From: a virus
IMG/VR virus record: IMGVR_UViG_3300018059_000011
Location: 1 to 64,000 of that record
Length of the DNA: 64,000 nucleotides
Strand: one strand, 5' to 3'
Part shown: piece after piece, positions 1 through 64,000 of the stretch
How the letters are laid out: each line of letters opens with the position of its first letter
Position numbering within the stretch: the stretch's first letter is position 1
The notes under the pieces: model-generated
The model's input: only the letters and a program-made list of their open reading frames with translations
Database searches by the model: none
What the model was told of the DNA's origin: nothing
Made by a program: the position numbers and the translations under genes

Positions 1-257
1 TCTAGCGAAAAATCCGCGCCGGTTTCTAAATGCGTCGCATCGTGCCACGCGCGAAACGCGACGTTGACGCTTGCGCGTCCGTATATCGTCGTTTCGCTGT
101 TAGCGTCCGTTACGATCATTCGCCCCGTTCTGGCGACGTGCGCGCGCAAGCCTTCAATCGTTTCCGGCGCATCGCGGGAAACGTCAAAGCCTTGCGGGAA
201 CATTGCGCGCGTGATTTCCAGAATGACGCGATTTAGTTCTGTGTCTAGCGCTTGCAC
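1..257 (-). CDS. Conserved phage hypothetical protein, cut by window edge
   Basis: The frame is open with no stop from a GTG at 257 to the left edge, giving at least 85 residues. The GTG lies two bases after the stop of the next leftward gene, so translation by reinitiation is likely, and that is why I chose it. The peptide contains TTIYGRASVNVAFRAWHD followed by THLETGADFSL, a pattern I associate with small unnamed proteins of many tailed phages. No catalytic motif, signal peptide or membrane segment is visible. The C-terminus is outside the window and the function is unknown. Confidence 0.6.
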   Translation of the reverse strand, partial: MQALDTELNRVILEITRAMFPQGFDVSRDAPETIEGLRAHVARTGRMIVTDANSETTIYGRASVNVAFRAWHDATHLETGADFSL

Positions 258-259
258 GT

Positions 260-526
260 TCAAAGCCCCGCGCCTATGTCATGCGGCGCGACGCTCGCGG
301 CGAAAGCGGCGATTGCGGCTTGCTCTAGCGTTGTGACTTTGCCGCATGTCGCGCCTAGATACTTTGTGCAATGGCGCGACGTGGTATTGCTGAAACGCTC
401 GCGCGTGCGAAAGTAGCCTAAGCCGGGAATAAATCCCGCGACTGGCGTTTGGTAGCTGTAGGCGATTTCCGAACCATCGGCGAAAGCGCAAACGGTTAGA
501 TTGTTTGACAGTGTACGAATATCCAT
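260..526 (-). CDS. Small hypothetical protein (88 aa)
   Basis: The ATG at 526 is preceded on the minus strand by AAAGGACAAGCCGCT, a good ribosome binding site. The product has a sheet-like N-terminus (MDIRTLSNNLTVCAFADGSE), then FIPGLGYFRTRERFSNTTSRH, and an Ala-rich C-terminal helix. It sits head-to-tail with the partial gene below it (2-base gap) and about 20 bases below the next leftward gene, so the three are probably one transcript. I do not recognise a family. Confidence 0.55.
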   Translation of the reverse strand: MDIRTLSNNLTVCAFADGSEIAYSYQTPVAGFIPGLGYFRTRERFSNTTSRHCTKYLGATCGKVTTLEQAAIAAFAASVAPHDIGAGL

Positions 527-545
527 AGCGGCTTGTCCTTTCGGG

Positions 546-734
546 TTAGCAGGTTATGCAAAGCGAGGCTTGCGACGCGGGGCGCGAAGGAATGAGCTTA
601 GGGCGCATCGCGGCGCTAGTCACATGGGAACGCGGGTAAAAGCTTGCCGGGACTAAATTTATTTTTCCGCCCCATAGTGTCGCGCGAACTATCGCGAGCA
701 ATTCGACGGGGCGCGGCGTGTTCTGAGATTGCAT
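546..734 (-). CDS. Small hypothetical protein (62 aa)
   Basis: The ATG at 734 follows a strong Shine-Dalgarno (ACGGAAGGAAACGCCGCT on the minus strand). The sequence is basic with several prolines and ends CITC. It has no recognisable domain. It is supported mainly by its ribosome binding site and by head-to-tail spacing with the neighbouring leftward genes. Confidence 0.45.
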   Translation of the reverse strand: MQSQNTPRPVELLAIVRATLWGGKINLVPASFYPRSHVTSAAMRPKLIPSRPASQASLCITC

Positions 735-759
735 AGCGGCGTTTCCTTCCGTGTACGGA

Positions 760-963
760 CTAGCGCGAAAGCGCGTTAGAGACTTGCGCGAGCGTTGCCG
801 CTACCGCGTGCAATTCCGGCAAGATGAAATAGGCAAACACAGTTCCGGCAATCGCCAGAAGCGCAAGGCGCGCGACAAGGTGACAAATGAAAGGCGACAA
901 TTCGCGGGGCTGTTTCCATTGCTTCTCAGTGTAGCGCGGGGCTTTCATGTAGCGGTTAGTCAT
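760..963 (-). CDS. Small single-span membrane protein (67 aa)
   Basis: The ATG at 963 follows a good ribosome binding site (AGAAGGAAACAAGCCC). A basic N-terminal half is followed by a hydrophobic stretch of about 20 residues (LVARLALLAIAGTVFAYFIL, roughly residues 29-48) and a short C-terminus. One membrane-spanning helix is likely. It is the first clear gene of the leftward group below the 964-1651 control region. The function is unknown. Confidence 0.5.
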   Translation of the reverse strand: MTNRYMKAPRYTEKQWKQPRELSPFICHLVARLALLAIAGTVFAYFILPELHAVAATLAQVSNALSR

Positions 964-1651
964 GGGCTTGTTTCCTTCTGTGAACGTGCAAAATTCTAGG
1001 CGCCTATAAAGAGCGTCGCAAGCGGAAACCGGAAAGCGGTAAACAAAAGGCTAACAGCTTGCCGCGCTTTTTGTTCCCGGCTTGCGCCCTGGTAGCAAGG
1101 GGCGCGAGCGTCGCCCGCGCGCTTGGTATTCGCGGCGCGAACATTGCACCTAGCAAGTTCTGTGCCAATGTCGTTAGGCTTAGCATGGTGAACGCGCGTT
1201 AATTGCATTGTGGTTAACCACGAGTTAATTTCTCGCGGCGCGCGCAAGGCTTCGTTAGGGTTAATGCCTGTTAGTCTTTACACGGATTAACTTCGATGTG
1301 GTGTCCGCGCATTAACCATGAAGAGGTTAACGTCCCGCTCTGGCACATCGAATGGTTGCCCGGCGTTTACCATGAACTGGTTAATTCCCGATTTGAACCA
1401 CGTCATGGTGAAGATCGGTTCACCCTGACGTGGTTAACGACTCGATTTGGTACACAAGTTGACGAGAATTAACCATGAAGGTGTTTCGTTTCGGCACAAA
1501 GTTGTGCCAGAATGGGACGGGGCCGAACCGGGTTTGGTTAACACGGGGGGTGGGTGCTACCACCACTTCCGAAGCCCACCAACTTTCTGACTAGGAGATA
1601 TGGCCCTAGCTGTCAAATTTGGTTTTCGCCCGGCGCGTCCCCAGAGATTGC
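964..1651. promoter_or_regulatory. Divergent intergenic control region with hairpin and repeats
   Basis: About 690 bases lie between the leftward genes below 963 and the rightward HNH gene at 1690. I see no convincing gene here; the small minus-strand frames at 996-1247 lack ribosome binding sites. The stretch holds a perfect palindrome GTGGTTAACCAC at 1210-1221, a 13-mer ATTAACCATGAAG repeated at 1311-1323 and 1468-1480, a related TTTACCATGAACTGGTTAA at 1367-1385, a 17-base inverted repeat at 1396-1435 and a GGCACAA-AG-TTGTGCC palindrome at 1493-1508. Binding sites for a regulator, or an origin, are both possible. Confidence 0.5.
1396..1435. repeat. Inverted repeat with 17-base arms, possible operator or origin hairpin
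   Basis: The left arm AACCACGTCATGGTGAA (1396-1412) pairs with 1419-1435 with one mismatch, leaving a six-base loop. Both arms end in the (G)GTTAAC/AACC words that recur through 1210-1440. There is no T-tract, so it is not a typical terminator. Confidence 0.6.
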
Positions 1652-1680
1652 TTGACACCGAAGGCCATTCGCGCTAGAGT
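1652..1680 (+). promoter_or_regulatory. Sigma-70-like promoter of the HNH gene at 1690
   Basis: TTGACA at 1652-1657, a 17-base spacer and TAGAGT at 1675-1680. The ATG of the HNH gene is nine bases after the -10 element, so the transcript would have almost no leader. No Shine-Dalgarno is visible before the ATG. Confidence 0.6.
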
Positions 1681-1689
1681 TCGCGGAAG

Positions 1690-2067
1690 ATGACCGCAGA
1701 TTCCATTCGTAACCCCGAGAAGAAACTCGCTTATCGCCAGCGCAAGAATCGGCGCAGGGACGAAGCGCGCTATCGCGATCCCGAGAAGCGCCGTGCATGG
1801 CAGTCGCGACACAATCTCGCGCGCAAGCGCGCCTCCGTGGCCTTCGTCTGGGAATGGAAACGCACGCACCCGTGCGTGGACTGTGGCGAGGCCGATCCCG
1901 TGGTCCTCGACTTCGACCATCGTGACCGTAAAACCAAATTCAAGACCCTGAACATCATGTCGCATCGTGGTGCCAGCATCGAGACGATCAAAACCGAGAT
2001 CGCGAAGTGCGACATCCGCTGTGCGAACTGTCATCGGCGTAAAACCTTCATTGAAAACCTGCTGTAG
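1690..2067 (+). CDS. Freestanding HNH homing-type endonuclease
   Basis: 125 residues. A very basic, Arg-rich N-terminal half (about residues 1-55) is followed by HPCVDCG, then LDFDHRD and a second Cys pair CANCHRR near the C-terminus. This is the zinc-stabilised HNH layout: DH of the His-metal finger between two CxxC pairs. Two paralogues lie at 7156 and 9288, sharing HPCVDCGE, the F.HRDRKTK region and KCD(I/C/V)RCANCHR. It stands alone in an intergenic region with its own promoter and no ribosome binding site, which suggests a leaderless mRNA. Such enzymes nick or cut DNA at a target site and spread by recombination. Confidence 0.8.
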   Translation: MTADSIRNPEKKLAYRQRKNRRRDEARYRDPEKRRAWQSRHNLARKRASVAFVWEWKRTHPCVDCGEADPVVLDFDHRDRKTKFKTLNIMSHRGASIETIKTEIAKCDIRCANCHRRKTFIENLL

Positions 2068-2346
2068 CCGGTAGACCCCGGCATCCGAAAATGCTTTCGC
2101 GCCTTCAACGAATGTTGAAAATTGGTTTTTCGGTGAAAACGGATTCCGAAATTTCGGATCGAGCCCTCAACTCGCCAGGGACGACGAGTTCGCACCCAAT
2201 AGCGCGCCCGATCATACCCGAATGACGACTTTTCGGCTCGTAAGGCCCGTGTCCGGCGTCTTTTCCCCGCTTAAGGCATCGAAATTCACGGACGGCGGCC
2301 ATCCTCACGAAAATTCGCGCGCTGTCATCGACTTTCACGGCGCCCG

Positions 2347-2393
2347 GTGCTTTCAAGAGCACCTTAAGGGCGATAATGTGCCTTTAAGAGCAC
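2347..2393. repeat. Pair of palindromic 16-mers, candidate operators
   Basis: GTGCTTTCAAGAGCAC (2347-2362) and GTGCCTTTAAGAGCAC (2378-2393) differ at two positions and their starts are 31 bases apart, close to three helical turns. Each is itself an imperfect palindrome. This arrangement suits two dimers of one DNA-binding protein on one face of the helix. Confidence 0.5.
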
Positions 2394-2456
2394 GCGGATG
2401 TTGCCTGAGACCATCACAAAGCCGGTTGCCGATGGCTATACGCAACATTGCGGGGC

Positions 2457-2490
2457 TACGCGCAACATCCCCCGGCCAATGTTGCGCGTA
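2457..2490. repeat. Perfect 12-bp hairpin upstream of the small-gene operon
   Basis: TACGCGCAACAT (2457-2468) pairs exactly with 2479-2490 across a ten-base C-rich loop. A further direct copy TACGCAACATT at 2439-2449 could pair with the same right arm, so two alternative stems are possible. No T-run follows. Confidence 0.6.
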
Positions 2491-2504
2491 TCGACCGATT
2501 TCGC

Positions 2505-2533
2505 TTGACTCGGGACCGAAAATCTGCGAACAT
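2505..2533 (+). promoter_or_regulatory. Weak promoter candidate for the operon from 2540
   Basis: TTGACT at 2505-2510, with GAACAT (17-base spacer) or AACATC (18-base spacer) as -10. The ATG at 2540 lies six to seven bases after it and has no Shine-Dalgarno, the same geometry as the stronger leaderless promoters in this window. The -10 match is poor. Confidence 0.3.
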
Positions 2534-2539
2534 CGGATC

Positions 2540-2743
2540 ATGGGCGAGATCACCGTGGTTCTTGGCGGTTGGCGGCTCCGAGAATCCATGCGGGGCCGTC
2601 GCCATGTGACTCCTCGACGCGATCTCCGGGTACACGATGCCGAGAACTGTTGGTGCCAGCCTGAAGATGATGGATACCTGATCGTTCACAACAGTGCGGA
2701 CGGTCGGGAGGACTACGAAAGCGGAAAGAGGAAGCGACACTGA
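2540..2743 (+). CDS. Small conserved phage hypothetical protein (67 aa)
   Basis: I start it at the ATG at 2540 because coding character begins there. The segment RRDLRVHDAENCWCQPEDDG followed by VHNSADGREDYESGKRK resembles a small protein I have seen in many phages of actinobacterial and proteobacterial hosts: a CWC motif, then HNSxDGRExYExG. The Cys and His residues may bind a metal. Its stop overlaps the next start (TGATG at 2741-2745), so the two are translationally coupled. The function is unknown. Confidence 0.6.
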   Translation: MGEITVVLGGWRLRESMRGRRHVTPRRDLRVHDAENCWCQPEDDGYLIVHNSADGREDYESGKRKRH

Positions 2744-3027
2744 TGGCAAAAGTATTCAACGGCGACGCCGCCGAGCGCGCCCTCATCGACAAGAGCGGAA
2801 TCACGTCGGCCCAACTCCACGATAAGGTCGTCGCGCTCGGCGAGGCCGCGCAGGAGATCGCCGACAACGATGTCAGTGTCATGCTGAACCTGTACACGCA
2901 CGGGCTTTGCTCGATCATCACCACGCTCGAACAGACCGGCGAGGTCAACATCCTCAACACGGTGCTGTCCACTCTCAAGTCAGGGGTCGGCAATATCCGC
3001 GATCACAACAAGAAGGCGTCGAACTGA
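2743..3027 (+). CDS. Hypothetical alpha-helical protein (94 aa)
   Basis: Starts inside the stop of the previous gene (TGATG) and ends inside the start of the next one (TGATG at 3025-3029). The sequence is mostly helical, with no Cys and no membrane segment; a middle stretch reads HDKVVALGEAAQEIADNDVS. No family recognised. The tight coupling on both sides argues that it is real. Confidence 0.6.
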   Translation: MAKVFNGDAAERALIDKSGITSAQLHDKVVALGEAAQEIADNDVSVMLNLYTHGLCSIITTLEQTGEVNILNTVLSTLKSGVGNIRDHNKKASN

Positions 3028-3275
3028 TGTCTACGGCCAATCGCTTCGCGGCGACCAACACCGAAATGCGCGAGGCCGTGGTCGCTGGTGTCCGCTCGGG
3101 CAAGGTCGAAGTCTTCTGGAGTTACGGCGCCCGCATGTTCGTGATGGACTGTTTCATGCCCGGCGGCACCGAGGGCTGCATGGACGCCGATGTCCTTGAG
3201 CCATATCTGTGGGCCAAATACTTTCGGCTGCACGGCGATGACGACTGTGGTTTCGAGTTCGGGGCCACAGCATAA
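3027..3275 (+). CDS. Hypothetical protein (82 aa)
   Basis: The ATG at 3027 overlaps the preceding stop; the longer frame open from 2907 overlaps that gene and is not needed. It begins MSTANRFAATNTEMREAVV and has a mixed sheet/helix middle (KVEVFWSYGARMFVMDCFMPGG) and an acidic C-terminus. No known motif. It lies in the 2540-3275 coupled cluster. Confidence 0.55.
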   Translation: MSTANRFAATNTEMREAVVAGVRSGKVEVFWSYGARMFVMDCFMPGGTEGCMDADVLEPYLWAKYFRLHGDDDCGFEFGATA

Positions 3276-3293
3276 ATCTTGGAGGAGACGAAC

Positions 3294-3755
3294 ATGCGTA
3301 AACTCATGGGACTGATTTTCACGGCGCTGATGCTGACGACGGCAACATCTGCATTCTCGCGCGACGGCTACGAGGGGCGGCCTTCGGTCTGCGCCCAGTC
3401 ATCCCCCGCGAGTGTCGAGCGCTGCCAACAGTGGATCAGCACGGTGCTGCGCCCCGACACGCGGACCTCATGCTGCGGTGACGGCGACTCTTTCATCGCC
3501 GATGACTTTGAACTCGGCCCGCATGGCGAACTCTATGCGATCATCAGCGTCGATTACCCGGACGTGACCGCGCCCGAGTCGGATGATGGGACTCCGAGCG
3601 TCACGGTCAGGATCACTCGGGGCACAAAGATTCTGGTGCCCGCCGACAAGCAGAATCACGCCCCGGAAGATGCCAACAGGTCCGGCCACGGCGTCATCTT
3701 CCTGCTGCCTGGGACCAAATCGGTGCTGTGCTACTTCGCGCCGCCGCTGATTTGA
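3294..3755 (+). CDS. Exported protein with Cys-rich core (153 aa)
   Basis: The start at 3294 follows GGAGGAG. The first about 22 residues (KLMGLIFTALMLTTATSAFS) are a classical signal peptide with a likely cleavage at AFS. The mature part has CAQSS, ERCQQW, then TSCCGDGDSFIADDFE and a C-terminal LCYF. The WxxxxxRPDxxTSCC pattern resembles small exported proteins of Rhizobiales. It would act in the periplasm. The function is unknown; exclusion or envelope modification are only guesses. Confidence 0.6.
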   Translation: MRKLMGLIFTALMLTTATSAFSRDGYEGRPSVCAQSSPASVERCQQWISTVLRPDTRTSCCGDGDSFIADDFELGPHGELYAIISVDYPDVTAPESDDGTPSVTVRITRGTKILVPADKQNHAPEDANRSGHGVIFLLPGTKSVLCYFAPPLI

Positions 3756-3765
3756 TGGAGGCTCC

Positions 3766-3795
3766 ATGAGCGGTCGTATCTGGGTTTTGTCGTGA
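3766..3795 (+). pseudogene. Nine-codon remnant copy of the phosphoesterase start
   Basis: ATG at 3766 after GATGGAGGCTCC encodes MSGRIWVLS then TGA. The first codons mirror the start of the metallophosphoesterase at 4259 (MSRIWVNAD). The endonuclease gene at 3792 starts inside the TGA (GTGA). The simplest reading is that the original start region was separated from its gene by the endonuclease cassette and that the gene was given a new start copy at 4259. Confidence 0.6.
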
Positions 3796-4262
3796 GAAAG
3801 AACGCCTCGAAATTCAGAGTGATGAGTAGGTCGGGAAAAATCTACTACGATTATGATCGTGAGACCCGCAAGCGCTGCAAATTTGTGATGCTGAAGAAAA
3901 CAAGTGCCTCGGGTAAAGTCTACTACACGTATCCTAGGACTAAGAAATTTCGGAAACAGGTACTGGCCCGTTCAAAACGCTGGAAAGAAAGAAATGCAGA
4001 GCACGTAAAGACCGTGAATCGAGAGCGACATTTGACGAGGCTCGAAAAATTGGCTGGTAGGCCCCGACCAGCCGCGTGTGAATGCTGCGGCGGTCCCCCA
4101 AACAGTAAGAGGTCAAAAAGATTGGAATACGACCACGATCATGTAACGGGCAAATTTCGTGGATGGCTGTGCGGTAACTGCAATAGAGCTTTGGGCCAAG
4201 CAAAAGAAAGTATCAGTCATCTGGAAAAGCTCATTGTGTATTTGAGGAGACATCAGTCATGA
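3792..4262 (+). CDS. Endonuclease VII-like HNH nuclease, freestanding
   Basis: 156 residues. The N-terminal about 90 residues are basic, with two similar segments (KIYYDYDRETRKR and KVYYTYPRTKKFRK). The C-terminal third is the recombination endonuclease VII fold: CECCGG, EYDHDHVTGKFRGWLCGNCN, ALG. The GTG start overlaps the stop of the nine-codon remnant, and its own stop overlaps the ATG of the phosphoesterase (ATGA at 4259-4262), so it is exactly sandwiched. Two relatives occur at 10650 and 20757. In T4 this fold resolves branched DNA; the isolated genes here look more like homing elements. Confidence 0.8.
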   Translation: MRKNASKFRVMSRSGKIYYDYDRETRKRCKFVMLKKTSASGKVYYTYPRTKKFRKQVLARSKRWKERNAEHVKTVNRERHLTRLEKLAGRPRPAACECCGGPPNSKRSKRLEYDHDHVTGKFRGWLCGNCNRALGQAKESISHLEKLIVYLRRHQS

Positions 4263-4753
4263 GTCGTATATGGGTAAATGCGGATTGCCACTTCGGGCAC
4301 CCGAACATTCTCAACTTCAAGCGAGATGACGGTAGCCTCATTCGTGGCGCTGTCTTCCAGAACTCGCACGAGCACAACGCTGTGGTCCGCCCCGAGGATC
4401 ATGTCTACTTCCTTGGCGATGTCGCCATCAACCGCCGGTTCCTGCCTCTCGTCACTCGGATGATGGGACACAAGCGGCTGGTGCGCGGCAACCACGACAT
4501 CGCCAAGACCAAAGAGTATCTCGACAACGGCTTCGACGAAATCTATGGCGTCCGCGTGTTTCGGGCGCAGGACCAACAGGGCAAGACCGGGTTCTTCCTC
4601 ACTCACATTCCGATTCACCCTCGGAGCCTGCCCGCGTGGGCGCGAAATGTCCACGGCCATCTGCACGCGAACATCGTCAAAGCCGGGCGCCGAGCCCGCT
4701 ATGGCCGAGGGGCCGCAGTCAAGATCGCAATCTCGTTGCCGGAGGATGTGTGA
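4259..4753 (+). CDS. Calcineurin-like metallophosphoesterase
   Basis: 164 residues with the full metal-binding set: D9-x-H11 in NADCHFGH, GDV at 53-55, GNHD at 77-80, THIPIH at 115-120 and GHLH at 133-136. It belongs to the short single-domain phosphoesterases common in phages; the substrate (nucleotide, RNA end or other phosphoester) cannot be read from the sequence. The start lies in the stop of the inserted endonuclease gene, with GAGGAG from that gene's 3' end as its ribosome binding site. The usual C-terminal end looks reworked into a basic RRARYGRGAA tail. Confidence 0.85.
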   Translation: MSRIWVNADCHFGHPNILNFKRDDGSLIRGAVFQNSHEHNAVVRPEDHVYFLGDVAINRRFLPLVTRMMGHKRLVRGNHDIAKTKEYLDNGFDEIYGVRVFRAQDQQGKTGFFLTHIPIHPRSLPAWARNVHGHLHANIVKAGRRARYGRGAAVKIAISLPEDV

Positions 4754-4869
4754 TGTTCGATCCGCATAGTTGGATTACCGCTCTTGGAATCTCCGTCGCC
4801 GTGCTCGCGATCATCTTCGGGATCGCGGCCTGGGCCGTGAGCCGCACGAATCCGCTGGACAAGCTCTGA
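4753..4869 (+). CDS. Small membrane protein (38 aa)
   Basis: ATG at 4753 overlaps the phosphoesterase stop (TGATG), and the next ATG overlaps its own stop in the same way at 4867-4871. One hydrophobic helix (GISVAVLAIIFGIAAWAV) spans about residues 12-29, with a short charged tail. Probably an inner-membrane peptide; function unknown. Confidence 0.6.
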   Translation: MFDPHSWITALGISVAVLAIIFGIAAWAVSRTNPLDKL

Positions 4870-5153
4870 TGAAAGAGATCGTCTTCGTAAGCCAGTCGCC
4901 AACCTCCGATCTCACTGTGAAGTGGAACAAGGACGGCACTGTGATGTTGACGTTGGCGTCGTCGCTTTCGACTGGGGCGACCGCCGAGAATCCGAAGCCC
5001 GTCGCCGCCGTCGAACTTGATTGGCCGACCTTGGCGGCGCTGAGACATTCCATCAATGTCGCCGAGGAGGCGGCTCTGGCAGAGGAACGTGAACGGGACG
5101 AGCTTCATAAGCTCGCCGGTCACATCGAAGGACAATTGGGGAGCATGGCATGA
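4869..5153 (+). CDS. Hypothetical protein (94 aa)
   Basis: Chosen start ATG 4869, overlapping the stop of the small membrane protein. A predicted sheet-rich N-terminus (KEIVFVSQSPTSDLTVKW) is followed by a long helix rich in Glu and Ala (SINVAEEAALAEERERDELHK). Its stop overlaps the next start (ATGA at 5150-5153). No family recognised. Confidence 0.55.
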   Translation: MKEIVFVSQSPTSDLTVKWNKDGTVMLTLASSLSTGATAENPKPVAAVELDWPTLAALRHSINVAEEAALAEERERDELHKLAGHIEGQLGSMA

Positions 5154-6202
5154 GCGAAGATGTTGCCGCCGAAGTCGCCGAGAAGAAGTACCACGTCATT
5201 GAACTGAATCTTCCGGCGGGACCGGGTGACGAAGTTCCGATCCCCGGCAAACCTCCCGTCGTAATCGACGGCCATCCCTTCGAGTTCGTGTCGTCGATCT
5301 CGCTTGGCTGCGACTGCGAGAGGCTGACCGAGGTCAAGGTTACGTTCCTCGCCGAAGTTCACGGCCAAGCGCATGTGCGTCAGACGCAGGAGTATCCGGC
5401 GCCCGACATCTACCGAGAGGTCGCGCAGTCTTTGCAGGCTGATGCCGCTATCGACCAGGGCCTCGGAGCCGTGCTTCAGCGCGCGCTCGACCGCGAGGCT
5501 TCGCGCCGCCCGCGCCGGGCCAAGGCCGTTGCCGACTTCACGCAGTCGTTTGACGCCCGCGATTGGGCTCGGGCCTTCATCGAGTTGGTCCGGCGCAATC
5601 CCGAGATTGCCTTCGACGAAGGCACGATGATCGGCTGGTTTGCGAATGCGATCATGCGCGGATACGACACCGGGTATTCCAAGGCCGATGCCGACATCAC
5701 GTCGTCCGCCGACGATGAAGACCCGATGGCAATCAATCGGGATATTCCCGAGGGCATTCGCAGGCAGTTTGGCGTGGACATCGAGTCGCTGGCCGGTCAT
5801 GTGGCCGCCGTTCACCCCGCCGATCCCTGGCCGACGCGGACGACGCCGCGCGGTGAGGGCGTGCGCCCGCCGACACACGCGGTTCATGTCCTCGTGAAGC
5901 ATCCGCGTATGATTCCGCTCTACGATCCGGTCACGCAGCCGTTGGATTACACCCGGCTCTACGAGGAAATTCCTCCGCATCTCAACAAGCCGGACGCCGA
6001 ACTCTGCGAGAGCGACATCAACCAGCGTGGCGCCTGCGCGCACGAACTCGAACTGATGGCCGCCCGTAAGAGTGAGGGTCTGGAATTGGCGTCCGATAAT
6101 GTCCCCTTCGACAAGGACGGCCCCGCTATCGTCTACAATCGTGAAAGCGTTGACGATGCCCGCCGCCGTGCCTCTAATCTCGAACCGGACAACGGCTGCT
6201 AA
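5150..6202 (+). CDS. Hypothetical protein (350 aa)
   Basis: The largest protein of the early rightward block. It is acidic and soluble, with no membrane segment. The N-terminal about 75 residues look sheet-rich, with SLGCDCERLTEVKVTF; a helical middle contains RPRRAKAVADFTQSFDARDW; the C-terminal half holds VHPADPWPTRTTPRGEG and VLVKHPRMIPLYDPVT. The internal EGTMIGWFANAIMRGYD resembles a repeated phage segment but I cannot name a family. The start overlaps the previous stop and its TAA overlaps the next ATG (TAATG), so it sits in one coupled operon. Confidence 0.6.
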   Translation: MSEDVAAEVAEKKYHVIELNLPAGPGDEVPIPGKPPVVIDGHPFEFVSSISLGCDCERLTEVKVTFLAEVHGQAHVRQTQEYPAPDIYREVAQSLQADAAIDQGLGAVLQRALDREASRRPRRAKAVADFTQSFDARDWARAFIELVRRNPEIAFDEGTMIGWFANAIMRGYDTGYSKADADITSSADDEDPMAINRDIPEGIRRQFGVDIESLAGHVAAVHPADPWPTRTTPRGEGVRPPTHAVHVLVKHPRMIPLYDPVTQPLDYTRLYEEIPPHLNKPDAELCESDINQRGACAHELELMAARKSEGLELASDNVPFDKDGPAIVYNRESVDDARRRASNLEPDNGC

Positions 6203-6480
6203 TGGCGACCGAAGCGAGGCGTAATGGCGGGCGCAATGAACCGCTGGTCGATGACAATTGGCGCGGCGGCAAGAAACACCCCAAGCGCAAGCCTTTCGGT
6301 TTGCGCGTTACCTACGAATACACCTATTCGCTCTACGGTGGCGGTCAGAAGCGCCGGAAGTATACGTGGACGCAGTGGTATGCGACTCAACGCGCACGCG
6401 ATGATGCGGAAAAAGCGTTTCTTGCCGGTCGCGGCGGCTTCGCGCTTGCCTCGCGGACGTGTGAGAAGGTCGAAAAGTAG
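6202..6480 (+). CDS. Small basic hypothetical protein (92 aa)
   Basis: Starts in the stop of the preceding gene (TAATG). Strongly basic, with many aromatic residues (VTYEYTYSLYGGGQKRRKYTW). This pattern suits a small nucleic-acid or protein-binding module but no motif is diagnostic. Confidence 0.5.
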   Translation: MATEARRNGGRNEPLVDDNWRGGKKHPKRKPFGLRVTYEYTYSLYGGGQKRRKYTWTQWYATQRARDDAEKAFLAGRGGFALASRTCEKVEK

Positions 6481-6491
6481 TCTTTGCACGA

Positions 6492-7121
6492 ATGAATACT
6501 GTCAGTACACGGATGGAGAATGCGGCGGGGGCGCCTTCAGTGCTGCTCGATGCGCTCATTAGGGCTGCTTTGATCCCGAGGCTCCGGGCCAAATACCAGA
6601 GTGAGAATCCTCGCATCGTCGATGAGATGGTTGTCTGGGGAGGAACCGTTAGAGTGGACGTGGCCGTAGTCGGTGACCAACTGCGCGGGTACGAGATCAA
6701 GAGCGACGCTGACACCGTGAGGCGGCTCCCTAACCAAGTGAAATACTACAGCGAAGCTTTTGACGAGATGACGCTGGTCGTCGGCGAGAAGCTTCAGCAC
6801 AAGGCTGTGGCCCTGATTCCTGAATGGTGGGCCGTCACCGTGGTCAGCTACGATGCCGGTGCTGCGAGCTTTCACGATCTGAGGCCGGGCGCCGCCAATC
6901 CCGTGTTGAAGCCGTTGATGCTCGCCCGATACCTCTGGAAAGCCGAGTCCCTTTCGATCCTCGAAAAGCACGGGCTCGCAAAAGGCTTTAGATCGGCGAG
7001 ATCGTATCTCCTCCAAAAGCGGGTGGCTTCGGAGTTGCCGGTCGATCTCCTGCGACAAGAGCTTTTGATCTGCCTGAAGGCTCGCGACCCGGACTGGCAT
7101 CGGGCCAAACATTCCGCTTGA
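6492..7121 (+). CDS. sce7726-family protein (restriction-endonuclease-like)
   Basis: 209 residues. It matches the sce7726 family by RVDVAVVGDQLRGYEIKSDAD followed by LPNQVKYYSEAFDEMTLVVGE and IPEWWAV. The D and E-x-K of VDVAVV...YEIKSD are the expected PD-(D/E)XK catalytic layout, so a nuclease role is likely; these proteins occur in mobile elements and phages, but their targets are not established. The stop at 7119-7121 overlaps the -35 element of the next promoter. A second ATG at 6513 is a possible alternative start. Confidence 0.7.
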   Translation: MNTVSTRMENAAGAPSVLLDALIRAALIPRLRAKYQSENPRIVDEMVVWGGTVRVDVAVVGDQLRGYEIKSDADTVRRLPNQVKYYSEAFDEMTLVVGEKLQHKAVALIPEWWAVTVVSYDAGAASFHDLRPGAANPVLKPLMLARYLWKAESLSILEKHGLAKGFRSARSYLLQKRVASELPVDLLRQELLICLKARDPDWHRAKHSA

Positions 7122-7147
7122 CAATTACGGCGACATTGTGCTAGGGT
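7118..7147 (+). promoter_or_regulatory. Promoter of the HNH gene at 7156
   Basis: TTGACA at 7118-7123, 18-base spacer, TAGGGT at 7142-7147; the ATG is at 7156, eight bases on, so the mRNA would be leaderless. Bases 7118-7143 match 7568-7593 at 23 of 26 positions, so the same promoter is present on both sides of the HNH gene. Confidence 0.7.
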
Positions 7148-7155
7148 CCGCGATC

Positions 7156-7566
7156 ATGCCCAAGTCGGATTTGTCGGTCGAAGAAAAACGTGAGCGCAAT
7201 ATCGCCAAGTGTTCTCGCTGGCGCAAGAGCAATCCAGAAAAACAACGTGGGTATGAAGCTACTTGGAATAAGGCTAACCCTGAACGACGCAGAGCCATAG
7301 CGGCCCGTGCTGGCAGAAAAGTTCGTCAACACAACTACGATTTTGTTTGGGAGTGGAAGAGTACCCATCCCTGTGTTGACTGCGGAGAGCCCGACCCAGT
7401 TGTTTTGGACTTCGCCCATCGAGATCGGAAGACCAAGATCGACAACATCAGCGACATGGTACGCAAAGGCGTGTCTTTGGCTAAGATAAAAGACGAAATT
7501 TCAAAATGCGATTGTCGTTGTGCTAATTGCCACCGTCGAAGGACATTTGTTGAGCGGATGTTTTAG
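7156..7566 (+). CDS. Freestanding HNH homing-type endonuclease
   Basis: 136 residues from ATG 7156 (an upstream in-frame GTG at 7138 lies inside the promoter). Basic N-terminus with RWRKSNPEKQRGY, then HPCVDCGEPDP, LDFAHRDRKTK and CRCANCHRRR. The usual D of the DH pair is replaced by A (FAHRD), which may weaken activity. It is a paralogue of the proteins at 1690 and 9288, interrupts the region just upstream of the gene at 7605/7646, and is flanked by promoter copies. Confidence 0.8.
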   Translation: MPKSDLSVEEKRERNIAKCSRWRKSNPEKQRGYEATWNKANPERRRAIAARAGRKVRQHNYDFVWEWKSTHPCVDCGEPDPVVLDFAHRDRKTKIDNISDMVRKGVSLAKIKDEISKCDCRCANCHRRRTFVERMF

Positions 7567-7567
7567 T

Positions 7568-7597
7568 TTGACAATTGAGGCGTCATTGTGCTATGTT
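7568..7597 (+). promoter_or_regulatory. Promoter for the 7605/7646 genes
   Basis: TTGACA at 7568-7573, 18-base spacer ending in GTGC, TATGTT at 7592-7597. The first ATG (7605) is seven bases downstream, so the predicted transcript starts at that ATG. It is a near-duplicate of the promoter at 7118. Confidence 0.7.
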
Positions 7598-7604
7598 CTC
7601 ATTT

Positions 7605-7649
7605 ATGCCAAGAGATTGGCCTGACCAGAACCAGGAGAAAACCACATGA
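7605..7649 (+). CDS. 14-residue leaderless leader peptide, coupled to next gene
   Basis: ATG at 7605 encodes MPRDWPDQNQEKTT and ends in a TGA that overlaps the next start (ATGA at 7646-7649). It lies where the promoter's transcript should begin, and its 3' half supplies the ribosome binding site (CAGGAGAAA) of the gene at 7646. A role in coupling or attenuation is an inference. It begins with the same MP start as the HNH gene (MPKSD). Confidence 0.45.
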   Translation: MPRDWPDQNQEKTT

Positions 7650-8257
7650 GCTTGTTGCTCAAGATTATGTCGTGCGAAGACGCGCCCGACGAAGATTCGC
7701 GCAAAACCTTTTGCCTCTACACCGACATCACATCCTGCCACTTCAGGCGTCATCCCGATGGCAGCGCCGAGGCCCACGTCTGGTGCCGCGAGCCGATCAA
7801 GACCGCGATGGTGCCCGGCTTCGTCGAGATCGAGAAGCACATCATTCTCACCGGCAATGCCTACCTCATGAACGAGAACGGCAAGACTGTTTCTTCGTTT
7901 GGCGTCGCCCGCTATGAAGACGGTAGACACACGGGTCCGCTTGGTCGCGATGCTCCGAAGGGAAATCTCATTCTCATCGGACCCGACCGTGAGCGCGTCA
8001 TTGAGGCTCTCGATTCGCTCGGGCTTGCGCTCGTCAACCATAGTCATCAGTGGAGCATGGACGAGAGGCGTCAGTACGAGGGCGCGATCTCTCTGCTCGA
8101 TGCCGACAAGAATAGGCGTCATCCCACGATTCGAGGGGCTCATACCCAGGCGACCATTGAACACGGCATGAATTTGGCAACACCAGATGCGAAATCGACT
8201 ACCGAAGCAGCGGCGTCGCGCCGGTCGCGCGTTGTCGAGCGGAACAGGGGGAAGTAG
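7646..8257 (+). CDS. Hypothetical protein (203 aa)
   Basis: Start at 7646 after CAGGAG. The N-terminal 140 residues look like a mixed sheet/helix domain (SCHFRRHPDGSAEAHVWC; IEIEKHIILTGNAYLMNENG type strands), and the last 60 residues are polar and probably disordered. There is a Cys/His-rich start (MSCEDAPDE, FCLYTD, SCHF). No family recognised. It is the first full gene downstream of the 7568 promoter. Confidence 0.6.
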   Translation: MSLLLKIMSCEDAPDEDSRKTFCLYTDITSCHFRRHPDGSAEAHVWCREPIKTAMVPGFVEIEKHIILTGNAYLMNENGKTVSSFGVARYEDGRHTGPLGRDAPKGNLILIGPDRERVIEALDSLGLALVNHSHQWSMDERRQYEGAISLLDADKNRRHPTIRGAHTQATIEHGMNLATPDAKSTTEAAASRRSRVVERNRGK

Positions 8258-8269
8258 CTCACGGGAGTG

Positions 8270-8335
8270 ATGCCCAATCAGCCTGAAGACTACAGTCGTT
8301 CAGAAACCAACCGCCGCAAGGAGGCAAAGTCATGA
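8270..8335 (+). CDS. 21-residue coupled ORF upstream of the hydrolase
   Basis: ATG 8270 after GGGAG encodes MPNQPEDYSRSETNRRKEAK-S and stops inside the start of the next gene (ATGA at 8332-8335). The hydrolase's ribosome binding site (AAGGAGG) lies in its 3' end. It is a short polar peptide and may be only a coupling ORF. Confidence 0.35.
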   Translation: MPNQPEDYSRSETNRRKEAKS

Positions 8336-8844
8336 ACCAAGTAGCCCTCATCGTTCTGCTCGTTGGGCTTACTAACGGAGCACATGCACAGCAGGTAGCT
8401 GCTGCGAAGGCGAGCCTTGATTACGCCGAGCAACAGTGCCTTGCCGATGCCATGTACTACGAAGCGCGTGGAGAAGGCGAACGCGGCCAGCGTGCCGTCG
8501 CCGAAGTCGTGATCGCGAGGACGAAGCAATCGTATCGCCCTCACACGGTCTGCGGTGTCGTCTTTGAGCCTTATCAATTCAGCTTTACATTCGATGGCTC
8601 GATGAAGCGGAAACTCGACAACGAAGCGTGGGCCGATTCAATGGACCTCGCCGAGAGCATCATGTCGGGAAATCCGCGAAAAACGCGGAGTATCACGAAC
8701 GGTGCAACGTACTTTGCGCGCTACGACGTGAAGGCGCCGTGGATCGTCAACATGAACGTGACTGTTCAGATCGGCGATCATGTGTTCTACCGGCTCAAGC
8801 CGAAGGCCGAGAGAATTAGCTTGACGCGCGTGGCGTCGGACTGA
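8332..8844 (+). CDS. Exported SleB-like cell wall hydrolase
   Basis: 170 residues with an N-terminal signal peptide (MNQVALIVLLVGLTNGAHAQ) and then the Hydrolase_2/SleB core: AMYYEARGEGERGQRAVAEV (the E of YYEAR is the likely catalytic acid), VIARTKQ, CGVVFEPYQFSF, and a C-terminal GDHVFYR. This family cuts peptidoglycan. It is far from the lysis genes and carries a signal peptide, so an entry, periplasmic or regulatory role fits better than bulk lysis. The start follows AAGGAGG. The last codons contain the -35 of the tRNA-Cys promoter. Confidence 0.8.
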   Translation: MNQVALIVLLVGLTNGAHAQQVAAAKASLDYAEQQCLADAMYYEARGEGERGQRAVAEVVIARTKQSYRPHTVCGVVFEPYQFSFTFDGSMKRKLDNEAWADSMDLAESIMSGNPRKTRSITNGATYFARYDVKAPWIVNMNVTVQIGDHVFYRLKPKAERISLTRVASD

Positions 8845-8850
8845 TAAGGT
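8821..8850 (+). promoter_or_regulatory. Promoter of tRNA-Cys
   Basis: TTGACG at 8821-8826 (inside the preceding gene), 18-base spacer, TAAGGT at 8845-8850. The first base of the tRNA is 8858, seven bases after the -10, so the transcript is predicted to start at nucleotide 1 of the tRNA. Confidence 0.6.
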
Positions 8851-8857
8851 TTCGGCA

Positions 8858-8932
8858 GACGATATGGCGGAAGGGTTTACGCGGGGAACTGCAAATTCTC
8901 TTATCCGGGTTCGAGTCCCGGTATCGTCTCCA
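8858..8932 (+). tRNA. tRNA-Cys(GCA)
   Basis: The acceptor stem GACGATA pairs perfectly with TATCGTC (8922-8928); discriminator T at 8929, as expected for tRNA-Cys, and CCA encoded at 8930-8932. Anticodon stem GGGAA/TTCTC, loop CTGCAAA with anticodon GCA at 8891-8893. The T arm CCGGG-TTCGAGT-CCCGG is canonical. The D arm has a three-pair stem with GGG in its loop. Confidence 0.9.
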
Positions 8933-8941
8933 ATTTTCTGC

Positions 8942-8971
8942 TTGACATCGGCCCCCTTCTTGTGGCAGGAT
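8942..8971 (+). promoter_or_regulatory. Promoter of tRNA-Pro
   Basis: TTGACA at 8942-8947, 18-base spacer ending TGTGG, CAGGAT at 8966-8971, six bases before tRNA-Pro. The stretch GACATCGGCCCC and the following TTGTGGCA recur at 10617-10640 in front of an endonuclease gene. Confidence 0.55.
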
Positions 8972-8977
8972 GTGATC

Positions 8978-9052
8978 CTAGTGATAGCTCAGCAGTAGAG
9001 TATCGGTTTTGGAAACCGAGGGCCGGGAGGGCAGCACTCCCTCACTAGACCA
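8978..9052 (+). tRNA. tRNA-Pro(TGG) with non-canonical D and T loops
   Basis: The acceptor stem CTAGTGA (8978-8984) pairs fully with TCACTAG (9042-9048); discriminator A, CCA encoded at 9050-9052. Anticodon stem TCGGT/ACCGA, loop TTTGGAA, anticodon TGG at 9010-9012. D stem GCTC/GAGT. The T stem GGGAG/CTCCC is sound, but its loop is GGCAGCA rather than TTCRANY, and the D loop AGCAGTA lacks the GG pair. All stems pair, so it is not simply decayed. Confidence 0.75.
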
Positions 9053-9073
9053 GATTCGGTGATGGAGTTTGTC

Positions 9074-9226
9074 ATGGCAAGTCTCGGAAAGTTCAAGGTC
9101 AAGACGAATGACACAAAAGGACCGACCCCGCCTCTGCCGGGTCAGCCACCGAAGGGTCATGGCCCAAAGGGAGCGCCCGTAGGGGTCGGCTCCATGAAGA
9201 AGTTGGACGACAAAGCCTACTGCTAA
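9074..9226 (+). CDS. Small Pro/Gly/Lys-rich protein (50 aa)
   Basis: ATG 9074 preceded by GGTGATGGAG. Encodes MASLGKFKVKTNDTKGP, then a Pro-Gly-rich middle (PPLPGQPPKGHGPKGAP) and a KKLDD tail ending in Cys. It is too short to classify. A similar short basic protein lies at 10070. Confidence 0.5.
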   Translation: MASLGKFKVKTNDTKGPTPPLPGQPPKGHGPKGAPVGVGSMKKLDDKAYC

Positions 9227-9287
9227 GTCGCCCCCGGTTTTCTCCTGATAAATTTCGTTCCTGAATAACTGGCGGTGATATTTTGCC

Positions 9288-9737
9288 ATGTTTGATAAGG
9301 AGAAGTACGACCGAAACCGGGATAAAGCAAAACGTCGTGCCCAAAATAAAGTCTATTGGGATCGGCACGGTGAAGTTGCGAAACATAAAAATAGAAATGC
9401 GACAAAATTACGCCAAGAGACTTTGGGTTTTGTGTATACTGGTAGACCTGGAAGGCCATCTAAGTTCAAAGATGGCAAGACTACATTAGAGCGGCGTAAA
9501 GAGATTCGGGACTACGCATGGAGGTATAAAGAAAGCCATCCGTGCGTAGATTGCGGCGAGAAGAATCCGATAGTTTTGGAGTTCGATCACAGGGACAGGA
9601 AAACAAAACTTTTTCATATAGGGGCCGGAAATACTAAGAATCGCGCCATTGAAGAAGTGAAGGATGAAATTGAAAAATGCGATGTACGTTGCGCTAATTG
9701 CCATCGCATCAAGACGTGGATTGAGAATTTACTCTGA
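9288..9737 (+). CDS. Freestanding HNH homing-type endonuclease
   Basis: 149 residues. Basic N-terminal half (KEKYDRNRDKAKRRAQNK), then HPCVDCGEKNP, LEFDHRDRKTK and VRCANCHRIK: intact HNH core with both CxxC pairs. It is clearly more AT-rich than its surroundings, as expected for a recent arrival. There is no ribosome binding site; a weak -10 (GATATT, 9277-9282) precedes the ATG by only five bases. Closest relatives in the window are at 1690 and 7156. Confidence 0.8.
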   Translation: MFDKEKYDRNRDKAKRRAQNKVYWDRHGEVAKHKNRNATKLRQETLGFVYTGRPGRPSKFKDGKTTLERRKEIRDYAWRYKESHPCVDCGEKNPIVLEFDHRDRKTKLFHIGAGNTKNRAIEEVKDEIEKCDVRCANCHRIKTWIENLL

Positions 9738-10069
9738 ATGCCGTTTGGCATCAGGCTATTACGACCCCAGGTCGGACGTGAGGACCAGCGAAGTCTTCAT
9801 CCTTCCTGAATTACACTGGCCGCCATAGGCGGCGTTAGCTGTCGCGTCCGGGTAATGACCGGGCGGCTCGCGGAGAGCGCAGATACCAGAACTGTCGGCG
9901 GCATCTTGTTCGTTGTGGCGTGGCGTGGTGATGGGCGGTCGGGGATAACAGATGAGCCCCGACCGCCCGGAATGTGGGTAGGCCAGCGTTAATGGCCCGG
10001 TGTCATTGCTCGATAGCCGGTGGCGCCCACAACGAAATGTTTTGGCGAAGCAAAGAGAGGACTAGCATC
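9738..10069 (+). ncRNA. Gene-free, hairpin-rich stretch, possible structured RNA
   Basis: 332 bases with no supported gene. Hairpins: ATGCC-GTTT-GGCAT at 9738-9751 directly after the HNH stop, CGACC-CCA-GGTCG, GCCGCC-ATA-GGCGGC, and a perfect 12-bp stem at 9933-9968. A 59-base segment (9973-10031) is closed by TGTGGGT/GCCCACA like an acceptor stem but has no proper anticodon or T arm. It might be a regulatory RNA or only processing structures between tRNA genes. Confidence 0.3.
9933..9968. repeat. Perfect 12-bp stem with 12-base loop
   Basis: GGGCGGTCGGGG (9933-9944) pairs exactly with CCCCGACCGCCC (9957-9968). No T-run follows, so it is not a standard intrinsic terminator on the plus strand. 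Confidence 0.7.
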
Positions 10070-10174
10070 ATGTCGAAGAAAATTCCTGCGGCGCTGAAGG
10101 CGCATCAGTTCAAGAAAGGGACGAAAGCCCCGAAGGCAAAGGCCAAAGGCAAGGGAAAAGCCAAAGGCAAGTAA
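10070..10174 (+). CDS. Lysine-rich small protein (34 aa)
   Basis: ATG 10070 follows GAGAGGAC. The peptide MSKKIPAALKAHQFKKG is followed by a Lys-Gly-Ala tail. Very short KxPAALxAHQxKK proteins occur in other phages. It could bind nucleic acid or acidic partners; no function known. Confidence 0.5.
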   Translation: MSKKIPAALKAHQFKKGTKAPKAKAKGKGKAKGK

Positions 10175-10264
10175 AGAGGGCGGCGCAGCGTTTGGGTCAA
10201 CATAGCCTTAAGACCGCAAAGCGCCTATCAATGGTCGGGTTCGCGCCGACCGCTCTCGCCGAGT

Positions 10265-10342
10265 CTGGTCGTAGCTCAGTCTGGTTAGAGCGTCGGATTG
10301 TGAATCCGAAGGGCGTTGGTTCAAATCCAACCGCCAGGACCA
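10265..10342 (+). tRNA. tRNA-His(GTG), A73 and no G-1
   Basis: The anticodon arm TCGGA-TTGTGAA-TCCGA gives GTG at 10300-10302. D stem GCTC/GAGC with GG in the loop; T arm GTTGG-TTCAAAT-CCAAC; CCA at 10340-10342. The acceptor stem pairs CTGG/CCAG and CG/CG but needs a bulged T at 10269. Discriminator A at 10339 with no G at position -1 matches the unusual tRNA-His of many alphaproteobacteria rather than the usual G-1:C73. Confidence 0.85.
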
Positions 10343-10590
10343 TTTAGTCGGATAGCATCGCATTCCGTCCGGCACAAGGATCGCCTCTCCATCGGTGATC
10401 CTTAGTTGCGGCGGCTGCGGTCGCCGCGCCTTATACGTCCCAGAACCGGCTCTGCCCCGGTATCCGGCTGGGGCCACTTCTGTGCCGTGGATGCCTGTTC
10501 GCGACAGGGCTCGGGCAATGCGAAAGCATCCCCTCTACGGACTGGCGAGGAAACCGGGACAACCGAAAGGCTCTCCCGGTTTCTGCTTTT
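10343..10590 (+). ncRNA. Candidate structured RNA ending in a terminator
   Basis: No gene is supported between tRNA-His and 10650. The 248 bases fold locally many times: AAGGATC/GATCCTT around 10377-10402, a GCGGCG/CGCCGC stem, CCCAG..CCGG pairing with CCGG..CTGGG, CCTGT/ACAGG, ATGC-GAAA-GCAT with a GNRA tetraloop, and a final stem with a second GAAA loop that works as terminator. Density of paired elements and two GNRA loops suggest a discrete RNA; I recognise no known class. Confidence 0.35.
10550..10590 (+). terminator. Intrinsic terminator after the tRNA-His region
   Basis: GAAACCGGG (10550-10558) pairs exactly with CCCGGTTTC (10575-10583), followed by TGCTTTTC. An internal CC-GAAA-GG hairpin sits in the loop. 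Confidence 0.55.
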
Positions 10591-10614
10591 CTGCTGTACA
10601 GCAAATAATGCCGC

Positions 10615-10643
10615 TGGACATCGGCCCCAGATTGTGGCACTAT
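10615..10643 (+). promoter_or_regulatory. Promoter of the endonuclease VII-like gene at 10650
   Basis: TGGACA at 10615-10620, 17-base spacer and CACTAT (10638-10643), or 18 bases and ACTATT. The ATG is six bases downstream with no Shine-Dalgarno. The -35 and spacer resemble the tRNA-Pro promoter at 8942. Confidence 0.5.
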
Positions 10644-10649
10644 TCACGG

Positions 10650-11090
10650 ATGAGAAAATATACGGATGCCCAACGTGAGGCTTCTCGCCTTAGAGGAGAA
10701 GGATGGAGAAAGCGTAATCCTGATAAAGACTACGAATGTAAGAGGGCTTGGCTTAAGGCCAATCCTGTAAAACGAAAAGCAATGCAGAAAAAGGCCGATG
10801 CGAAGCGCGGCCCTGTGCCTCCTGAAGTAACCCGGAAAAGGAATCGTTACTACAAATACGGGGTTAGCCCAGAGGATGTGGCTTTTATGATCGCGAGGCA
10901 GAAAGGAACATGCGCTATCTGTCCAATGCTTTTGTCTGAGAAAACGGCCCATGTAGACCACGACCATAAAACTGGGAAAGTCCGAGGGCTCCTGTGCCGA
11001 AAATGCAACCTGGGACTGGGGCATTTTGAGGACAATCCATCATTTCTGGTTTCCGCCGTGTCGTACCTTCAAAGAGTGGTGGACAGGTAG
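10650..11090 (+). CDS. Endonuclease VII-like HNH nuclease, freestanding
   Basis: 146 residues from ATG 10650; the frame is open further upstream, but that part is the structured RNA and promoter. Basic N-terminus, then YYKYGVSPEDVAFMIARQKG, CAICPM, HVDHDHKTGKVRGLLCRKCN and LGLGHF: the endonuclease VII zinc-HNH core with a complete DHDH metal site. The end of the gene contains the -35 (TGGACA) of the promoter for the gene at 11138. Confidence 0.8.
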   Translation: MRKYTDAQREASRLRGEGWRKRNPDKDYECKRAWLKANPVKRKAMQKKADAKRGPVPPEVTRKRNRYYKYGVSPEDVAFMIARQKGTCAICPMLLSEKTAHVDHDHKTGKVRGLLCRKCNLGLGHFEDNPSFLVSAVSYLQRVVDR

Positions 11091-11109
11091 ATTGAAACGG
11101 TGCTATAAT
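11080..11109 (+). promoter_or_regulatory. Strong sigma-70-like promoter for 11138
   Basis: TGGACA at 11080-11085 inside the last codons of the endonuclease gene, 18-base spacer ending in TGC (extended -10), consensus TATAAT at 11104-11109. A 28-base leader with AAAGGA precedes the ATG at 11138. Confidence 0.75.
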
Positions 11110-11137
11110 GCGGTCTTGATTCAAAAGGATACGTTTC

Positions 11138-11455
11138 ATGATGCTCCATCTGGTTATCACCGTGGCGATGTTCCTGAACGGCGCAGGAATTTCCCAGGAC
11201 ACGGACGCCCAACTGATGCAGACGCCGGATTGCGTGGCCGAGATTCAGCGTGTGGCCTCTGACTGGAAAGACCAGTACGGCGAAGACACGATTGTCGCGG
11301 GCTGGTGCGAGAACAAGGAACTGCCGGACGACAGAATCATGGAGATGCTGAAGTCGCATCTTCCCGAGGGCCATCCTCCGGTTGATTCTGAGCCGGGCGC
11401 GGCTCCTCAGTCGGCGCCGATGCCGAAGGCTTTCCCCGGCGGCGGCACCGCTTAA
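11138..11455 (+). CDS. Exported hypothetical protein (105 aa)
   Basis: ATG 11138 (or 11141) after AAAGGA. The hydrophobic N-terminus MMLHLVITVAMFLNGAGISQ looks like a signal peptide. The mature part has one Cys pair (PDCVAEIQ; AGWCENKE) that could form a disulphide, and a Pro/Ala/Gly-rich tail. No family recognised. Confidence 0.6.
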   Translation: MMLHLVITVAMFLNGAGISQDTDAQLMQTPDCVAEIQRVASDWKDQYGEDTIVAGWCENKELPDDRIMEMLKSHLPEGHPPVDSEPGAAPQSAPMPKAFPGGGTA

Positions 11456-11532
11456 TTTTCCAATCGGCGGCCTAAAGTTTACAATCGGGAGTCTTATAGT
11501 TGACAATCGCTCTGCGTAAAGTTGACAGTCAT
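11452..11532 (+). repeat. Four phased 16-base repeats upstream of 11531
   Basis: Related 16-mers at 11452-11467, 11473-11488, 11495-11510 and 11517-11532, for example TAAAGTTTACAATCGG and TATAGTTGACAATCGC. Starts are 21, 22 and 22 bases apart, about two helical turns. Each combines a -10-like (TAAAGT/TATAGT) and a -35-like (TTGACA) word, but the spacing between them (11 bases) does not make a normal promoter. Candidate operator array. Confidence 0.6.
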
Positions 11533-11761
11533 GTTCATCAGCCTTCTGGGATGGGTTTTCGCTGCGGCCACGATTTTCTGCTACGCCCGTGAAGGCCGTC
11601 ATCACCTGTATACTCTCGGTTTTGCCGGGGCTTGCGTTCTCGGATTTGTCTACGGCATTCTCATTGGTTCATGGCCGCTGGCGGTTTCCGAAATTGTCTG
11701 GATCGGCACCTGTCTGTGGCGCTGGTACGGGCGAGTAGTGAAAGGGCTGGTAGGATTTTGA
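11531..11761 (+). CDS. Small multi-span membrane protein (76 aa)
   Basis: ATG 11531 lies in the last repeat of the array and has no Shine-Dalgarno, so a leaderless start is possible (TAAAGT at 11517 as -10). Three hydrophobic helices: FISLLGWVFAAATIFCYA, LGFAGACVLGFVYGILIG and AVSEIVWIGTCLWRW. The short three-helix layout ending in a W-rich helix recalls the CBU_0592-like proteins; a clearer member is at 62813. Confidence 0.6.
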   Translation: MFISLLGWVFAAATIFCYAREGRHHLYTLGFAGACVLGFVYGILIGSWPLAVSEIVWIGTCLWRWYGRVVKGLVGF

Positions 11762-12123
11762 TGGTCCCAAAGATCGACGATCCGAATGCGCTTCCTCTCC
11801 GCACAATCCTCGTGATGTGCGTTCAAGCGGCTGTGGTTGCCCGCACGCTCGCGAACAGTGGCGACCGGCAGGCCGCCGGTAAGCTCGCGAGAGTTGTCAC
11901 TTCGGTATCGGACGGCCTTGGCAATCCCCAAGACCTGCTGAACGCCGTTGACGGCGCCATGAAAATTCTCGAAGCGCGTAAGATTCAGGTTGACAGCAAA
12001 GAAGTCGCCAGGGCCTCGAAAGCCGCCGATATGGCGATGAACATGGTCGAGGAATGGGTTGGCCTGACCCTCTCGAATATCCGCCGGAGAGTACACGAGG
12101 AGCGCGGTCGCAAAAGCGCTTGA
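11761..12123 (+). CDS. Hypothetical alpha-helical protein (120 aa)
   Basis: Starts in the stop of the membrane protein (TGATG). All-helical and soluble: a first helix with VVARTLANSGDRQAAGKLAR, a middle LLNAVDGAMKILEAR, and a C-terminal VEEWVGLTLSNIRRRVHEER. No known motif. Its 3' end carries the -35 of the next promoter. Confidence 0.55.
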   Translation: MVPKIDDPNALPLRTILVMCVQAAVVARTLANSGDRQAAGKLARVVTSVSDGLGNPQDLLNAVDGAMKILEARKIQVDSKEVARASKAADMAMNMVEEWVGLTLSNIRRRVHEERGRKSA

Positions 12124-12148
12124 CTTTGGTTAACCCTCCTGGTAAAGT
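12120..12148 (+). promoter_or_regulatory. Promoter for the nucleotidyltransferase
   Basis: TTGACT at 12120-12125, 17-base spacer that includes GGTTAACC, and TAAAGT at 12143-12148. A leader with GGGAGGA precedes the ATG at 12172. Confidence 0.6.
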
Positions 12149-12171
12149 TCGACCAATCCTGGGAGGATGCA

Positions 12172-12906
12172 ATGAACCAAGTCGATAATTTGATCCACAT
12201 GGCGATGGTAGGTTCTGAGGCTCACGGCCTCGCGCGGGCCGATAGCGATCTCGATGTCCGGGCAGTCTACGTCGCCCCTAAGTCGAAGGTGCTGTCGCCG
12301 TTCTTCACGCCTCATTCGCCCCAAGAGATCAGCGGTGATGTCGATTTCTCCGCGTGGGAGCTTCGCCCCTTCGTGAAGATGTGTGCGTCGGCGAATCCGA
12401 ACTCACTTGAAGCGCTGTTTTCGGATGAGCGCTGTACCGTCGATCTTGTTGACGCGCATCCATTCGACGCGATGGCCGGGATCACGCTTGTGGCCGCGCG
12501 CAGTTTGTTCTTGACCAAGCGCATCGCGGCGACGCACGCGGGCTTCGCGAAGTCATGTATTCGCCGGTTGGAGCACGGTAAGACCCGCACGGGCGACCGC
12601 ACCGTCGATGTCGAGCGCTTCGGCTATGACACCAAGTACGCGATGCACGCCGTTCGCATTCTCGGCGTGGCCGTTCGTGCGCTTCAGCGTGGTGAGTACA
12701 AGATCATGGTCGATGAAGACGAGCGAAAGCTCCTGATCGCGATCCGCGAAGGCCAGTTCTCGAAGGATTGGGTGCTCGGCCAGATCGACAGCCGGGTGCT
12801 GGCGGCAGAGCGGGCGGCGCAGAAGTCGGATTTGCCGGACGAGCCGAGCATCAAGAATATCGAAGCCTTGGTGGAGGCCGTCAGCGAGATTTCCTGGCAG
12901 AAGTAA
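12172..12906 (+). CDS. Nucleotidyltransferase-superfamily protein (YcgL/COG3541-like)
   Basis: 244 residues. The start region has the nucleotidyltransferase signature GSEAHGLARADSDLDVRAVY: a GS followed by DxD at the catalytic metal site. Further on are LEALFSDE and RFGYDTKYAMHAVRILG, typical for the COG3541/YcgL-type phage nucleotidyltransferases. Which molecule is modified is not known. Strong ribosome binding site GGGAGGATGCA. Confidence 0.75.
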   Translation: MNQVDNLIHMAMVGSEAHGLARADSDLDVRAVYVAPKSKVLSPFFTPHSPQEISGDVDFSAWELRPFVKMCASANPNSLEALFSDERCTVDLVDAHPFDAMAGITLVAARSLFLTKRIAATHAGFAKSCIRRLEHGKTRTGDRTVDVERFGYDTKYAMHAVRILGVAVRALQRGEYKIMVDEDERKLLIAIREGQFSKDWVLGQIDSRVLAAERAAQKSDLPDEPSIKNIEALVEAVSEISWQK

Positions 12907-13016
12907 AGAAAAAGGCGGCGGTGGAAGCTTGACGTTGGGGAGGAGGGCCGTCGAGCTTGCCTGGATTACCGCCGCCAGAAGACCAGAATACTCTCCGGTC
13001 AGCGCCGAAGTCAACC

Positions 13017-13046
13017 TTGCTTTTTCCGCGTCGTTCGTGCTACATT
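13017..13046 (+). promoter_or_regulatory. Promoter for the 13075 gene
   Basis: TTGCTT at 13017-13022, 18-base spacer ending GTGC, TACATT at 13041-13046. GGAGGG precedes the GTG start at 13075. Confidence 0.55.
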
Positions 13047-13074
13047 TCTCCGAGGGTGATGGAGGGAAATCCCA

Positions 13075-13494
13075 GTGGGCAAAAAGCCGCCGTTGATGCA
13101 GATGCCGTTTATTCGCGGCAAGCTCGAAAAAGAACCTAGTCAGAGCGGACTTATCAATCCGCTTGATCCGCGTAACATCAAGAAGGGGATTGGCGGCGGC
13201 GAAAGCCGCATCGTAGTCATCGTCCTCGAACGCGCGGGCGACGGCAAGACCGTTATCCGCGTGAAGCTCTATTCCACCAGCCCCGGTCGCCGCGTGTCGT
13301 ACCGCGACATCGAGTTCGAGGGCCGGTCGGAGTCCGAGTTTGTCCGCGATGTCAATATCACGGGTGGTGCCCTCGCTGAATGGCAGAACGCGACGGGGGA
13401 CAATCACGATCCGAGTTTGTGCGCGCGGGCCGCCGTCGAAGGAATGCGCGAAGCGCTGATGCAGTATGCGGCGATTAGGGCGAGGCGAGGATGA
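13075..13494 (+). CDS. Hypothetical protein (139 aa)
   Basis: GTG start at 13075 after ATGGAGGGAAATCCCA. Polar N-terminus, then a sheet-rich middle (ESRIVVIVLERAGDGKTVIR, YRDIEFEGRSESEF) and a C-terminal helix. Its end overlaps the start of the next gene by four bases (ATGA at 13491). No family recognised; the position just before the terminase suggests a packaging or head accessory. Confidence 0.55.
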   Translation: MGKKPPLMQMPFIRGKLEKEPSQSGLINPLDPRNIKKGIGGGESRIVVIVLERAGDGKTVIRVKLYSTSPGRRVSYRDIEFEGRSESEFVRDVNITGGALAEWQNATGDNHDPSLCARAAVEGMREALMQYAAIRARRG

Positions 13495-13928
13495 GCACGA
13501 AGACAAAATGGATTTCAGCCGGTGTCAGCGACGGCGATCTCGCTGTCGCGCTGAGTAGCGGCAATGGCGGTGATTGGTTTTTGCTGATTGCGATCACCGG
13601 AGCCGACCGTAGGCCCCATCAGATCAAGGTCATGCTCGGAGGGCTTGATCTCGACGCCGCTGTCCACAACGCGGGCGGCGCCGCAGCCGCTATTGCCAAG
13701 GTCATTGGCGTCGATGAGACTTGGGCGGCGTCCACGACTCGCGATCTTATCGCCAATGACATTGCCAAAGACCCCGAACTTGGCCCGTTGCTGGTGAAAG
13801 GGCTGTCGTCCGGCGCCGCCGGGAAACCAGCGGTTTCCAAGAAGGCGAAGGCTGCCCCTCCCAAGCAAAGGAAAACCGGCAAAGGCCCGAAGAAGGCCGC
13901 TCGCCGTGTTCGCCGTGTTCGCCGTTAA
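13491..13928 (+). CDS. Hypothetical protein with basic tail (145 aa)
   Basis: Overlaps the previous gene by ATGA. The first about 95 residues look globular (WFLLIAITGADRRPHQIKV; DAAVHNAGGAAAAIAKVIGV). The last about 45 are Lys/Arg/Pro-rich and end in a tandem RRVRRVRR, so DNA or RNA binding is likely. It lies immediately before the terminase; the true small terminase candidate is at 18881. Confidence 0.55.
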   Translation: MSTKTKWISAGVSDGDLAVALSSGNGGDWFLLIAITGADRRPHQIKVMLGGLDLDAAVHNAGGAAAAIAKVIGVDETWAASTTRDLIANDIAKDPELGPLLVKGLSSGAAGKPAVSKKAKAAPPKQRKTGKGPKKAARRVRRVRR

Positions 13929-13981
13929 GGCGCCCCTCGACCGGACGAAGGAACCGCCCGTGGAAACGCTGGGGCTGAAGC

Positions 13982-15559
13982 ATGGCCGCGCGTAAACTTC
14001 CCGTTTATGAACTCTGGGAGATTCTCGACCGCCGGGTTGTCGTCAAATACGCTGACGGCATCAGCTTCGAGTGGTGGCTCGTTGTTGATGGCGATCACGA
14101 TGCTTGGCATCCGTATGTGGTCGCGGCGGACGGAATCACGATCATGGAGGCCCCGGTCTGGGCGCCGCTGCCCGGATCGCAGTACCAATTCCTTCAGTGT
14201 CCTGTGCAGGAGGCGCTTCTCGCCGGTAATCGTGGTCCTGGCAAGACGATGGCTCTGCTTATGGACTTCGCTCGTGAGGTCGGTAAGGGATACGGCTCTA
14301 AGTGGCGCGGCATTCTCTTCCGCCGCCATTTCGGTGACCTCGACGACGTGGTTCGTAAGATCGAGGATACATTTCCGACGATCTTTGGGCCGGGCTTTCG
14401 TTTTCTGAAGTCCAAATCTGAGTACGCAGCCGTCTGGGAAACCGGCGAGACCCTTTTGCTCCGGCATCTTGCTGATGCCAGTGAGTACGAGGAGTACCAC
14501 GGCCATGAATATCCGTGGATGGGCTTTGAAGAATTGACACAATGGCCGACCGACGACGCATTCACGTTGATGCTGTCGTGCAATCGCCCTACCGGCCCCG
14601 GCATTCCTTGTCGCGTGCGGGCGACGACAAATCCGAGTGGCCCAGGCCACCGCTGGGTGAAGAAGCGCTACAATCTGCCGCACGGATTCGGAAAGATCAT
14701 TCGCAATCCTGGCGAGATTCCCCGCGTCGCCATCAACAGCCACTTGAAAGAGAATTTTATTCTCCTGCATTCGAGCCCGAACTATGCCGACACGATTCGG
14801 CAGGCCGCTAAGTCCCCGGCGAAGATCGAGGCATGGCTCAATGGTAGTTGGGACATTACATCCGGCGGCATGTTCGACGATTTGTGGGAACCGCCTATTC
14901 ACATTGTTCCCAATTTCGGGTCCAAGCGCATCCCGCGTGGGTGGACTGTCACGAGGTCGTATGACCACGGCCAGAGTCATCCGTTCGCGAATCTCTGGTG
15001 GCTGGAGTCCAACGGCGAGAGCATCACCGTTGAGGGTCGTCAGATCGGCGGCGTTCGCGGCGACCTCATCCTGTTTCAAGAATGGTACGGAGCCAAGGGC
15101 GACAACGAAGGCATTCGGATGTCGGCCACGAACATCGCCGGGGGCATTCTCGAACGCGAAGATGACATGGGCCTGCGTGGTCGCGTGTCTCCTGGTCCGG
15201 CGGATAATCAGATTTGGACGAAGGACGCACGCGGCACGCAGCGGGCTCCGATTGATGACATGGAAGAGAAGGGCCTGCATTGGGTTCGCGCCGATCAATC
15301 GCCGGGCTCGATCAAGCGCGGGCTCGAACTCATTCGTGAATCTATCGAGGGGTCGATCCCTGAAAAGGACGGCACGCGGACGCGGCCTGGAATCTTTGTT
15401 TGTGGGCGATGCGCGCATTGGATCGACCTTGTGCCAACGGCGCCGCGAGACACCGATGACCCAGATGCTTTGCCGAAAGGCTACGAAGATCACTTGGCCG
15501 ACGCCACGCGGTATCGCTTGACGTTCGTGTTGCCCGGAATGTGGCGGCGCAGTTTTTAG
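13982..15559 (+). CDS. terL: Terminase large subunit
   Basis: 525 residues. ATPase: Walker A AGNRGPGKT at about 81-89, Walker B YPWMGFEEL at about 177-185, coupling motif ATTNPSG at about 214-220. Nuclease: SYDHG with D328 and a late acidic residue in HLADATRY, the RNase H-like layout. This motor cuts and pumps DNA into the prohead with the portal. The Walker A uses RGPGKT. The C-terminus LPGMWRRSF stops one base before the GIY-YIG gene's region begins. Confidence 0.93.
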   Translation: MAARKLPVYELWEILDRRVVVKYADGISFEWWLVVDGDHDAWHPYVVAADGITIMEAPVWAPLPGSQYQFLQCPVQEALLAGNRGPGKTMALLMDFAREVGKGYGSKWRGILFRRHFGDLDDVVRKIEDTFPTIFGPGFRFLKSKSEYAAVWETGETLLLRHLADASEYEEYHGHEYPWMGFEELTQWPTDDAFTLMLSCNRPTGPGIPCRVRATTNPSGPGHRWVKKRYNLPHGFGKIIRNPGEIPRVAINSHLKENFILLHSSPNYADTIRQAAKSPAKIEAWLNGSWDITSGGMFDDLWEPPIHIVPNFGSKRIPRGWTVTRSYDHGQSHPFANLWWLESNGESITVEGRQIGGVRGDLILFQEWYGAKGDNEGIRMSATNIAGGILEREDDMGLRGRVSPGPADNQIWTKDARGTQRAPIDDMEEKGLHWVRADQSPGSIKRGLELIRESIEGSIPEKDGTRTRPGIFVCGRCAHWIDLVPTAPRDTDDPDALPKGYEDHLADATRYRLTFVLPGMWRRSF

Positions 15560-15561
15560 AT

Positions 15562-16188
15562 ATGGAAAACATTTTTGATTACCCTGGTCTCTACATGATC
15601 GAAGCTCCGAATGGCAAGCGGTACATCGGCGTAGCTGGCAATTCGTTTCGCAAGCGCTTTTCGACTCATGTTGCTCAGGCCAAAGCGGGCAAGAGAAGTT
15701 CTATCGGTGCGGCGATTCGTAAATTCGGCGTATCGGCCATGAAGTTCATTCCGCTTGTGGTCTGCGCCGACAAAGACGAATTGATGGCACTTGAAATCCG
15801 TGCTATTGCGGTATACGATACGATGCTCCCGCATGGGCTCAATCGTTCACCCGGCGGCACCGTAACCTCAGAAGCGACGAAGGCGAGGCCTTCGCGAAAG
15901 CTGCGGGGTCGGGTGATGAATCCGGCATGGCGGTCGAAGCTCGGCAAGAATCGTAAGGCCGTTACCGTCGAAGGGATTCTGTATCCCTCGGTGAAAGCTG
16001 CTGGCGCTGCTTTCGGTCTGGGCCGTGTGGGCGCCAGGAACAGATTTGAGTCGGCCAATTATACAACTTGGATTATGCCGGGTCTTGCGAAAGTTGAAAA
16101 GGGCCACGCTCCCTGGACTGGAAGGCCGAAAGGCTCCAGTGACAAGCAGCCGCGTAGCCCCGGACGTTGGCCCGTTGTTGTAGTATGA
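15562..16188 (+). CDS. GIY-YIG homing endonuclease with NUMOD-like tail
   Basis: 208 residues; start ATG 15562, two bases after the terminase stop. GIY-YIG domain: GLYMIEAPNGKRYIGVAGN, then IGAAIRKFG and ALEIRAIAVYDT (catalytic E) and LNRSPGG. The C-terminal segment VTVEGILYPSVKAAGAAFGL then RVGARNRF and YTTW resembles a NUMOD1-type DNA-binding helix module. It lies between terminase and a small gene, with no promoter of its own that I can see. Confidence 0.85.
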   Translation: MENIFDYPGLYMIEAPNGKRYIGVAGNSFRKRFSTHVAQAKAGKRSSIGAAIRKFGVSAMKFIPLVVCADKDELMALEIRAIAVYDTMLPHGLNRSPGGTVTSEATKARPSRKLRGRVMNPAWRSKLGKNRKAVTVEGILYPSVKAAGAAFGLGRVGARNRFESANYTTWIMPGLAKVEKGHAPWTGRPKGSSDKQPRSPGRWPVVVV

Positions 16189-16207
16189 TGTGGAGGAGAT
16201 CGTTCTG

Positions 16208-16732
16208 ATGAAAAATCGTCTGACTCAAGGATACGGGCCGTTCGCGGTTCACTTCTATGGCATGGACCGACGCGAGATTCGTCGCGCGCAGGAGATGGCT
16301 AAAGTTCTTCGCCGCGAATACTCCAGCGACAAGAAAAATTCGCGCAAGGCCGATTACATTGACGCGGCGGTTCTGCACGCGCGCTGGATTTGGTGGCCGC
16401 CGCTTCGCGAGAAGTACCGGCAGCAGGCCGATGACGCCCTCGCGGGGCTGACGCCAATCGAGAAAATCTCGGTCGGGCTTTTGAATCCCGACAATCTGGT
16501 CATCAGCGACATGCAGTCCCGGTACACGACCTGGATGCTGCTCAGGAAGTACCCGCCGCTGGCCGACCGGGTGCTCGGATGGGCCGATGACGCCCGGTGC
16601 TGGGTGGCTGGAGTCCCCGGTCGGGTGCGTGCGTGGCGCAATGCGTTCTACTGGAAGAGGATTTGGCCGGTCCAGAGGAACGCCAAGACCGCGTTTTGGC
16701 GGGCCTATTACCGGCTTTCTGCCTGCTTGTGA
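16208..16732 (+). CDS. Hypothetical basic protein between terminase and portal (174 aa)
   Basis: Start at 16208 after GTGGAGGAG; an in-frame GTG at 16190 has no ribosome binding site. Rich in Arg and Trp (HARWIWWPPLREKYRQQ; CWVAGVPGRVRAWRN; FYWKRIWPVQR), mainly helical. No domain recognised. Its position suggests a packaging or head accessory role. Confidence 0.55.
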   Translation: MKNRLTQGYGPFAVHFYGMDRREIRRAQEMAKVLRREYSSDKKNSRKADYIDAAVLHARWIWWPPLREKYRQQADDALAGLTPIEKISVGLLNPDNLVISDMQSRYTTWMLLRKYPPLADRVLGWADDARCWVAGVPGRVRAWRNAFYWKRIWPVQRNAKTAFWRAYYRLSACL

Positions 16733-16733
16733 C

Positions 16734-16762
16734 TTGACAAATCTGGCTAAAACGACGAGACT
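16734..16762 (+). promoter_or_regulatory. Possible portal promoter
   Basis: Perfect TTGACA at 16734-16739, 17-base spacer, weak -10 GAGACT (16757-16762), then six bases to the ATG of the portal gene. No Shine-Dalgarno is present before that ATG. Confidence 0.35.
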
Positions 16763-16768
16763 GTGGTA

Positions 16769-18298
16769 ATGGCGACAAACTCCTCAAAAACCGATCCTTC
16801 ACTCGACCCCTCGACGCCGAGCCCGTCCTATATCGCGATGGTGCCGAAATGGGTGATGATCCAAACGCTGCTCGACGGGACCGCCGCGATGCGGCAGGCC
16901 GGTGAAGACTACCTTCCCCGGCACGAGGAGGAGAGCCCCACCAATTATTCCGAGCGCCTGAGCAAGACTACGCTCTACAACATGACCGAGTTGACGCTCG
17001 ACAGCCTCGTCGGTAAACCCTTCGTCAAACCCATCAAGTTGAACTCGGACGTTCCCGCCGCAATCGCCGCGATCACCCCAAATATCGACATGCAGGGGAC
17101 CGACATCAATTCGTTCTCCCGCGAGTGGATGCGTATCGCCATTGCCAAGGGATTCGCGCACGCCTATGTCGATATGCCGGTTCTTACCGAGGCCGACAAG
17201 GTGAATCGCACCAAGGAACAGGACAATGCCGAGAACCGGCGCCCGTATTGGCGCCTGATTCATCCCGAGCATTTGCTGTTCGCGCACGCCGAGATCGAGA
17301 ACGGTGTCGAGCGGCTCACGCATGTTCGCATTCTCGAATGCTACACCGAACTTGTTGGATTCGCCGAGATCGAGAAGCGTCGCATCCGCGTCATCACGCC
17401 GGGCGCATTCGAGGTTTGGGAGCAACAGGAAGTCAGGGTCAAGGGATCGAAAAAGACCCGCATCGAATGGGCGAAGACCGAGTTCGGGGCCTACGATCTC
17501 CCCTACATTCCGCTCATCACGTTCTACGCCAACCGCACCGGCTTCATGATGGCGAAACCACCGTTGGAAGACCTTGCGTACCTGAACATCCGGCATTGGC
17601 AGTCCACTTCCGACCAGATCAGCATCTTGACGGTCGCGCGTTTTCCGATTCTGGCCGTGGCCGGTGCTCATGACCAGACCGGCGATACCATGCGGATCGG
17701 CCCGAAGCAATTGCTCGCGACCATCGACCCAAATGGCCGGTTCTACTATGTCGAGCACAAGGGCGAAGCCATCAAAGCGGGCAAGGAAGACTTGGCCGAT
17801 CTCGTTGAGGCAATGGCGTCGTATGGCGCCGAGTTTCTTCGGAAGAAGGTTGGTGGGAGGACGGCTACCGAGCGGGCGCTTGATACCGCCGAGACCATGA
17901 GCCCATTGAAGGACATGACCAATCGTTTTGCGTCGTGCATCGCCCAGGCTTTGAAGATCACCGCCGACTGGCTGAAGTTGCCGACCGGCGGCACCGTCAA
18001 GATCGACACCGATCTGACTGAGGTCGTTGACGATCCGGCTTCGCTCCAGGCGCTTGTTGCCGCGCGTAAGTCCGGCGACATCTCTTGGGAAACTTTCATT
18101 CAGGCGCTCATCATCCACGGGGTCATCGACGATGATCTCAATCTCGAAGATGAGAAGGCGCGGGTTGAACTTGAATCGAAGGTAGCTATGAAGGCCGCCG
18201 CCGATTTGGCTAAACAAGCGGCCAAGGATAAGGCCGCAGCGCAGGGCGCTCCTCCAGACAACACGCAGGTACAAGATCAGAACATCACAGCGGCGTAA
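16769..18298 (+). CDS. Portal protein (DUF4055 type)
   Basis: 509 residues from ATG 16769 (a GTG two codons upstream is possible). Family features: DYLPRHEEESPTNYSERLSK near the start, TLDSLVGKPFVKP, then SREWMRIAIAKGFAHAYVDM, YWRLIHPEHLLFAH, and the stem/wing region with LEDLAYLNIRHWQSTSDQ and LAVAGAHDQTG. The dodecameric portal forms the DNA channel and anchors the motor and connector. It follows the terminase block and precedes the protease and scaffold genes, the usual order. Confidence 0.85.
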   Translation: MATNSSKTDPSLDPSTPSPSYIAMVPKWVMIQTLLDGTAAMRQAGEDYLPRHEEESPTNYSERLSKTTLYNMTELTLDSLVGKPFVKPIKLNSDVPAAIAAITPNIDMQGTDINSFSREWMRIAIAKGFAHAYVDMPVLTEADKVNRTKEQDNAENRRPYWRLIHPEHLLFAHAEIENGVERLTHVRILECYTELVGFAEIEKRRIRVITPGAFEVWEQQEVRVKGSKKTRIEWAKTEFGAYDLPYIPLITFYANRTGFMMAKPPLEDLAYLNIRHWQSTSDQISILTVARFPILAVAGAHDQTGDTMRIGPKQLLATIDPNGRFYYVEHKGEAIKAGKEDLADLVEAMASYGAEFLRKKVGGRTATERALDTAETMSPLKDMTNRFASCIAQALKITADWLKLPTGGTVKIDTDLTEVVDDPASLQALVAARKSGDISWETFIQALIIHGVIDDDLNLEDEKARVELESKVAMKAAADLAKQAAKDKAAAQGAPPDNTQVQDQNITAA

Positions 18299-18311
18299 TG
18301 GGGAGGCCCTA

Positions 18312-18884
18312 GTGACTGTAATCGCATATTCCACGAAGACGCGCATCATGGCTGCCGACAGCCGGTGCTCGAATGAAAACATGATGCACCTGACGAATTG
18401 CCGGAAGATTTTCCGGTTGGAGAACGGTGCGCTTCTTGGTACGTCCGGCGACAGCGATGACCGCGATGTTCGCGTGCTGTTGGCGAAGGCCACCCCACGT
18501 AACATGCCTTCGCGCTCCGCGCTCGCGGCATTGAAATGCTGCTTCCACGGCATCATGGTGTTCCCGAAGGGGCAGGTTTTCCTCGTCTGCATCGACTGGT
18601 ATGAGCACGAGGCCGAAGGTGAGTGGATGGCCGGTGTCGATCCGATCACCGACGAGATCATCGCCATCGGTCACGGCATGGAATACGCCTATGGAGTTCT
18701 CGAACACGGCGGGACTCCGCTCGAAGCGGTGCGTTGCGCGTGCAAGCGCGACACTACCTGCGCGTTGCCGATCCAATGGGAGAGCCTTGACGGCGACCGC
18801 AAGAGCGCAGATACTCCAGAAATCCCTGCTCCCGCTGCTCCTCCGGTGGCACCTGTTGTCGCCAAGCCCAAGAGGAAGAAGTGA
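18312..18884 (+). CDS. HslV/proteasome-like Ntn-hydrolase protease
   Basis: 190 residues. GTG start at 18312 after GGGGAGG gives M-T-V-I-A-Y; removal of Met would expose Thr as N-terminal nucleophile. RIMAADSRCSN and CRKIFRLENGALLGTSGDSDD are the beta-subunit pattern, and IGHGMEYAYGVLEHGGTPLEAV is the expected C-terminal helix region. It occupies the slot between portal and scaffold where a prohead maturation protease is expected; no other protease is present there. The last about 25 residues are Pro/Ala/Lys-rich. Its stop overlaps the next GTG. Confidence 0.75.
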   Translation: MTVIAYSTKTRIMAADSRCSNENMMHLTNCRKIFRLENGALLGTSGDSDDRDVRVLLAKATPRNMPSRSALAALKCCFHGIMVFPKGQVFLVCIDWYEHEAEGEWMAGVDPITDEIIAIGHGMEYAYGVLEHGGTPLEAVRCACKRDTTCALPIQWESLDGDRKSADTPEIPAPAAPPVAPVVAKPKRKK

Positions 18885-19453
18885 ACGCGGTAGCGAAACG
18901 CGAAAGCTCGCAGATCGTAATTGCTAAAAAGAAGCGGAAGGCATTTCTCGCGCTTTTGGCTACGACCGGCAATGCGATCAAGGCCGCGCAAGCGGTGGGC
19001 TATAAAGACACTCGCGAACTCAACAAGTATCGTCATCAGGATGCCGAGTTTTCCCGTGAGTGGGACGAGGCCGTCAATGCCGCTGCCGACATGCTGGAGG
19101 CAGAGGCATGGCGCCGTGCTCACGATGGAGTTGACGAACCCCAGTTTTACAAGGGCGAAATTTGCGGTCACGTCACGCGATACAGCGACACCTTGCTCGT
19201 GAAGTTGTTGCAAGCTTTGCGGCCCGAGAAGTTCCGCGATGCGACCGTGCATCATACCGGCGAGATCACCCATAAGATCGGCGTCGCTTTGCTTCCGACT
19301 ACGGCCAAGAGCGCCGTCGATTGGGAGAAGGAATCTTTGGCGATGCACGAAAACCAAAAGTCTCTGCCAGCGCCAGCCGGATTTGATCCCCCGAGGCCAA
19401 AGCCAGAGCCCGTCATCATCGACGCAAAGGCCACCGAAATTAAACGGGGTTGA
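18881..19453 (+). CDS. terS: Terminase small subunit-like protein
   Basis: 190 residues, GTG start overlapping the previous stop. A helix-turn-helix region at about 25-55 (LLATTGNAIKAAQAVGY) is followed by HQDAEFSREWDEAVNAAADM, AEAWRRAHDGVDEP, a short strand pair (FYKGEICGHVTRYSDTLL) and LLQALRPEKFRD, a layout typical of phage small terminases. The Pro-rich C-terminus is probably flexible. It lies five genes after the large subunit rather than before it. The stop overlaps the next -35. Confidence 0.75.
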   Translation: MNAVAKRESSQIVIAKKKRKAFLALLATTGNAIKAAQAVGYKDTRELNKYRHQDAEFSREWDEAVNAAADMLEAEAWRRAHDGVDEPQFYKGEICGHVTRYSDTLLVKLLQALRPEKFRDATVHHTGEITHKIGVALLPTTAKSAVDWEKESLAMHENQKSLPAPAGFDPPRPKPEPVIIDAKATEIKRG

Positions 19454-19479
19454 CAATTCGTCGTTAACCATGCTACGGT
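19450..19479 (+). promoter_or_regulatory. Promoter for the scaffold gene region
   Basis: TTGACA at 19450-19455 overlapping the preceding stop, 18-base spacer ending TGC, TACGGT at 19474-19479. Confidence 0.6.
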
Positions 19480-19524
19480 TATGACGTTGATGTAGTTGTG
19501 CGAACGAGCGAGAGGCCGAGCACG

Positions 19525-19788
19525 ATGTCCCGTTTGAAGACGATCCAGAGGAAAAACCTCCCCCAGTCATCTTTCGCTCTCCACGGAGTTCGTGGAAAGA
19601 GCGGTATGAACATGGCCGGTAAGGGGGCTTATCCGATTCCAGACATCTCACACGCCCGCGACGCCCTGAGTCGAGTTTCCGCCAATGGAACTCCGACCCA
19701 GAAGAAGGAAGTCGCTCGTGCGGTGGCCCGGAAGTATCCGGCTCTCGCCGCGCGCTCAGCTTTCATCAAGAAAGAGCTTCACGGCTAA
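19525..19788 (+). CDS. DUF6582-like small phage protein (87 aa)
   Basis: Start ATG 19525 after GAGAGG; a GTG at 19498 is in frame but has no ribosome binding site. The order YPIPDISHARDALSRV, then NGTPTQKKEVARAVARKYP, matches the (F/Y)PI.D..HA..AL.R...(s/t)...K..V...V.RK.P pattern of small phage proteins grouped under DUF6582. Role unknown; often near head genes. Confidence 0.55.
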   Translation: MSRLKTIQRKNLPQSSFALHGVRGKSGMNMAGKGAYPIPDISHARDALSRVSANGTPTQKKEVARAVARKYPALAARSAFIKKELHG

Positions 19789-19843
19789 TCACCGTGCGGG
19801 TATTGAGAAACGCCTACCAACCACTTTGAGGAGGATGAACCCT

Positions 19844-20683
19844 ATGGCATGGGATTTCGGAGCCAATCAAGTTGTCGAGACCGTCGATGGAGTGCCGGAG
19901 CAATACCGCCCGCTGTACGTCCAGAACGCGGAGAACAAATTCGTCATCGACGAAAAGTTCAAGCCGTTGGTGACCGATTACGTCGGCGTCAGCAAGGTGC
20001 TCAATGACGAGCGCAACAAGGTCAAGAACCTGAACGCCGAGAACACCCAGCGTCGGCAGGCCGTCAAAGCCTACGAGGACTTGGTGACTGAACTCGGCAT
20101 CGAGACCAAGGACGGCGACAATCCCATCGAGCTTCTGAAGAGTCACGTTTCCGGTCTCGCCGAGAAGATCAAGAACGGCGGCGAACTGAAGGTCAATCTC
20201 GAAAATCTGCGGAAGCAGTTCGAGGGCCAATTGCAGACCGAGCGTGGCAATGCCACGCGCGATCTCGCGACAATGACCGCTTCGCTGTCGCGCTATCTGG
20301 TGGGCCGTGAGGCCACTGCCGCGATCTCTTCGGAGAAGGGCGCCATTCAATTGCTGATGCCGCACATCCAAGGTCACTGCAAGGTGGTCAAGGAAGGCGA
20401 AGACTACGTGGCGCGTGTCACCGATGACAACGGCGAATACCGGATGAATACCGCCGGGGGTTTCATGACCGTGCCGGAGTTCGTGAAGGAACTGAAGGCA
20501 ACGAAGGATTTTGCTCGCGCATTCGACAGCGAAGCTCCGGCAGGCGCGGGCGTTCGCCCCGGCTCCGCGAACGAGCGTCGTCCCGCGCAAGCGCGTCCGG
20601 TCGTGGACCAGAAGGAAATGACCGCCGCGCAGAAGATCGCCGCCGGTTTGAAAGCTGGCGTCGCCGAGATGGGACGCCGGTAA
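19844..20683 (+). CDS. Scaffolding protein candidate
   Basis: 279 residues from ATG 19844, nine bases after GAGGAGG. Mostly charged helices (LNDERNKVKNLNAENTQRRQ; VNLENLRKQFEGQLQTERGN) forming coiled coil, then a sheet-containing part with DDNGEYRMNTAGGFMTVPEF and a C-terminal basic helix. Composition, and position directly before the major capsid gene, fit a capsid assembly scaffold. A strong terminator follows at 20716. Confidence 0.75.
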   Translation: MAWDFGANQVVETVDGVPEQYRPLYVQNAENKFVIDEKFKPLVTDYVGVSKVLNDERNKVKNLNAENTQRRQAVKAYEDLVTELGIETKDGDNPIELLKSHVSGLAEKIKNGGELKVNLENLRKQFEGQLQTERGNATRDLATMTASLSRYLVGREATAAISSEKGAIQLLMPHIQGHCKVVKEGEDYVARVTDDNGEYRMNTAGGFMTVPEFVKELKATKDFARAFDSEAPAGAGVRPGSANERRPAQARPVVDQKEMTAAQKIAAGLKAGVAEMGRR

Positions 20684-20715
20684 GAGCATCAAGAGTTCAG
20701 CGGGGGAGAGTAAGA

Positions 20716-20743
20716 ACGGGCGGCGGTGTCGCCCGTTTTTTTT
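20716..20743 (+). terminator. Strong intrinsic terminator after scaffold gene
   Basis: ACGGGCG (20716-20722), seven-base loop, CGCCCGT (20730-20736), then a run of eight T (20736-20743). It separates the scaffold transcript from the capsid gene, which has its own promoter. Confidence 0.85.
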
Positions 20744-20756
20744 AGGGGCATTGCTA

Positions 20757-21083
20757 ATGGCCGACAGGAATAAAGCAGAGCGCGAGAAGCGCTATCGCAA
20801 GGAACTTCTTGCTAAAGACCCCGATGCTCTGAATCGTCTTAATCGAGCATCATTCAAGCGCCGACTCGAACAACAGGCTGGCCGTCCGCGTCCAGATGTG
20901 TGTGATATTTGTTCTAATTCCAATGACGACGACGCTCCTATGGTGTTTGACCACGATCATGAAACTGGAAAATTTCGAGGGTGGGTTTGCAGCAAATGTA
21001 ATTGGGCTTTGGGCCTTCTCAGGGACAACATCGAGATTGCATTGAACATCGCGTTGTATCTTGAGCGAAGTCGCAGGGGTTGA
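20757..21083 (+). CDS. Endonuclease VII-like HNH nuclease, freestanding
   Basis: 108 residues from ATG 20757. Short basic N-terminus (RNKAEREKRYRKELL), QAGRPRPDVCDICSN, then MVFDHDHETGKFRGWVCSKCNWALG: intact endonuclease VII-type core. Closest to the C-terminal part of the protein at 3792 (both have AGRPRP before the first Cys pair). It sits exactly between the scaffold terminator and the capsid promoter, and its end carries the capsid promoter -35. Confidence 0.8.
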   Translation: MADRNKAEREKRYRKELLAKDPDALNRLNRASFKRRLEQQAGRPRPDVCDICSNSNDDDAPMVFDHDHETGKFRGWVCSKCNWALGLLRDNIEIALNIALYLERSRRG

Positions 21084-21108
21084 CTTATTAACTATGCTCA
21101 TGTAAGGA
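21080..21108 (+). promoter_or_regulatory. Promoter of the major capsid gene
   Basis: TTGACT at 21080-21085, 17-base spacer, TAAGGA at 21103-21108. A leader of about 160 bases with two hairpins follows. Confidence 0.55.
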
Positions 21109-21112
21109 TAGA

Positions 21113-21190
21113 GTTGATCCAGGGAGTACGCGCGAGGCGGAAACGGGATCAACCGAAGGAAGATTTTCTACGGGAGAGCCGCAGAAAATC
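21113..21190 (+). promoter_or_regulatory. Two hairpins in the capsid mRNA leader
   Basis: GTTGATCC (21113-21120) pairs with GGATCAAC (21146-21153); GATTTTCT (21162-21169) pairs with AGAAAATC (21183-21190). Both are perfect 8-bp stems in the long untranslated leader before ATG 21277. They may stabilise the abundant capsid mRNA or control its translation. Confidence 0.5.
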
Positions 21191-21276
21191 GCGATGAAGA
21201 CGCCGAGAAGGCGATCCTTGAAAGCGATTTTGAGTTTTGTGGTTCTGCATTCAAGTCCCAACCGTGGAGAAGACCG

Positions 21277-22248
21277 ATGGCTTCCGTTACCCTTCCTGAA
21301 TCCGGCAAATTGGCCCAGAACGCGCTCATCGCGGGCGTGATCGAGTCCGTGGTCACCGTGGACAACTTCTACGAAATCCTTCCGTTCGATGAGGTAGAGG
21401 GCAACGCCCTGGCCTACAATCGCGAAGCGACCCTGGCCCCTGTGGCGACGGTCGGCGTGGGCGACACCGATGGTGACATCGGCGCAGGCGTTAGCTCCGG
21501 CTCCAACCAAGCCGAGCGTACCGCCGCGAAGGACGCCGCGACCTTCGACCAGATCACTTCGTCTCTCACGACCATCATGGGCGACGCCGAAATCAACGGG
21601 CTCATCCAGACGACTCGTTCGGGCGACAACGACCAGACCGCGACGCAGATTGCGTCGAAGGCGAAGTCGGCTGGCCGCAAGTACCGCGACCTGCTCATCA
21701 ACGGCGACGCGACGAACTATACGTTCGCCGGTTTGCTGGCCCTCTGCGCCGCGACTCAGAAGGTCAACACCGGGAACAACGGCGGCGCGCTGTCCTTCGA
21801 GTTCATGGACGCCCTGATCGACCAAGTGACCGACAAAGACGGTCAGGTGGACTATATCACCATGCCACGGCGCACCGTGCGTAGCTATTACGCTCTGCTC
21901 CGCGCGCTGGGTGGCGCCTCCATCAACGATGCGGTCGAGCTTCCTTCGGGCGCCGAAGTTCCGGCGTACCGGAAGATTCCGATCTTCTCGAACGACAACA
22001 TTCCGACTACCCAGACGAAGGGCACGACCGCTGGAACGACCACGACCATCATGGCCGGGACTTTGGACGATGGTTCCCGTCAGCACGGCATCGCCGGTCT
22101 GACCGCCGCTGGAAATGCCGGTATGCACGTTCAGGATGTCGGCGTCAGCCAGACGAAGGACGAGCACATCTGGCGCGTGATCTGGTACGTGGGTCTGGCC
22201 CTGTTCTCCGAACTCGGCTTGGCTGCGGCTCCGGGCATCACGAACTAA
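21277..22248 (+). CDS. Major capsid protein
   Basis: 323 residues. N-terminus ASVTLPESGKLAQNALIAGV, then IVTVDNFYEILPFDEVEGNA-type sequence with LAYNREATL, and a C-terminal HIWRVIWYVGLALFSELGLA. This is the pattern of a short HK97-fold capsid group of siphoviruses without a long N-terminal delta domain. Strong translation signals and its own promoter fit a highly made protein. RBS: GTGGAGAAGACCG. Confidence 0.85.
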   Translation: MASVTLPESGKLAQNALIAGVIESVVTVDNFYEILPFDEVEGNALAYNREATLAPVATVGVGDTDGDIGAGVSSGSNQAERTAAKDAATFDQITSSLTTIMGDAEINGLIQTTRSGDNDQTATQIASKAKSAGRKYRDLLINGDATNYTFAGLLALCAATQKVNTGNNGGALSFEFMDALIDQVTDKDGQVDYITMPRRTVRSYYALLRALGGASINDAVELPSGAEVPAYRKIPIFSNDNIPTTQTKGTTAGTTTTIMAGTLDDGSRQHGIAGLTAAGNAGMHVQDVGVSQTKDEHIWRVIWYVGLALFSELGLAAAPGITN

Positions 22249-22260
22249 GGGTTCATGCGA

Positions 22261-22284
22261 TGGGGCGGCTTCCAAGCCGCCCCA
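22261..22284. repeat. 11-bp perfect hairpin after the capsid gene
   Basis: TGGGGCGGCTT (22261-22271) and AAGCCGCCCCA (22274-22284) are perfect complements two bases apart. No T-run follows, so it may protect the 3' end of capsid mRNA or attenuate readthrough rather than terminate fully. Confidence 0.65.
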
Positions 22285-22323
22285 AAGCAATCGACCTATT
22301 CTCTTACGAAGGGGTCCGCCCTC

Positions 22324-23346
22324 ATGCCTGCTTTCGTCATCCAATTCCCCGATGAAAATTTCATGCCTGCACGCACGCTTGTCAATGGCGTCGAGGCTAT
22401 GGTAGTTTTTGCCGCGACTTCCGCCGACGCAATCGCTTTCGCCAAGGCCCAGTCGGGCAACGATGTCGATTCGATGTGGGACAACGCCGATGTCACCGAA
22501 GTGGCGGCACCCGACGATCTCGCTGGTTTCACTTTGCGCGCACAACTCTTCGCTCCTGACTCCGGCGGAACCCCGCTGGTCGATGAGAGCGCTTTCCCCG
22601 TAGTCGATGTCTCCATCCTTGTCGGCGACGCCGAATGGGAGAAGGCGGTCGGCACTCTCACGGGTGATACCGTCGCTACCCAAGTCGTATTGATTGGGAC
22701 GACGTATTATCAGTTTGTGGACGACTCGACGCCTAATGCCGGAAATGGCACTGTCGGTACTCCCTATCTCGTCGATAATCTCGCGAGTGACACGGATGCT
22801 TTCGCCAATCTCGTAAAGGCGATCAATGCGACGGGTGTTGCCGGAACTACCTATTCCACTGGACTTGTCGCACACGCGACTGTTGAGGCGCTGACTTCCG
22901 ATGCCACGACCCTGACCGTGCGGGCTCGTACTGGTGGTGCCGCTGGTGGTCTTATCGCGACAACGACCGGCGGTGATACCGACATCACTTGGGGCGCCAC
23001 CACGCTTGAAGGCGGCCAGGACTTGTCCACCGTCGATTCGGTCGCTCTCGCGATGGCGGCTGCTCTGAATGCCACCGATGAGATCGCGGGTGCCTCCTAC
23101 GACGATAGCGGTAATGTGCTGACTGTGGCCGAAACCACGGACAGCCTCGGCGATCACACGCTCGTCATCACGTTGACGCCGCCCGGCGCCCGCGATTCCG
23201 ATGACGAAGACGGCGCCCCGTTGTCGCTTCCAGGCTTCTTCGGAGCGACAGTGGATGGCGGCTCCTCGGGAGATGCTGTCACCGTCGAATTTGGAGCCGA
23301 TGACTACGATCTGCCAAAGTTCGTGGCCGGTTTCCAGCAGCTTTAA
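22324..23346 (+). CDS. Head decoration-type protein carrying the inserted virion domain (340 aa)
   Basis: Start ATG 22324 after AAGGGG; upstream frame covers the hairpin. The outer parts (residues about 1-108 and 240-340) are paralogous to the next gene: MPAFVIQFPDEN / MPAYLVQLPSAE, LVNGVEAMVVFAA / LVDGVDTMVVFAA, AALNATDEIAGASYDDSGNV / ALNATAPIAGAAYDSSGQV. Between them lies an extra domain of about 130 residues with IGTTYYQF, AFANLVKAINATGVAGTTYS and TLEGG, the same domain found in four other virion proteins here. Probably on the capsid surface; this is inferred from position. Confidence 0.7.
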   Translation: MPAFVIQFPDENFMPARTLVNGVEAMVVFAATSADAIAFAKAQSGNDVDSMWDNADVTEVAAPDDLAGFTLRAQLFAPDSGGTPLVDESAFPVVDVSILVGDAEWEKAVGTLTGDTVATQVVLIGTTYYQFVDDSTPNAGNGTVGTPYLVDNLASDTDAFANLVKAINATGVAGTTYSTGLVAHATVEALTSDATTLTVRARTGGAAGGLIATTTGGDTDITWGATTLEGGQDLSTVDSVALAMAAALNATDEIAGASYDDSGNVLTVAETTDSLGDHTLVITLTPPGARDSDDEDGAPLSLPGFFGATVDGGSSGDAVTVEFGADDYDLPKFVAGFQQL

Positions 23347-23361
23347 GAGAGGACTACTCTG

Positions 23362-23967
23362 ATGCCAGCCTATCTCGTTCAACTCCCAAGCGCCGAGGCT
23401 TCTCCAGGCCGCACGTTGGTCGATGGTGTGGACACGATGGTGGTCTTCGCCGCCGACGCCACTGATGCCAAGGCTGTTGCCAAGTCCCAGACCGATGGCG
23501 ATCTCGAGGCGCTGTGGGATGCCGCCACGGTGACTGAGATTGTCGCCGGGGCCGACCTGATTGGATGGACGCTTCGCATCGCGATGTCCGACGCTGATGT
23601 CAATCCCGACACGGGCGTCAAGGACACGATCTTTGATCTTTCGGTGGTCGGCGCGGGCGCCAACAACACCATCGACGAGATCGCGGCCCTTATGGTCACC
23701 GCCCTGAACGCCACTGCCCCGATTGCTGGCGCGGCCTATGATTCCAGCGGCCAAGTCCTGAAGATCGCGGATGACTCCGACAATCTCGGTAAGAACACCG
23801 TCATCGTCGAGTGGTATCCGCCAAACGCGCAACAGAATGTTCCGGTCCCTGGTCTCGTGGTCTCGATTGCCGATGGCGCCGTGTCGGATGCTACCGATGT
23901 TACGGTCACGTTCGCCGCCGATGCTTTCGTGGTTCCGGCTTCTGCGGGGTCGTTCAAAGCCTCATAA
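23362..23967 (+). CDS. Head decoration-type protein, insertion-free paralogue (201 aa)
   Basis: Shares N- and C-terminal parts with the preceding gene but runs straight from DLSVVGAGAN to IDEIAALMVTALNATA with no inserted domain. Mostly beta strands, acidic, Asp/Ala-rich. The tandem pair arose by duplication. No cysteine and no membrane segment. Likely a small virion surface or head protein; the function is inferred from location only. Confidence 0.65.
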   Translation: MPAYLVQLPSAEASPGRTLVDGVDTMVVFAADATDAKAVAKSQTDGDLEALWDAATVTEIVAGADLIGWTLRIAMSDADVNPDTGVKDTIFDLSVVGAGANNTIDEIAALMVTALNATAPIAGAAYDSSGQVLKIADDSDNLGKNTVIVEWYPPNAQQNVPVPGLVVSIADGAVSDATDVTVTFAADAFVVPASAGSFKAS

Positions 23968-23992
23968 GCCTTGCACATCGGGGAGGATGTAA

Positions 23993-24622
23993 ATGGCTGC
24001 CTACGTCAGAGTGACTTTTGTGCTTACCGGGCCTGATCGCGGTAAGACGAAGAAAGTCAAGCATTATTCATTCGTCAACGGCGAATGCACGGTGGATGTC
24101 CCACGCACGGGGCTTGCCCACGCGGCCAATTATCTGTCATACTTCGCTTCGTACCTCAAGGGATCGCCGGAGCATCTGGCGGACCTTGCGGCAAGTGAGG
24201 AAGCAGTCAATGGCGTACTCGGTAACGCTCCAGCGGGTGTTCAGGTCGGTGATGCTGACTTCGTACAAAGTCCTGAGCATCGACAGGCCGGGCCGGTTCC
24301 CGCCGCGCAAGATGTCAACGGCGGCGTCCCAGGAGATCGTGAGGAAGGGCGGGAGCGGGCTTCCGATTCCACCACAGGGCTTGGACCACAAGACTCCGGG
24401 CTGGCAGGGAAACACGCCGAACCTTCGGGGCTGAATGTAAGCCCGTTGTCTCGGGCGATCACGGCTCTCGATCCCGAAGTCGATACCAATTGGACAGAAG
24501 GCGGCTTGCCCGCCATTGCCGCGCTGGCCGCGTTCGACCCGTCGCTTACGCGCAGGGTCATCAATGAGGCGGCGCCGGGTTGGAATCGCGCCAAGGCGCG
24601 AGACGCCGCATCGCTTCTCTGA
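23993..24622 (+). CDS. Hypothetical head-region protein (209 aa)
   Basis: ATG 23993 after GGGGAGGATG. The N-terminal about 75 residues look folded (AAYVRVTFVLTGPDRGKTKK; YSFVNGECTVDVPRTG). The middle is low-complexity and polar, and the C-terminal about 60 residues contain ALDPEVDTNWTEGGLPAIAA and RRVINEAAPGWNR, a pattern I have seen in phage head proteins but cannot name. The rightward promoter at 24630 follows. Confidence 0.55.
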   Translation: MAAYVRVTFVLTGPDRGKTKKVKHYSFVNGECTVDVPRTGLAHAANYLSYFASYLKGSPEHLADLAASEEAVNGVLGNAPAGVQVGDADFVQSPEHRQAGPVPAAQDVNGGVPGDREEGRERASDSTTGLGPQDSGLAGKHAEPSGLNVSPLSRAITALDPEVDTNWTEGGLPAIAALAAFDPSLTRRVINEAAPGWNRAKARDAASLL

Positions 24623-24629
24623 GCCGGGG

Positions 24630-24659
24630 TTGCGTACTCGACCCGGCATCGGATATACT
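24630..24659 (+). promoter_or_regulatory. Promoter for 24698
   Basis: TTGCGT at 24630-24635, 18-base spacer, TATACT at 24654-24659; a 38-base leader with GGAGTG leads to ATG 24698. Confidence 0.65.
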
Positions 24660-24697
24660 CATCGAGTGACATGAACCATCCAATGGAGTGAACGACT

Positions 24698-25018
24698 ATG
24701 ACCCAGACCATTTTTCTTGTGACCCGTTCGGCTGCCATCGGCGGACCACTGGTCAACGGCGTGGTCGCCATTCTCATCAACCTGCTCGACAGTTCCACCG
24801 ATGCCGAAGTCATCGCCGCCGCAATCGCGCAAGCGAATAGGCAGGCGGGTGATACCGGCGCGAAGCCGTTTCCAGTGGCCGATGACGACGACAATGTGTC
24901 CGGGCATTATTTCGACACCGTGACCGTGATCGCCATCGGGTCGGCTCCGCTTAATGCTTCCACCGACGCCATCGTCATCGGATCGTTTGACGGCGCCGTC
25001 GAGATCGAGCAGGTCTAA
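24698..25018 (+). CDS. Hypothetical virion-region protein (106 aa)
   Basis: Acidic, Ala/Asp-rich, predicted beta-sandwich-like (TQTIFLVTRSAAIGGPLVNG; HYFDTVTVIAIGSAPL). A strand-rich C-terminus ends GAVEIEQV. It has its own promoter and is followed by a hairpin. No family recognised; Asp-rich loops resemble those of the neighbouring decoration proteins. Confidence 0.55.
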   Translation: MTQTIFLVTRSAAIGGPLVNGVVAILINLLDSSTDAEVIAAAIAQANRQAGDTGAKPFPVADDDDNVSGHYFDTVTVIAIGSAPLNASTDAIVIGSFDGAVEIEQV

Positions 25019-25042
25019 TCCCCGCTGTCGTAACCGGCAGCC

Positions 25043-25068
25043 CCCGGCGGTCCACTGTGGCCGCCGGG
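25043..25068 (+). terminator. Hairpin, possible weak terminator
   Basis: CCCGGCGG (25043-25050) pairs perfectly with CCGCCGGG (25061-25068) and is followed by TATCTCTTT. The T-run is interrupted, so termination is probably partial. Confidence 0.5.
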
Positions 25069-25094
25069 TATCTCTTTAGCCGGGAGATTCCGAC

Positions 25095-25247
25095 GTGGCC
25101 GCGAAGATGAAGTCCGAACGGCAGGTTCGTTTCCTGCTCAGCAAAGTCAGCCCCCTCACCAAGAATCAGAAGCACAAGCTGGTGACCGAGCTTCATAGCG
25201 GTGCGGTCAAGATCAAGCACACGCCGAGTAAGACACGAGGCAAGTAA
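25095..25247 (+). CDS. Small basic protein (50 aa)
   Basis: GTG 25095 after CGGGAGATT; ends one base before the ATG of the next gene (TAAATG). Encodes MAAKMKSERQVRFLLSKVSP then a KHKLVTELHSGAVKIKH stretch and a Lys/Arg-rich end. The pattern LSKxSPLTxxQKxKLxxELHxGxVKI resembles tiny head-gene-cluster proteins of related phages. Function unknown. Confidence 0.5.
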   Translation: MAAKMKSERQVRFLLSKVSPLTKNQKHKLVTELHSGAVKIKHTPSKTRGK

Positions 25248-26231
25248 ATGCCGATCCTCCTGGTGGTAGAAGATGGCGGCGGGAATCCCGACGCAAACTC
25301 CTATGCTTCGCTCGATGACGTTTCCAGTTACCACGAGATGCGCGGTAATGACGGCTGGCTGAGCGCGTTTTCGACGGCCACCGGCTTGCTCCTCTCCGAC
25401 GCGAATTACGCCGATGGCGAGATCGTGGTCATTGGCACCAAGACCTATACCTTCCAGGACACGCTTACGGATGTGGACGGCCACATTCAGGTCGGGTTGA
25501 CCGAAGCCGCGTCTATCGCCAATTTGGCGGCGGCCATTAACGGCAATACCGGGGTTCCCGGCACAGACTATGCGGCCTCCAATACCCCAAGCACTGAAGT
25601 AACTGCGGTCGCAGCCGCGCATAAGTTGACGGTGACGGCTGTCATCGCGGGATCGGATGCCAACTCCATCGTTTCCACTACCACGGCTGCGAACGCTTCC
25701 TGGGCCTTCAACACGTTGACAGGCGGTAGCGAAGAAGTTGCTAAGGCGTGCATTATCAAAGCCACCGACTACATTGAGAAGCGCTTCAGTGGGCGATTCC
25801 GGGGCACCCGGCAGACTGTCAGCCAAGGTCTTTCGTGGCCGCGCTTCAGCGCCCAGGACGAAGATGGATGGCTGATCGGTGGGATTCCGCCTCGGCTCAT
25901 CAAGGCCGTCTCCGAGTACGCGCTCCGCGCAAAAATTTACAATGTGCTGGCGCCCGATCCCACGCGGACGGCGCCGTCCCAGGACATGAGCACGAATCCG
26001 CCGACGCAGAGTTCGGAGGAGGTCGCGGCCACGCGCTTGAACTACAAGCGGCAGAAGGTCGGGCCGTTGGAGCAAGAGCTTCATTATTCGGCGCTCGACG
26101 AAACCATCAAGCAGAAGAGTGGCGGCTCCGCGCTGATCGCGATCACGTCGCTTCAAGAGTACCCGGAGGCCGATCTCATCATTGAGCATCTCCTCCGCAA
26201 TCGGGGCGTTCGTCTCGTAAGAGGAGACTGA
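25248..26231 (+). CDS. Head-tail connector (DnaT-like family) with inserted virion domain
   Basis: 327 residues. The family N-terminus VVEDGGGNPDANSYASLDDV with YHEMRGN is separated from its usual continuation (CIIKATDYIEKRFSGRFRG; GLSWPR; AVSEYALRAK) by about 115 inserted residues with GTKTYTFQD, SIANLAAAINGNTGVPGT and TLTGG, the dispersed domain. The C-terminus ends LVRGD. In databases this family is called DnaT-like ssDNA-binding, but in phages it sits at the head-to-tail joint, as here. ATG follows the previous stop directly. Confidence 0.75.
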   Translation: MPILLVVEDGGGNPDANSYASLDDVSSYHEMRGNDGWLSAFSTATGLLLSDANYADGEIVVIGTKTYTFQDTLTDVDGHIQVGLTEAASIANLAAAINGNTGVPGTDYAASNTPSTEVTAVAAAHKLTVTAVIAGSDANSIVSTTTAANASWAFNTLTGGSEEVAKACIIKATDYIEKRFSGRFRGTRQTVSQGLSWPRFSAQDEDGWLIGGIPPRLIKAVSEYALRAKIYNVLAPDPTRTAPSQDMSTNPPTQSSEEVAATRLNYKRQKVGPLEQELHYSALDETIKQKSGGSALIAITSLQEYPEADLIIEHLLRNRGVRLVRGD

Positions 26232-26236
26232 GAGCG

Positions 26237-26785
26237 ATGGACCGGGTGTCTTGCCTTTACCGAATCACTTCTCCTTCCGGTAAGAGTTACATTGGAGTCA
26301 CTCATCGTATTGCTCGTCGCTTGGTGGAGCATCGCTGCGCCAAATCCCTTATTGGCAGCGCCCTTCGCAAATACGGGGATGAATGCAAAGTGGAAGTTCT
26401 GGTCGTTGGACCACCTGATTATATTCTGGGTTTGGAGCATTCGGCTATCGAAATTTTCGGGGCGCTTGCGCCAAACGGATACAATATCGCTATGGGTGGA
26501 ATTGGGGGCGCGGGCTGTCCCTTGCATCCCGATCATAAGGCGAAGCTCTCGGAATCTCATAAGGGCGTACTTTTTACGTCAGAGCGTAAGGCCAATTTGT
26601 CTAGGGTGATGAATGCCCCGGAATATAAGACTCAGATGTCAGTTTTGAAAACCGGGAAAGCGCATTCTCCTGAAACTAAGGCCAAGATTGCGGCTTCGCG
26701 CATTGGCAAAATTCACTCACAACAGACCAAGGCCAAAATGTCGGTCTCTCAAGTTAACCGATTTTCGGCGGCGAGGGGTGACTAA
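26237..26785 (+). CDS. GIY-YIG homing endonuclease with NUMOD3-like repeats
   Basis: 182 residues. CLYRITSPSGKSYIGVTHR is the GIY-YIG start, then IGSALRKYG and GLEHSAIEIFG with the catalytic E, and YNIAMGGIGG. The C-terminal part has tandem HKAKLSESHKG / SPETKAKIAASRIGKIHS / QQTKAKMS repeats of the NUMOD3 DNA-binding type. Its last residues ARGD copy the RGD end of the upstream connector gene, and the same bases (AGGGGTGA) supply the ribosome binding site of the next gene. Confidence 0.85.
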   Translation: MDRVSCLYRITSPSGKSYIGVTHRIARRLVEHRCAKSLIGSALRKYGDECKVEVLVVGPPDYILGLEHSAIEIFGALAPNGYNIAMGGIGGAGCPLHPDHKAKLSESHKGVLFTSERKANLSRVMNAPEYKTQMSVLKTGKAHSPETKAKIAASRIGKIHSQQTKAKMSVSQVNRFSAARGD

Positions 26786-27165
26786 TGTCGTCCTCATTTT
26801 ACAGTCCGTTCGCTGGCTGGATCGCGGCGTTGATCGCCAAGACTGGTCGCGAGGTCACGTTCGTGAAAACGTCGAGGACAGCAAGCGATAATGCGAAGCC
26901 TTGGCGCGCGGATAGCTCCAACGATGTGCGGGTAACGACAAAGGCCGTCATCATTCCGTTCGATGCCGAGGACGATCCGAGTTCGGTACGTCGTGGGAAG
27001 ATGGTCTGCTATGTGAATGCGCCGCCATTCGATGCCGTGCTCCCCGCCAAGCCCGAGGACTTCAATACGATTGAGGACAACGGCGACATCTGGAACATTC
27101 GCAAGGTGATCGTCTACAATCCCGGTGACACTAGATTGCTGTACGAACTCGATGTAGAAAAATGA
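26785..27165 (+). CDS. Head-tail joining protein candidate (126 aa)
   Basis: Starts at the stop of the GIY-YIG gene (TAATG). Sheet-rich: KTGREVTFVKTSRTASDNAKPW, then KAVIIPFDAEDDPSSVRRGK and IWNIRKVIVYNPGDTRLLY. Short beta-barrel head-closure/adaptor proteins occupy this slot between the DnaT-like connector and the tail terminator, so I infer that role. The stop overlaps the next ATG (ATGA). Confidence 0.55.
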   Translation: MSSSFYSPFAGWIAALIAKTGREVTFVKTSRTASDNAKPWRADSSNDVRVTTKAVIIPFDAEDDPSSVRRGKMVCYVNAPPFDAVLPAKPEDFNTIEDNGDIWNIRKVIVYNPGDTRLLYELDVEK

Positions 27166-27719
27166 TTTTTCATCGCAAACTGCCTGCGGGCGTGGCTCTG
27201 GTTTACCACATTGTTTCTCCCTCCGGTCGCGGGTATATCGGGGTTACGGGGCATTTGCGCCTGCGTCTTTGGCAGCATTTGAACTCCGAAACTTTCCTCG
27301 GTTCGTCTCTTCGTAAATACGGACTGGACGCCCACGAGATCAAGATTCTTGCGGTATTGCCAACAGAAGAAGCCTTCGCTCTTGAAGAACGCGCTGTCCT
27401 GGCCTTTGGTACTCTGGCGCCTCATGGTATGAATTTGTATCTCGGCGGACTCGGAGGCGCTCGCGCTTTGAAGGGGCGGGTGCTCCCCGAATCGGAGCGA
27501 GAGAAGCATCGTGGTTGGCGCCATGATGAAGGCACAAAAATGGTAATCGCTGAACGCGCTCGTGAACAGTGGGCTCCCTTTGCGAAGCCCAAGAAGAACG
27601 GTAAACCGAAGTCGCCGGAGCACCGGGCGAAGTTGGCGGCGCATTTGGCGACGATGCGAAACGACCCTGCGAGGCTTGCTGGCCTTCGGGCGATTCATGC
27701 CATGAGGAGGGTCGCATAA
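27162..27719 (+). CDS. GIY-YIG homing endonuclease
   Basis: 185 residues overlapping both neighbours (ATGA at 27162 and TAATG at 27717). LVYHIVSPSGRGYIGVTGHL, GSSLRKYGLDAHEIKIL, ALEERAVLAFGT with catalytic E, MNLYLGGLGG. The C-terminal part is basic with SPEHRAKLAAHLATMR, one NUMOD3-like unit. AGGAGGG at its end serves the next gene. Confidence 0.85.
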   Translation: MIFHRKLPAGVALVYHIVSPSGRGYIGVTGHLRLRLWQHLNSETFLGSSLRKYGLDAHEIKILAVLPTEEAFALEERAVLAFGTLAPHGMNLYLGGLGGARALKGRVLPESEREKHRGWRHDEGTKMVIAERAREQWAPFAKPKKNGKPKSPEHRAKLAAHLATMRNDPARLAGLRAIHAMRRVA

Positions 27720-28192
27720 TGCCGGTTCAAGACACAGGCGAGGCTCGCGACCTCATCATTGGCGTTGCCCAGGCAGCTATCAATACGCTGTCGCCGACGC
27801 CGAAGGTGCTGTACGCCGACAAGTCGGATGAAGTCCCGAAGGACGGAGATACTTGGATTCGTGTCGCCGCCGTCCATTTTGCGGGCTATAAGGCGTCGCT
27901 CGGAAATGCTCAGGGCAAGTCTCGATTCCGCAATCGTGGCATCGTTCGCGTTGAGGTCCACACGCCGTTTGGCGACGGGTATACCCTGAGCGACCAAATC
28001 ACAACCGTCATCAAGAACGCCTTCAGGAAACGCAGTTCGAGCGCCGATAAGGTCTCGTTCAGCAATGTTCTCTCCACGGAACAGCCCTATACCAGCAGGC
28101 CGGAATCCTCAGTTGTCGGGCCGGAAAAGGGCGATGGAAATTGGACCAGGGTGGACGTTACCGCAGAGTTCGATTACGCGGAAGTGGTATGA
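27719..28192 (+). CDS. Tail terminator-like protein (DUF4128 type)
   Basis: 157 residues. After a helical start, the core has RGIVRVEVHTPFGDGYTLSD followed by a helix (TTVIKNAFRKR) and a C-terminal strand VDVTAEFDYAEV, the layout of phage tail terminators of the DUF4128 group. They cap the tail tube and stop polymerisation. Located between connectors and the tail tube gene, as expected. The stop overlaps the next start (ATGA). Confidence 0.65.
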   Translation: MPVQDTGEARDLIIGVAQAAINTLSPTPKVLYADKSDEVPKDGDTWIRVAAVHFAGYKASLGNAQGKSRFRNRGIVRVEVHTPFGDGYTLSDQITTVIKNAFRKRSSSADKVSFSNVLSTEQPYTSRPESSVVGPEKGDGNWTRVDVTAEFDYAEVV

Positions 28193-28791
28193 GTATCTGC
28201 CTTTATCTTCTCACCTTTGCGAATGGCAAACAGTATATTGGTGTGTCCAGTGAAATGGACCGTCGTCTCAAAGAGCACAGCTTTCGTGATACTTTGGTAG
28301 GAAGGGCCTGGAGAAAATATGGGGCTCCAGCGATCAAAATCTTGCTGATCGGTGAGGACGATTTCATCTACGAGATGGAAAGAAAAGCCGTTAGTTCTTA
28401 CGGCACGCTTTTCCCCGATGGTCTCAATTTGATGGAAGGTGGCAAGGGCGGGCGTCGTATGTCTGGCGCCACAAGAACTAAGATGGCGGTTAGCCACATC
28501 GGGGCGATTATGCCGGTGGAAGTTCGGGCTAAAATCGGCGCCGCAAAGACTGGTCATAAACGCGAGCCATTCGGGCCGGATTGGTGTGCTAAATTGAGTG
28601 AGGCCGCGCGCAAAAGCTCTGGATTTTCTGGCCGCTCCCATAGCCCAGAAACTAGGGCCAAGATGGCGGCATCTCAATTGAGGCGCAAGGCGAGATCGTC
28701 TAAGCTAGGGTTGACAGTAGACCAGGAAGCCGAGTATCCTTACAGGGAGAAAGCCGGGCTTCCAGGCCAAGGACAGGGACCGATACCATGA
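28189..28791 (+). CDS. GIY-YIG homing endonuclease with NUMOD3-like repeats
   Basis: 200 residues. ICLYLLTFANGKQYIGVSSE, GRAWRKYGAPAIKILLIG, EMERKAVSSYGT with catalytic E, LNLMEGGKGGRR. Two NUMOD3-like units (SPETRAKMAASQLRRK and a degenerate earlier one). The last about 28 codons overlap the tail-tube promoter at 28711 and look non-family, so the open frame probably extends by chance to the tail-tube ATG (ATGA at 28788). Confidence 0.85.
   Translation: MSICLYLLTFANGKQYIGVSSEMDRRLKEHSFRDTLVGRAWRKYGAPAIKILLIGEDDFIYEMERKAVSSYGTLFPDGLNLMEGGKGGRRMSGATRTKMAVSHIGAIMPVEVRAKIGAAKTGHKREPFGPDWCAKLSEAARKSSGFSGRSHSPETRAKMAASQLRRKARSSKLGLTVDQEAEYPYREKAGLPGQGQGPIP
28711..28740 (+). promoter_or_regulatory. 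Promoter of the tail tube gene
   Basis: Perfect TTGACA at 28711-28716, 18-base spacer, TATCCT at 28735-28740, inside the end of the GIY-YIG frame. The leader contains AGGACAGGGA before ATG 28788. Confidence 0.7.
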
Positions 28792-31154
28792 CTGCATTGA
28801 CGAAGATCGACTCCAACGGCACGGGCCTTCGGTTCTGCGAGGAAGTCTCGCTCGGTGTGCTTTCGGCAACCGCCTCTCAAGTCTGGTATCCGGCTGAGCC
28901 CAACACCTACGACAATTTCGGCGGCCAGTTCAAGAAGGTCGCTCGGCGCCCCATCAATGCGTCGCGCCAGAATCGCAAGGGCGTGACCGTCGATCTCGAC
29001 GCGGCTGGTGGCTACAACACCGATCTCACGCAGACCAATCTCATCCGGTTGCTTCAGGGCTTCTTGTTCGCGGACGCCCGCGAGCCCTACGACAGCCAGT
29101 CGATCAACAATCAGGGCAGCGCCCTTACCGCCGTTGAAGATAGCGACGACACCTATCGTTTCTCCTACGGCAATGATCTCGACCGCGTGCTGGGGCAGAG
29201 CCTCGTGTTCGCCACCGATCTGGCAACGACCGCGAACAACGGTTTGAACGTAGTCAACTCGGTGACTCGCGCGCTCGCCGCCGGTACGCTGACGCTGACG
29301 CCCGGCGCAATCGTCGATGACGTTGTGGTTATCGACGGCGTGTACTATCAGTTTGACGCCACGGTCACTGCGGGCTCTGGCACCGGCTTCGACCCCTACG
29401 TTGTGGACATCGGCGCGAACGACACCGAAGCCTTTGCCAATCTCGTGAAGGCGATCAATGCGACCGGCACACCCGGCACGGAGTATAGCTCCGCGCTTGT
29501 GAGCGCGCATCCGACTGTCGAAGCCATTTCCAGCAATGCGACCACGATGGTCGTGAACGCCCGTAGCTACGGATACGCGGGCAACAGCATCGAGACCAGC
29601 GGCACCGGCAATGACGGCCTCGCTTGGGGCGGCACCACGCTCTCCGGCGGCACCGCGATGATCGACGTTGACGCGAGCCTCACCGACGAGACTGTCGATG
29701 ACGACCACGCGGGAGGCACCCTGACCTTCACCGCTGGCGCAATCGCCGATGACATCGTTGAAATCGACGGCGTGTTTTATCAGTTCGCGGCGGACCCCAC
29801 CACGGGCACGCCGGATGGCTCCGAAGGCGATCCGTTCCTCGTCGATGTCGGCGGCACCGATACGATCTCGCTCGCCAATCTTCGCAAGGCGATCAACGCC
29901 ACGGGCATCGCCGGAACGACCTATGCGGCGGAAGTCGTTGTCCATCCGACTGTGACTGCGGTTTCGTCCGGTGCGACCACGTTGGTTGTGCGCGCGAAGG
30001 CTGCGGGTACGGACGGCAATGCAATCACGACTTCAGTCACGCTCTCCAGCACCGATGACGGCCTCGCTTGGGGCAGCACCAAGCTCTCCGGCGGCAACAA
30101 CACTTCGGCCCGTGTCCGCGTGGTCGGTTATCAGTTCGCATCCTCCACCGTCGATGTGGTCGTGTCTTTCACGCATCCGAGAATCTCCCGCGCTTCCGGC
30201 GCTGTCGATTTCACTACGTTCGGTCTGGTCCCAGGCCAATTCCTCTGGGTTGGCGGCGATGTCTCTGGCAAGAAGTGGGTCAACGAGAACATGAATGGCT
30301 GGGCTCGCGTTCGCGAGGTCGGCGCCGCCTACATCGAGTTCGACAAGACCTCGGCGGATTGGGCCGCTGAAACCGGCACCAGCTTGACGGTTCAAATCTT
30401 CTTCGGCGTGGTCCTCAAGAACGAGTCCGATCCTACGCTCATCAAGCGCCGGTCCTATCACCTGGAGCGCTCTTTGGGCTCGCCGGATGACGCCGACCTG
30501 ACCGCGATCCAGAGCGAGTTGCTCACGGGCTCGGTTCCGAACCAGATGACCCTGGACTTCAAGACCGCCGACAAAGTGACGGTGGACTTGTCGTTCCTTT
30601 CGACCGATGACGTGCAGCGCACGGCCACGGAGGGCTTGCTCTCCCAGGCTGCGGTTCACGGCGGCGGCGCCGCTCCGGGCATCGTCAACGAAGACGCCTA
30701 CAATACGTCGAACGACTTTTCGCGGCTGAAGATGGTCATCCTCGACCCGTTGGATTCCAGCCCGTCTCCGCTGTTCGCGTTCTTGCAGGATTTCAAGATC
30801 ACGATCAACAACAACCTGAAGGCCAACAAGGCGATCTCTGTCCTTGGCGCCTTCGAGGTCACCGCCGGTCAGTTCGTTGTGACCGGGACGACCACGGCGT
30901 ACTTCGCCGACATTGCTGCAATCGCCGCCGTTCGCAACAACAGCGACGTGAGCATCGACTTTGCGCTTTCTCGTGACAACGTGGGCTTCGCGGTCGATGT
31001 GCCGCTGATCTCGCTGGGCGACGGACGCGCTGACGTGAAGCAGGACGAAGCCATCATGCTGCCGTTGTCCATCGACGCGGCTGCCGACCGGCTTTTCGAC
31101 TATACGATCCTGTTCGAGTTCTTCCCTTACCTGCCGGACGTTGCCGCCGAGTAA
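28788..31154 (+). CDS. Major tail tube protein with two inserted virion domains
   Basis: 788 residues, far longer than a usual tail tube protein (about 300-450). The N-terminus (FCEEVSLGVLSATASQVWYP; LLQGFLFADAREP) and C-terminus (IVNEDAYNTSNDFSRLKMVI; PLSIDAAADRLFDYTILFEF) fit the phage tail tube type 2 family. Between them lie two copies of the dispersed domain: IDGVYYQF..AFANLVKAINATGTPGTEYS..TLSGG and IDGVFYQF..SLANLRKAINATGIAGTTYA..KLSGG. As each tube ring has several subunits, the domain would cover the tail surface. Confidence 0.75.
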   Translation: MTALTKIDSNGTGLRFCEEVSLGVLSATASQVWYPAEPNTYDNFGGQFKKVARRPINASRQNRKGVTVDLDAAGGYNTDLTQTNLIRLLQGFLFADAREPYDSQSINNQGSALTAVEDSDDTYRFSYGNDLDRVLGQSLVFATDLATTANNGLNVVNSVTRALAAGTLTLTPGAIVDDVVVIDGVYYQFDATVTAGSGTGFDPYVVDIGANDTEAFANLVKAINATGTPGTEYSSALVSAHPTVEAISSNATTMVVNARSYGYAGNSIETSGTGNDGLAWGGTTLSGGTAMIDVDASLTDETVDDDHAGGTLTFTAGAIADDIVEIDGVFYQFAADPTTGTPDGSEGDPFLVDVGGTDTISLANLRKAINATGIAGTTYAAEVVVHPTVTAVSSGATTLVVRAKAAGTDGNAITTSVTLSSTDDGLAWGSTKLSGGNNTSARVRVVGYQFASSTVDVVVSFTHPRISRASGAVDFTTFGLVPGQFLWVGGDVSGKKWVNENMNGWARVREVGAAYIEFDKTSADWAAETGTSLTVQIFFGVVLKNESDPTLIKRRSYHLERSLGSPDDADLTAIQSELLTGSVPNQMTLDFKTADKVTVDLSFLSTDDVQRTATEGLLSQAAVHGGGAAPGIVNEDAYNTSNDFSRLKMVILDPLDSSPSPLFAFLQDFKITINNNLKANKAISVLGAFEVTAGQFVVTGTTTAYFADIAAIAAVRNNSDVSIDFALSRDNVGFAVDVPLISLGDGRADVKQDEAIMLPLSIDAAADRLFDYTILFEFFPYLPDVAAE

Positions 31155-31196
31155 GGGCTGAGTTTAACCTGAGTATCCCTGGGGAGGGGTCATAAA

Positions 31197-31832
31197 GTGG
31201 GTCGTAGACCACCGTATATGAGGGTGGCCCTTTCGCCAGCGGTAAAAGCCGCGCAGGAGATTGTTGATAAAGACCCTGTGAATCGGGCGCTTGTTTATCG
31301 TGTGACTTCGCCATCGGGGAAATCCTACATCGGCGTCACTAGTAACCTCAATCATAGACTGAGGCGGCACGCTAAAAATAGATCGCATATCGGGAACTCG
31401 ATTCGCGCATACGGCATCAAGAATCACGTAACAGAAGTGTTGGCGGTCCTTCCAAAAGAAGAAGCTTTTGCGCTTGAACAAAGAGCAATTGAAGCCTTTG
31501 GGACGTTGGCGCCAAATGGCATGAATCTGGTCTCTGGTGGTTTGGGAATGCAAAATCCAAGTGCAGAGACTCGGACCAAGCTTTCAGATGCTGGCAGAAA
31601 TATTTCTCCCGAGACAAGAGCTAAAATGGTGGCCGCCCAAATGGGGCGTATACATTCTGAAGAATCAAGAGCCGCGAGGAGAGGTCAGAGACGCTCCGCA
31701 GAAACTAGGGCTAAAATGTCTACATCGCACAAAGGCAAAACTCATTCCATTGAATCTAAGGCTAAAATATCGAGGGCAGTCCACGCTAGATATGCCCGGC
31801 CCACCCTTGTAGGGGCCATTCATTTGGCGTAG
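31197..31832 (+). CDS. GIY-YIG homing endonuclease with NUMOD3-like repeats
   Basis: 211 residues, GTG start after GGGGAGGGG. LVYRVTSPSGKSYIGVTSNL, IGNSIRAYGIKNHVTEVLAV, ALEQRAIEAFGT with catalytic E, MNLVSGGLGM, then at least three NUMOD3-type units (SAETRTKLSDAGRN, SPETRAKMVAAQMG, SAETRAKMSTSHKG). AT-richer than its surroundings. Close in sequence to the GIY-YIG protein at 27162. Confidence 0.85.
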   Translation: MGRRPPYMRVALSPAVKAAQEIVDKDPVNRALVYRVTSPSGKSYIGVTSNLNHRLRRHAKNRSHIGNSIRAYGIKNHVTEVLAVLPKEEAFALEQRAIEAFGTLAPNGMNLVSGGLGMQNPSAETRTKLSDAGRNISPETRAKMVAAQMGRIHSEESRAARRGQRRSAETRAKMSTSHKGKTHSIESKAKISRAVHARYARPTLVGAIHLA

Positions 31833-31835
31833 AAT
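31807..31835 (+). promoter_or_regulatory. Possible promoter for the tail chaperone gene
   Basis: TTGTAG at 31807-31812, 17-base spacer, TAGAAT at 31830-31835, at the end of the GIY-YIG gene. A leader with TTGGAGGAGAG follows. Confidence 0.35.
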
Positions 31836-31863
31836 CAAATATAACTTGGAGGAGAGTCCTATC

Positions 31864-32277
31864 ATGAGTTCCATTTTCGACGCATACAAAACGAACACCG
31901 ATGCCGAGAAGGAAGGCAAGTGGTTCCCGAGCGCGTTTGTGCCCGAGGCCGAGTTCTTGCTCGCGCGTGCCGGTGGCGCCAACACCAAGTTCAAGCAGAA
32001 GGTCGCGGTGGCTCTGAAGCCTCATCTGCGGCGCCTGCAAGACATGAAGATGCCCGAGGAAGAGACGAATGCCATCGTCATTCCTATCTTCGTGGACTAC
32101 GTGCTGCTCAACTGGAAGGGCGTCAAGCTGACGGACAAGACCGAGTATCCGTTCTCGAAAGAGAACGCGATCAAGGTGCTCACGTCGCTGCCGGACCTGT
32201 TCGCCGAATTGCGCGACAAAGCGCAGGAGTTCTCGAACTTCATCGACGAGGCAATCGAGGACGCCGTAAAAAACTGA
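31864..32277 (+). CDS. Tail assembly chaperone (G-like, zero-frame product)
   Basis: 137 residues from ATG 31864 after GGAGGAGAG. Helical and charged: FKQKVAVALKPHLRRLQDMK, VDYVLLNWKGVKLTDKTEYP and DLFAELRDKAQEFSNFIDEA. It directly precedes the tail tape measure region and ends at a slippery sequence, as in lambda gpG. It would guide tape measure and tube assembly and is not part of the finished virion in the known systems. Confidence 0.75.
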   Translation: MSSIFDAYKTNTDAEKEGKWFPSAFVPEAEFLLARAGGANTKFKQKVAVALKPHLRRLQDMKMPEEETNAIVIPIFVDYVLLNWKGVKLTDKTEYPFSKENAIKVLTSLPDLFAELRDKAQEFSNFIDEAIEDAVKN

Positions 32278-32702
32278 CGGCGGTCCTTCTCTGGGAATTG
32301 GAGCAAGGGCCGAAGGCAGAGTTCATCGCCGAGATGGCGAGGAAGATGAAAACCGGCGTACCCAAAAAGATCGCCGAGCCACCGACCCTGCCTTCCTGTC
32401 TGGTATTCTACTACGAGGCATTCCTGACACTTTCGTCATGCCGCCAAGTCAGCATGTCGGAGTATCGTATTCCTTGGACTGCGGCCAACGAGTACGGCAA
32501 GCGTTACGAGATGCTGCCGTTCGAGTTCGAGGACTTCTGGGTCTTGCTGTCGGCTATGGATGCGGTGTATATTAAGCACAGGAACAAGGAATCCGAGAAG
32601 CGCCAGCAGGGCGCTAGGAAGCCGCCTGTAGGAAAGCCAGACGATAGTGGGAACTCAGCCGTTCACGTTGTTCGCAAAGGTCATAACCAAGCGCGCCGAT
32701 GA
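31864..32702 (+). CDS. Tail assembly chaperone fusion (GT-like) by -1 frameshift
   Basis: The heptamer A AAA AAC at 32268-32274 lies directly before the TGA (32275-32277). A -1 slip continues at CTG (32274-32276) into a 142-residue open extension: LTAVLLWELEQGPKAEFIAE, SCRQVSMSEYRIPWTAANEY, ending in a basic tail. The fusion would be 279 residues. The extension has no start codon of its own, which supports the frameshift. Confidence 0.75.
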
Positions 32703-33168
32703 AATGGCGAAGTCCGCTGGTGAGATTGTCGCTGTCGCGGCCAGGGCCATAGGCGAGGACGTGGCGACCGAGACCCCAGTCGATACCGGGGTAGCCCGCT
32801 CCAATTGGATAATGTCCATAGACGCGCCGACCGGCGAAGTCATACCGGCCTACGTTCCGTATCCGCGCACCCATCAGCAGCATCGCATCGGTGAGTACAA
32901 GCATCAGGCCGCGACCGGCCAGGAGTACGGCTTTGGCCGGAAAGAGGAACGGGCGAATCTCGCCGCCGTGCTCGCGCAGCATGAAGCCGCCGTGGCCTCG
33001 TTCGATCCCGAGCGCAACAATGCGATCTATCTCTGCAATAATGTCGATTACATTCGTCGTTTGAACAACGAGGGATACTCCCCACAGACCGAAGCGTTCT
33101 TCGTTCAGCGTGCCGTGCAAAAGGGCATCACGAAGATTCGCTCGATGAAACTTTTGAAGGCGGCATAA
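32647..33168 (+). CDS. HK97 gp10-like tail component
   Basis: 173 residues, GTG start at 32647 inside the end of the GT-like frame. FTLFAKVITKRADEMAKSAG is followed by ETPVDTGVARSNWIMSID, the signature of the HK97 gp10/tail-completion family, and a C-terminal helix with EAFFVQRAVQKGITKI. Its place after the chaperone rather than before the tube is unusual, perhaps reflecting module shuffling. Two bases separate it from the tape measure gene. Confidence 0.65.
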   Translation: MGTQPFTLFAKVITKRADEMAKSAGEIVAVAARAIGEDVATETPVDTGVARSNWIMSIDAPTGEVIPAYVPYPRTHQQHRIGEYKHQAATGQEYGFGRKEERANLAAVLAQHEAAVASFDPERNNAIYLCNNVDYIRRLNNEGYSPQTEAFFVQRAVQKGITKIRSMKLLKAA

Positions 33169-33169
33169 C

Positions 33170-36100
33170 ATGGCCTCAGAAGCATTCATCATTGTCGTCC
33201 AGCAGAAAGGCGTCAAAGAAGCCAAAGCCGAAATGGACGGCTTGGCTGAGGCCGGTGGCAAGGCTGCGAAATCGACTACGGGTCTCGGCACCGCTGCATC
33301 CAGTTCCGAGAAGCACATCAGTGCGATCCGTGGGTCTCTGGCCCTCATGCGTAACGCCCTTGTGGCGTTGTCGTTCGTGCGGATCATCACTGGCGTGACC
33401 GATCTCGTAGATTCGTTCATCAACATGGAGTCGAAGCTCAATCTCGTCACCAAGTCTACGACCGACACCGGCATCGCCATGCAGGCGTTGCTTCAGGTCG
33501 CCAACGAGACTCGAGCTCCGTTGGATTCCACGGTGACGTTGTTCACCCGACTTGCCCGAGCTACAGCCGGATTGAAGCTCACCAATGGCGAGTTGCTGGA
33601 CATCACTCGGTCGTTGAACCAAGCATTCGTTATCTCCGGTGCGACCGCCGATGAAACGCGCAATGCCATCACCCAGTTGACGCAGGGCTTGTCGCTTGGC
33701 ATTTTGCGCGGCCAGGACTTGCGGTCGGTGACCGAGTACGGTTCCCGTGTCGCGAAGATTTTCACCGATGAAATCAATAGGCAGGGCCTCGCCCGCGACC
33801 GCAACAACAAGTTGCTGCCGGGCGAGTTGTATTCTTGGACGCAAATTCATAAGAACGTCCTGACCACGAAGATCGCGGTTGAAGCCTTTAGGCACGCCCA
33901 GGAGCCTCTCGCCGCCGAGTTCACCCAGACCTCCAAGACCATTGGTCAGGGGTGGACCCAGCTTACGAACGTGTTCACGATCTTCTTCGGCAATCTCGCC
34001 ACGAATAGCGGAGTTGTCGCCGGGATCACTGGTGCCCTGGACTTCTTGGCGAAGAACATCGGAGCCGTCACCATCGCAGTGTTGGGCTTTGCCGCTGCCT
34101 GGGCGTCGTTGCTCATCATCCGTACTTTCATCGGTCTCGCCGGTCAGATCGTATCCGCGTTTCTCGGCATCTGGCGCGCTCTTGGATTGGTGACTGCCGG
34201 TTTTCGTATTCTCGCGGTCACTGTCGGGACCATGACCGGCGCCGGATTGATTGTCGCTGGTATCGCCGCCGCCATCTTCCTCGTGGTCAAAGTTCTCCAA
34301 GCTTTCGGTGTCACCTGGGATGACGTTTGGGAGGCTGCGAAGTCCACGGTAGCTGGCATCATCGCTGCGATCCAAGTTCTTGGCGACATCTTCTACAACA
34401 TCTTCACCGGAATGGCCCTCGTCGCTGTCCGCGCGTTCAATCTCGTGTCGGAGAAGTTTACTGCGTTCTTGAACTTTTTCCGCACGGAACAGAAGAAGCC
34501 GTTCCTGCTCGTCGAGCCCGAAGGCCCAAAGAACTTCGGCAGCGTCAGCGAGGACTTCGCGCGCCACTTCGCCGATAGCAAGAAGGCCGTGGACGAGACC
34601 ATCAAGTTCATCAACAATGCGGTCAAGAGCGGCATCACCGATGACGCGATTGCCGAGTGGAAGAAGAAGCTGAACGGCCTTGCCACCGATGCCGGGGACG
34701 CTGGAGACGAGATCAGCAAGAAGGTCGCCGGTCTCGTGAACCAGATCGAGTCGTTCATAGCCAGGGTCAGCCCGCTGTTCGACGTGACCTCGAAGATGGA
34801 CAAGTTCAAGAAACTTGTTGCCGATCTCACCGCCGAGAAGGGCGGTGCCGCTGCGTTGAAAAAGGTCTTTGACTTCTCGGTGGCGGCTGGTGGCCCCGGT
34901 AGCATCGAAGAAGTATTTCGTCGTGTCCGACGTGAAGAGATTGGCGTCGGTAACGCCAGCACCGATCTTTCGGAGCGCTTGAAGCTCCTGAAGGGATATG
35001 TGGATGATGGCACAATCTCCTGGGAAGAATATAGCTTCGGAGTGAATGAGGTCAACATCAAGGCGCTCAAGGCCCAGCATGACATCGCCAGCGGCGTGGC
35101 CCTGGCCGGATTCGAGCAACAGCAGAAGATGATGAATGAGGCGTCCATTGCCGCGAAGGCGCTCGGAGCCGCCTACGAAGACATCAATGCGATTCACGAT
35201 TACACCATTGCCCAGCAAGTCCTCAGTGATGAACTGAAGAAGCATCCGGGGGAATACGACGCCATCACTCGGGCGATGCGCGAGAATGAACTCGCTATGC
35301 TCTCGAAGAAGACCGATTTTGGTAGTGGCATCCGCCGCGCCGAGATCGAGGCCGAGAAGCGTGCGCTCGACGACGCCACGATTGCTCAGGGCGCCTACAC
35401 CGATGCGCTGAAGCAAGTGGACGCGCAACATACGTTCGTTGTCACCCAGCGGACTTTGAACGACATGCTCGCGCAGGGCAAGATCGGTTGGGACCAGTAC
35501 ACCGAGTCGATGCGGGCCGCTGAGAACACGATGCTCCAATTCGACAAGACCGCCGAGTCTGGTTTCCGTCAGGGTATCCTCCAGATCAAGGACGAACTCA
35601 CCGATGCCGCATCCACGGCCAAGACCGCGTTTGTTGATGCGTTCCACGACATGCAGGATGCGCTCGTGGACTTCCTCGACACCGGTCATTTCAGCTTGCA
35701 GAAGTTTGCGGGCGATCTCACGCACAATTTGAACAAGCTCGCGGTCCAGCAGGTCTTCGGCCCTGCCATCGGCCAGCTTCTTGGCATCGGCGCCCCCAAT
35801 ACGCCGGGCTCCAGCGCGGGCGGCGGCCTTTTCGGGCTGCTCGGTCCACTCTTCGGCGCCACGGGCCTGGGCGGGCCTGGGGCTGCCCCCAAGGGCACCT
35901 TGACCGATCCCCTGCATGTGATCCTCGCTGGCGGTGCTGGTGGCCTGGGGGGCTTGGCATCCCTGCTTCCAAGTGGGGGCGGGAACCCCGGTTCGGCGAT
36001 CTTCCAGAACGGTAATTGGATTCCCGGCGCCGAGGGATTCCCCGAGAAGATCGGCGAGGCGATCACGACTTCTGGAACTAACCTGACCGGCGGTATCGAG

Positions 36101-36556
36101 CAATCCTTGACCGGCGCCACCGGGGGCGGTGGCTTCCTCAGCAGCCTCGGTAATCTGTTTTCGCAGGGCGTGTCCGGCATCGGCAACTTGCTCGGTAGCA
36201 TCGGCAGCGGGATCGGCGGCCTCTTCGGAGGCGGTGGGGGAGGCGGCGGTATCGGCAGTTTCCTTGGCGGTGCCCTCAGCCTCATTGGGTTGGCCGGTGG
36301 TGGCGACTTCGATGTTGGGGGTGCTGGAGCCACTGACAGCCAGATCGTGGCATTCCGTGCGTCTCCAGATGAGCATGTCTCGGTCACGACTCCTGGTCAG
36401 CAGGCGCGTGAAAATAAGGCTCAAACGAATACGCCAATCCAGTTCACGATGCACGTTCACGGGGTTTCGGATGCCAATAGCTTTGCCCGTGCCGAAGATC
36501 AGATTTATGCGTCGGCAATGCAGCGCCTCAGTCGCGCTTCGCGTCGCAACAACTAA
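33170..36556 (+). CDS. Tape measure protein
   Basis: 1128 residues, the second longest tail gene. The N-terminal 250 residues are helical with SKTIGQGWTQLTNVFTIFFG. Hydrophobic segments follow at about 300-385 (AVTIAVLGFAAAWASLLIIR; IVAGIAAAIFLVVKVLQAFG). Long charged coiled coils occupy the middle, and the C-terminal quarter is Gly-rich (GGGGGGGIGSFLGG type) before a folded end. It sets tail length and is ejected during infection. Confidence 0.85.
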   Translation: MASEAFIIVVQQKGVKEAKAEMDGLAEAGGKAAKSTTGLGTAASSSEKHISAIRGSLALMRNALVALSFVRIITGVTDLVDSFINMESKLNLVTKSTTDTGIAMQALLQVANETRAPLDSTVTLFTRLARATAGLKLTNGELLDITRSLNQAFVISGATADETRNAITQLTQGLSLGILRGQDLRSVTEYGSRVAKIFTDEINRQGLARDRNNKLLPGELYSWTQIHKNVLTTKIAVEAFRHAQEPLAAEFTQTSKTIGQGWTQLTNVFTIFFGNLATNSGVVAGITGALDFLAKNIGAVTIAVLGFAAAWASLLIIRTFIGLAGQIVSAFLGIWRALGLVTAGFRILAVTVGTMTGAGLIVAGIAAAIFLVVKVLQAFGVTWDDVWEAAKSTVAGIIAAIQVLGDIFYNIFTGMALVAVRAFNLVSEKFTAFLNFFRTEQKKPFLLVEPEGPKNFGSVSEDFARHFADSKKAVDETIKFINNAVKSGITDDAIAEWKKKLNGLATDAGDAGDEISKKVAGLVNQIESFIARVSPLFDVTSKMDKFKKLVADLTAEKGGAAALKKVFDFSVAAGGPGSIEEVFRRVRREEIGVGNASTDLSERLKLLKGYVDDGTISWEEYSFGVNEVNIKALKAQHDIASGVALAGFEQQQKMMNEASIAAKALGAAYEDINAIHDYTIAQQVLSDELKKHPGEYDAITRAMRENELAMLSKKTDFGSGIRRAEIEAEKRALDDATIAQGAYTDALKQVDAQHTFVVTQRTLNDMLAQGKIGWDQYTESMRAAENTMLQFDKTAESGFRQGILQIKDELTDAASTAKTAFVDAFHDMQDALVDFLDTGHFSLQKFAGDLTHNLNKLAVQQVFGPAIGQLLGIGAPNTPGSSAGGGLFGLLGPLFGATGLGGPGAAPKGTLTDPLHVILAGGAGGLGGLASLLPSGGGNPGSAIFQNGNWIPGAEGFPEKIGEAITTSGTNLTGGIEQSLTGATGGGGFLSSLGNLFSQGVSGIGNLLGSIGSGIGGLFGGGGGGGGIGSFLGGALSLIGLAGGGDFDVGGAGATDSQIVAFRASPDEHVSVTTPGQQARENKAQTNTPIQFTMHVHGVSDANSFARAEDQIYASAMQRLSRASRRNN

Positions 36557-36567
36557 CGGAGAGCCGC

Positions 36568-37542
36568 ATGACTTCGTTTCATAACGTGAGGTTGCCGGAA
36601 GAGATCGAGTCTGGTGCCCAAGGCGGACCCGGCTTTAAGACCACGGTGCTGACGCTCTCGTCCGGCTTCGAGAAGCGGAATATAGAATGGTCGCGTTCGC
36701 GTGGCTCGTGGGACATCAGCTACGGCATTCAGACCAAAGATGATGTCGGCAGCGTCATAGATTTCTTCTATGCCCGGCGGGGCAAAGCCTATGGCTTCCG
36801 GTTTAAGGACTGGACGGATTTCGAGATCACCAATCAGACCATTGGCACGGGTGATGGCGTTGCCGTTGTCTATCAGGTCTTCAAGAATTACCAAGATGAT
36901 GGGGGGTCGTTTCAGCGCAAGATCACGAGGATCGTGGACGGCACCCTGAGCGTCTACGTGAATGCGATTTTGAAGTCCGATCCCGGTGACTACACCGTTG
37001 ACATCGACACCGGCCTCATCACGTTTGGGACCGCGCCCGGAGCCGTTGCCACGAGTGTGCTCACGTCATCCTCCAATTACTCTGTCGGAGAGACCGTTGT
37101 CATCGGCGGCAAGACCTACACTTTTGAGTCTCCTGTAACCAATGTTGACGGCCATGTCTTGCGCGGCGGTAGCGAGGCAGCGTCGATGGCGAACCTGCAT
37201 TATGCTATCAACAAGAGCGGCGGAACCATCGGCACAGACTATGCTCTTGCGACCACTGCCAATGCGTTTGTCACGGCGACCGACAACGGAGTTCATGCGC
37301 TCACGGTCACAGCTATCACCGGGGGTGCCGCAGGCAATGCCATCACTACCGCCGAGACCTGTGCCCTTGCGGCATGGGGTCCGAACACCGCGTATCTGAC
37401 CGGCGGTGCCGACGCCGATGTCACCGTGACTTGTGAGTTTGATGTTCCAGTTCGTTTCGACACTGACAAGTTGCCGCTGAAGGCGACCTGGGAAGATGCT
37501 ATCGAAGTCCCCCAGATTCCAATCGTAGAGATCAAGGAATAA
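36568..37542 (+). CDS. GTA gp12-like tail tip protein (DUF2460) with inserted virion domain
   Basis: 324 residues. FHNVRLPEEIESGAQGGPGF, SRGSWDISYGIQTKDDVGSV, DFFYARRGKAYGFRFKDWTD and DPGDYTVDIDTGLITFGTAP are the DUF2460/TIGR02217 hallmarks. Before the last hallmark strand (VTCEFDVPVRFDTDKLPL) come about 115 extra residues with IGGKTYTFESP, SMANLHYAINKSGGTIGTDY and YLTGG, the dispersed domain. First gene of the GTA-like tip module. Confidence 0.8.
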   Translation: MTSFHNVRLPEEIESGAQGGPGFKTTVLTLSSGFEKRNIEWSRSRGSWDISYGIQTKDDVGSVIDFFYARRGKAYGFRFKDWTDFEITNQTIGTGDGVAVVYQVFKNYQDDGGSFQRKITRIVDGTLSVYVNAILKSDPGDYTVDIDTGLITFGTAPGAVATSVLTSSSNYSVGETVVIGGKTYTFESPVTNVDGHVLRGGSEAASMANLHYAINKSGGTIGTDYALATTANAFVTATDNGVHALTVTAITGGAAGNAITTAETCALAAWGPNTAYLTGGADADVTVTCEFDVPVRFDTDKLPLKATWEDAIEVPQIPIVEIKE

Positions 37543-37545
37543 CCA

Positions 37546-38988
37546 GTGAAGACGATCTCAAGCGGATTGGACACGCATCTCACCGAAGAGGTCACGACGT
37601 TGGCCCGGTGCTGGAAGATCACGCGCCAAGACGGCGTTCAGTTCTTCTTCACCACCCATGACGCGAACCTGACTTTCGAGGGAGATGAGTACATCTCCAT
37701 GAATGGATTCAATACGACGGCGATTACCAGCAGTGCGGCTCTTGACGTGGACAATCTCAACGTGGCCGGATTCTTCGAGGAGGAGACGATCACTTCCGAG
37801 GACTTGGCTGCTGGGTTGTTTGACTACGCCGATGTCCGCCTCTTTTTGGTTAACTGGTCTGACATCAGCCAGGGTGCCCTTAAGCTCCGGCGCGGTTGGT
37901 TCGGTGAAGTTATTCACACCCCGAGTGGGATGTTCAAGGTCGAACTTCGCGGCATGACTCAGGCGCTCGCGCAGCATATCGGCGAATTGTATGGCCCCGA
38001 ATGCCGCGCCGATCTCGGTGACACACGCTGCAAAGTTCCGATTGATCCTGATCTCATTCAGCGGCTCACCGCTTACGAAGTCGGCGACTACGTGAAGGTC
38101 GTCACGGACAGCGGGGCCTTCGGCTACGCGCAGTACGAGAACCGCGTCTATAAGTGCATTTCCGCAGGCATCACCGCCGATGCCCAGCCGGTTTATGACA
38201 CCGGGGTGGGCAACACCACGGATGACGGTGGCGCTGCTGGTGGTGGGACTGTGGCTGTCTACACGGCTCCGGTCTCGAACTATACGCTTGGTCTTTTCAT
38301 ACGCATTGACGATTTCCAATATACCTTTGTGACGACGCTGACCTCTTCCTCTCCTGGTAATGTCCTCATTGGAACGACGGTCTCTGACTCGCTCGATAAT
38401 CTTTTCAATGCGATCACCGGAGGCCCCGGAGCCGGAACCACGTACAATGTCGATACGCCTGTGAACACGACTGTGACCGCGACTGAAGGCGCCGGCACTA
38501 TCACCGTTGAACTCGCCGACTTCTCGATCCCCGGCCAGAACGTATTGCTCTCGGCTTCCATCCTCAGTGGGACATGGGACGTGGCTTCGCTCTCCACGTC
38601 ATCGAATGCCTGCGTATTCCAGGCAGTGGAGGCATGGTCTCGAAATTTCACGGTGACCGGCGTTACCGATCATGACACCTTTGCGATCTCGGTTGACGAG
38701 TCTCGTGCGGTCGATGGTTGGTTCGACGGCGGCGTTCTTGTTTTCGATGAAGGCCCGAACCATGATAAAGGCTTTGAGGTCAAGACCTGGACAAATTCCG
38801 GCGGGGCCGTGAACTTGTACCTTCCGGTTGGTTTTGATATAACTATAGGTGAGCGTGGTCGCATCTATCCTGGGTGCGACAAGAGTTTGGCGACTTGCCG
38901 TGATAAATTCAACAATCTTTTGAACATGCGCGCCGAGCCGTACCTGCCAGGAAACGATGCTGCCTTCACATACCCGGATTCGCACTAA
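37546..38988 (+). CDS. GTA gp13-like protein (DUF2163/BR0599) with inserted domain
   Basis: 480 residues. The N-terminal DUF2163 part has LTEEVTTLARCWKITRQDGV, FTTHDANLTFEGDEY, GMTQALAQHIGELYGPECRA, and the C-terminal BR0599 part GERGRIYPGCDKSLATCRDK, ending FTYPDSH. The middle contains a diverged copy of the dispersed domain (IRIDDFQYTFVTTLTS, SLDNLFNAITGGPGAGTTYN). A hub or baseplate component next to the tape measure. The conserved Cys pairs may bind an Fe-S cluster or zinc as proposed for GTA hub proteins. Confidence 0.8.
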   Translation: MKTISSGLDTHLTEEVTTLARCWKITRQDGVQFFFTTHDANLTFEGDEYISMNGFNTTAITSSAALDVDNLNVAGFFEEETITSEDLAAGLFDYADVRLFLVNWSDISQGALKLRRGWFGEVIHTPSGMFKVELRGMTQALAQHIGELYGPECRADLGDTRCKVPIDPDLIQRLTAYEVGDYVKVVTDSGAFGYAQYENRVYKCISAGITADAQPVYDTGVGNTTDDGGAAGGGTVAVYTAPVSNYTLGLFIRIDDFQYTFVTTLTSSSPGNVLIGTTVSDSLDNLFNAITGGPGAGTTYNVDTPVNTTVTATEGAGTITVELADFSIPGQNVLLSASILSGTWDVASLSTSSNACVFQAVEAWSRNFTVTGVTDHDTFAISVDESRAVDGWFDGGVLVFDEGPNHDKGFEVKTWTNSGGAVNLYLPVGFDITIGERGRIYPGCDKSLATCRDKFNNLLNMRAEPYLPGNDAAFTYPDSH

Positions 38989-39422
38989 TGCCAACCTCAG
39001 CCTCCTATCTCGCCCGTGCTCGTTCGTATCTCGGGACGCCATTTCGGCACCAGGGTCGTAAGCCCGGTATGGGGCTGGACTGCGTGGGCGTGCTCGTTTG
39101 CGCGGGACGAGCCGAGGGCATAGAGGTTACGGACACGCCGAACTATCGCCGCCACGCCGACTGGGCTACATTCACAGCGAAGTTCAATGAGAATGCCGAC
39201 TGGGTTGGCAATAGCCTCGATGCTCTCGAACCGGGCCGCATAATTATTCTTCGCGACGGTAAGTATCAGACGCATTGCGCTGTCATCGGCACCGATCCCG
39301 TGGATGGCGCTTTCACGATTGTTCACGCCTATGAGCCCCGTGGCAAAGTCGTAGAGGAGCGCATCACTGAGGACTGGCGTTCTCGCATTGTCGGTGTCTA
39401 TAAACTTCGGGGTCTTGACTAA
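38988..39422 (+). CDS. NlpC/P60 tail-tip peptidase (GTA gp14-like)
   Basis: 144 residues. Catalytic Cys32 in GLDCVGVL, His96 in THCAVIG and His113 in IVHAYE make the papain-like triad of NlpC/P60. Together with its place after the DUF2163 gene, this matches the GTA peptidase that opens peptidoglycan locally during entry. Starts in the stop of the previous gene (TAATG) and ends in the next start (TAATG). Confidence 0.85.
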   Translation: MPTSASYLARARSYLGTPFRHQGRKPGMGLDCVGVLVCAGRAEGIEVTDTPNYRRHADWATFTAKFNENADWVGNSLDALEPGRIIILRDGKYQTHCAVIGTDPVDGAFTIVHAYEPRGKVVEERITEDWRSRIVGVYKLRGLD

Positions 39423-42400
39423 TGGGTCAGGTAGGCCAACTCGTTGTCGGCGTAGTCGGGGGCGTTATCGGCGCATTCTTCGGGGTGCCGCAGCTTGGCT
39501 TCATGCTGGGGTCGTTGGCTGGCAGCTTTCTGTTCCCAACAAAAGGACCAAATCAGGAAGGCCCGCGTCTTGACAACCTCTCGGTCACGTCATCGACCTA
39601 CGGCCAGCCGATCTTCATTATCTACGGCACCGTTCGTGTTGGGGGCAATATCATTTGGTCGAAGCCGATCCGTGAACAAAAGACGGTGACCAAGCAGAGC
39701 GGCGGCAAGGGCGGCGCTGGAAGCAGCGGCAAGACCACGACCTATGCTTATTACTGGACGGGAGCCGTCGCTCTCGGCGAAGGCCCGATTGTCGATGTCG
39801 TGAAGATTTGGACCGATACCAAGATCGCGTATGACCGTACTGGAACTTCGAGCACTGTCCGCAAGCCAGATTTTCGTTTCCGTGTCTACTACGGTGACGA
39901 GTTGCAGATGCCGGATGCGGCTATCGCCGCTGACAAGGGCGACGCCAATGTCACTGCTCATCGAGGTATGGCCTACATCGTGTTCGATGACATTCCGCTG
40001 AAGGACTATGGCAACCGTGTTCCTAGTTTTACGTTCGAGGTCGTCGCCAATACCGGCGGTGCCACAGCCACGGGCGTTCACGGGATCATCGACTTGACGA
40101 GCGGGCCGGTCGCGGCTCCGCGCACTGGCATCCTTGTTCCTAACTGGGTGCATCGTCGGCTCTACAAATTCCGTGACGGCGACTCCGGGGGCATCCATGT
40201 CTATAATATGGAGACGCGAAAAGAGATTCGGCAAGCTGCGGTATTCGACGTAGTGGAACCCGATGATTCTTTTAGTCTTGGTTTTGGAGGCGAAGTCGCA
40301 GTAGACGATGATGGTTTCATTTACGCCCAGCTTACTAGCGGCGGCGCCAACAGCCGAGCGGTTGTCAAGATCGACGGCTTCTCTCTGAAAGAAGTCGCCC
40401 GAATCGGTAGCTCCTCGTCCAATTTGGACCCGCTCAAGAACATCATTACCGGGGATAATTTTTGCGTCGTCAATGCCTATTCCGCCACTGGCCTGAATCG
40501 CTATCTTGTGAATTGCGATTACCGAGGGGATGTGCAGTTCATTCACTGCGGCGGCAGCGGCATGACCCTCTCATGTGTTACGTCTGTGGATGAGTTCAAA
40601 GCCTATGGCGTTCCGGGTGAGACCCGAGATGGGCGGGCCGTGTGCTATCTTGTCGGTCGCGCGCAGTTTGGCCCGCAATCGACGGAGCCTTTTGGCATCT
40701 ATCGGATAACGGTGCCGGGCACCGCATATTTGTCGGCGATCACCGACCAGCCTAATCCGGTTTTCACACGTACCAAACTCGGGACTATCTCGCCCACCCA
40801 AGTCGTCTCGTGGTGGTCCTATTTCAACAGCTTCGGTGGCTCGTTCTACGACACCCATGAGGGCCGTCTCTATCTTTTGGTGGAGGGTGGCCGCTTCTTC
40901 ACGACCAAGACGAAGTATCTCGTCCGATACAATCCCGAGACGGCCTCGGTTGAATGGGCGAAGCCCCTCACCGTCAGCTTTTCCTTTACCGCTTACAATG
41001 GATTCTATCGTGTAAACTCCGGTTTTGTTTCGTTCGTGGGCGACACAAATTTCGGGACTCACACGAGTCCTGTGCAGACCTTCAATCTTTCGACCGGGGA
41101 TAGCGCCGAGACCGACCAGTGGGACTTCGAGGGCACGGTCGGTGGCGCCCAGACCTATGATTCTCAAACTGGGGCGATCATTGCTGTTGGTACTACCCTG
41201 GCGGATACCGGAGAGACGAATTGCATTATCTACACCGGCAGGGCCTCATCCGCTGGGGCCAACCTTGGTGACATCGTTACGAATCTGTGTGGTCGCGTTG
41301 GCCTGGAATCATCTGACATCGACGTGGCCGAACTCACCGATGACGTGGATGGATATGTCATCAACAATCAATCTACGGTGCGCTCGGCTATCGAGCCTTT
41401 GGCGCTGACCTTCAATTTCGATGGAGTGGAATCGGATGACACTTTGAAGTTCCTGAAGCGTGGCCGTGCGTCGTCGCTGACATTGACCCAGCCTGATCTC
41501 AAATTCCTTAGCGATCAGGAAGGCGAGTTTCTTCGCGAGACGCGGATGCAGGAAGTGGAGTTGCCCGAGCGTGTGTCTCTGGTCTACCTGGACCCAGGCA
41601 AGGACTACCAGCAGAACACTCAGACTACTAAACGAATCAGCAAGCCGACGCCTAGCATGTTCTCGGCCAATCAAATCTCGAACACGATTCCAGTCGTGAT
41701 GTCGGCGTCATTTGCCAAGCAACTTTCCGAGACGCTCCTGTACACGTCTTGGATCGAACGCATTCGCCAGGAGATCGCGATTAGCTGGGAGTACGCGAAG
41801 CTCGATCCTGTCGATGCCGTGACGATCAATCTCGACAATGGAACGGTATATGAAGTCCGGCTTACCTCGGTTGACATTGGCGCCGATCTGACGATGGAAC
41901 TGAAGTCGGTGAACGAGAAGGCGACCTCTTATTCCTCGCATGTTCCGGCTGACGGCGGCGATGGATTCCCGCAGCAGGTTCTTCCTGGCCTGAGCACGAC
42001 CAAGACTTTCATCATGGACTGCACGTTGCTTCGCGATAGCGACGATACCGGCGGTACTGTGTCGCGGATGTACGCCGCTGGTGGCGGCTTTGGTCAGCCC
42101 AATTGGCCCGGTGAGCAAATCGAGCACAGCGCCGATGGCAGCTTCTACAATGTGGTCGCCCAGATTCCGAATGAGTCTGCATGGGGATCGGTGGGGGATG
42201 CCCTTCCCGGCGTCACTAATCCTTTTGCCACGGACGAAGATAACACCATCACCGTGTTCATGAACTCTGGTGAGGATCAGCTTGAGAGCATCACCGATCT
42301 GGAGATGGTGAATGGGGCCAATCCTGCGATCTTGTGGGATGAGGCTACTGGCAATCTCGAAGTTATCCAATACCGCGATGTCACGCAAAATGATGACGGC

Positions 42401-42964
42401 AGCTACACGTTGTCTGGTCTCTTGCGTGGCCGCCGTGGTACTGACACTTTCGTGGGTTCTCATGTTGCTGGCGAAACCCTGCTTCTTATCAGCGCCGACA
42501 CTACGGAATCTTTTCTCCTCGGACTCGGTGAACTGAACGTATCTCGGTACTATAAAGGCGTTCCGTATGGAACGGTCTTCGAGGATGCCCCGTTGAAGAT
42601 CATCACCAGCACTGGTCGTGATTTGAAGCCCTACGCCCCGGTTAATGTGGCTGCGGCCATTGACGGCAGTGACATCGACTTGACCTGGGACCGCCGGACT
42701 CGCATCGGTGGGGCCTTGCAAGACGGCATCGGAACCGTGGTTTTGGGCGAGACTACGGAAGCCTACGAGGTTGACATCTGGAACGGCGCCGGGGATACTG
42801 TATTGAGGACTTTGACCTCGACTACGACCACGGTTACCTACCTGGACGCGGACATTACCACGGATTTCGGCTCGATCCCGGCTACGTTGACGGTTACGGT
42901 TTACCAGATGAGCGCAGCGGTCGGAAGGGGCTTTGGCAAGAAGGTGACGGTCGATGTCGTGTAA
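39422..42964 (+). CDS. Large tail-tip/receptor hub protein (GTA gp15-like) with propeller-like insert
   Basis: 1180 residues. The N-terminus has a Gly-rich hydrophobic hairpin (VVGGVIGAFFGVPQLGFMLG), then PRLDNLSVTSSTYGQPIFII, GTVRVGGNIIWSKPIRE, TYAYYWTGAVALGEGPI, the common start of these tail proteins. Residues about 225-560 look inserted: repeated beta blocks such as IHVYNMETRKEIRQ and EVAVDDDGFIYAQLTSGG resemble propeller blades. The central tail part resumes (VSLVYLDPGKDYQQ; SGLLRGRRGTDTF) and the end is fibronectin III-like. The last codons overlap the HNH gene. Confidence 0.8.
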   Translation: MGQVGQLVVGVVGGVIGAFFGVPQLGFMLGSLAGSFLFPTKGPNQEGPRLDNLSVTSSTYGQPIFIIYGTVRVGGNIIWSKPIREQKTVTKQSGGKGGAGSSGKTTTYAYYWTGAVALGEGPIVDVVKIWTDTKIAYDRTGTSSTVRKPDFRFRVYYGDELQMPDAAIAADKGDANVTAHRGMAYIVFDDIPLKDYGNRVPSFTFEVVANTGGATATGVHGIIDLTSGPVAAPRTGILVPNWVHRRLYKFRDGDSGGIHVYNMETRKEIRQAAVFDVVEPDDSFSLGFGGEVAVDDDGFIYAQLTSGGANSRAVVKIDGFSLKEVARIGSSSSNLDPLKNIITGDNFCVVNAYSATGLNRYLVNCDYRGDVQFIHCGGSGMTLSCVTSVDEFKAYGVPGETRDGRAVCYLVGRAQFGPQSTEPFGIYRITVPGTAYLSAITDQPNPVFTRTKLGTISPTQVVSWWSYFNSFGGSFYDTHEGRLYLLVEGGRFFTTKTKYLVRYNPETASVEWAKPLTVSFSFTAYNGFYRVNSGFVSFVGDTNFGTHTSPVQTFNLSTGDSAETDQWDFEGTVGGAQTYDSQTGAIIAVGTTLADTGETNCIIYTGRASSAGANLGDIVTNLCGRVGLESSDIDVAELTDDVDGYVINNQSTVRSAIEPLALTFNFDGVESDDTLKFLKRGRASSLTLTQPDLKFLSDQEGEFLRETRMQEVELPERVSLVYLDPGKDYQQNTQTTKRISKPTPSMFSANQISNTIPVVMSASFAKQLSETLLYTSWIERIRQEIAISWEYAKLDPVDAVTINLDNGTVYEVRLTSVDIGADLTMELKSVNEKATSYSSHVPADGGDGFPQQVLPGLSTTKTFIMDCTLLRDSDDTGGTVSRMYAAGGGFGQPNWPGEQIEHSADGSFYNVVAQIPNESAWGSVGDALPGVTNPFATDEDNTITVFMNSGEDQLESITDLEMVNGANPAILWDEATGNLEVIQYRDVTQNDDGSYTLSGLLRGRRGTDTFVGSHVAGETLLLISADTTESFLLGLGELNVSRYYKGVPYGTVFEDAPLKIITSTGRDLKPYAPVNVAAAIDGSDIDLTWDRRTRIGGALQDGIGTVVLGETTEAYEVDIWNGAGDTVLRTLTSTTTTVTYLDADITTDFGSIPATLTVTVYQMSAAVGRGFGKKVTVDVV

Positions 42965-43481
42965 TTCTCAGCCAGCTTTGGATCATGACCGCGAGAGGTC
43001 TCGCGATTACCAGTCTGTGCTTCGTAGCACACCAGAGGGCCGAGCTAAATCCAATCAGGCCGCGAAGGATTCATACCACCGTTGCAAGAATGGACTCGGC
43101 AAAAGGTATCGTGCTCGTATTGCGACAATGGCTCCTAAGAGCCCACGAACTTTGCAGAAGGTTTGCGTGGAGTCCGCGCGTTTTCGCGCGGAAGAGAAAG
43201 ATATTCCTTTCGAGATCACTGTGGCGGATTTGTTTTGGCCCGTGGTATGCCCGGTGACAAATCTTGTACTCGATTATGAATTGAATGCTTCGGTCGGCTC
43301 AGGTAGGGGGGCGCACCGTCCTCGTTCAAACGCCCCATCTTTGGATCGCATCATCCCATCTAAGGGCTATGTGGTCGGCAATGTCAGAGTTATTTCTTGG
43401 AAGGCGAACCTCTTGAAGAACGATTGCACGGACCCGGCGGTGTTTGAACGCATGGCCCGGTATATCCGGGGAGAAATCTAA
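42954..43481 (+). CDS. Freestanding HNH endonuclease, distinct subtype
   Basis: 175 residues. Starts 11 bases inside the tail-tip gene and ends at the next ATG (TAATG at 43479-43483). Basic N-terminal part (YHRCKNGLGKRYRARIATMA), then VVCPVTNLVLDYELN and APSLDRIIPSKGYVVGNVRV with ISWKANLLKNDC. The CPxT, LDR.xPxxGYVxGNVxxxSxxAN order is a known phage HNH subtype lacking the second CxxC pair. It sits between two virion genes without its own promoter. Confidence 0.75.
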   Translation: MSCNSQPALDHDRERSRDYQSVLRSTPEGRAKSNQAAKDSYHRCKNGLGKRYRARIATMAPKSPRTLQKVCVESARFRAEEKDIPFEITVADLFWPVVCPVTNLVLDYELNASVGSGRGAHRPRSNAPSLDRIIPSKGYVVGNVRVISWKANLLKNDCTDPAVFERMARYIRGEI

Positions 43482-45367
43482 TGGCTAACGATCTTGCGCT
43501 CCCCCAAGTCGCGGCCAATCAGAATCAAAAGGAAGTCACCATAAACAGCGCCACCGAACAACTTGGTGGCGCGGTGTCCGATGAACTCGCCGTCGATTTG
43601 ACCTCTGGCAACGTCACGCTGTCATCCACCAACTATCGCAAGTACGTCGCCTTCGTGTGCTCGGGAAACTCGGTTGCTCGCAATCTCACGTTTCCAACCG
43701 TCAAGCGTGGGCTTGTCATCGTCGTTAATAATGGTTCGGCGACGATGCACGTCGTCAAGGGCTCGACCTCGCTGCCGGTCATCGCCGGGGCTTCGTCCAT
43801 GTTCCAGACGGACGGCACTACGGATGGCCTCGTCGAGTTGCAAGCTGCCGGTAACGGCAGCGGCGCCTCCGTTGCGTGGCGCGGCGCGTGGTCCGGCGCG
43901 ACCACCTATGAGCCCAACGATCTCACGCAGGATGGCGGCTCCACGTACATCTGCATTCTCGAACATACGAACCAAGAGCCTCCCAACGGCACGTATTGGG
44001 AACTTTTCGCCTCGAAGGGCGACACCGGCCCGACTGGGGCCACGGGTCCGACCGGGGCTACGGGTGCGACTGGGGCGACCGGCGCGTTCGGCGGCGCCGT
44101 CGCCATCGAGTATGAGTTTTCGACCACGACTGCGGATGCCGATCCCGGCAACGGCTTCCTGCGTCTGGATAATGCCACGCAGTTGAGCGCGACTACGATT
44201 CGCGCCGACTTGCTCGATTTCAACGGTGCGACCGTCACCAACATTTTGGATGTGTTTGACGATAGCACCAGCGCCGTCAACGGCTTCATTCGCCTCGTCA
44301 AGAAGTCGGACCCCACGAAGTTTATTCTCTTCTCGGTCGGCACCGTAGCGACCCCCGCTGGCTACCGCAATATCTCTGTCAATGAGGTCGCGGCGTCTGG
44401 CGCCGATCCTTTCGCTGATACCGACATCATCGTCTTGGAGTTCACGGCCAACGGCGACAAGGGCGACACCGGAGCGACCGGCGCCACGGGTTCGTCTGGC
44501 GGCCTCGGCACTACGGGCTTGCCCGGAGGTTCCGTTACCATCGAATATACATTCTCGACCACTACCTCTGATGCCGATCCCGGCGCTGGAAATTTGCGAC
44601 TCAACAATTCGACGCAGGCATCAGCCACCAAGATTTTCGCCGATCTGCTCAATGACAACGGCGACGACTATACTGATCTGCTCGACACCCTCGATGCCAG
44701 CACCAATACGGTGAAGGGCGAAATCAAGCTTGTTAACAAGGCTGACTTCCGAAAGTTTATCATCTTCAACATGACGGCGCGGACAACCGCGACCGGCTAT
44801 CGTAAGTTGGACATCACCGAGATTGCGACTTCGGGCGTCGATCCCCTTGTCAACGACGACACTATCTATCTCGTGTTCACGCGCGCTGGCGACAAAGGCG
44901 CGACGGGGGCCACGGGCGCGACCGGCGCGACCGGCGCGGGTGTCCCGACCGCCGGGTCCGCGCATCAAGTTCTGCGGAAGATCGACGGCACAGACTACAA
45001 TACTGAATGGGCCGATCAGATTTACGACTTCGGCTTCTTCGCTGGCGGAAAGCCGGACACCGCTGAAATCGTTTTCAGGTACGTCGCTACTCGTGCTTTT
45101 CGGTTGCCATCGGCTCTTACGGGGTCGCAGTTCAATATCGGAACGAATCCGGCTGCGACCATGACGTGGACGATTAAGAAGAATGGATCGTCCGCATCTG
45201 GTTCCGGCGGCACCGTCGCATTCTCCACAAGCGGCACCCCAACGGTTACGTTTGCGGCAGACTCCGATTTTGCAGCCGGGGACATCCTCGAAGTGGACGC
45301 GCCGGGGTCACAAGATTCGACCGGCGCCGACATCTTCTTTGGCTTCCTCGCCAACTTGGTCCAGTAA
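43481..45367 (+). CDS. Tail fibre with collagen-like and carbohydrate-binding-like modules
   Basis: 628 residues. N-terminal attachment part; one W-rich module (RGAWSGATTYEPNDLTQDGG, ending YWELFASKGDTG) like CBM5/12 modules; Gly-X-Thr collagen-type runs ([16 protein letters not shown]); two copies of a module of about 110 residues starting YEFSTTTADADPGNGFLRLD / YTFSTTTSDADPGAGNLRLN; another GAT run; and a beta-rich head. These modules are shared with the fibre at 48358, so sequence exchange between the two is likely. Role: receptor binding. Confidence 0.75.
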   Translation: MANDLALPQVAANQNQKEVTINSATEQLGGAVSDELAVDLTSGNVTLSSTNYRKYVAFVCSGNSVARNLTFPTVKRGLVIVVNNGSATMHVVKGSTSLPVIAGASSMFQTDGTTDGLVELQAAGNGSGASVAWRGAWSGATTYEPNDLTQDGGSTYICILEHTNQEPPNGTYWELFASKGDTGPTGATGPTGATGATGATGAFGGAVAIEYEFSTTTADADPGNGFLRLDNATQLSATTIRADLLDFNGATVTNILDVFDDSTSAVNGFIRLVKKSDPTKFILFSVGTVATPAGYRNISVNEVAASGADPFADTDIIVLEFTANGDKGDTGATGATGSSGGLGTTGLPGGSVTIEYTFSTTTSDADPGAGNLRLNNSTQASATKIFADLLNDNGDDYTDLLDTLDASTNTVKGEIKLVNKADFRKFIIFNMTARTTATGYRKLDITEIATSGVDPLVNDDTIYLVFTRAGDKGATGATGATGATGAGVPTAGSAHQVLRKIDGTDYNTEWADQIYDFGFFAGGKPDTAEIVFRYVATRAFRLPSALTGSQFNIGTNPAATMTWTIKKNGSSASGSGGTVAFSTSGTPTVTFAADSDFAAGDILEVDAPGSQDSTGADIFFGFLANLVQ

Positions 45368-45379
45368 AGGGGTAGCGTT

Positions 45380-46117
45380 ATGGTACAGAAGTTCACGGTC
45401 AAATGTGGTGAAGCCTGGATGTTGGCCCAGGCCCACGGCAAGACCGATCCATTCGATAATCTCATTGAAGATGCCGTCTTCGATGTCAGCGATGAGTTCC
45501 TGTTCGAGAACACCGACGAGAACGTCGCCGAGATCATCAAGCGCAATCCCGATTGGTGGGGCTCTCCGTCGAAGCTGAGGCGTAGTGCCGAGCGCTATCT
45601 CGCGTGCATGAAGTTCAATCTCTACCTGAAGGCCGACATCCTCGACGGCGATCCCAAAAAGCTGAAGACCTTCGAGTCGTTGAAGGACGCGACGCTCGAC
45701 AAGATGAATGAGACTACGCACATTCCGAATACCTGCCACGGCAACGGCCCGGCAGACGGCCACGCTTGCGTGCGGACCTATGTTTGGCATCGTGACAGCG
45801 ATGCCGATGCCCGCGTGCATCATGACCACCGGATTCACCACAAATGTAAGAACCATCGCCATCTCGATGACGAGCGGTGCCACGCGCAGATTCAGCACGA
45901 AGGTCGTCACATGAGCAATGTGCTGATCGCCGCCGAACAGATGTTCGGGACTCCGGTTGGTGAGTTCCATTTTAAGTTCAACGCGAATCGTGAACTTGAG
46001 GTCAGCCATTCGCGTTTGACGGCGGCGGGGATGGATAAGCTCCAGAAGCATGTGCGGGCCACCTATCCGAATACGCCGACGCATGTGAAGCCGCACCCCA
46101 TCCACAAAGAGGAGTAA
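45380..46117 (+). CDS. Virion-region protein with His/Cys-rich segment (245 aa)
   Basis: ATG 45380 after AAAGGGGTAG. The N-terminal about 115 residues are helical (EAWMLAQAHGKTDPFDNLIE; RNPDWWGSPSKLRR). Residues about 115-180 are exceptionally rich in His and Cys: NTCHGNGPADGHACVRTYVW, VHHDHRIHHKCKNHRHLDDE, RCHAQIQHEGRH. This suggests multiple metal ions, as in needle-like or long-fibre metal-binding proteins. The C-terminal third is basic. Function unknown; located among fibre genes. Confidence 0.6.
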   Translation: MVQKFTVKCGEAWMLAQAHGKTDPFDNLIEDAVFDVSDEFLFENTDENVAEIIKRNPDWWGSPSKLRRSAERYLACMKFNLYLKADILDGDPKKLKTFESLKDATLDKMNETTHIPNTCHGNGPADGHACVRTYVWHRDSDADARVHHDHRIHHKCKNHRHLDDERCHAQIQHEGRHMSNVLIAAEQMFGTPVGEFHFKFNANRELEVSHSRLTAAGMDKLQKHVRATYPNTPTHVKPHPIHKEE

Positions 46118-46123
46118 TATCCT

Positions 46124-47380
46124 GTGGGTGGAACGTCAGCCATCTTTGGTTTCTCTCGGCCAGGCCTTAGTTCCATAACGACCGGCGGCACGTCTCGCTA
46201 CTGGCCGCTCGGTGGTAACGGGTTTGGCTCTGCCAGCACGACCGAAGCTCTTGGTCAGATGTATTTCTATTCCAACGGAACGCTGAAGAATCTCGGTATT
46301 ACCATAACCACGAATACCTACACCCTCACATTCACCAGCCGGATCAATGGGGGCGCCGGGGCTCAGTCTATTTCGCAGACGGGCACTGGGCATTTTTCCG
46401 ATTCCTCGAATATGGATTCGGTTACGTCCGGCCAGAATGTATACATCAAGGCAGTGACTAGCGATGGCTCCCATACGGTCACCATTGCCGGTGGCGAAGT
46501 CGAGTTCAAAGCCAGCACTGGCAGCGGTAATCCGTTCTGCTTTAGCTCCAGCAGCTATACGGTTCCTGTCGAATACCAGTCGGGAGCGGGTTCGTTGTCG
46601 GCATTCGCGCCGCTGTACGGTGGCGCCCAGAACACAACGCCATCTCCCACGGAAACGAAACTGGCAGATACCAAGTTGCGGGTATCCGGTACACTTCAGC
46701 GTTATCAGACTTACGTGCTGGTGAATACCCGAACGGTTGCCTGCTCGGTTACTTCTCGAAAGAGCACTACCGATCAGAATCAATCGGTCTCGATCCCGAA
46801 CACCGGGGCCACGGGATATTTCGAGGATAGCAGCAACACCGATACCGTGTCGGGTGGCGACATCTGGAAGTACCATTTGAACGTTACCACCGGCACCGGG
46901 ACGCTTGGTCTTGCATGGATGGGATGCTGGTTCACGACGACCAATCATCAGTTCGATGTAGGATGCGGATGGGATAAAACTGTTGCGTCTATTTCTACTT
47001 CGGTTGACAATTTCTACCCGATTTCTGGCTACGGGGACTCTACAACGACTGAGGCCAATGTCAAGCAAGTGGCGATGTTCGATTTCACCGCCGGGAATCT
47101 TCGTTGCACGGTCCCGACAAATTCCTCTGGGACTACGGTAACGGCGGCACTGTCGATCAATGGTTCTGCTGGGACTATGGCCCTGAGCATCACCAATGCT
47201 GTTATCGGAGATTTTGAGGACAGCAGCAATCAAGACAGCATCACCGCGACGGAGACGCTCGCATTTAGGCATGGGCCGCCGAACAATTCCAGCTGGATCA
47301 TCTCCAACATCACGATGACCGGCGATCCCGGCGCTGCCCCACATCGCAAGCGCCGCATCTATTGGTCTCAAGGTGGGTAA
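46124..47380 (+). CDS. Beta-rich fibre-region protein with internal repeats (418 aa)
   Basis: GTG start after AGAGGAGTAATATCC. Ser/Thr/Gly-rich, nearly all beta. Three or more repeats carry the pattern G.F.DSSN.DSV.. : TGHFSDSSNMDSVTSGQ, TGYFEDSSNTDTVSGGD, IGDFEDSSNQDSITATE. Probably a trimeric surface protein or fibre tip accessory. No enzymatic motif. The C-terminus ends in a basic HRKRRIYW. Confidence 0.65.
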   Translation: MGGTSAIFGFSRPGLSSITTGGTSRYWPLGGNGFGSASTTEALGQMYFYSNGTLKNLGITITTNTYTLTFTSRINGGAGAQSISQTGTGHFSDSSNMDSVTSGQNVYIKAVTSDGSHTVTIAGGEVEFKASTGSGNPFCFSSSSYTVPVEYQSGAGSLSAFAPLYGGAQNTTPSPTETKLADTKLRVSGTLQRYQTYVLVNTRTVACSVTSRKSTTDQNQSVSIPNTGATGYFEDSSNTDTVSGGDIWKYHLNVTTGTGTLGLAWMGCWFTTTNHQFDVGCGWDKTVASISTSVDNFYPISGYGDSTTTEANVKQVAMFDFTAGNLRCTVPTNSSGTTVTAALSINGSAGTMALSITNAVIGDFEDSSNQDSITATETLAFRHGPPNNSSWIISNITMTGDPGAAPHRKRRIYWSQGG

Positions 47381-47384
47381 GGTC

Positions 47385-47762
47385 ATGGGAAAACATCACC
47401 GGCATTACGATCCGACCGGCCATTATTTCGAGGGCGGAAACCTCTTCGAGAGGATTCTTCGGTTCTTCAACCTGCTTGAGCCCAAGCAAATGGTGCTCTC
47501 GGTTTCCAAGATTGCGGTCTACTCCACACTCGGGTTGGTATTCTATGCTGTCAAGGCCGGACCCGGCAATATCGAGTTGGCGATGACCGCCCTTGCGGGT
47601 TTGGGGGTTAGCACGGTAAACTATGGGTATCGGCGGTACATGCAGTACCAGGAAGGGAATGGCCCGTATCCGACTCCGGCCAAAACTGACCAGCAGCCGC
47701 CCGATGACGTAGCTGATGCTGCCATGCGCGAGCTTGGAAAAGGTGGACCGAACAATGAGTAA
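47385..47762 (+). CDS. Small membrane-associated protein between fibre genes (125 aa)
   Basis: Chosen ATG 47385; a GTG at 47373 is in frame. After a His-rich start (GKHHRHYDPTGHYF) come two hydrophobic helices (VLSVSKIAVYSTLGLVFYAV; IELAMTALAGLGVSTVNYG) and a Pro-rich polar tail. It may be a holin-like or other inner-membrane protein. It overlaps the next gene by eight bases. Confidence 0.55.
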   Translation: MGKHHRHYDPTGHYFEGGNLFERILRFFNLLEPKQMVLSVSKIAVYSTLGLVFYAVKAGPGNIELAMTALAGLGVSTVNYGYRRYMQYQEGNGPYPTPAKTDQQPPDDVADAAMRELGKGGPNNE

Positions 47763-48342
47763 GACGGGATTTGCCAAAGGGGCGGGACCGGCCATTTCGG
47801 GCGACGCGCAAAATTTGGCCGCCGGGCTCCGGCGTTTGGACAAGGTGCTCACGGGCACCGGCAAGGCGTATCTCAGCAAGGGCGATTGCAATCTCGATCC
47901 GTCCGTCATTCTCGACAACGCCCGTGTGCAGGTCGTTGGCGCGAACTCGGCGAACCGAACGCTTCATATCCCCTATGTGAATCGCGAAGTCATCTTCTCA
48001 AGCCATCCGAACAATCTCTTCGAGTTCGACATCGCCACCGACAAGATGACGATCTCGTTGAAGCCCGGCCAAAGTATCAAGGTGTTCATGGATGGCTTCG
48101 GCGGCATGGACGTGCTCGGCGGCTCTAGCGGCGGTGGCGGCCAGGGCCACGAAGGCAAGCGCGGTCCAGAGGGTCCACCCGGTAGACAGGGAGAACGTGG
48201 CGGCCAGGGCAATATCGGCCCGCGTGGTCCGCAAGGCAATCCCGGTCCAGCCGATCCGCGTTTCCAAATTCAGGACGGGCGTCTTCTGTTCGTTTCCGAC
48301 CAAGGAACCTTTGTGATCTCGGCGACGAAGCTCCCCGGCTAA
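47755..48342 (+). CDS. Short fibre-type protein with collagen-like segment (195 aa)
   Basis: ATG 47755 overlapping the previous gene. The N-terminal about 115 residues (LHIPYVNREVIFSSHPNNLF; MTISLKPGQSIKVFMDGFGG) resemble the N-terminal domain of the large fibre at 48358, which has a similar [13 protein letters not shown] end. Then Gly-X-Y triplets (GKRGPEGPPGRQGERGGQGN) and a short strand-rich end. Likely forms trimers; perhaps a co-fibre or assembly partner. Confidence 0.65.
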   Translation: MSKTGFAKGAGPAISGDAQNLAAGLRRLDKVLTGTGKAYLSKGDCNLDPSVILDNARVQVVGANSANRTLHIPYVNREVIFSSHPNNLFEFDIATDKMTISLKPGQSIKVFMDGFGGMDVLGGSSGGGGQGHEGKRGPEGPPGRQGERGGQGNIGPRGPQGNPGPADPRFQIQDGRLLFVSDQGTFVISATKLPG

Positions 48343-48357
48343 GGAGGAGCCGTTGTC

Positions 48358-52341
<3,984 letters not shown>

Positions 52342-52438
52342 CTCAGCCAAAGGAGAACGGCACGAGTTGCAAATGTCAGTTGTTATAGATTAGGTTCACA
52401 TTCAGCACGATGATGTAATTCAACCAAGGAGAATGACT

Positions 52439-52740
52439 ATGACAAACTTCGCTTCAATCGCCGTGGAAATTCCGGAATACGGAATTGCCAGTGTCGTGGG
52501 CGGCGTGACTATCACATACCCTGTTATGCCTGTCGATGATACCCGCTACGGGAGTGTAGCGTGGGTGGGGTGCAAAATGCGTCTTTGATAGGTTTTACTG
52601 GCGTCGAGCGCAGGCTCGCTATTTTCGTGGGCGGCGGTTATGTGATGGCGACTCCGGCGGCAATCGAAGACAAGATGGGCGGCGGTTCTCTCGGCACCGT
52701 GGTCCTTCCTACAGGATGGACTCTGCTCGCGATCATGTAA
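52439..52740 (+). pseudogene. Small virion-type protein split by a one-base frameshift
   Basis: ATG 52439 after AAGGAG reads MTNFASIAVEIPEYGIASVV to a TGA at 52586-52588. An overlapping frame (usable GTG at 52561) continues GGVQNASLIGFTGVERRLAI to a TAA at 52740. One extra G in the run GGGG at 52567-52570 would join them into one protein of about 100 residues (SVAWVG-VQNASLIGF). It may be a real mutation, an assembly error, or two overlapping small genes (49 and 59 residues). No family recognised. Confidence 0.5.
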
Positions 52741-52772
52741 ATGGCGCCGATTACCGGGCATTCTCCGTAAGG

Positions 52773-52813
52773 TTGCATATATGAGTCACAAAGGCGCATA
52801 ATGACTCGTATAT
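52773..52813 (+). promoter_or_regulatory. Lysis promoter overlapped by an inverted repeat
   Basis: TTGCAT at 52773-52778, 18-base spacer, CATAAT at 52797-52802. The arms ATATATGAGTCA (52777-52788) and TGACTCGTATAT (52802-52813) form an inverted repeat covering spacer and -10, so a bound regulator would cover the promoter. A second short repeat, TGACT...AGTCA, lies just downstream before AGGAGGG. Confidence 0.55.
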
Positions 52814-52835
52814 AAGTCATTAGGAGGGAAGGCTC

Positions 52836-53414
52836 ATGAGTGATCGCATCGACCAGATGATCGCCGTCATCATCAAAAATGAAGGCGACAAGTACACGAA
52901 CATCCCCGGTGATAAGGGCGGGCCGACCAAGGACGGCATCACGTTGAAGTACGCGCATGGTGTCGGTTTCATCTCGATGGACCTCGATCACGACGGGGAT
53001 GTAGACGAGCGTGACATCATGCTTGTCACTGCCGAACTCGCGGCGACGCTTTATCGACATGACTTCTTCGAGGCGCCGAGGATCAGTAGACTGCCCGTCG
53101 AACTCCAGCCGCAGGTCTTCGATACCGCTGTGAACTCGGGGCCGCCCCGTTCGATTCAGATGCTTCAGCGCACGCTTGGCAAACTCGGCTATCGCACCGA
53201 TGTCGATGGCGTTATCGGCCCGGAAGTCATCTCCAAGGCCAATGCCGCTTGCACTGCTCTCGGCTGGGCCGTCGTCAACGATGCGGTCGTGGACACGCGC
53301 AAAGAGTTCTATCGCGTCATCGTCAAGATGGACCCATCGCAACAGAAGTTCATTCACGGCTGGATCAATCGCGCCGAGTCCTGGTATGTGGACAAGAGAA
53401 AAATCGGCTCATAA
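52836..53414 (+). CDS. GH108-type endolysin with EF-hand-like loop
   Basis: 192 residues. N-terminal Glyco_hydro_108 domain with catalytic Glu16 in NEGDKYTNIPGDKGGPTKDG, then the loop DLDHDGDVDERD (about 49-60), which fits an EF-hand calcium loop, and TAELAATLYRHDFFEAPRIS. C-terminal PG_binding_3 part: QVFDTAVNSGPPRSIQMLQR, TDVDGVIGPEVI and EFYRVIVKMDPSQQKFIHGW. It cleaves glycan strands of peptidoglycan. No signal peptide, so release needs a holin. RBS AGGAGGG. Confidence 0.85.
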   Translation: MSDRIDQMIAVIIKNEGDKYTNIPGDKGGPTKDGITLKYAHGVGFISMDLDHDGDVDERDIMLVTAELAATLYRHDFFEAPRISRLPVELQPQVFDTAVNSGPPRSIQMLQRTLGKLGYRTDVDGVIGPEVISKANAACTALGWAVVNDAVVDTRKEFYRVIVKMDPSQQKFIHGWINRAESWYVDKRKIGS

Positions 53415-53434
53415 TCTGGGCCGGAAGGTCGGGG

Positions 53435-53464
53435 TTGCCGATTGCCTTCCCGTGGGGCTATAAT
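53435..53464 (+). promoter_or_regulatory. Second lysis-region promoter
   Basis: TTGCCG at 53435-53440, 18-base spacer, perfect TATAAT at 53459-53464, followed by a leader with GGAAGGA before ATG 53504. Confidence 0.7.
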
Positions 53465-53503
53465 GGTGTTCTGAGCAAATCTCCGCAACGGAAGGACAGT
53501 ATC

Positions 53504-53689
53504 ATGGCCGATGTCAAGAAGGTAGTCGCCGATGTTTCCGCGAAGGCCGACTCCGCAGAGTCCAAGGTCGAAGCCGCGACCGGCATCAAGGGTTCGTCCG
53601 GGAATTGGTTCTCGGCGCATCCGGCGTTGCTTGTTATCGTGGGCCTCGTGGTTGTCGCCCTCGTCGTCCTCAAGGCGTGCGTGGGTTAA
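53504..53689 (+). CDS. Small tail-anchored membrane protein (61 aa)
   Basis: A charged helical N-terminal half (ADVKKVVADVSAKADSAESK) is followed by one strong C-terminal transmembrane helix (ALLVIVGLVVVALVVLKA). Could be a pinholin, antiholin or small holin. It lies between endolysin and spanin genes with its own promoter. Confidence 0.6.
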   Translation: MADVKKVVADVSAKADSAESKVEAATGIKGSSGNWFSAHPALLVIVGLVVVALVVLKACVG

Positions 53690-53713
53690 GGCCCACGTCA
53701 CAGGATTCGTCCG

Positions 53714-54112
53714 ATGAGCATTATCTCCGGTGGCCTGAGTCTTCTCACTGGTGGGGCGTCGTTCCTCAGTGGTGCGAAGTATTGGGTAATCGCCCTGGCC
53801 CTGGCTACGGCAATCGCCGGAGCCGCAGGCTACTACAAGGGATACACCAAAGCTACCGGCATTGCCGAGGACAAGCTCGTAGCCGCCCAGATGGAGATGT
53901 ACAACAAGGGCGTCACTGCCCAGAAGAATTTCAGCGATCACCAGTTCGAGGTCGCGTCCAAGGACTTTAGCACCCGACTCGCCGCTCTCCAGAAGCAGAA
54001 GCAGAAGGTCATCACCATCACCGAGACGCTGCATGATCTCGTGCCGCAGGTCGCGGCCTGCACGGTGTCGCCAGCGGCGATGAAGGCCCTCAACGACGTG
54101 GTGACCGAATAA
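53714..54112 (+). CDS. i-spanin candidate (Rz-like)
   Basis: 132 residues: one N-terminal transmembrane helix (YWVIALALATAIAGAAGYY) and a long charged periplasmic helix (TRLAALQKQKQKVITITETL). A Cys near the C-terminus (AACTVSP) could make a dimer disulphide. It directly precedes and overlaps (TAATG) a lipoprotein gene, the classic Rz/Rz1-type arrangement that fuses inner and outer membranes during lysis. Confidence 0.75.
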   Translation: MSIISGGLSLLTGGASFLSGAKYWVIALALATAIAGAAGYYKGYTKATGIAEDKLVAAQMEMYNKGVTAQKNFSDHQFEVASKDFSTRLAALQKQKQKVITITETLHDLVPQVAACTVSPAAMKALNDVVTE

Positions 54113-54417
54113 TGAACGCGAAATGGTATCTCCGGTTTATCGCGATCATGTCGTTCATGACGATGCTGACGGCTTGCGCGTCCACGCCCGATATTCCGTT
54201 GCCGCTGCCTCCGCAGTTGTGCAAACCCGCATCCGATCTCGTGGCGCCGAAGCATCTCAAGCGCGTCCCCGAAGTCGCGACCGAGAACGATCAGTTCTAC
54301 TCGTTGTTCTTGATGGAACGCGCCGATCACGCCACGGACATCAAGGACTTCAATTCGTTGCTGCGGACCTGCGTCGATTCGACTTTGCCCGAGCACATTC
54401 CCGTTTTCGCCGATTAA
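54112..54417 (+). CDS. o-spanin candidate (Rz1-like lipoprotein)
   Basis: 101 residues. Signal peptide with lipobox LTAC (Cys22) and a Pro-rich start of the mature part (STPDIPLPLPPQLCKPASDL), as is typical for outer-membrane spanin subunits. Starts in the stop of the i-spanin gene. It would pair with the product of 53714. Confidence 0.75.
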   Translation: MNAKWYLRFIAIMSFMTMLTACASTPDIPLPLPPQLCKPASDLVAPKHLKRVPEVATENDQFYSLFLMERADHATDIKDFNSLLRTCVDSTLPEHIPVFAD

Positions 54418-54429
54418 AGGACTACGCCC

Positions 54430-54696
54430 GTGGCCGACGACATCAATTTTGAAGTACAGCGCACCCTCGGTCGTCTCGAAGGCGGACAGGAACAGATTCT
54501 TGACGAACTCAAGCGGTTGCGTGTGGACTTCAACGGCCATGTTGAGGCCGATGACAAACGCTTTGGCCGGATCGACGCTGATCGCAATAAGGCCAAGGGT
54601 GCGGGCTGGGCCATCCTCGGCATCTTCTCTGCGTGCATCACCTTCGTCGGCAGCGCCGTCCTCGCGGTATTCGAGGGCTGGGTGAAGTTCCACTAA
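54430..54696 (+). CDS. Holin candidate with coiled-coil N-terminus (88 aa)
   Basis: GTG 54430 after AAAGGACTAC. The N-terminal coiled coil (RTLGRLEGGQEQILDELKRL; VEADDKRFGRIDADRNKAKG) is followed by one C-terminal hydrophobic segment (GWAILGIFSACITFVGSAVL) and a short W-containing end. This XhlA/DUF1515-like layout is common for phage holin-type proteins. It ends the rightward late region. Confidence 0.6.
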   Translation: MADDINFEVQRTLGRLEGGQEQILDELKRLRVDFNGHVEADDKRFGRIDADRNKAKGAGWAILGIFSACITFVGSAVLAVFEGWVKFH

Positions 54697-54752
54697 TGCG
54701 CGGCCTCCTCCGACAGCGACAATAAGACATATCCGATAATCTTCGCAGCTTT

Positions 54753-54772
54753 CGATAAGCTATGCCTTATCG
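54753..54772. repeat. Short hairpin upstream of tRNA-Gln
   Basis: CGATAAG (54753-54759), six-base loop, CTTATCG (54766-54772), perfect arms. It may separate the late mRNA from the tRNA or aid processing. No T-run. Confidence 0.5.
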
Positions 54773-54783
54773 CGACGCTTCGC

Positions 54784-54854
54784 TGGGGATTCGTCCAACG
54801 GTAGGACTCCGGGCTCTGAACCCGGCAATGCAGATTCGACTTCTGTGTCCCTAG
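54784..54854 (+). tRNA. tRNA-Gln(CTG) with rebuilt 3' end
   Basis: Acceptor stem TGGGGAT with GTCCCTA (54847-54853), including two wobble pairs; discriminator G at 54854, typical for Gln. D stem GTCC/GGAC; anticodon arm CCGGG-CTCTGAA-CCCGG with anticodon CTG at 54816-54818; T arm GCAGA-TTCGACT-TCTGT. The next bases are CTA, not CCA. The HNH gene's stop (minus strand) begins at the next base, 54855. A better-matching 3' end with GCCA lies at 55234-55248. Confidence 0.85.
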
Positions 54855-55187
54855 CTAAGCGCCGTACTTCTCATTCCAATGAAATTTGCGATGGCAGTTT
54901 GAGCACAAAACATCGCACTTTGCGATCTCTGCGAGGATACTGGGTTTTCCTCTACCAGCGAGAACACCGTGCGTAATATCGAAAAGTTTGGAGAATGGAT
55001 CACGGTGATGGAAGTCCAAGCAGGCCGGATGCGATTCGGGGCAATGCGAGCATTTCAACTTAGCCCTCAACGCCTCGAACCATTCACGGATTTCTATTTT
55101 TCGGCTCCTGATTCTTTTGACCTCTGATACCCGATTACGAGCGTACCATCGGTTTTGGGCCTGAAGTTGTTTCGACCGATCTCTCAT
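54855..55187 (-). CDS. Freestanding HNH endonuclease inserted at tRNA-Gln
   Basis: 110 residues. Basic N-terminal half (WYARNRVSEVKRIRSRKIEI), then LKCSHCPESHPACLDFHHRD and AKCDVLCSNCHRK: CxxC, HH and CxxC of a zinc HNH domain. It ends exactly at the tRNA-Gln 3' base and lies opposite to the late genes. ATG 55187 is seven bases after its -10 with no ribosome binding site (leaderless). The flanks repeat the tRNA 3' end. Confidence 0.8.
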   Translation of the reverse strand: MRDRSKQLQAQNRWYARNRVSEVKRIRSRKIEIREWFEALRAKLKCSHCPESHPACLDFHHRDPFSKLFDITHGVLAGRGKPSILAEIAKCDVLCSNCHRKFHWNEKYGA

Positions 55188-55194
55188 GGCCCAA

Positions 55195-55223
55195 AAGATA
55201 GCCCATTCGTACCCTTAAGTCAA
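55195..55223 (-). promoter_or_regulatory. Leftward promoter of the HNH gene
   Basis: On the minus strand: TTGACT (55223-55218), 17-base spacer, TATCTT (55200-55195), then seven bases to the ATG at 55187. The predicted transcript starts at the start codon. Confidence 0.65.
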
Positions 55224-55387
55224 GTCCGAATCCTGTGTCCCCAGCCAAGCGCCGCGATAACATATACGTTGTCGTCTTCACGGCTTTTGATAACGCAGAT
55301 GTTGTCGGTGTCGCCGCCGTTATACTCACTTCGTCCATTTGCGGGTATAGCGGCCCCGTATCCGAATCTGGCCTCTTTGTGTCCTGA
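55220..55387 (-). pseudogene. Coding-like leftward frame without start codon
   Basis: From 55387 to a TGA at 55222-55220, 55 codons are open and read like protein (RFGYGAAIPANGRSEYNGG, DTDNICVIKSREDDNVYVIA), but no ATG, GTG or TTG is present and a TAA lies just upstream. Its last codons run through the displaced tRNA 3' end and its stop overlaps the HNH -35. It may be the tail of a gene whose 5' part was lost. Confidence 0.3.
55228..55256 (+). repeat. Second copy of the tRNA-Gln 3' end
   Basis: This stretch matches the tRNA-Gln 3' region at 54839-54867. The common core CTGTGTCCC, then (C/T)AGC, (C/T)AAGCGCCG, differs only by C/T changes. The distal copy pairs perfectly with the tRNA acceptor TGGGGAT and encodes GCCA, so it appears to be the original end displaced by the HNH cassette. 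Confidence 0.7.
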
Positions 55388-55790
55388 TTAGCTTATGGTG
55401 CTGTGCGGTTGCAAGTCTTTGGTGTCGTGCGGTTGCAAGTCTTTTGTGTTTCCCGAGCGGGGTCATTTCTCACTATCCCGTATCTCAGGGACGCGAAAGT
55501 TCCCGAGCGGGATCAAATTTGGCCGGTTGTTTGGCCGGTTCCATGTCCGGTTTGAGAAATGCGCTAAAGGCGTAGTCTGGCTACGCTTTCGGGGCATCTT
55601 CCTAAACCGGGTGTCCGGTAGAATGTCCGCTTTTGGCCGGTTCTTTGGCGGTTCATCGACACGTCCGGGCGTCATGTCGTCGGCGACGACATCAGAGGCT
55701 CTAGGAAGGCCGCTGGCGGGCTCCATTTTTGGGATGGACCACGCGCCGGGGACGGGCCGGACCCAGCCACGGCCCGGCTCTGCCTGGGTT
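55388..55790. other. Convergent intergenic region with repeats and hairpins
   Basis: About 400 bases between the leftward operon end (55791) and the tRNA-Gln/HNH locus. It holds the tandem 24-mer at 55403-55450, two copies of TTCCCGAGCGGG (about 55449 and 55501), several GGCCGGTT words between 55520 and 55650, a stem GCGTAG/CTACGC near 55571-55587 flanked by A and T runs that could terminate in both directions, and a GGGCCG/CGGCCC stem near 55754. The long plus-strand frame from 55395 is a shadow of the leftward genes. Confidence 0.45.
55403..55450 (+). repeat. Two tandem 24-base repeats
   Basis: Units at 55403-55426 and 55427-55450 both begin GTGCGGTTGCAAGTCTTT and differ only in the last bases. 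No coding function visible. Confidence 0.7.
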
Positions 55791-56237
55791 TCAGACCTTC
55801 TTGACCATCTTCCAGGCGGCGATCCCGTCGTCGTAGTAGTCCTTGATGGTCTTGGCCCGGTAGAAGCCGTACCGGCGGTAAAAGCGGATGCCCTGGTCAT
55901 TGGTTGCGTTGACGTGCAGGCTCACGTCCTGGTGCCCCCAGCGCCGGGCGCAGGCCACAGCCTGATCCATGAGCCGCTGGCCCCAGCCTGTACCCTGAGT
56001 TTGCCGGGCGACCGCGAGGTTGGCAACATAGGTGCCGATCCCGTGCTTGCCCGAGTTCTCGACAAAGATGTATCCCCGGATGCTGCCGCGCTCGTTAACG
56101 AGCACGTACCGGCGTTGGTTGACGGGGTAGCACCGCATCGACGCCCACGATTGCGGGTCGGGGAACGTCAAGTCCAGGCGATGGACCGCCATTGCGTCGC
56201 GCTTATGGAATGCTCTGATACGAAGTTGTTCGGTCAC
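55791..56237 (-). CDS. GNAT-family N-acetyltransferase
   Basis: 148 residues from the GTG at 56237, which overlaps the ligase stop (GTGA) and follows GGAGGA; the frame is open further upstream but inside the ligase gene. The acetyl-CoA binding motif is ARQTQGTGWGQRLMDQAVAC (Q/R-x-x-G-x-G/A form), preceded by GTYVANLAV and followed by DVSLHVNATNDQGIRFYRRY and GFYRAKT. The substrate is unknown; phage GNATs may modify host proteins, nucleobases or antibiotics. Last gene of the leftward operon. Confidence 0.8.
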   Translation of the reverse strand: MTEQLRIRAFHKRDAMAVHRLDLTFPDPQSWASMRCYPVNQRRYVLVNERGSIRGYIFVENSGKHGIGTYVANLAVARQTQGTGWGQRLMDQAVACARRWGHQDVSLHVNATNDQGIRFYRRYGFYRAKTIKDYYDDGIAAWKMVKKV

Positions 56238-57124
56238 GATGACATATCCTCCGGTGATCTCCAACCAAGGAACTGGCACATGCGGGGATGGTCATAGCCA
56301 CCGACCGCAAGGTATTGGAATTTGGCGAAGCGGCCAATGACGTTTTCCCGGTCGTTCCAGATCGCTTCGCGGTCGGCGTGAGTGAAGCCGCCTCCGATCT
56401 CGAATGTGCCGGGCCACTTTGGGTTCTTGCATACGAGCGTGCCCATGCGCTCGCGCGCGACCTTACCGGCCTTCGCCGACGACCGCTTTGCGCGGCCACG
56501 CTCATCGCGTGTCTTCTCGTTCGTGTTCTCGAACTCCTGGGTGATGGCGACGACCTCGCCCTCATCGTCTTCCCACGGCTTCACTTTCAACAGGAACGCT
56601 TCCTTGAGCGTTGACCGTCCGAACTTGTACGGGGCATCGCCGCGTCGGAGGATCAAGCCCTCGTGACCGGCGGCCAGCGCCACGCCGAACAGGCTCTTGA
56701 CTTCTTGCTGATTCCTGACAACGTGCTGGGCAATGATCTCGACCCAATCGGGGAGTCCAGTCGGTATCAAGAAGTAGCGGTCATCGTATGTGCCTCTGAC
56801 GAGGTAGTTGTCGAAGACGAAGAACCGAATCGTGGGTGCGCCATCGTGTGACATCACCGCAGAGGTCGTGGCCCGGAAATTCACGAAGCCATCGGTCACG
56901 ACCCCGATTTCGCCGTCGAGTCCGTGGGGCAACGAGGACAGCAGCGAGTGAACGTGCCGATTGGGGATCGGCTTCAGCGAACGTGTCCGTGGGCCGTCCG
57001 GTGTTACCACAGCGCGGATGCCGTCCATCTTGTAGGACGCCAGCAACGGATACGTGAGCGCCGAGAGATCGGCGGCGTCCACGGCCAGCATCGGCTCGAA
57101 GGGCCTGTCCACCGCCTTAGCCAT
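56234..57124 (-). CDS. ATP-dependent DNA ligase
   Basis: 296 residues. Motif I YKMDGIRA with adenylation Lys32, motif III LDGEIG at about 69-74, motif IV HEGLILRRG around 154-162, motif V LLKVKPW at about 178-184, and a short C-terminal OB-fold-like part (GTLVCKNPKWPGTFEIGGGF). A compact phage ligase for nick sealing during replication or repair, perhaps also after nicking by the many endonucleases. Start overlaps the previous gene by eight bases and stop overlaps the GNAT start. Confidence 0.88.
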   Translation of the reverse strand: MAKAVDRPFEPMLAVDAADLSALTYPLLASYKMDGIRAVVTPDGPRTRSLKPIPNRHVHSLLSSLPHGLDGEIGVVTDGFVNFRATTSAVMSHDGAPTIRFFVFDNYLVRGTYDDRYFLIPTGLPDWVEIIAQHVVRNQQEVKSLFGVALAAGHEGLILRRGDAPYKFGRSTLKEAFLLKVKPWEDDEGEVVAITQEFENTNEKTRDERGRAKRSSAKAGKVARERMGTLVCKNPKWPGTFEIGGGFTHADREAIWNDRENVIGRFAKFQYLAVGGYDHPRMCQFLGWRSPEDMSS

Positions 57125-57416
57125 GTTCCGCGACCTCGGCCATCTCGATCATGGATTGGAAGCGTGCGAGCGCGCGTTTGAAGTCTCCGAACTCTTTCTC
57201 AACGTCGGGAGCCACGCGCAGCAGCCAGTCGATGTTGCGTTCCTGCTGTGCCTTTGGCAACAGCGGATTGACTTCCTCCGGCCCGAAGCGAAGGGTCTTG
57301 GCCGCCGCCTGGACAATGACGCCGAGGGCGATCACGGTCTCACCGGCCTCCTCGATCACATGCGCGAGGAATTGCTCGGGCGTCTTCTGCTTGGAAAGAA
57401 ACTCGTCGTGTGCCAT
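57117..57416 (-). CDS. MazG-like helical protein (99 aa)
   Basis: All helical: KTPEQFLAHVIEEAGETVIA resembles the first helices of MazG-type NTP pyrophosphohydrolases (E-E-x-x-E), followed by RFGPEEVNPLLPKAQQERNI and EKEFGDFKRALARFQSM. The EE..E metal site is only partly recognisable, so activity is uncertain. It overlaps the ligase start. Confidence 0.5.
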   Translation of the reverse strand: MAHDEFLSKQKTPEQFLAHVIEEAGETVIALGVIVQAAAKTLRFGPEEVNPLLPKAQQERNIDWLLRVAPDVEKEFGDFKRALARFQSMIEMAEVAEHG

Positions 57417-57419
57417 TTC

Positions 57420-57743
57420 CTACCCCATTGGATTGAGAGATTCGTGCCGGGAAAGTTCTGTGATGCCATCGCTGTTGATGGCGTATCCTCGCGATGTGGA
57501 CCACGCCCAACCCTTCTTCACAAGGCGCTGGCCCATCGCCCCGCCGATGCGACCAAGGCCCTGCGCTGACATCCCATAGCCGTTGCGCTTGAGGCCGCCG
57601 GTAACCGCGTGGCCGAGCGCCGCCGGGTAGACCTCGCCGTAGTGCTGACCGAGGATGCGAATGTACCGGGCGCCGTAGTCGCGTTCGAGCGCGCGATGCA
57701 GACACCGGAGGGCGGCGATCTGTTTGGGTGTCGTCGTTGTCAT
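57420..57743 (-). CDS. Hypothetical protein (107 aa)
   Basis: ATG 57743 overlaps the previous stop (ATGA). It has a helix-rich start with ALRCLHRALERDYGARYIRI, then GLKRNGYGMSAQGLGRIGGA and GWAWSTSRGYAINSDGI, which resembles a small winged-helix DNA-binding protein. No family assigned. Confidence 0.5.
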   Translation of the reverse strand: MTTTTPKQIAALRCLHRALERDYGARYIRILGQHYGEVYPAALGHAVTGGLKRNGYGMSAQGLGRIGGAMGQRLVKKGWAWSTSRGYAINSDGITELSRHESLNPMG

Positions 57744-58003
57744 CCTTCGATGGCCTTTTCGTCCACGTATCGGGCGTAGCACCATGCTGTAGGATTGTCG
57801 GGGTCGTGCGATGTAGGCCAATCCCGATAGATCGCAAGGGCGTTGCCGGACTCGTCGTAGAGGATTGGATAGACATCGCCGTCACGACGCATAGCGTGAT
57901 GGAGATGACAGGCGACTACGCGGCCATCGTCATATCTGACGTAGAGAAGCGTCTCGGTGGGCGGATGGATGTCGTTGAACTCGTGCCAGTTTCGTTCGCT
58001 CAT
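57740..58003 (-). CDS. Hypothetical protein (87 aa)
   Basis: ATG 58003 overlaps the upstream stop (ATGA) and its stop overlaps the next ATG. A sheet-rich start (HPPTETLLYVRYDDGRVVAC), a HLHHAMRRDGDVYPILYDES segment and a C-terminal AWCYARYVD. Resembles small DUF551-like phage proteins in the PPxxxxVLV start but lacks the rest. Function unknown. Confidence 0.5.
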   Translation of the reverse strand: MSERNWHEFNDIHPPTETLLYVRYDDGRVVACHLHHAMRRDGDVYPILYDESGNALAIYRDWPTSHDPDNPTAWCYARYVDEKAIEG

Positions 58004-58494
58004 GATCTTGTGTCCTTGTTCACGTCCCAGAAGCGCACTTTCTTCATCTTGGAGATCGTGGAGTAGCCTTCGGAGACGGCATGGTGTCTACCGTAATCAT
58101 GACAGACGATCCGGCGCTCGAAGACGCCGTAGTTCTGGTATTTGAAATCGTTGAGGAAACGCGGGGCGGCGACCGGCAACTTCGTGGTGCCGGGGATGAT
58201 CGGTGTCGTCCGCTTCATCAGCAGCACCGAGCCGTTCTCGGAGATGTTGACGCACGGTGCCAGCCACGACGCCATCTTGGTGTCGCGAAGCTGGTCCCAG
58301 AGTTCCCACTCGGCCACGTTCTGAAAGCTGTGCGAGGCTCGCTCGATCTTGACGACCAGGGACTTGTCGAGCTTGCACGCGAATACGTCGCGACCGATTC
58401 CATAGCCGAGCTTCTCGCCGACCATCAGATCGAAGAACTCGCGTGAGATCGCGCTGGTGAAATAGACTTGGCGGACTTCAGAATCACGGGCCAT
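58000..58494 (-). CDS. Protein kinase-like phage protein (164 aa)
   Basis: Start ATG 58494. Residues LGYGIGRDVFACKLDKSLVV followed by KIER and FQNVAEWELWDQL look like the nucleotide-binding N-lobe of a kinase: Gly-rich loop, then V-K. WLAPCVNISENGSVLLMKRT is the hinge-like part, but there is no clear HRD-DFG catalytic loop in the short C-terminal part (RFLNDFKYQNYGV, CHDYG). Similar truncated proteins recur in phage genomes. Possibly a pseudokinase. Confidence 0.55.
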   Translation of the reverse strand: MARDSEVRQVYFTSAISREFFDLMVGEKLGYGIGRDVFACKLDKSLVVKIERASHSFQNVAEWELWDQLRDTKMASWLAPCVNISENGSVLLMKRTTPIIPGTTKLPVAAPRFLNDFKYQNYGVFERRIVCHDYGRHHAVSEGYSTISKMKKVRFWDVNKDTRS

Positions 58495-58753
58495 CACAAA
58501 TCTCCACGTAGATGTCGCCGTGGCAAGCGACATCGTGATCGGGTTCTTTACAGACACAGCCCAGCGTCTTGCCGGTCAGGTCTCGGCGGATGCGCTTCTG
58601 AAACTCCAGGTCAGCGAGGACATCGGTTCTGTGTTTGGCGATGACCTCCTCGCGGGTTCCGTGTTTGCCGATGACATACTTGTTGCCGTAGATGCTGGGC
58701 CGGGTGATTCTGGTATCGCAGGGTTCGTACTTGATGTTGACGACCCGTGTCAT
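58484..58753 (-). CDS. DUF4326 protein (89 aa)
   Basis: The family pattern is clear: VVNIKYEPCDTRITRPSIYG, NKYVIGKHGTREEVIAKHRT, LTGKTLGCVCKEPDHDVACH, GDIYVEI. The GC.C....CHGD motif with two Cys and a His could bind a metal. Biochemical function is unknown. It overlaps the kinase-like gene by 11 bases and its ATG overlaps the upstream stop (ATGA). Confidence 0.75.
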   Translation of the reverse strand: MTRVVNIKYEPCDTRITRPSIYGNKYVIGKHGTREEVIAKHRTDVLADLEFQKRIRRDLTGKTLGCVCKEPDHDVACHGDIYVEICDGP

Positions 58754-59199
58754 TTTTCGAGGATCGCTTTCGAGGCAGCAGCCTTCGTGACCATGAATCC
58801 GTAGAGTGGGCCAGAGAGCCGGTCGGCAATGGCCTTGAGATGCAAGCGCCGCTCGATGCGATTGTGGGTCAGCCCGAAGGTCATGTGCTCTTGCCGGTGC
58901 GCGAGCAATTCCTCATTGTATCGGAATTGGGGATTGGTGAGATACCAGTGCCACCATTTCTCCGGGCTCCAGTTCGGCTCGCTCGGGTCTCTTTCGCCGG
59001 GCAGACCCGTGAAGTATTCGGCGAGTTGCCGACGCGAATGAATCTCTTCGTGCGCGACCAACTCTTTCGGAATTGAGACCCCGGTCGGATTGTGGATGGT
59101 GTCGCCATAGCAGAAGAGAACGCCGGGTTTACGGCAGGCGGCGCCGAAGACCTTCTCGATCTCGGCGATGTTCGGCGGCAGCGTCAACGCGATTTTCAT
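58750..59199 (-). CDS. Putative zinc metallopeptidase (HExxH) (149 aa)
   Basis: H50-E51-x-x-H54 in LVAHEEIHSRRQ is a zinc-protease core, with a possible third ligand region in WYLTNPQFRYNEELLAHRQE. The protein starts with a strand-rich segment (VLFCYGDTIHNPTGVSIPKE). No signal peptide, so it would act in the cytoplasm. Overlaps both neighbours by ATGA. The family is common in phages as hypothetical; the substrate is unknown. Confidence 0.6.
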   Translation of the reverse strand: MKIALTLPPNIAEIEKVFGAACRKPGVLFCYGDTIHNPTGVSIPKELVAHEEIHSRRQLAEYFTGLPGERDPSEPNWSPEKWWHWYLTNPQFRYNEELLAHRQEHMTFGLTHNRIERRLHLKAIADRLSGPLYGFMVTKAAASKAILEK

Positions 59200-59426
59200 G
59201 GACCCGTTCCAATCACGATAGGGTTGATGAAGGCTGTCTCCTCGTCGTTAAGTCCTTGGACCTCGACGGCGCACCATTGTAGGAAGCCCGATATGACCGC
59301 GAGCATTTTGCATCCTGACCACGGCTTAACGCATTCAGCCGGTGACCGCACCACGCGCATCTTGGAGAAATACTCCTGAGTGAAATAGCAGGGGCCGCCG
59401 ACAGCAACGTCGTAGTACGATGTCAT
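59196..59426 (-). CDS. Hypothetical protein (76 aa)
   Basis: ATG 59426 overlaps the upstream stop (ATGA). YDVAVGGPCYFTQEYFSKMR is followed by CVKPWSGCKMLAVISGFLQW and a short C-terminus. Three Cys residues may bind metal. No family recognised. Confidence 0.45.
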   Translation of the reverse strand: MTSYYDVAVGGPCYFTQEYFSKMRVVRSPAECVKPWSGCKMLAVISGFLQWCAVEVQGLNDEETAFINPIVIGTGP

Positions 59427-59863
59427 CGAAGTTCGTCCCTGATCTTCATGAGCATACGGCCCAGGTGATTGAAGCCGAGGCCGCCGCATTGTCCCCAGAA
59501 GGTGTCGCCCCAGTAGTTGCCTTCGACGATTTCACCGTCGATCTCCGCGAGCTTCGCCGCGAGTTCGGAGCCACGGGCGAACTTCTGCCTCAACAGCGCC
59601 TCCATCACCGGGAGCTTGATCGCGTCCCAGTCGCGGCGCAGGATGAGCTTCTGGCCGCGTCTCTTGGCGTCTCCCGGTCTTGGGCACATTGCCAACGACG
59701 CGAACCAAACCCATTGATGCTCGTCCGTTGTCTTCGCCGCTTGATAGGCGTGCTCGACGGTCGGGTAATCAAAATTGCCGACGCCACGAACTTGCGCCGG
59801 GTAGAAATTCGAGAGCCACCGGAACTTGCCGGTGAAACTCTTCACTCCCCCGCTTTCTTGCAT
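59423..59863 (-). CDS. NADAR-domain protein (YbiA-like)
   Basis: 146 residues with the full NADAR pattern: RWLSNFYPAQV, FDYPTVEHAYQAAKTTD, AMCPRPGDAKRRGQKLILRR, DWDAIKLPVMEALLRQKFAR, EGNYWGDTFWGQCGGLGFNH and LGRMLMKIR. NADAR proteins act on N-glycosidic bonds; some remove ADP-ribose from DNA bases placed by DarT-type toxins. A phage copy could undo such host defence, but that is inference. RBS GAGGAGCTTGGG on the minus strand. Confidence 0.85.
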   Translation of the reverse strand: MQESGGVKSFTGKFRWLSNFYPAQVRGVGNFDYPTVEHAYQAAKTTDEHQWVWFASLAMCPRPGDAKRRGQKLILRRDWDAIKLPVMEALLRQKFARGSELAAKLAEIDGEIVEGNYWGDTFWGQCGGLGFNHLGRMLMKIRDELR

Positions 59864-60075
59864 CCCAAGCTCCTCAGAAGACGGCGCAGGCCGGAGCGCC
59901 GATTCAACAGGCCCCGATAGTCGGAGGGTGTCCCCGGATACGTCGAGTAGTAGGTCTTGAGCCCGACTTTGAAGTAGACAGCGGGGTGCTCAGCCCGATG
60001 CCCGAACTCGTAGGTGGTTATCCCGAACGAGATCAGTTCTTCGGCGAGCATCTTCTCGAAGTCACGGCGTTTCAA
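59842..60075 (-). CDS. Small HicA-like-fold hypothetical protein (77 aa)
   Basis: MKRRDFEKMLAEELISFGIT is followed by GHRAEHPAVYFKVGLKTYYS and TPSDYRGLLNRRSGLRRLLR. The alpha-beta-beta-beta-alpha pattern with TPSDxRG recalls short dsRNA-binding/HicA-like proteins found in rhizobial genomes and phages. Overlaps the NADAR gene by 22 bases and the upstream gene by ATGA. Confidence 0.5.
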   Translation of the reverse strand: MKRRDFEKMLAEELISFGITTYEFGHRAEHPAVYFKVGLKTYYSTYPGTPSDYRGLLNRRSGLRRLLRSLGCKKAGE

Positions 60076-60374
60076 AGGAACTCTCCGTTCTCGTCCACGC
60101 GCTCGAAGTTCTTCAGGCTGAGAATGGCGAAGTCTTCGTGCAGGGCTTGCGGTGACAGCGCGCAGTGATTATCCCGCGAAGTGATGTAGCCGATGACGGC
60201 CCGGATGCGGCGGCCAGTGTAGCCGTCGTGGTCGGAGGTCTGTTCCATGAGCACAACGCCGTCACCGACCACGAAGTTGCGGTCGTCCGACCGCCTAAGA
60301 TCGTGGGTCTTGGCGCCGGTCCAGATCGGATCGAATTGCTTGTGCGATGATTTCAAAAAATGTGTCGTGCTCAC
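60072..60374 (-). CDS. DUF3850/ASCH-like protein (100 aa)
   Basis: HFLKSSHKQFDPIWTGAKTH, DLRRSDDRNFVVGDGVVLME, GYTGRRIRAVIGYI and CALSPQALHEDFAILSLKNF follow the DUF3850 (ASCH/PUA-like) pattern. Such domains bind RNA or modified nucleotides. ATG 60374 overlaps the upstream stop. Confidence 0.75.
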   Translation of the reverse strand: MSTTHFLKSSHKQFDPIWTGAKTHDLRRSDDRNFVVGDGVVLMEQTSDHDGYTGRRIRAVIGYITSRDNHCALSPQALHEDFAILSLKNFERVDENGEFL

Positions 60375-60616
60375 AACCGCCCCCTCAAGAATGTCCGAAG
60401 CTCGGCGTCGAGCCGGATCACGGAATGATGTGCCGGGTCCATATCCGAAGCCTTGGTGAACTCCGACAGGATGATGTCGCCATTGTCTCCGAGTTCAATC
60501 GACAGCGTGGCCTCGCCGATTGCCAACAGGTCTTTCCCGTTCTCAGCGTGGCCCGGCAGGACTACGCCTGGGGTCTTGCGCTCAAAGATGATGTTGTGGT
60601 CGATGTCGGCTACCAT
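60371..60616 (-). CDS. Hypothetical protein (81 aa)
   Basis: ATG 60616 shares a base with the upstream stop (TGATG). Short beta-rich start (VADIDHNIIFERKTPGVVLP), then LLAIGEATLSIELGDNGDI and an acidic C-terminus ending FLRGRL. No family recognised. Confidence 0.45.
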   Translation of the reverse strand: MVADIDHNIIFERKTPGVVLPGHAENGKDLLAIGEATLSIELGDNGDIILSEFTKASDMDPAHHSVIRLDAELRTFLRGRL

Positions 60617-60813
60617 CAGACCAACTCCTCCATGCCGCGCCAAAGCTTGTGGTCGTCCTCGTAGACGCGGAACCAATTCGGACTTTGCTCACCGCTGAAC
60701 TCGGCGTTGAGGCTGTCCACAATCTTGGAGGCCAGCGGCTCGTCGATGTCCGTGCAGATCAGGTAGTCGGCCACGGTCTCGCGCGCGAAGTTGTCGGTCA
60801 TCACGATCTTCAT
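60616..60813 (-). CDS. Hypothetical protein (65 aa)
   Basis: MKIVMTDNFARETVADYLIC, TDIDEPLASKIVDSLNAEFS, then a W-containing end (WFRVYEDDHKLWRGMEELV). This order (NFARET.ADYL, ... N...WF....DD..L..) is common in small proteins of phage accessory operons. Overlaps the upstream gene by ATGA. Function unknown. Confidence 0.55.
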   Translation of the reverse strand: MKIVMTDNFARETVADYLICTDIDEPLASKIVDSLNAEFSGEQSPNWFRVYEDDHKLWRGMEELV

Positions 60814-61301
60814 CTGTAGAACTTCTTCTGAATCCGCGCAGGCAGTTTCGTGTGGATACGGCCTTCGCCACGTTTAGGCCAGTAGCCCGGCACGCGGCGT
60901 TCGATGAACTCGACTTTCTCAATCAAGTCCGCCCGACTGCTGCTCTTGTGGCAGTAGTCGTGCAGGAATCCGTCGTCGCCCAGGACTTCTTGGATTGGGG
61001 AGACGCCGGAGGCGAGCGCGAGCATACCAAGGAAACAAAGCGCGTGCAAGACGATCAGTTCGTACTTGCGACGTTCCATGCGTTTCTTTTTCAGGATGGT
61101 GGACGCCCGCTCATAGGGAGCGGCCCGGCTTCCGCGTTCGCAACGCACGCGCTCGCCGATGCCGCGTTTCTCGGCGATGTCGATGGCCTGCCGCTTCGAT
61201 GTAGCCCAGATGTAGCCGCCGAAGACACCAGGGCGCATCGCCTGTTCCTTCTTGCCAATGGGCGCCCAGTTCGCTCGATAGTCTGTGATCCACCAAGCCA
61301 T
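60810..61301 (-). CDS. Hypothetical protein with one membrane segment (163 aa)
   Basis: The N-terminal part (MRPGVFGGYIWATSKRQAID; IAEKRGIGERVRCE) resembles a small domain of phage proteins that starts AWWITDYRANW. A hydrophobic stretch in the middle (ELIVLHALCFLGMLALASGV) may be a membrane helix or buried core. The basic C-terminus ends KLPARIQKKFYR. ATG 61301 shares a base with the upstream stop. Confidence 0.5.
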   Translation of the reverse strand: MAWWITDYRANWAPIGKKEQAMRPGVFGGYIWATSKRQAIDIAEKRGIGERVRCERGSRAAPYERASTILKKKRMERRKYELIVLHALCFLGMLALASGVSPIQEVLGDDGFLHDYCHKSSSRADLIEKVEFIERRVPGYWPKRGEGRIHTKLPARIQKKFYR

Positions 61302-61486
61302 CAGTTTTCTTCCAGTGCGTCTTGGTCGGCTTTCATCTGCGCCCTGAGTTTGACTTCGGATTTGAGACGGGCGAGCCGAAAGGTGTAGATAGTCTTGGCC
61401 GTGGACAAGATCGCGGTTATGGTCATGGCCGCTGCGACGATAGCAACGAGCCAGTCTGGGAAGTTGATGGCGAACTCGACGTGCAT
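61301..61486 (-). CDS. Small membrane protein (61 aa)
   Basis: ATG 61486 (TGATG with the upstream gene). N-terminal helix WLVAIVAAAMTITAILSTAK spans the membrane, followed by a charged coiled tail (RLARLKSEVKLRAQMKADQD). Holin- or anchor-like layout; function unknown. Confidence 0.5.
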   Translation of the reverse strand: MHVEFAINFPDWLVAIVAAAMTITAILSTAKTIYTFRLARLKSEVKLRAQMKADQDALEEN

Positions 61487-61752
61487 CAGAGGCTCCCGAG
61501 GACGTTGACGACGGCGTTGGGGTAATCCCGCTTCAGGAGCTTCTCGGCGCGCACGGCCTGGGCCTCGTTCAAGATCATAGCCGTGCCTTCGTCCGGCGAC
61601 AACGTGCAAGTCCGATGTGGCCGCAGCGGAGTTCCCATGCGAATGCCGTTCGGGGTCTTCGCCTTGCGAGGTCGCCCAGGAGTATGCGTCACCTTGAAGC
61701 CGGTGACCCGCGAGTACGGACCCCCGTCTTTGCGATGGGCCAAGAACTTCAT
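61486..61752 (-). CDS. Hypothetical protein (88 aa)
   Basis: ATG 61752 overlaps the upstream stop (ATGA). Basic, Pro/Gly-rich start (KFLAHRKDGGPYSRVTGFKV; PGRPRKAKTPNG) and a helical C-terminus (LNEAQAVRAEKLLKRDYPNA). No family recognised. Confidence 0.5.
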   Translation of the reverse strand: MKFLAHRKDGGPYSRVTGFKVTHTPGRPRKAKTPNGIRMGTPLRPHRTCTLSPDEGTAMILNEAQAVRAEKLLKRDYPNAVVNVLGSL

Positions 61753-62168
61753 TTGGTGGGTGACTCCTCGTAGAATTGAGCGAGCTTGTTCACGATCAGG
61801 TCGAGCTTGTGATCGACCGGATGGGTGACGATGATCGGCGTCGCCCGCAGGCGCCGTTCCTTCTCGGCGAGGCACAAGGCCCCGGCCCGAATGAGATCGC
61901 GCTCAGGCGTCTTCGGTTTCCACCATTCGGGCGACCACGGCCAACCCAGGGGAATGCCGTTGTCATCAACGGACAGCGGGATGACTTCGCCTTCGTAGAC
62001 GAGGCCGCCCGCGTTCTGGTAGTAGATGATCGCGGCCCGCAGCATCTCACTGCCGTCGTGGGCATCATCGTGCTCTGCGGTCCAGCCCTCGACGGCGATC
62101 TGGCGCTTTCTCTCGGTGATGAGCGCGGCGAATGCTTTGACCCTGGCTTCGGCGGCAGCGGTTCTCAT
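61749..62168 (-). CDS. Conserved phage/rhizobial hypothetical protein (139 aa)
   Basis: Start ATG 62168 (ATGA with the upstream gene). ERKRQIAVEGWTAEHDDAHD, then MLRAAIIYYQNAGG, WPWSPEWWKPKTPERDLIRA and GALCLAEKER are the hallmark of a widespread phage-associated family with no assigned function. The conserved WT.EHDD...AA..Y pattern hints at a metal- or nucleotide-binding helical bundle related to MazG-like folds. Confidence 0.65.
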   Translation of the reverse strand: MRTAAAEARVKAFAALITERKRQIAVEGWTAEHDDAHDGSEMLRAAIIYYQNAGGLVYEGEVIPLSVDDNGIPLGWPWSPEWWKPKTPERDLIRAGALCLAEKERRLRATPIIVTHPVDHKLDLIVNKLAQFYEESPTK

Positions 62169-62485
62169 TTGCCCTCCCAGAACAAAACCCAGTCCCGAGG
62201 GACTGAGCACCAAAGATAGTCCGGCGTCATTTCCCCTTGGAAATTGAAGATCAGCTTGTTCGTCTGGTCGTAGAGGATCAGCGCCTTTGCGGGGCCGAGA
62301 CCGTATTCCTTCAAGTACCCGGCGACGATGAAGTCGGACATCGGAAACAGGTTGTGCTTGTCCTTGAAGAGAATGGGCTCTCCGGTCGGCGGCATCTCGT
62401 CCTTGAACGTGCGCCAAACGAAAGGCCCGCGACGTACTGGCGGGGTCACGATCCGGGGGCCGTCTGGCCGATGTTGTTTGCTCAT
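62165..62485 (-). CDS. Hypothetical protein (106 aa)
   Basis: MSKQHRPDGPRIVTPPVRRG, FVWRTFKDEMPPTGEPILFK, then a strand-rich C-terminus (DYLWCSVPRDWVLFWEGK). The DEMPPTGEPIL motif resembles the DUF551-type start. Both ends overlap neighbours by ATGA. Confidence 0.5.
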   Translation of the reverse strand: MSKQHRPDGPRIVTPPVRRGPFVWRTFKDEMPPTGEPILFKDKHNLFPMSDFIVAGYLKEYGLGPAKALILYDQTNKLIFNFQGEMTPDYLWCSVPRDWVLFWEGK

Positions 62486-62808
62486 GCTTCTTTCCTCAAA
62501 ACTTTGCCTCGCAGGAATCCGCCCTTGCGAACTTCCTTCTCGCGGCGCTGATGTTCGATCTCGGACCAGGGCACAGCATTCAGCGTTGCCAAGTCCATCA
62601 ACACTTGGAGAGCGTCCGCATATTCCACGGGGTCGGTCATCGACTCGCGGATTTCCTCGGCCTCTTCGTGGAGCTTGCCGATGAGAAGCAGTGGCACCAT
62701 GTTCGCGGCCACGGGTGGCTCCACGTCATAGGAATTGCCGGTCCTGGCAACGTAGGCGGCGTGGCCCGGATCGTCCTCCGGCCCCAGGAGATCGCGGATG
62801 ACTTTCAT
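62482..62808 (-). CDS. MazG-like/phosphoribosyl-ATP pyrophosphohydrolase-like protein (108 aa)
   Basis: Start ATG 62808 after GAACTAAGAA. VIRDLLGPEDDPGHAAYVAR, LLLIGKLHEEAEEIRESMTD, PVEYADALQVLMDLATLNAV and KEVRKGGFLRGKVL are the all-alpha NTP pyrophosphohydrolase pattern with the EExxE...EYAD metal site. It probably hydrolyses nucleoside triphosphates or related alarmones. Confidence 0.75.
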   Translation of the reverse strand: MKVIRDLLGPEDDPGHAAYVARTGNSYDVEPPVAANMVPLLLIGKLHEEAEEIRESMTDPVEYADALQVLMDLATLNAVPWSEIEHQRREKEVRKGGFLRGKVLRKEA

Positions 62809-62812
62809 CTTC

Positions 62813-63067
62813 TTAGTTCCCACTTGCGGTCTTCCTTCCGATGGCATACTTGCGGGCGACGGCGTAGGCCCCGAGCGCGAACCACGCGCACTGAAGTACA
62901 AAGCTGGCGTAGGCTTGATGCGCGTAGACGTTGGCGCCGACGAGCACGGCACCGACGATGTTGGCAGCGTTCGACCAGTAGGACGTGCCCGCCAGCTTTC
63001 CCGTGGATACGAGATAGTACGCCACGAGGACGACGGCGATGCCGGTGTAACCGAGGACTTCGATCAT
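62813..63067 (-). CDS. CBU_0592-like small membrane protein (84 aa)
   Basis: Three hydrophobic helices: VLGYTGIAVVLVAYYLVSTG, WSNAANIVGAVLVGANVYAH and SFVLQCAWFALGAYAV. The GYxGxxxxLxAYxLxSxGKL...N..GA order and W in the last helix match CBU_0592-like proteins, which occur in bacteria and phages and may relate to SemiSWEET-type bundles. Its ATG overlaps the upstream stop. Confidence 0.65.
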   Translation of the reverse strand: MIEVLGYTGIAVVLVAYYLVSTGKLAGTSYWSNAANIVGAVLVGANVYAHQAYASFVLQCAWFALGAYAVARKYAIGRKTASGN

Positions 63068-63408
63068 CCGCCGTATTGCTCCACTTTGGATCGTTCGAGA
63101 TCGGTGAGCCCATCCTCGCCCTTGATGGTGTTGTCCACCAGTTTAGCCGGGCGCGGGAAATAATGATACCAGCCGATGACAGTCCACGAGCATGTTTCGA
63201 GGCCGCCAAAAAAGAACGGCCAGTGGACTCCGAACTTTGCGAACAGCCACCCGAAGTAAGTCACGCACGCGAACCAGAACAAGGCGATGGTTTGGGCCGG
63301 GACTTCAACGGCGTTGCCGGTTCTGAGCGCTTTATATACTGACGGAAATGCGGCGATGCCGAACAACGCCCCACCGAGTCCGCCGAGAAGATCAATGTCG
63401 AAGTTCAT
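63064..63408 (-). CDS. PQ-loop-like membrane protein (114 aa)
   Basis: LGGALFGIAAFPSVYKALRT followed by VEVPAQTIALFWFACVTYFG and FFFGGLETCSWTVIGWYHYF: three hydrophobic helices with FPSVYKALRTG as a PQ-loop-like turn. It is adjacent to the CBU_0592-like gene, so two related small membrane proteins are co-translated. Polar C-terminal tail. Confidence 0.6.
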   Translation of the reverse strand: MNFDIDLLGGLGGALFGIAAFPSVYKALRTGNAVEVPAQTIALFWFACVTYFGWLFAKFGVHWPFFFGGLETCSWTVIGWYHYFPRPAKLVDNTIKGEDGLTDLERSKVEQYGG

Positions 63409-63686
63409 GGTCGTGCTCCCCAGTGCATGATGCCGTTAGCGGCGTTGTTCGAGTAGAAGTGAATCCGATTGTCGGCATCGACTTCGAGATGGTGATACTT
63501 GAAGACAACGAACTGTGCCGGTGCGTAATTCTGCGGGCTTCCAGTGCCCCCGAAATAGTGGTGGCCTCCGACTTTGAAGGCGAGCAATCGCTCTTGCTTG
63601 TTCCAAGCGCAGAACGTGAGCTTGCCCCAGGAGACGCCGATGATCTCCATGCGACGGTCATTGTGGAGGACGATCTCGGTCTGCAT
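63405..63686 (-). CDS. Hypothetical protein (93 aa)
   Basis: ATG 63686 shares a base with the upstream stop (TGATG). Beta-rich, with aromatic and His residues (VGGHHYFGGTGSPQNYAPAQ; VFKYHHLEVDADNRIHFYS). No family recognised. Confidence 0.45.
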   Translation of the reverse strand: MQTEIVLHNDRRMEIIGVSWGKLTFCAWNKQERLLAFKVGGHHYFGGTGSPQNYAPAQFVVFKYHHLEVDADNRIHFYSNNAANGIMHWGARP

Positions 63687-63907
63687 CAGCGGTTCACCTT
63701 GCCGAGTACCGCGTGATCGGGACACAGATGGCTGACCAAATAGTATTCGCCTTGCTTTGGGTCATGCACGAGGCCCGAGATAACTTTCCACTGCTTGCGC
63801 GTGATGATGTCATTGGCCTCTTCTTGGGACCGCGCATAGACAGTGACCTCGACGCAACAGCCACGGGCCTCATCGCAACCGATTGTGAAGGGAAGCTTGA
63901 ACGCCAT
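63686..63907 (-). CDS. Hypothetical protein (73 aa)
   Basis: AFKLPFTIGCDEARGCCVEV is followed by TVYARSQEEANDIITRKQWK and a short C-terminal sheet. Three Cys near the start may bind metal. ATG 63907 shares a base with the upstream gene's stop. Confidence 0.45.
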   Translation of the reverse strand: MAFKLPFTIGCDEARGCCVEVTVYARSQEEANDIITRKQWKVISGLVHDPKQGEYYLVSHLCPDHAVLGKVNR

Positions 63908-64000
63908 CAGAGAAGTCCCTCGGACATCGCTCGGTTGAACACGTAGTCATCGGCCCGCTTCTGGGTCTCGGGCCGGGGTTTGACGCCGCTAGTGTACTGG
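63907..64000 (-). CDS. C-terminal end of a leftward gene, cut by window edge
   Basis: The frame is open from the right edge to a TGA at 63909-63907, encoding at least 30 residues ending RADDYVFNRAMSEGLL. The stop overlaps the next ATG as in the rest of this operon. Nothing can be said of its function. Confidence 0.5.
   Translation of the reverse strand, partial: QYTSGVKPRPETQKRADDYVFNRAMSEGLL

Follow-up and report, generated by a model that had tools for sequence, protein, structure and literature searches.

A free-standing nuclease gene that enters a useful gene must not ruin it, and must also spare the genome in which it resides; for introns and inteins the answer to this entry problem is splicing, and for the mob and seg genes of T4 it is their placement between genes. 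In an uncultivated tailed phage, an endonuclease gene overlaps a very short reading frame at its start and a phosphoesterase gene at its end, which raises the question of how it entered this site and what became of the gene that it entered. The window analysed here is the first 64 kb (64,000 nucleotides) of the 84,543-bp IMG/VR virus record IMGVR_UViG_3300018059_000011, a tailed-phage record with terminase, portal, capsid and tape-measure genes.

All features of the locus lie on the + strand. An ATG at 3766 opens a frame of nine codons, MSGRIWVLS, closed by the TGA at 3793–3795 (3766–3795, the left copy), and is preceded by GGAGG at 3757–3761, which would be the Shine-Dalgarno sequence of the original phosphoesterase start, now serving this leader. 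The endonuclease gene (3792–4262; 156 aa, GC 47%) is read from GTG 3792–3794, which shares two bases with the leader stop, and an alternative start is present at ATG 3822. Its TGA at 4260–4262 overlaps the ATG at 4259–4261 of a calcineurin-like phosphoesterase of the phrog_547 type (4259–4753, 164 aa), which opens M S R I W V N A D C H F G H. The first nine codons of this gene, MSRIWVNAD (4259–4285, the right copy), are AT-rich and include the rare codons ATA and GTA, and GAGGAG at 4244–4249, within the 3' end of the endonuclease gene, would be a ribosome-binding site that the cassette provides for the phosphoesterase. An earlier note on this DNA had read both short starts, the continuation of the second into a phosphoesterase, and the endonuclease start and stop inside its neighbours' stop and start; the coordinates of all three were confirmed.

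The nuclease itself is ordinary and it is the junctions that are unusual. The protein matches Pfam PF02945 and phrog_2633 (both E=1.5e-17), its profile matches the Hpy99I and T4 endo VII structures, and D114, H115, H117, R123 and N131 are conserved, the D-H-H-R-N set by which the F-CphI homing family is defined (PMC6083498). Its N-terminus (window 3831–3926) holds two repeats of the form SGK[IV]YY.Y.R.T..., possibly a DNA-binding part. The relatives of the nuclease in T7-like phages and Felixounavirus showed no gene-start copies, their genes being intergenic or intron-borne. As the closest characterised relatives, those of Felixounavirus, are intron-encoded and divide a DNA polymerase gene into two parts (PMC6083498), a self-splicing intron or intein carrying the endonuclease had to be weighed here as well. 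Against it, the region gave no Rfam match and folds no better than shuffled sequences (z +1.7), almost no DNA other than the nuclease gene is present in the insert, and the exons would be duplicated rather than contiguous. Both a group I intron and an intein were rejected, with no ribozyme core or splicing domain found and stop codons at both junctions, and this origin is scarcely credible.

The two copies were compared codon by codon, skipping the GGT of the left copy. M, R and W are encoded identically, S (AGC/AGT), I (ATC/ATA) and V (GTT/GTA) by synonymous codons, and the last two positions differ as L/N and S/A. Of 24 nucleotides, 17 are identical and 7 differ, in addition to the codon indel. 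The nine-codon match proposed in the earlier note therefore shrinks to six matching codons with one extra codon and two mismatches. Within MSRIWV, the six codons that they have in common, the copies diverge only at three third positions; differences confined to silent sites are what selection at the protein level would leave between two coding sequences. The similarity may reach into the ribosome-binding region (ATTTGATGGAGGC... on the left and ATTTGAGGAGAC... on the right), and the repeat is short, 24–36 bp.

The 3766 mini-ORF could be an unrelated leader that resembles a phosphoesterase start by chance, given that the N-terminal strand follows a common hydrophobic pattern and that generic flank-versus-flank scans around the endonuclease gave p about 0.12 and z = 3.1. 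The six-residue family profile alone proved too weak as a chance test, with 6 of 5,970 starts scoring at least as well as 3766, and was dropped. The specific match, however, is rare: of the 5,970 start codons of the window, none but 3766 and 4259 has at least five matches to MSRIWVNAD, and the core CGTATMTGGGT occurs only at the left and right copies, with 0.06 expected. In a DNA comparison that included the ribosome-binding region, 3766 ranked first among the window's 1046 ATGs on the + strand as a match to the region around the phosphoesterase start, and a score as high was reached by 6 of 64,740 ATG segments in other loci. Since the generic scans and the family profile are weak, the case rests on the specific match, its position at the junction and the synonymous pattern; together with the exact placement at the junction behind a good Shine-Dalgarno sequence, these make a chance resemblance very unlikely.

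Phage and IMG/VR relatives of the phosphoesterase share the N-terminus M-x-x-[IV]-[FW]-[LVF]-x-S-D-x-H-F-G-H, in which residue 8 is S in 43 of 45 aligned relatives and G in the other 2; the CcrColossus protein reads IWFLSD at the matching segment. The left copy breaks off exactly at this near-invariant S, just before the catalytic, metal-binding D-x-H motif, and its last residue, S, agrees with the family and not with the right copy. Because it fits the family consensus and differs from the right copy only synonymously in the shared codons, the left copy is very probably the 5' end that the phosphoesterase gene had originally, now displaced.

The right copy has the opposite character. Its N7 and A8 each occur in none of the 45 aligned relatives, an A before the D being present in some more distant ones, and its ATA and GTA codons account for 2% and 6% of the codons for their amino acids in core genes. 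GC3 is 0.33 in the first nine phosphoesterase codons and 0.77 in the body. The codon log-likelihood is host-like for the phosphoesterase body (+44 bits) and not for the nuclease (-44), and the cumulative codon score switches from nuclease-like to host-like at about phosphoesterase codon 9, the same position in the gene at which the left copy breaks off. This coincidence is predicted if an insertion brought its own substitute for the piece that it cut off. Over so short a stretch the composition supports rather than proves that the right copy is a foreign replacement 5' end, with the cassette DNA probably ending near 4282–4285. The earlier suggestion of an insertion carrying a replacement 5' end gains from both sides, from the family fit and silent differences of the displaced left start and from the codons and GC of the right copy.

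These observations also bear on two other histories. A staggered break may have doubled about 27–37 bp of the native start, with the copies drifting afterwards; the direct-repeat layout suits such a target-site duplication, as does a similarity that possibly includes the ribosome-binding region. Drift under selection, however, predicts that the free left copy departs from the family, whereas it is the functional right copy that carries N7, A8 and the two rare codons, which makes this origin unlikely. Alternatively, a whole nuclease-phosphoesterase block may have been imported, leaving the resident phosphoesterase as nine codons and the present one entirely the donor's. The same left remnant would be expected, and the two genes are neighbours elsewhere: in Synechococcus phage S-CBS4 (L011, 2507–3522) an Endo VII gene lies 57 bp upstream of a phosphoesterase. 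The host-like body, in which only the first 8–9 codons look foreign, argues against such an import; a donor of similar composition would produce the same body, and we consider this history rather improbable. Neither the S-CBS4 locus nor that of L286 (942–1500), where the distance is 92 bp, has a copy of the phosphoesterase start.

The earlier note had also held that the host gene survives, and this is true of the frame and the active site rather than of the whole protein. The phosphoesterase matches phrog_547 (E=3.8e-29) and its fold resembles Aquifex AQ665, 1xm7 (Foldseek E=1e-7). The frame is open and all metal-binding motifs are present (D9, H11, D54, N78, H79, H116, H134, H136), and in the AlphaFold2 model (pLDDT 76) the replacement segment forms the first strand, residues 4–8, with good confidence. 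About 8 residues of a helix are missing and the C-terminus is divergent and poorly modelled; because of these two features activity is not assured, and the phosphoesterase may be decaying.

We favour, at a probability of roughly 0.7, a free-standing homing-type cassette made up of the DHHRN nuclease gene, its own ribosome-binding site and codons 1 to 8–9 of a foreign phosphoesterase. The nuclease, or its ancestor, would have cleaved a phosphoesterase gene that lacked the cassette, close to codon 9 and just before the conserved D-x-H motif, and repair would have copied in the nuclease gene together with the donor's phosphoesterase start. At the right junction the recipient gene would have been rejoined in or just before conserved motif I, and the recipient's own start would have been stranded on the left, cut off by the stop that now overlaps the nuclease start. 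The phosphoesterase would then be translated from the cassette-borne start and the nuclease probably by reinitiation after the nine-codon leader. With its original recognition sequence interrupted at the left junction and changed at the right one, the carrier would be protected. Cleavage, the target position, resistance and the direction of events are what we infer, and the altered cut site of the earlier note is likewise a reading of the sequence.

A search for relatives with the same neighbourhood and no cassette found none through the phosphoesterase protein or the upstream gene (3294–3755), and the 350-aa downstream gene as query retrieved only a shared domain in unrelated contigs. No phosphoesterase was found, at the sensitivity of the search, in relatives identified through capsid and terminase, many of which are fragments, and no near DNA relative of the record was found among phage records.

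Several known systems work in a similar manner. The WHO elements of Torulaspora and Lachancea yeasts join a nuclease gene to a replacement host-gene end and push the old end aside as a fragment; they replace the 3' end of FBA1, and the allele beside the nuclease gene was resistant by experiment (PMC7282813). By the comparison of the two copies and the codon and family analyses, the phage locus likewise links a nuclease gene to a replacement host-gene end with the old end retained. WHO elements reside in a nuclear genome, encode an intein-related zinc-finger LAGLIDADG protein and act at the 3' end, whereas here an Endo VII-type nuclease of a phage is found at a 5' end, and the nuclease resistance that the new end confers in yeast (PMC7282813) is here a prediction from the sequence differences. 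The phage cassette works alike and is not a WHO member, given its Endo VII family nuclease and the replaced 5' end. Fungal mitochondrial mORFs (for example Allomyces atp6; Glomus atp6, atp9, cox2 and nad3) also combine an endonuclease ORF with a foreign terminus and leave the native terminus behind, but they concern C-terminal ends and LAGLIDADG or GIY-YIG nucleases in mitochondria (PMC3630166); again the phage cassette works like them and is not one of them.

Among phage nucleases, F-CphI and other DHHRN homing endonucleases have the same catalytic residues and, like the present gene, are free-standing beside a conserved phage gene; F-CphI spares its own genome through an intron in psbA (PMC6083498), a role apparently taken here by the replaced gene start. 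In free-standing phage homing, a cassette-free genome is cleaved, resected and repaired from the carrier with co-conversion of the flanks (PMC2988022). T4 mobE, mobA and segF are likewise free-standing phage nuclease genes and share with this locus start-stop overlaps suggesting translational coupling and the co-conversion of flanks that is proposed here, but they lie between genes or split a host gene, and none is described in the passages considered as supplying a replacement start (PMC2988022). A non-exhaustive literature search found no earlier phage example of a gene start replaced by one carried on a cassette.

The record carries four Endo VII genes and three further HNH-like genes. A second Endo VII cassette (20757–21083), between the scaffold and capsid genes, is absent from the 99.7% identical relative L029 (2290–2360). 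The flanks are near-identical up to a terminator and from the capsid leader on, while the two genomes differ in the terminator loop and in the capsid-gene promoter. The other capsid loci that were scanned had no HNH motif immediately ahead of the capsid gene, so the version in the window is probably a gain. Because such a close relative lacks this cassette, sequence comparison supports cassette mobility in this phage lineage. An HNH-like gene at 7156–7566 is flanked by two copies of the promoter-like TTGACAATTNNGGCGNCATTGTGCTA (7118–7143 and 7568–7593), found nowhere else in the window, and the similarity of its flanks extends as far as an ATG on either side; the nuclease at 3792 is thus not the only one in this phage with a copied edge, regulatory or coding. 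The nuclease genes at 1690, 9288, 10650 and 81281 of the record have no clear flank copy. The HNH-like genes 1690–2067, 7156–7566 and 9288–9737 encode related proteins of the CVDCGE..PxVLxF[DA]HRDRKTK...CANCHRR type, without a Pfam match above threshold, and each lies in a short intergenic stretch. A tRNA-Cys, a tRNA recognised by Rfam only and a tRNA-His (8858–8932, 8978–9049 and 10264–10342) cluster beside the HNH-like genes 9288 and 10650.

From IMG/VR, about 80 loci with related nucleases were surveyed. The nuclease start overlaps the preceding gene in 35 of 80 and the nuclease end the next gene in 31 of 80, with both overlaps in 16. End duplications with z>=3 were modestly commoner around Endo VII cassettes (8/82) than around control ORFs (17/352), a comparison confounded by repeats in tail genes and psbA loci and by the 7156 nuclease, which fell into the control set. 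Most surveyed Endo VII loci showed no end duplication, so that replacement of gene ends can account for a minority of them at most. In an unrelated phage (L290, IMGVR_UViG_3300027573_000023, 2100–2700), the upstream gene ends in LTFKKIARKRKKK and a stop that overlap the Endo VII start, and the stop codon of the nuclease falls within a second copy, TFKKIAKKRKGK with its stop, which overlaps the next gene; the copied end follows the pattern TFKKIA[R/K]KRK[K/G]K before the stop. Judged by this arrangement, L290 is an independent, mirror-image case, a putative 3'-end replacement. In L282 (IMGVR_UViG_3300034169_000010, 2110–2820), a 22-bp repeat with 20 identical positions encodes LENNPVK both in the gene upstream and at the C-terminal end of the Endo VII protein. 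No cassette-free relatives of L290 or L282 were found among phage records.

Taken together, these loci may belong to an overlooked class of phage elements, a proposal to which we give slightly less than an even chance: nuclease cassettes would swap gene ends (5' here, 3' in L290 and possibly L282) or promoters (7156–7566 and 20757–21083), the swapped end making the carrier immune without an intron or intein. Selfish nuclease elements of yeast nuclei and of fungal mitochondria are known for this trick, which here would act at the front end of a gene and in a phage. Replacement of the target gene's end is a third solution to the entry problem, already known from those yeast and mitochondrial systems. 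If phage Endo VII-type nucleases share it, this would explain how such cassettes enter coding DNA, and it may explain why many of them end overlapping the start of the next gene (31 of the 80 surveyed). It would also offer a small system with a clear prediction of cleavage and protection, and for annotation it would mean that the ancestral start of a gene may sit upstream of an inserted nuclease gene.
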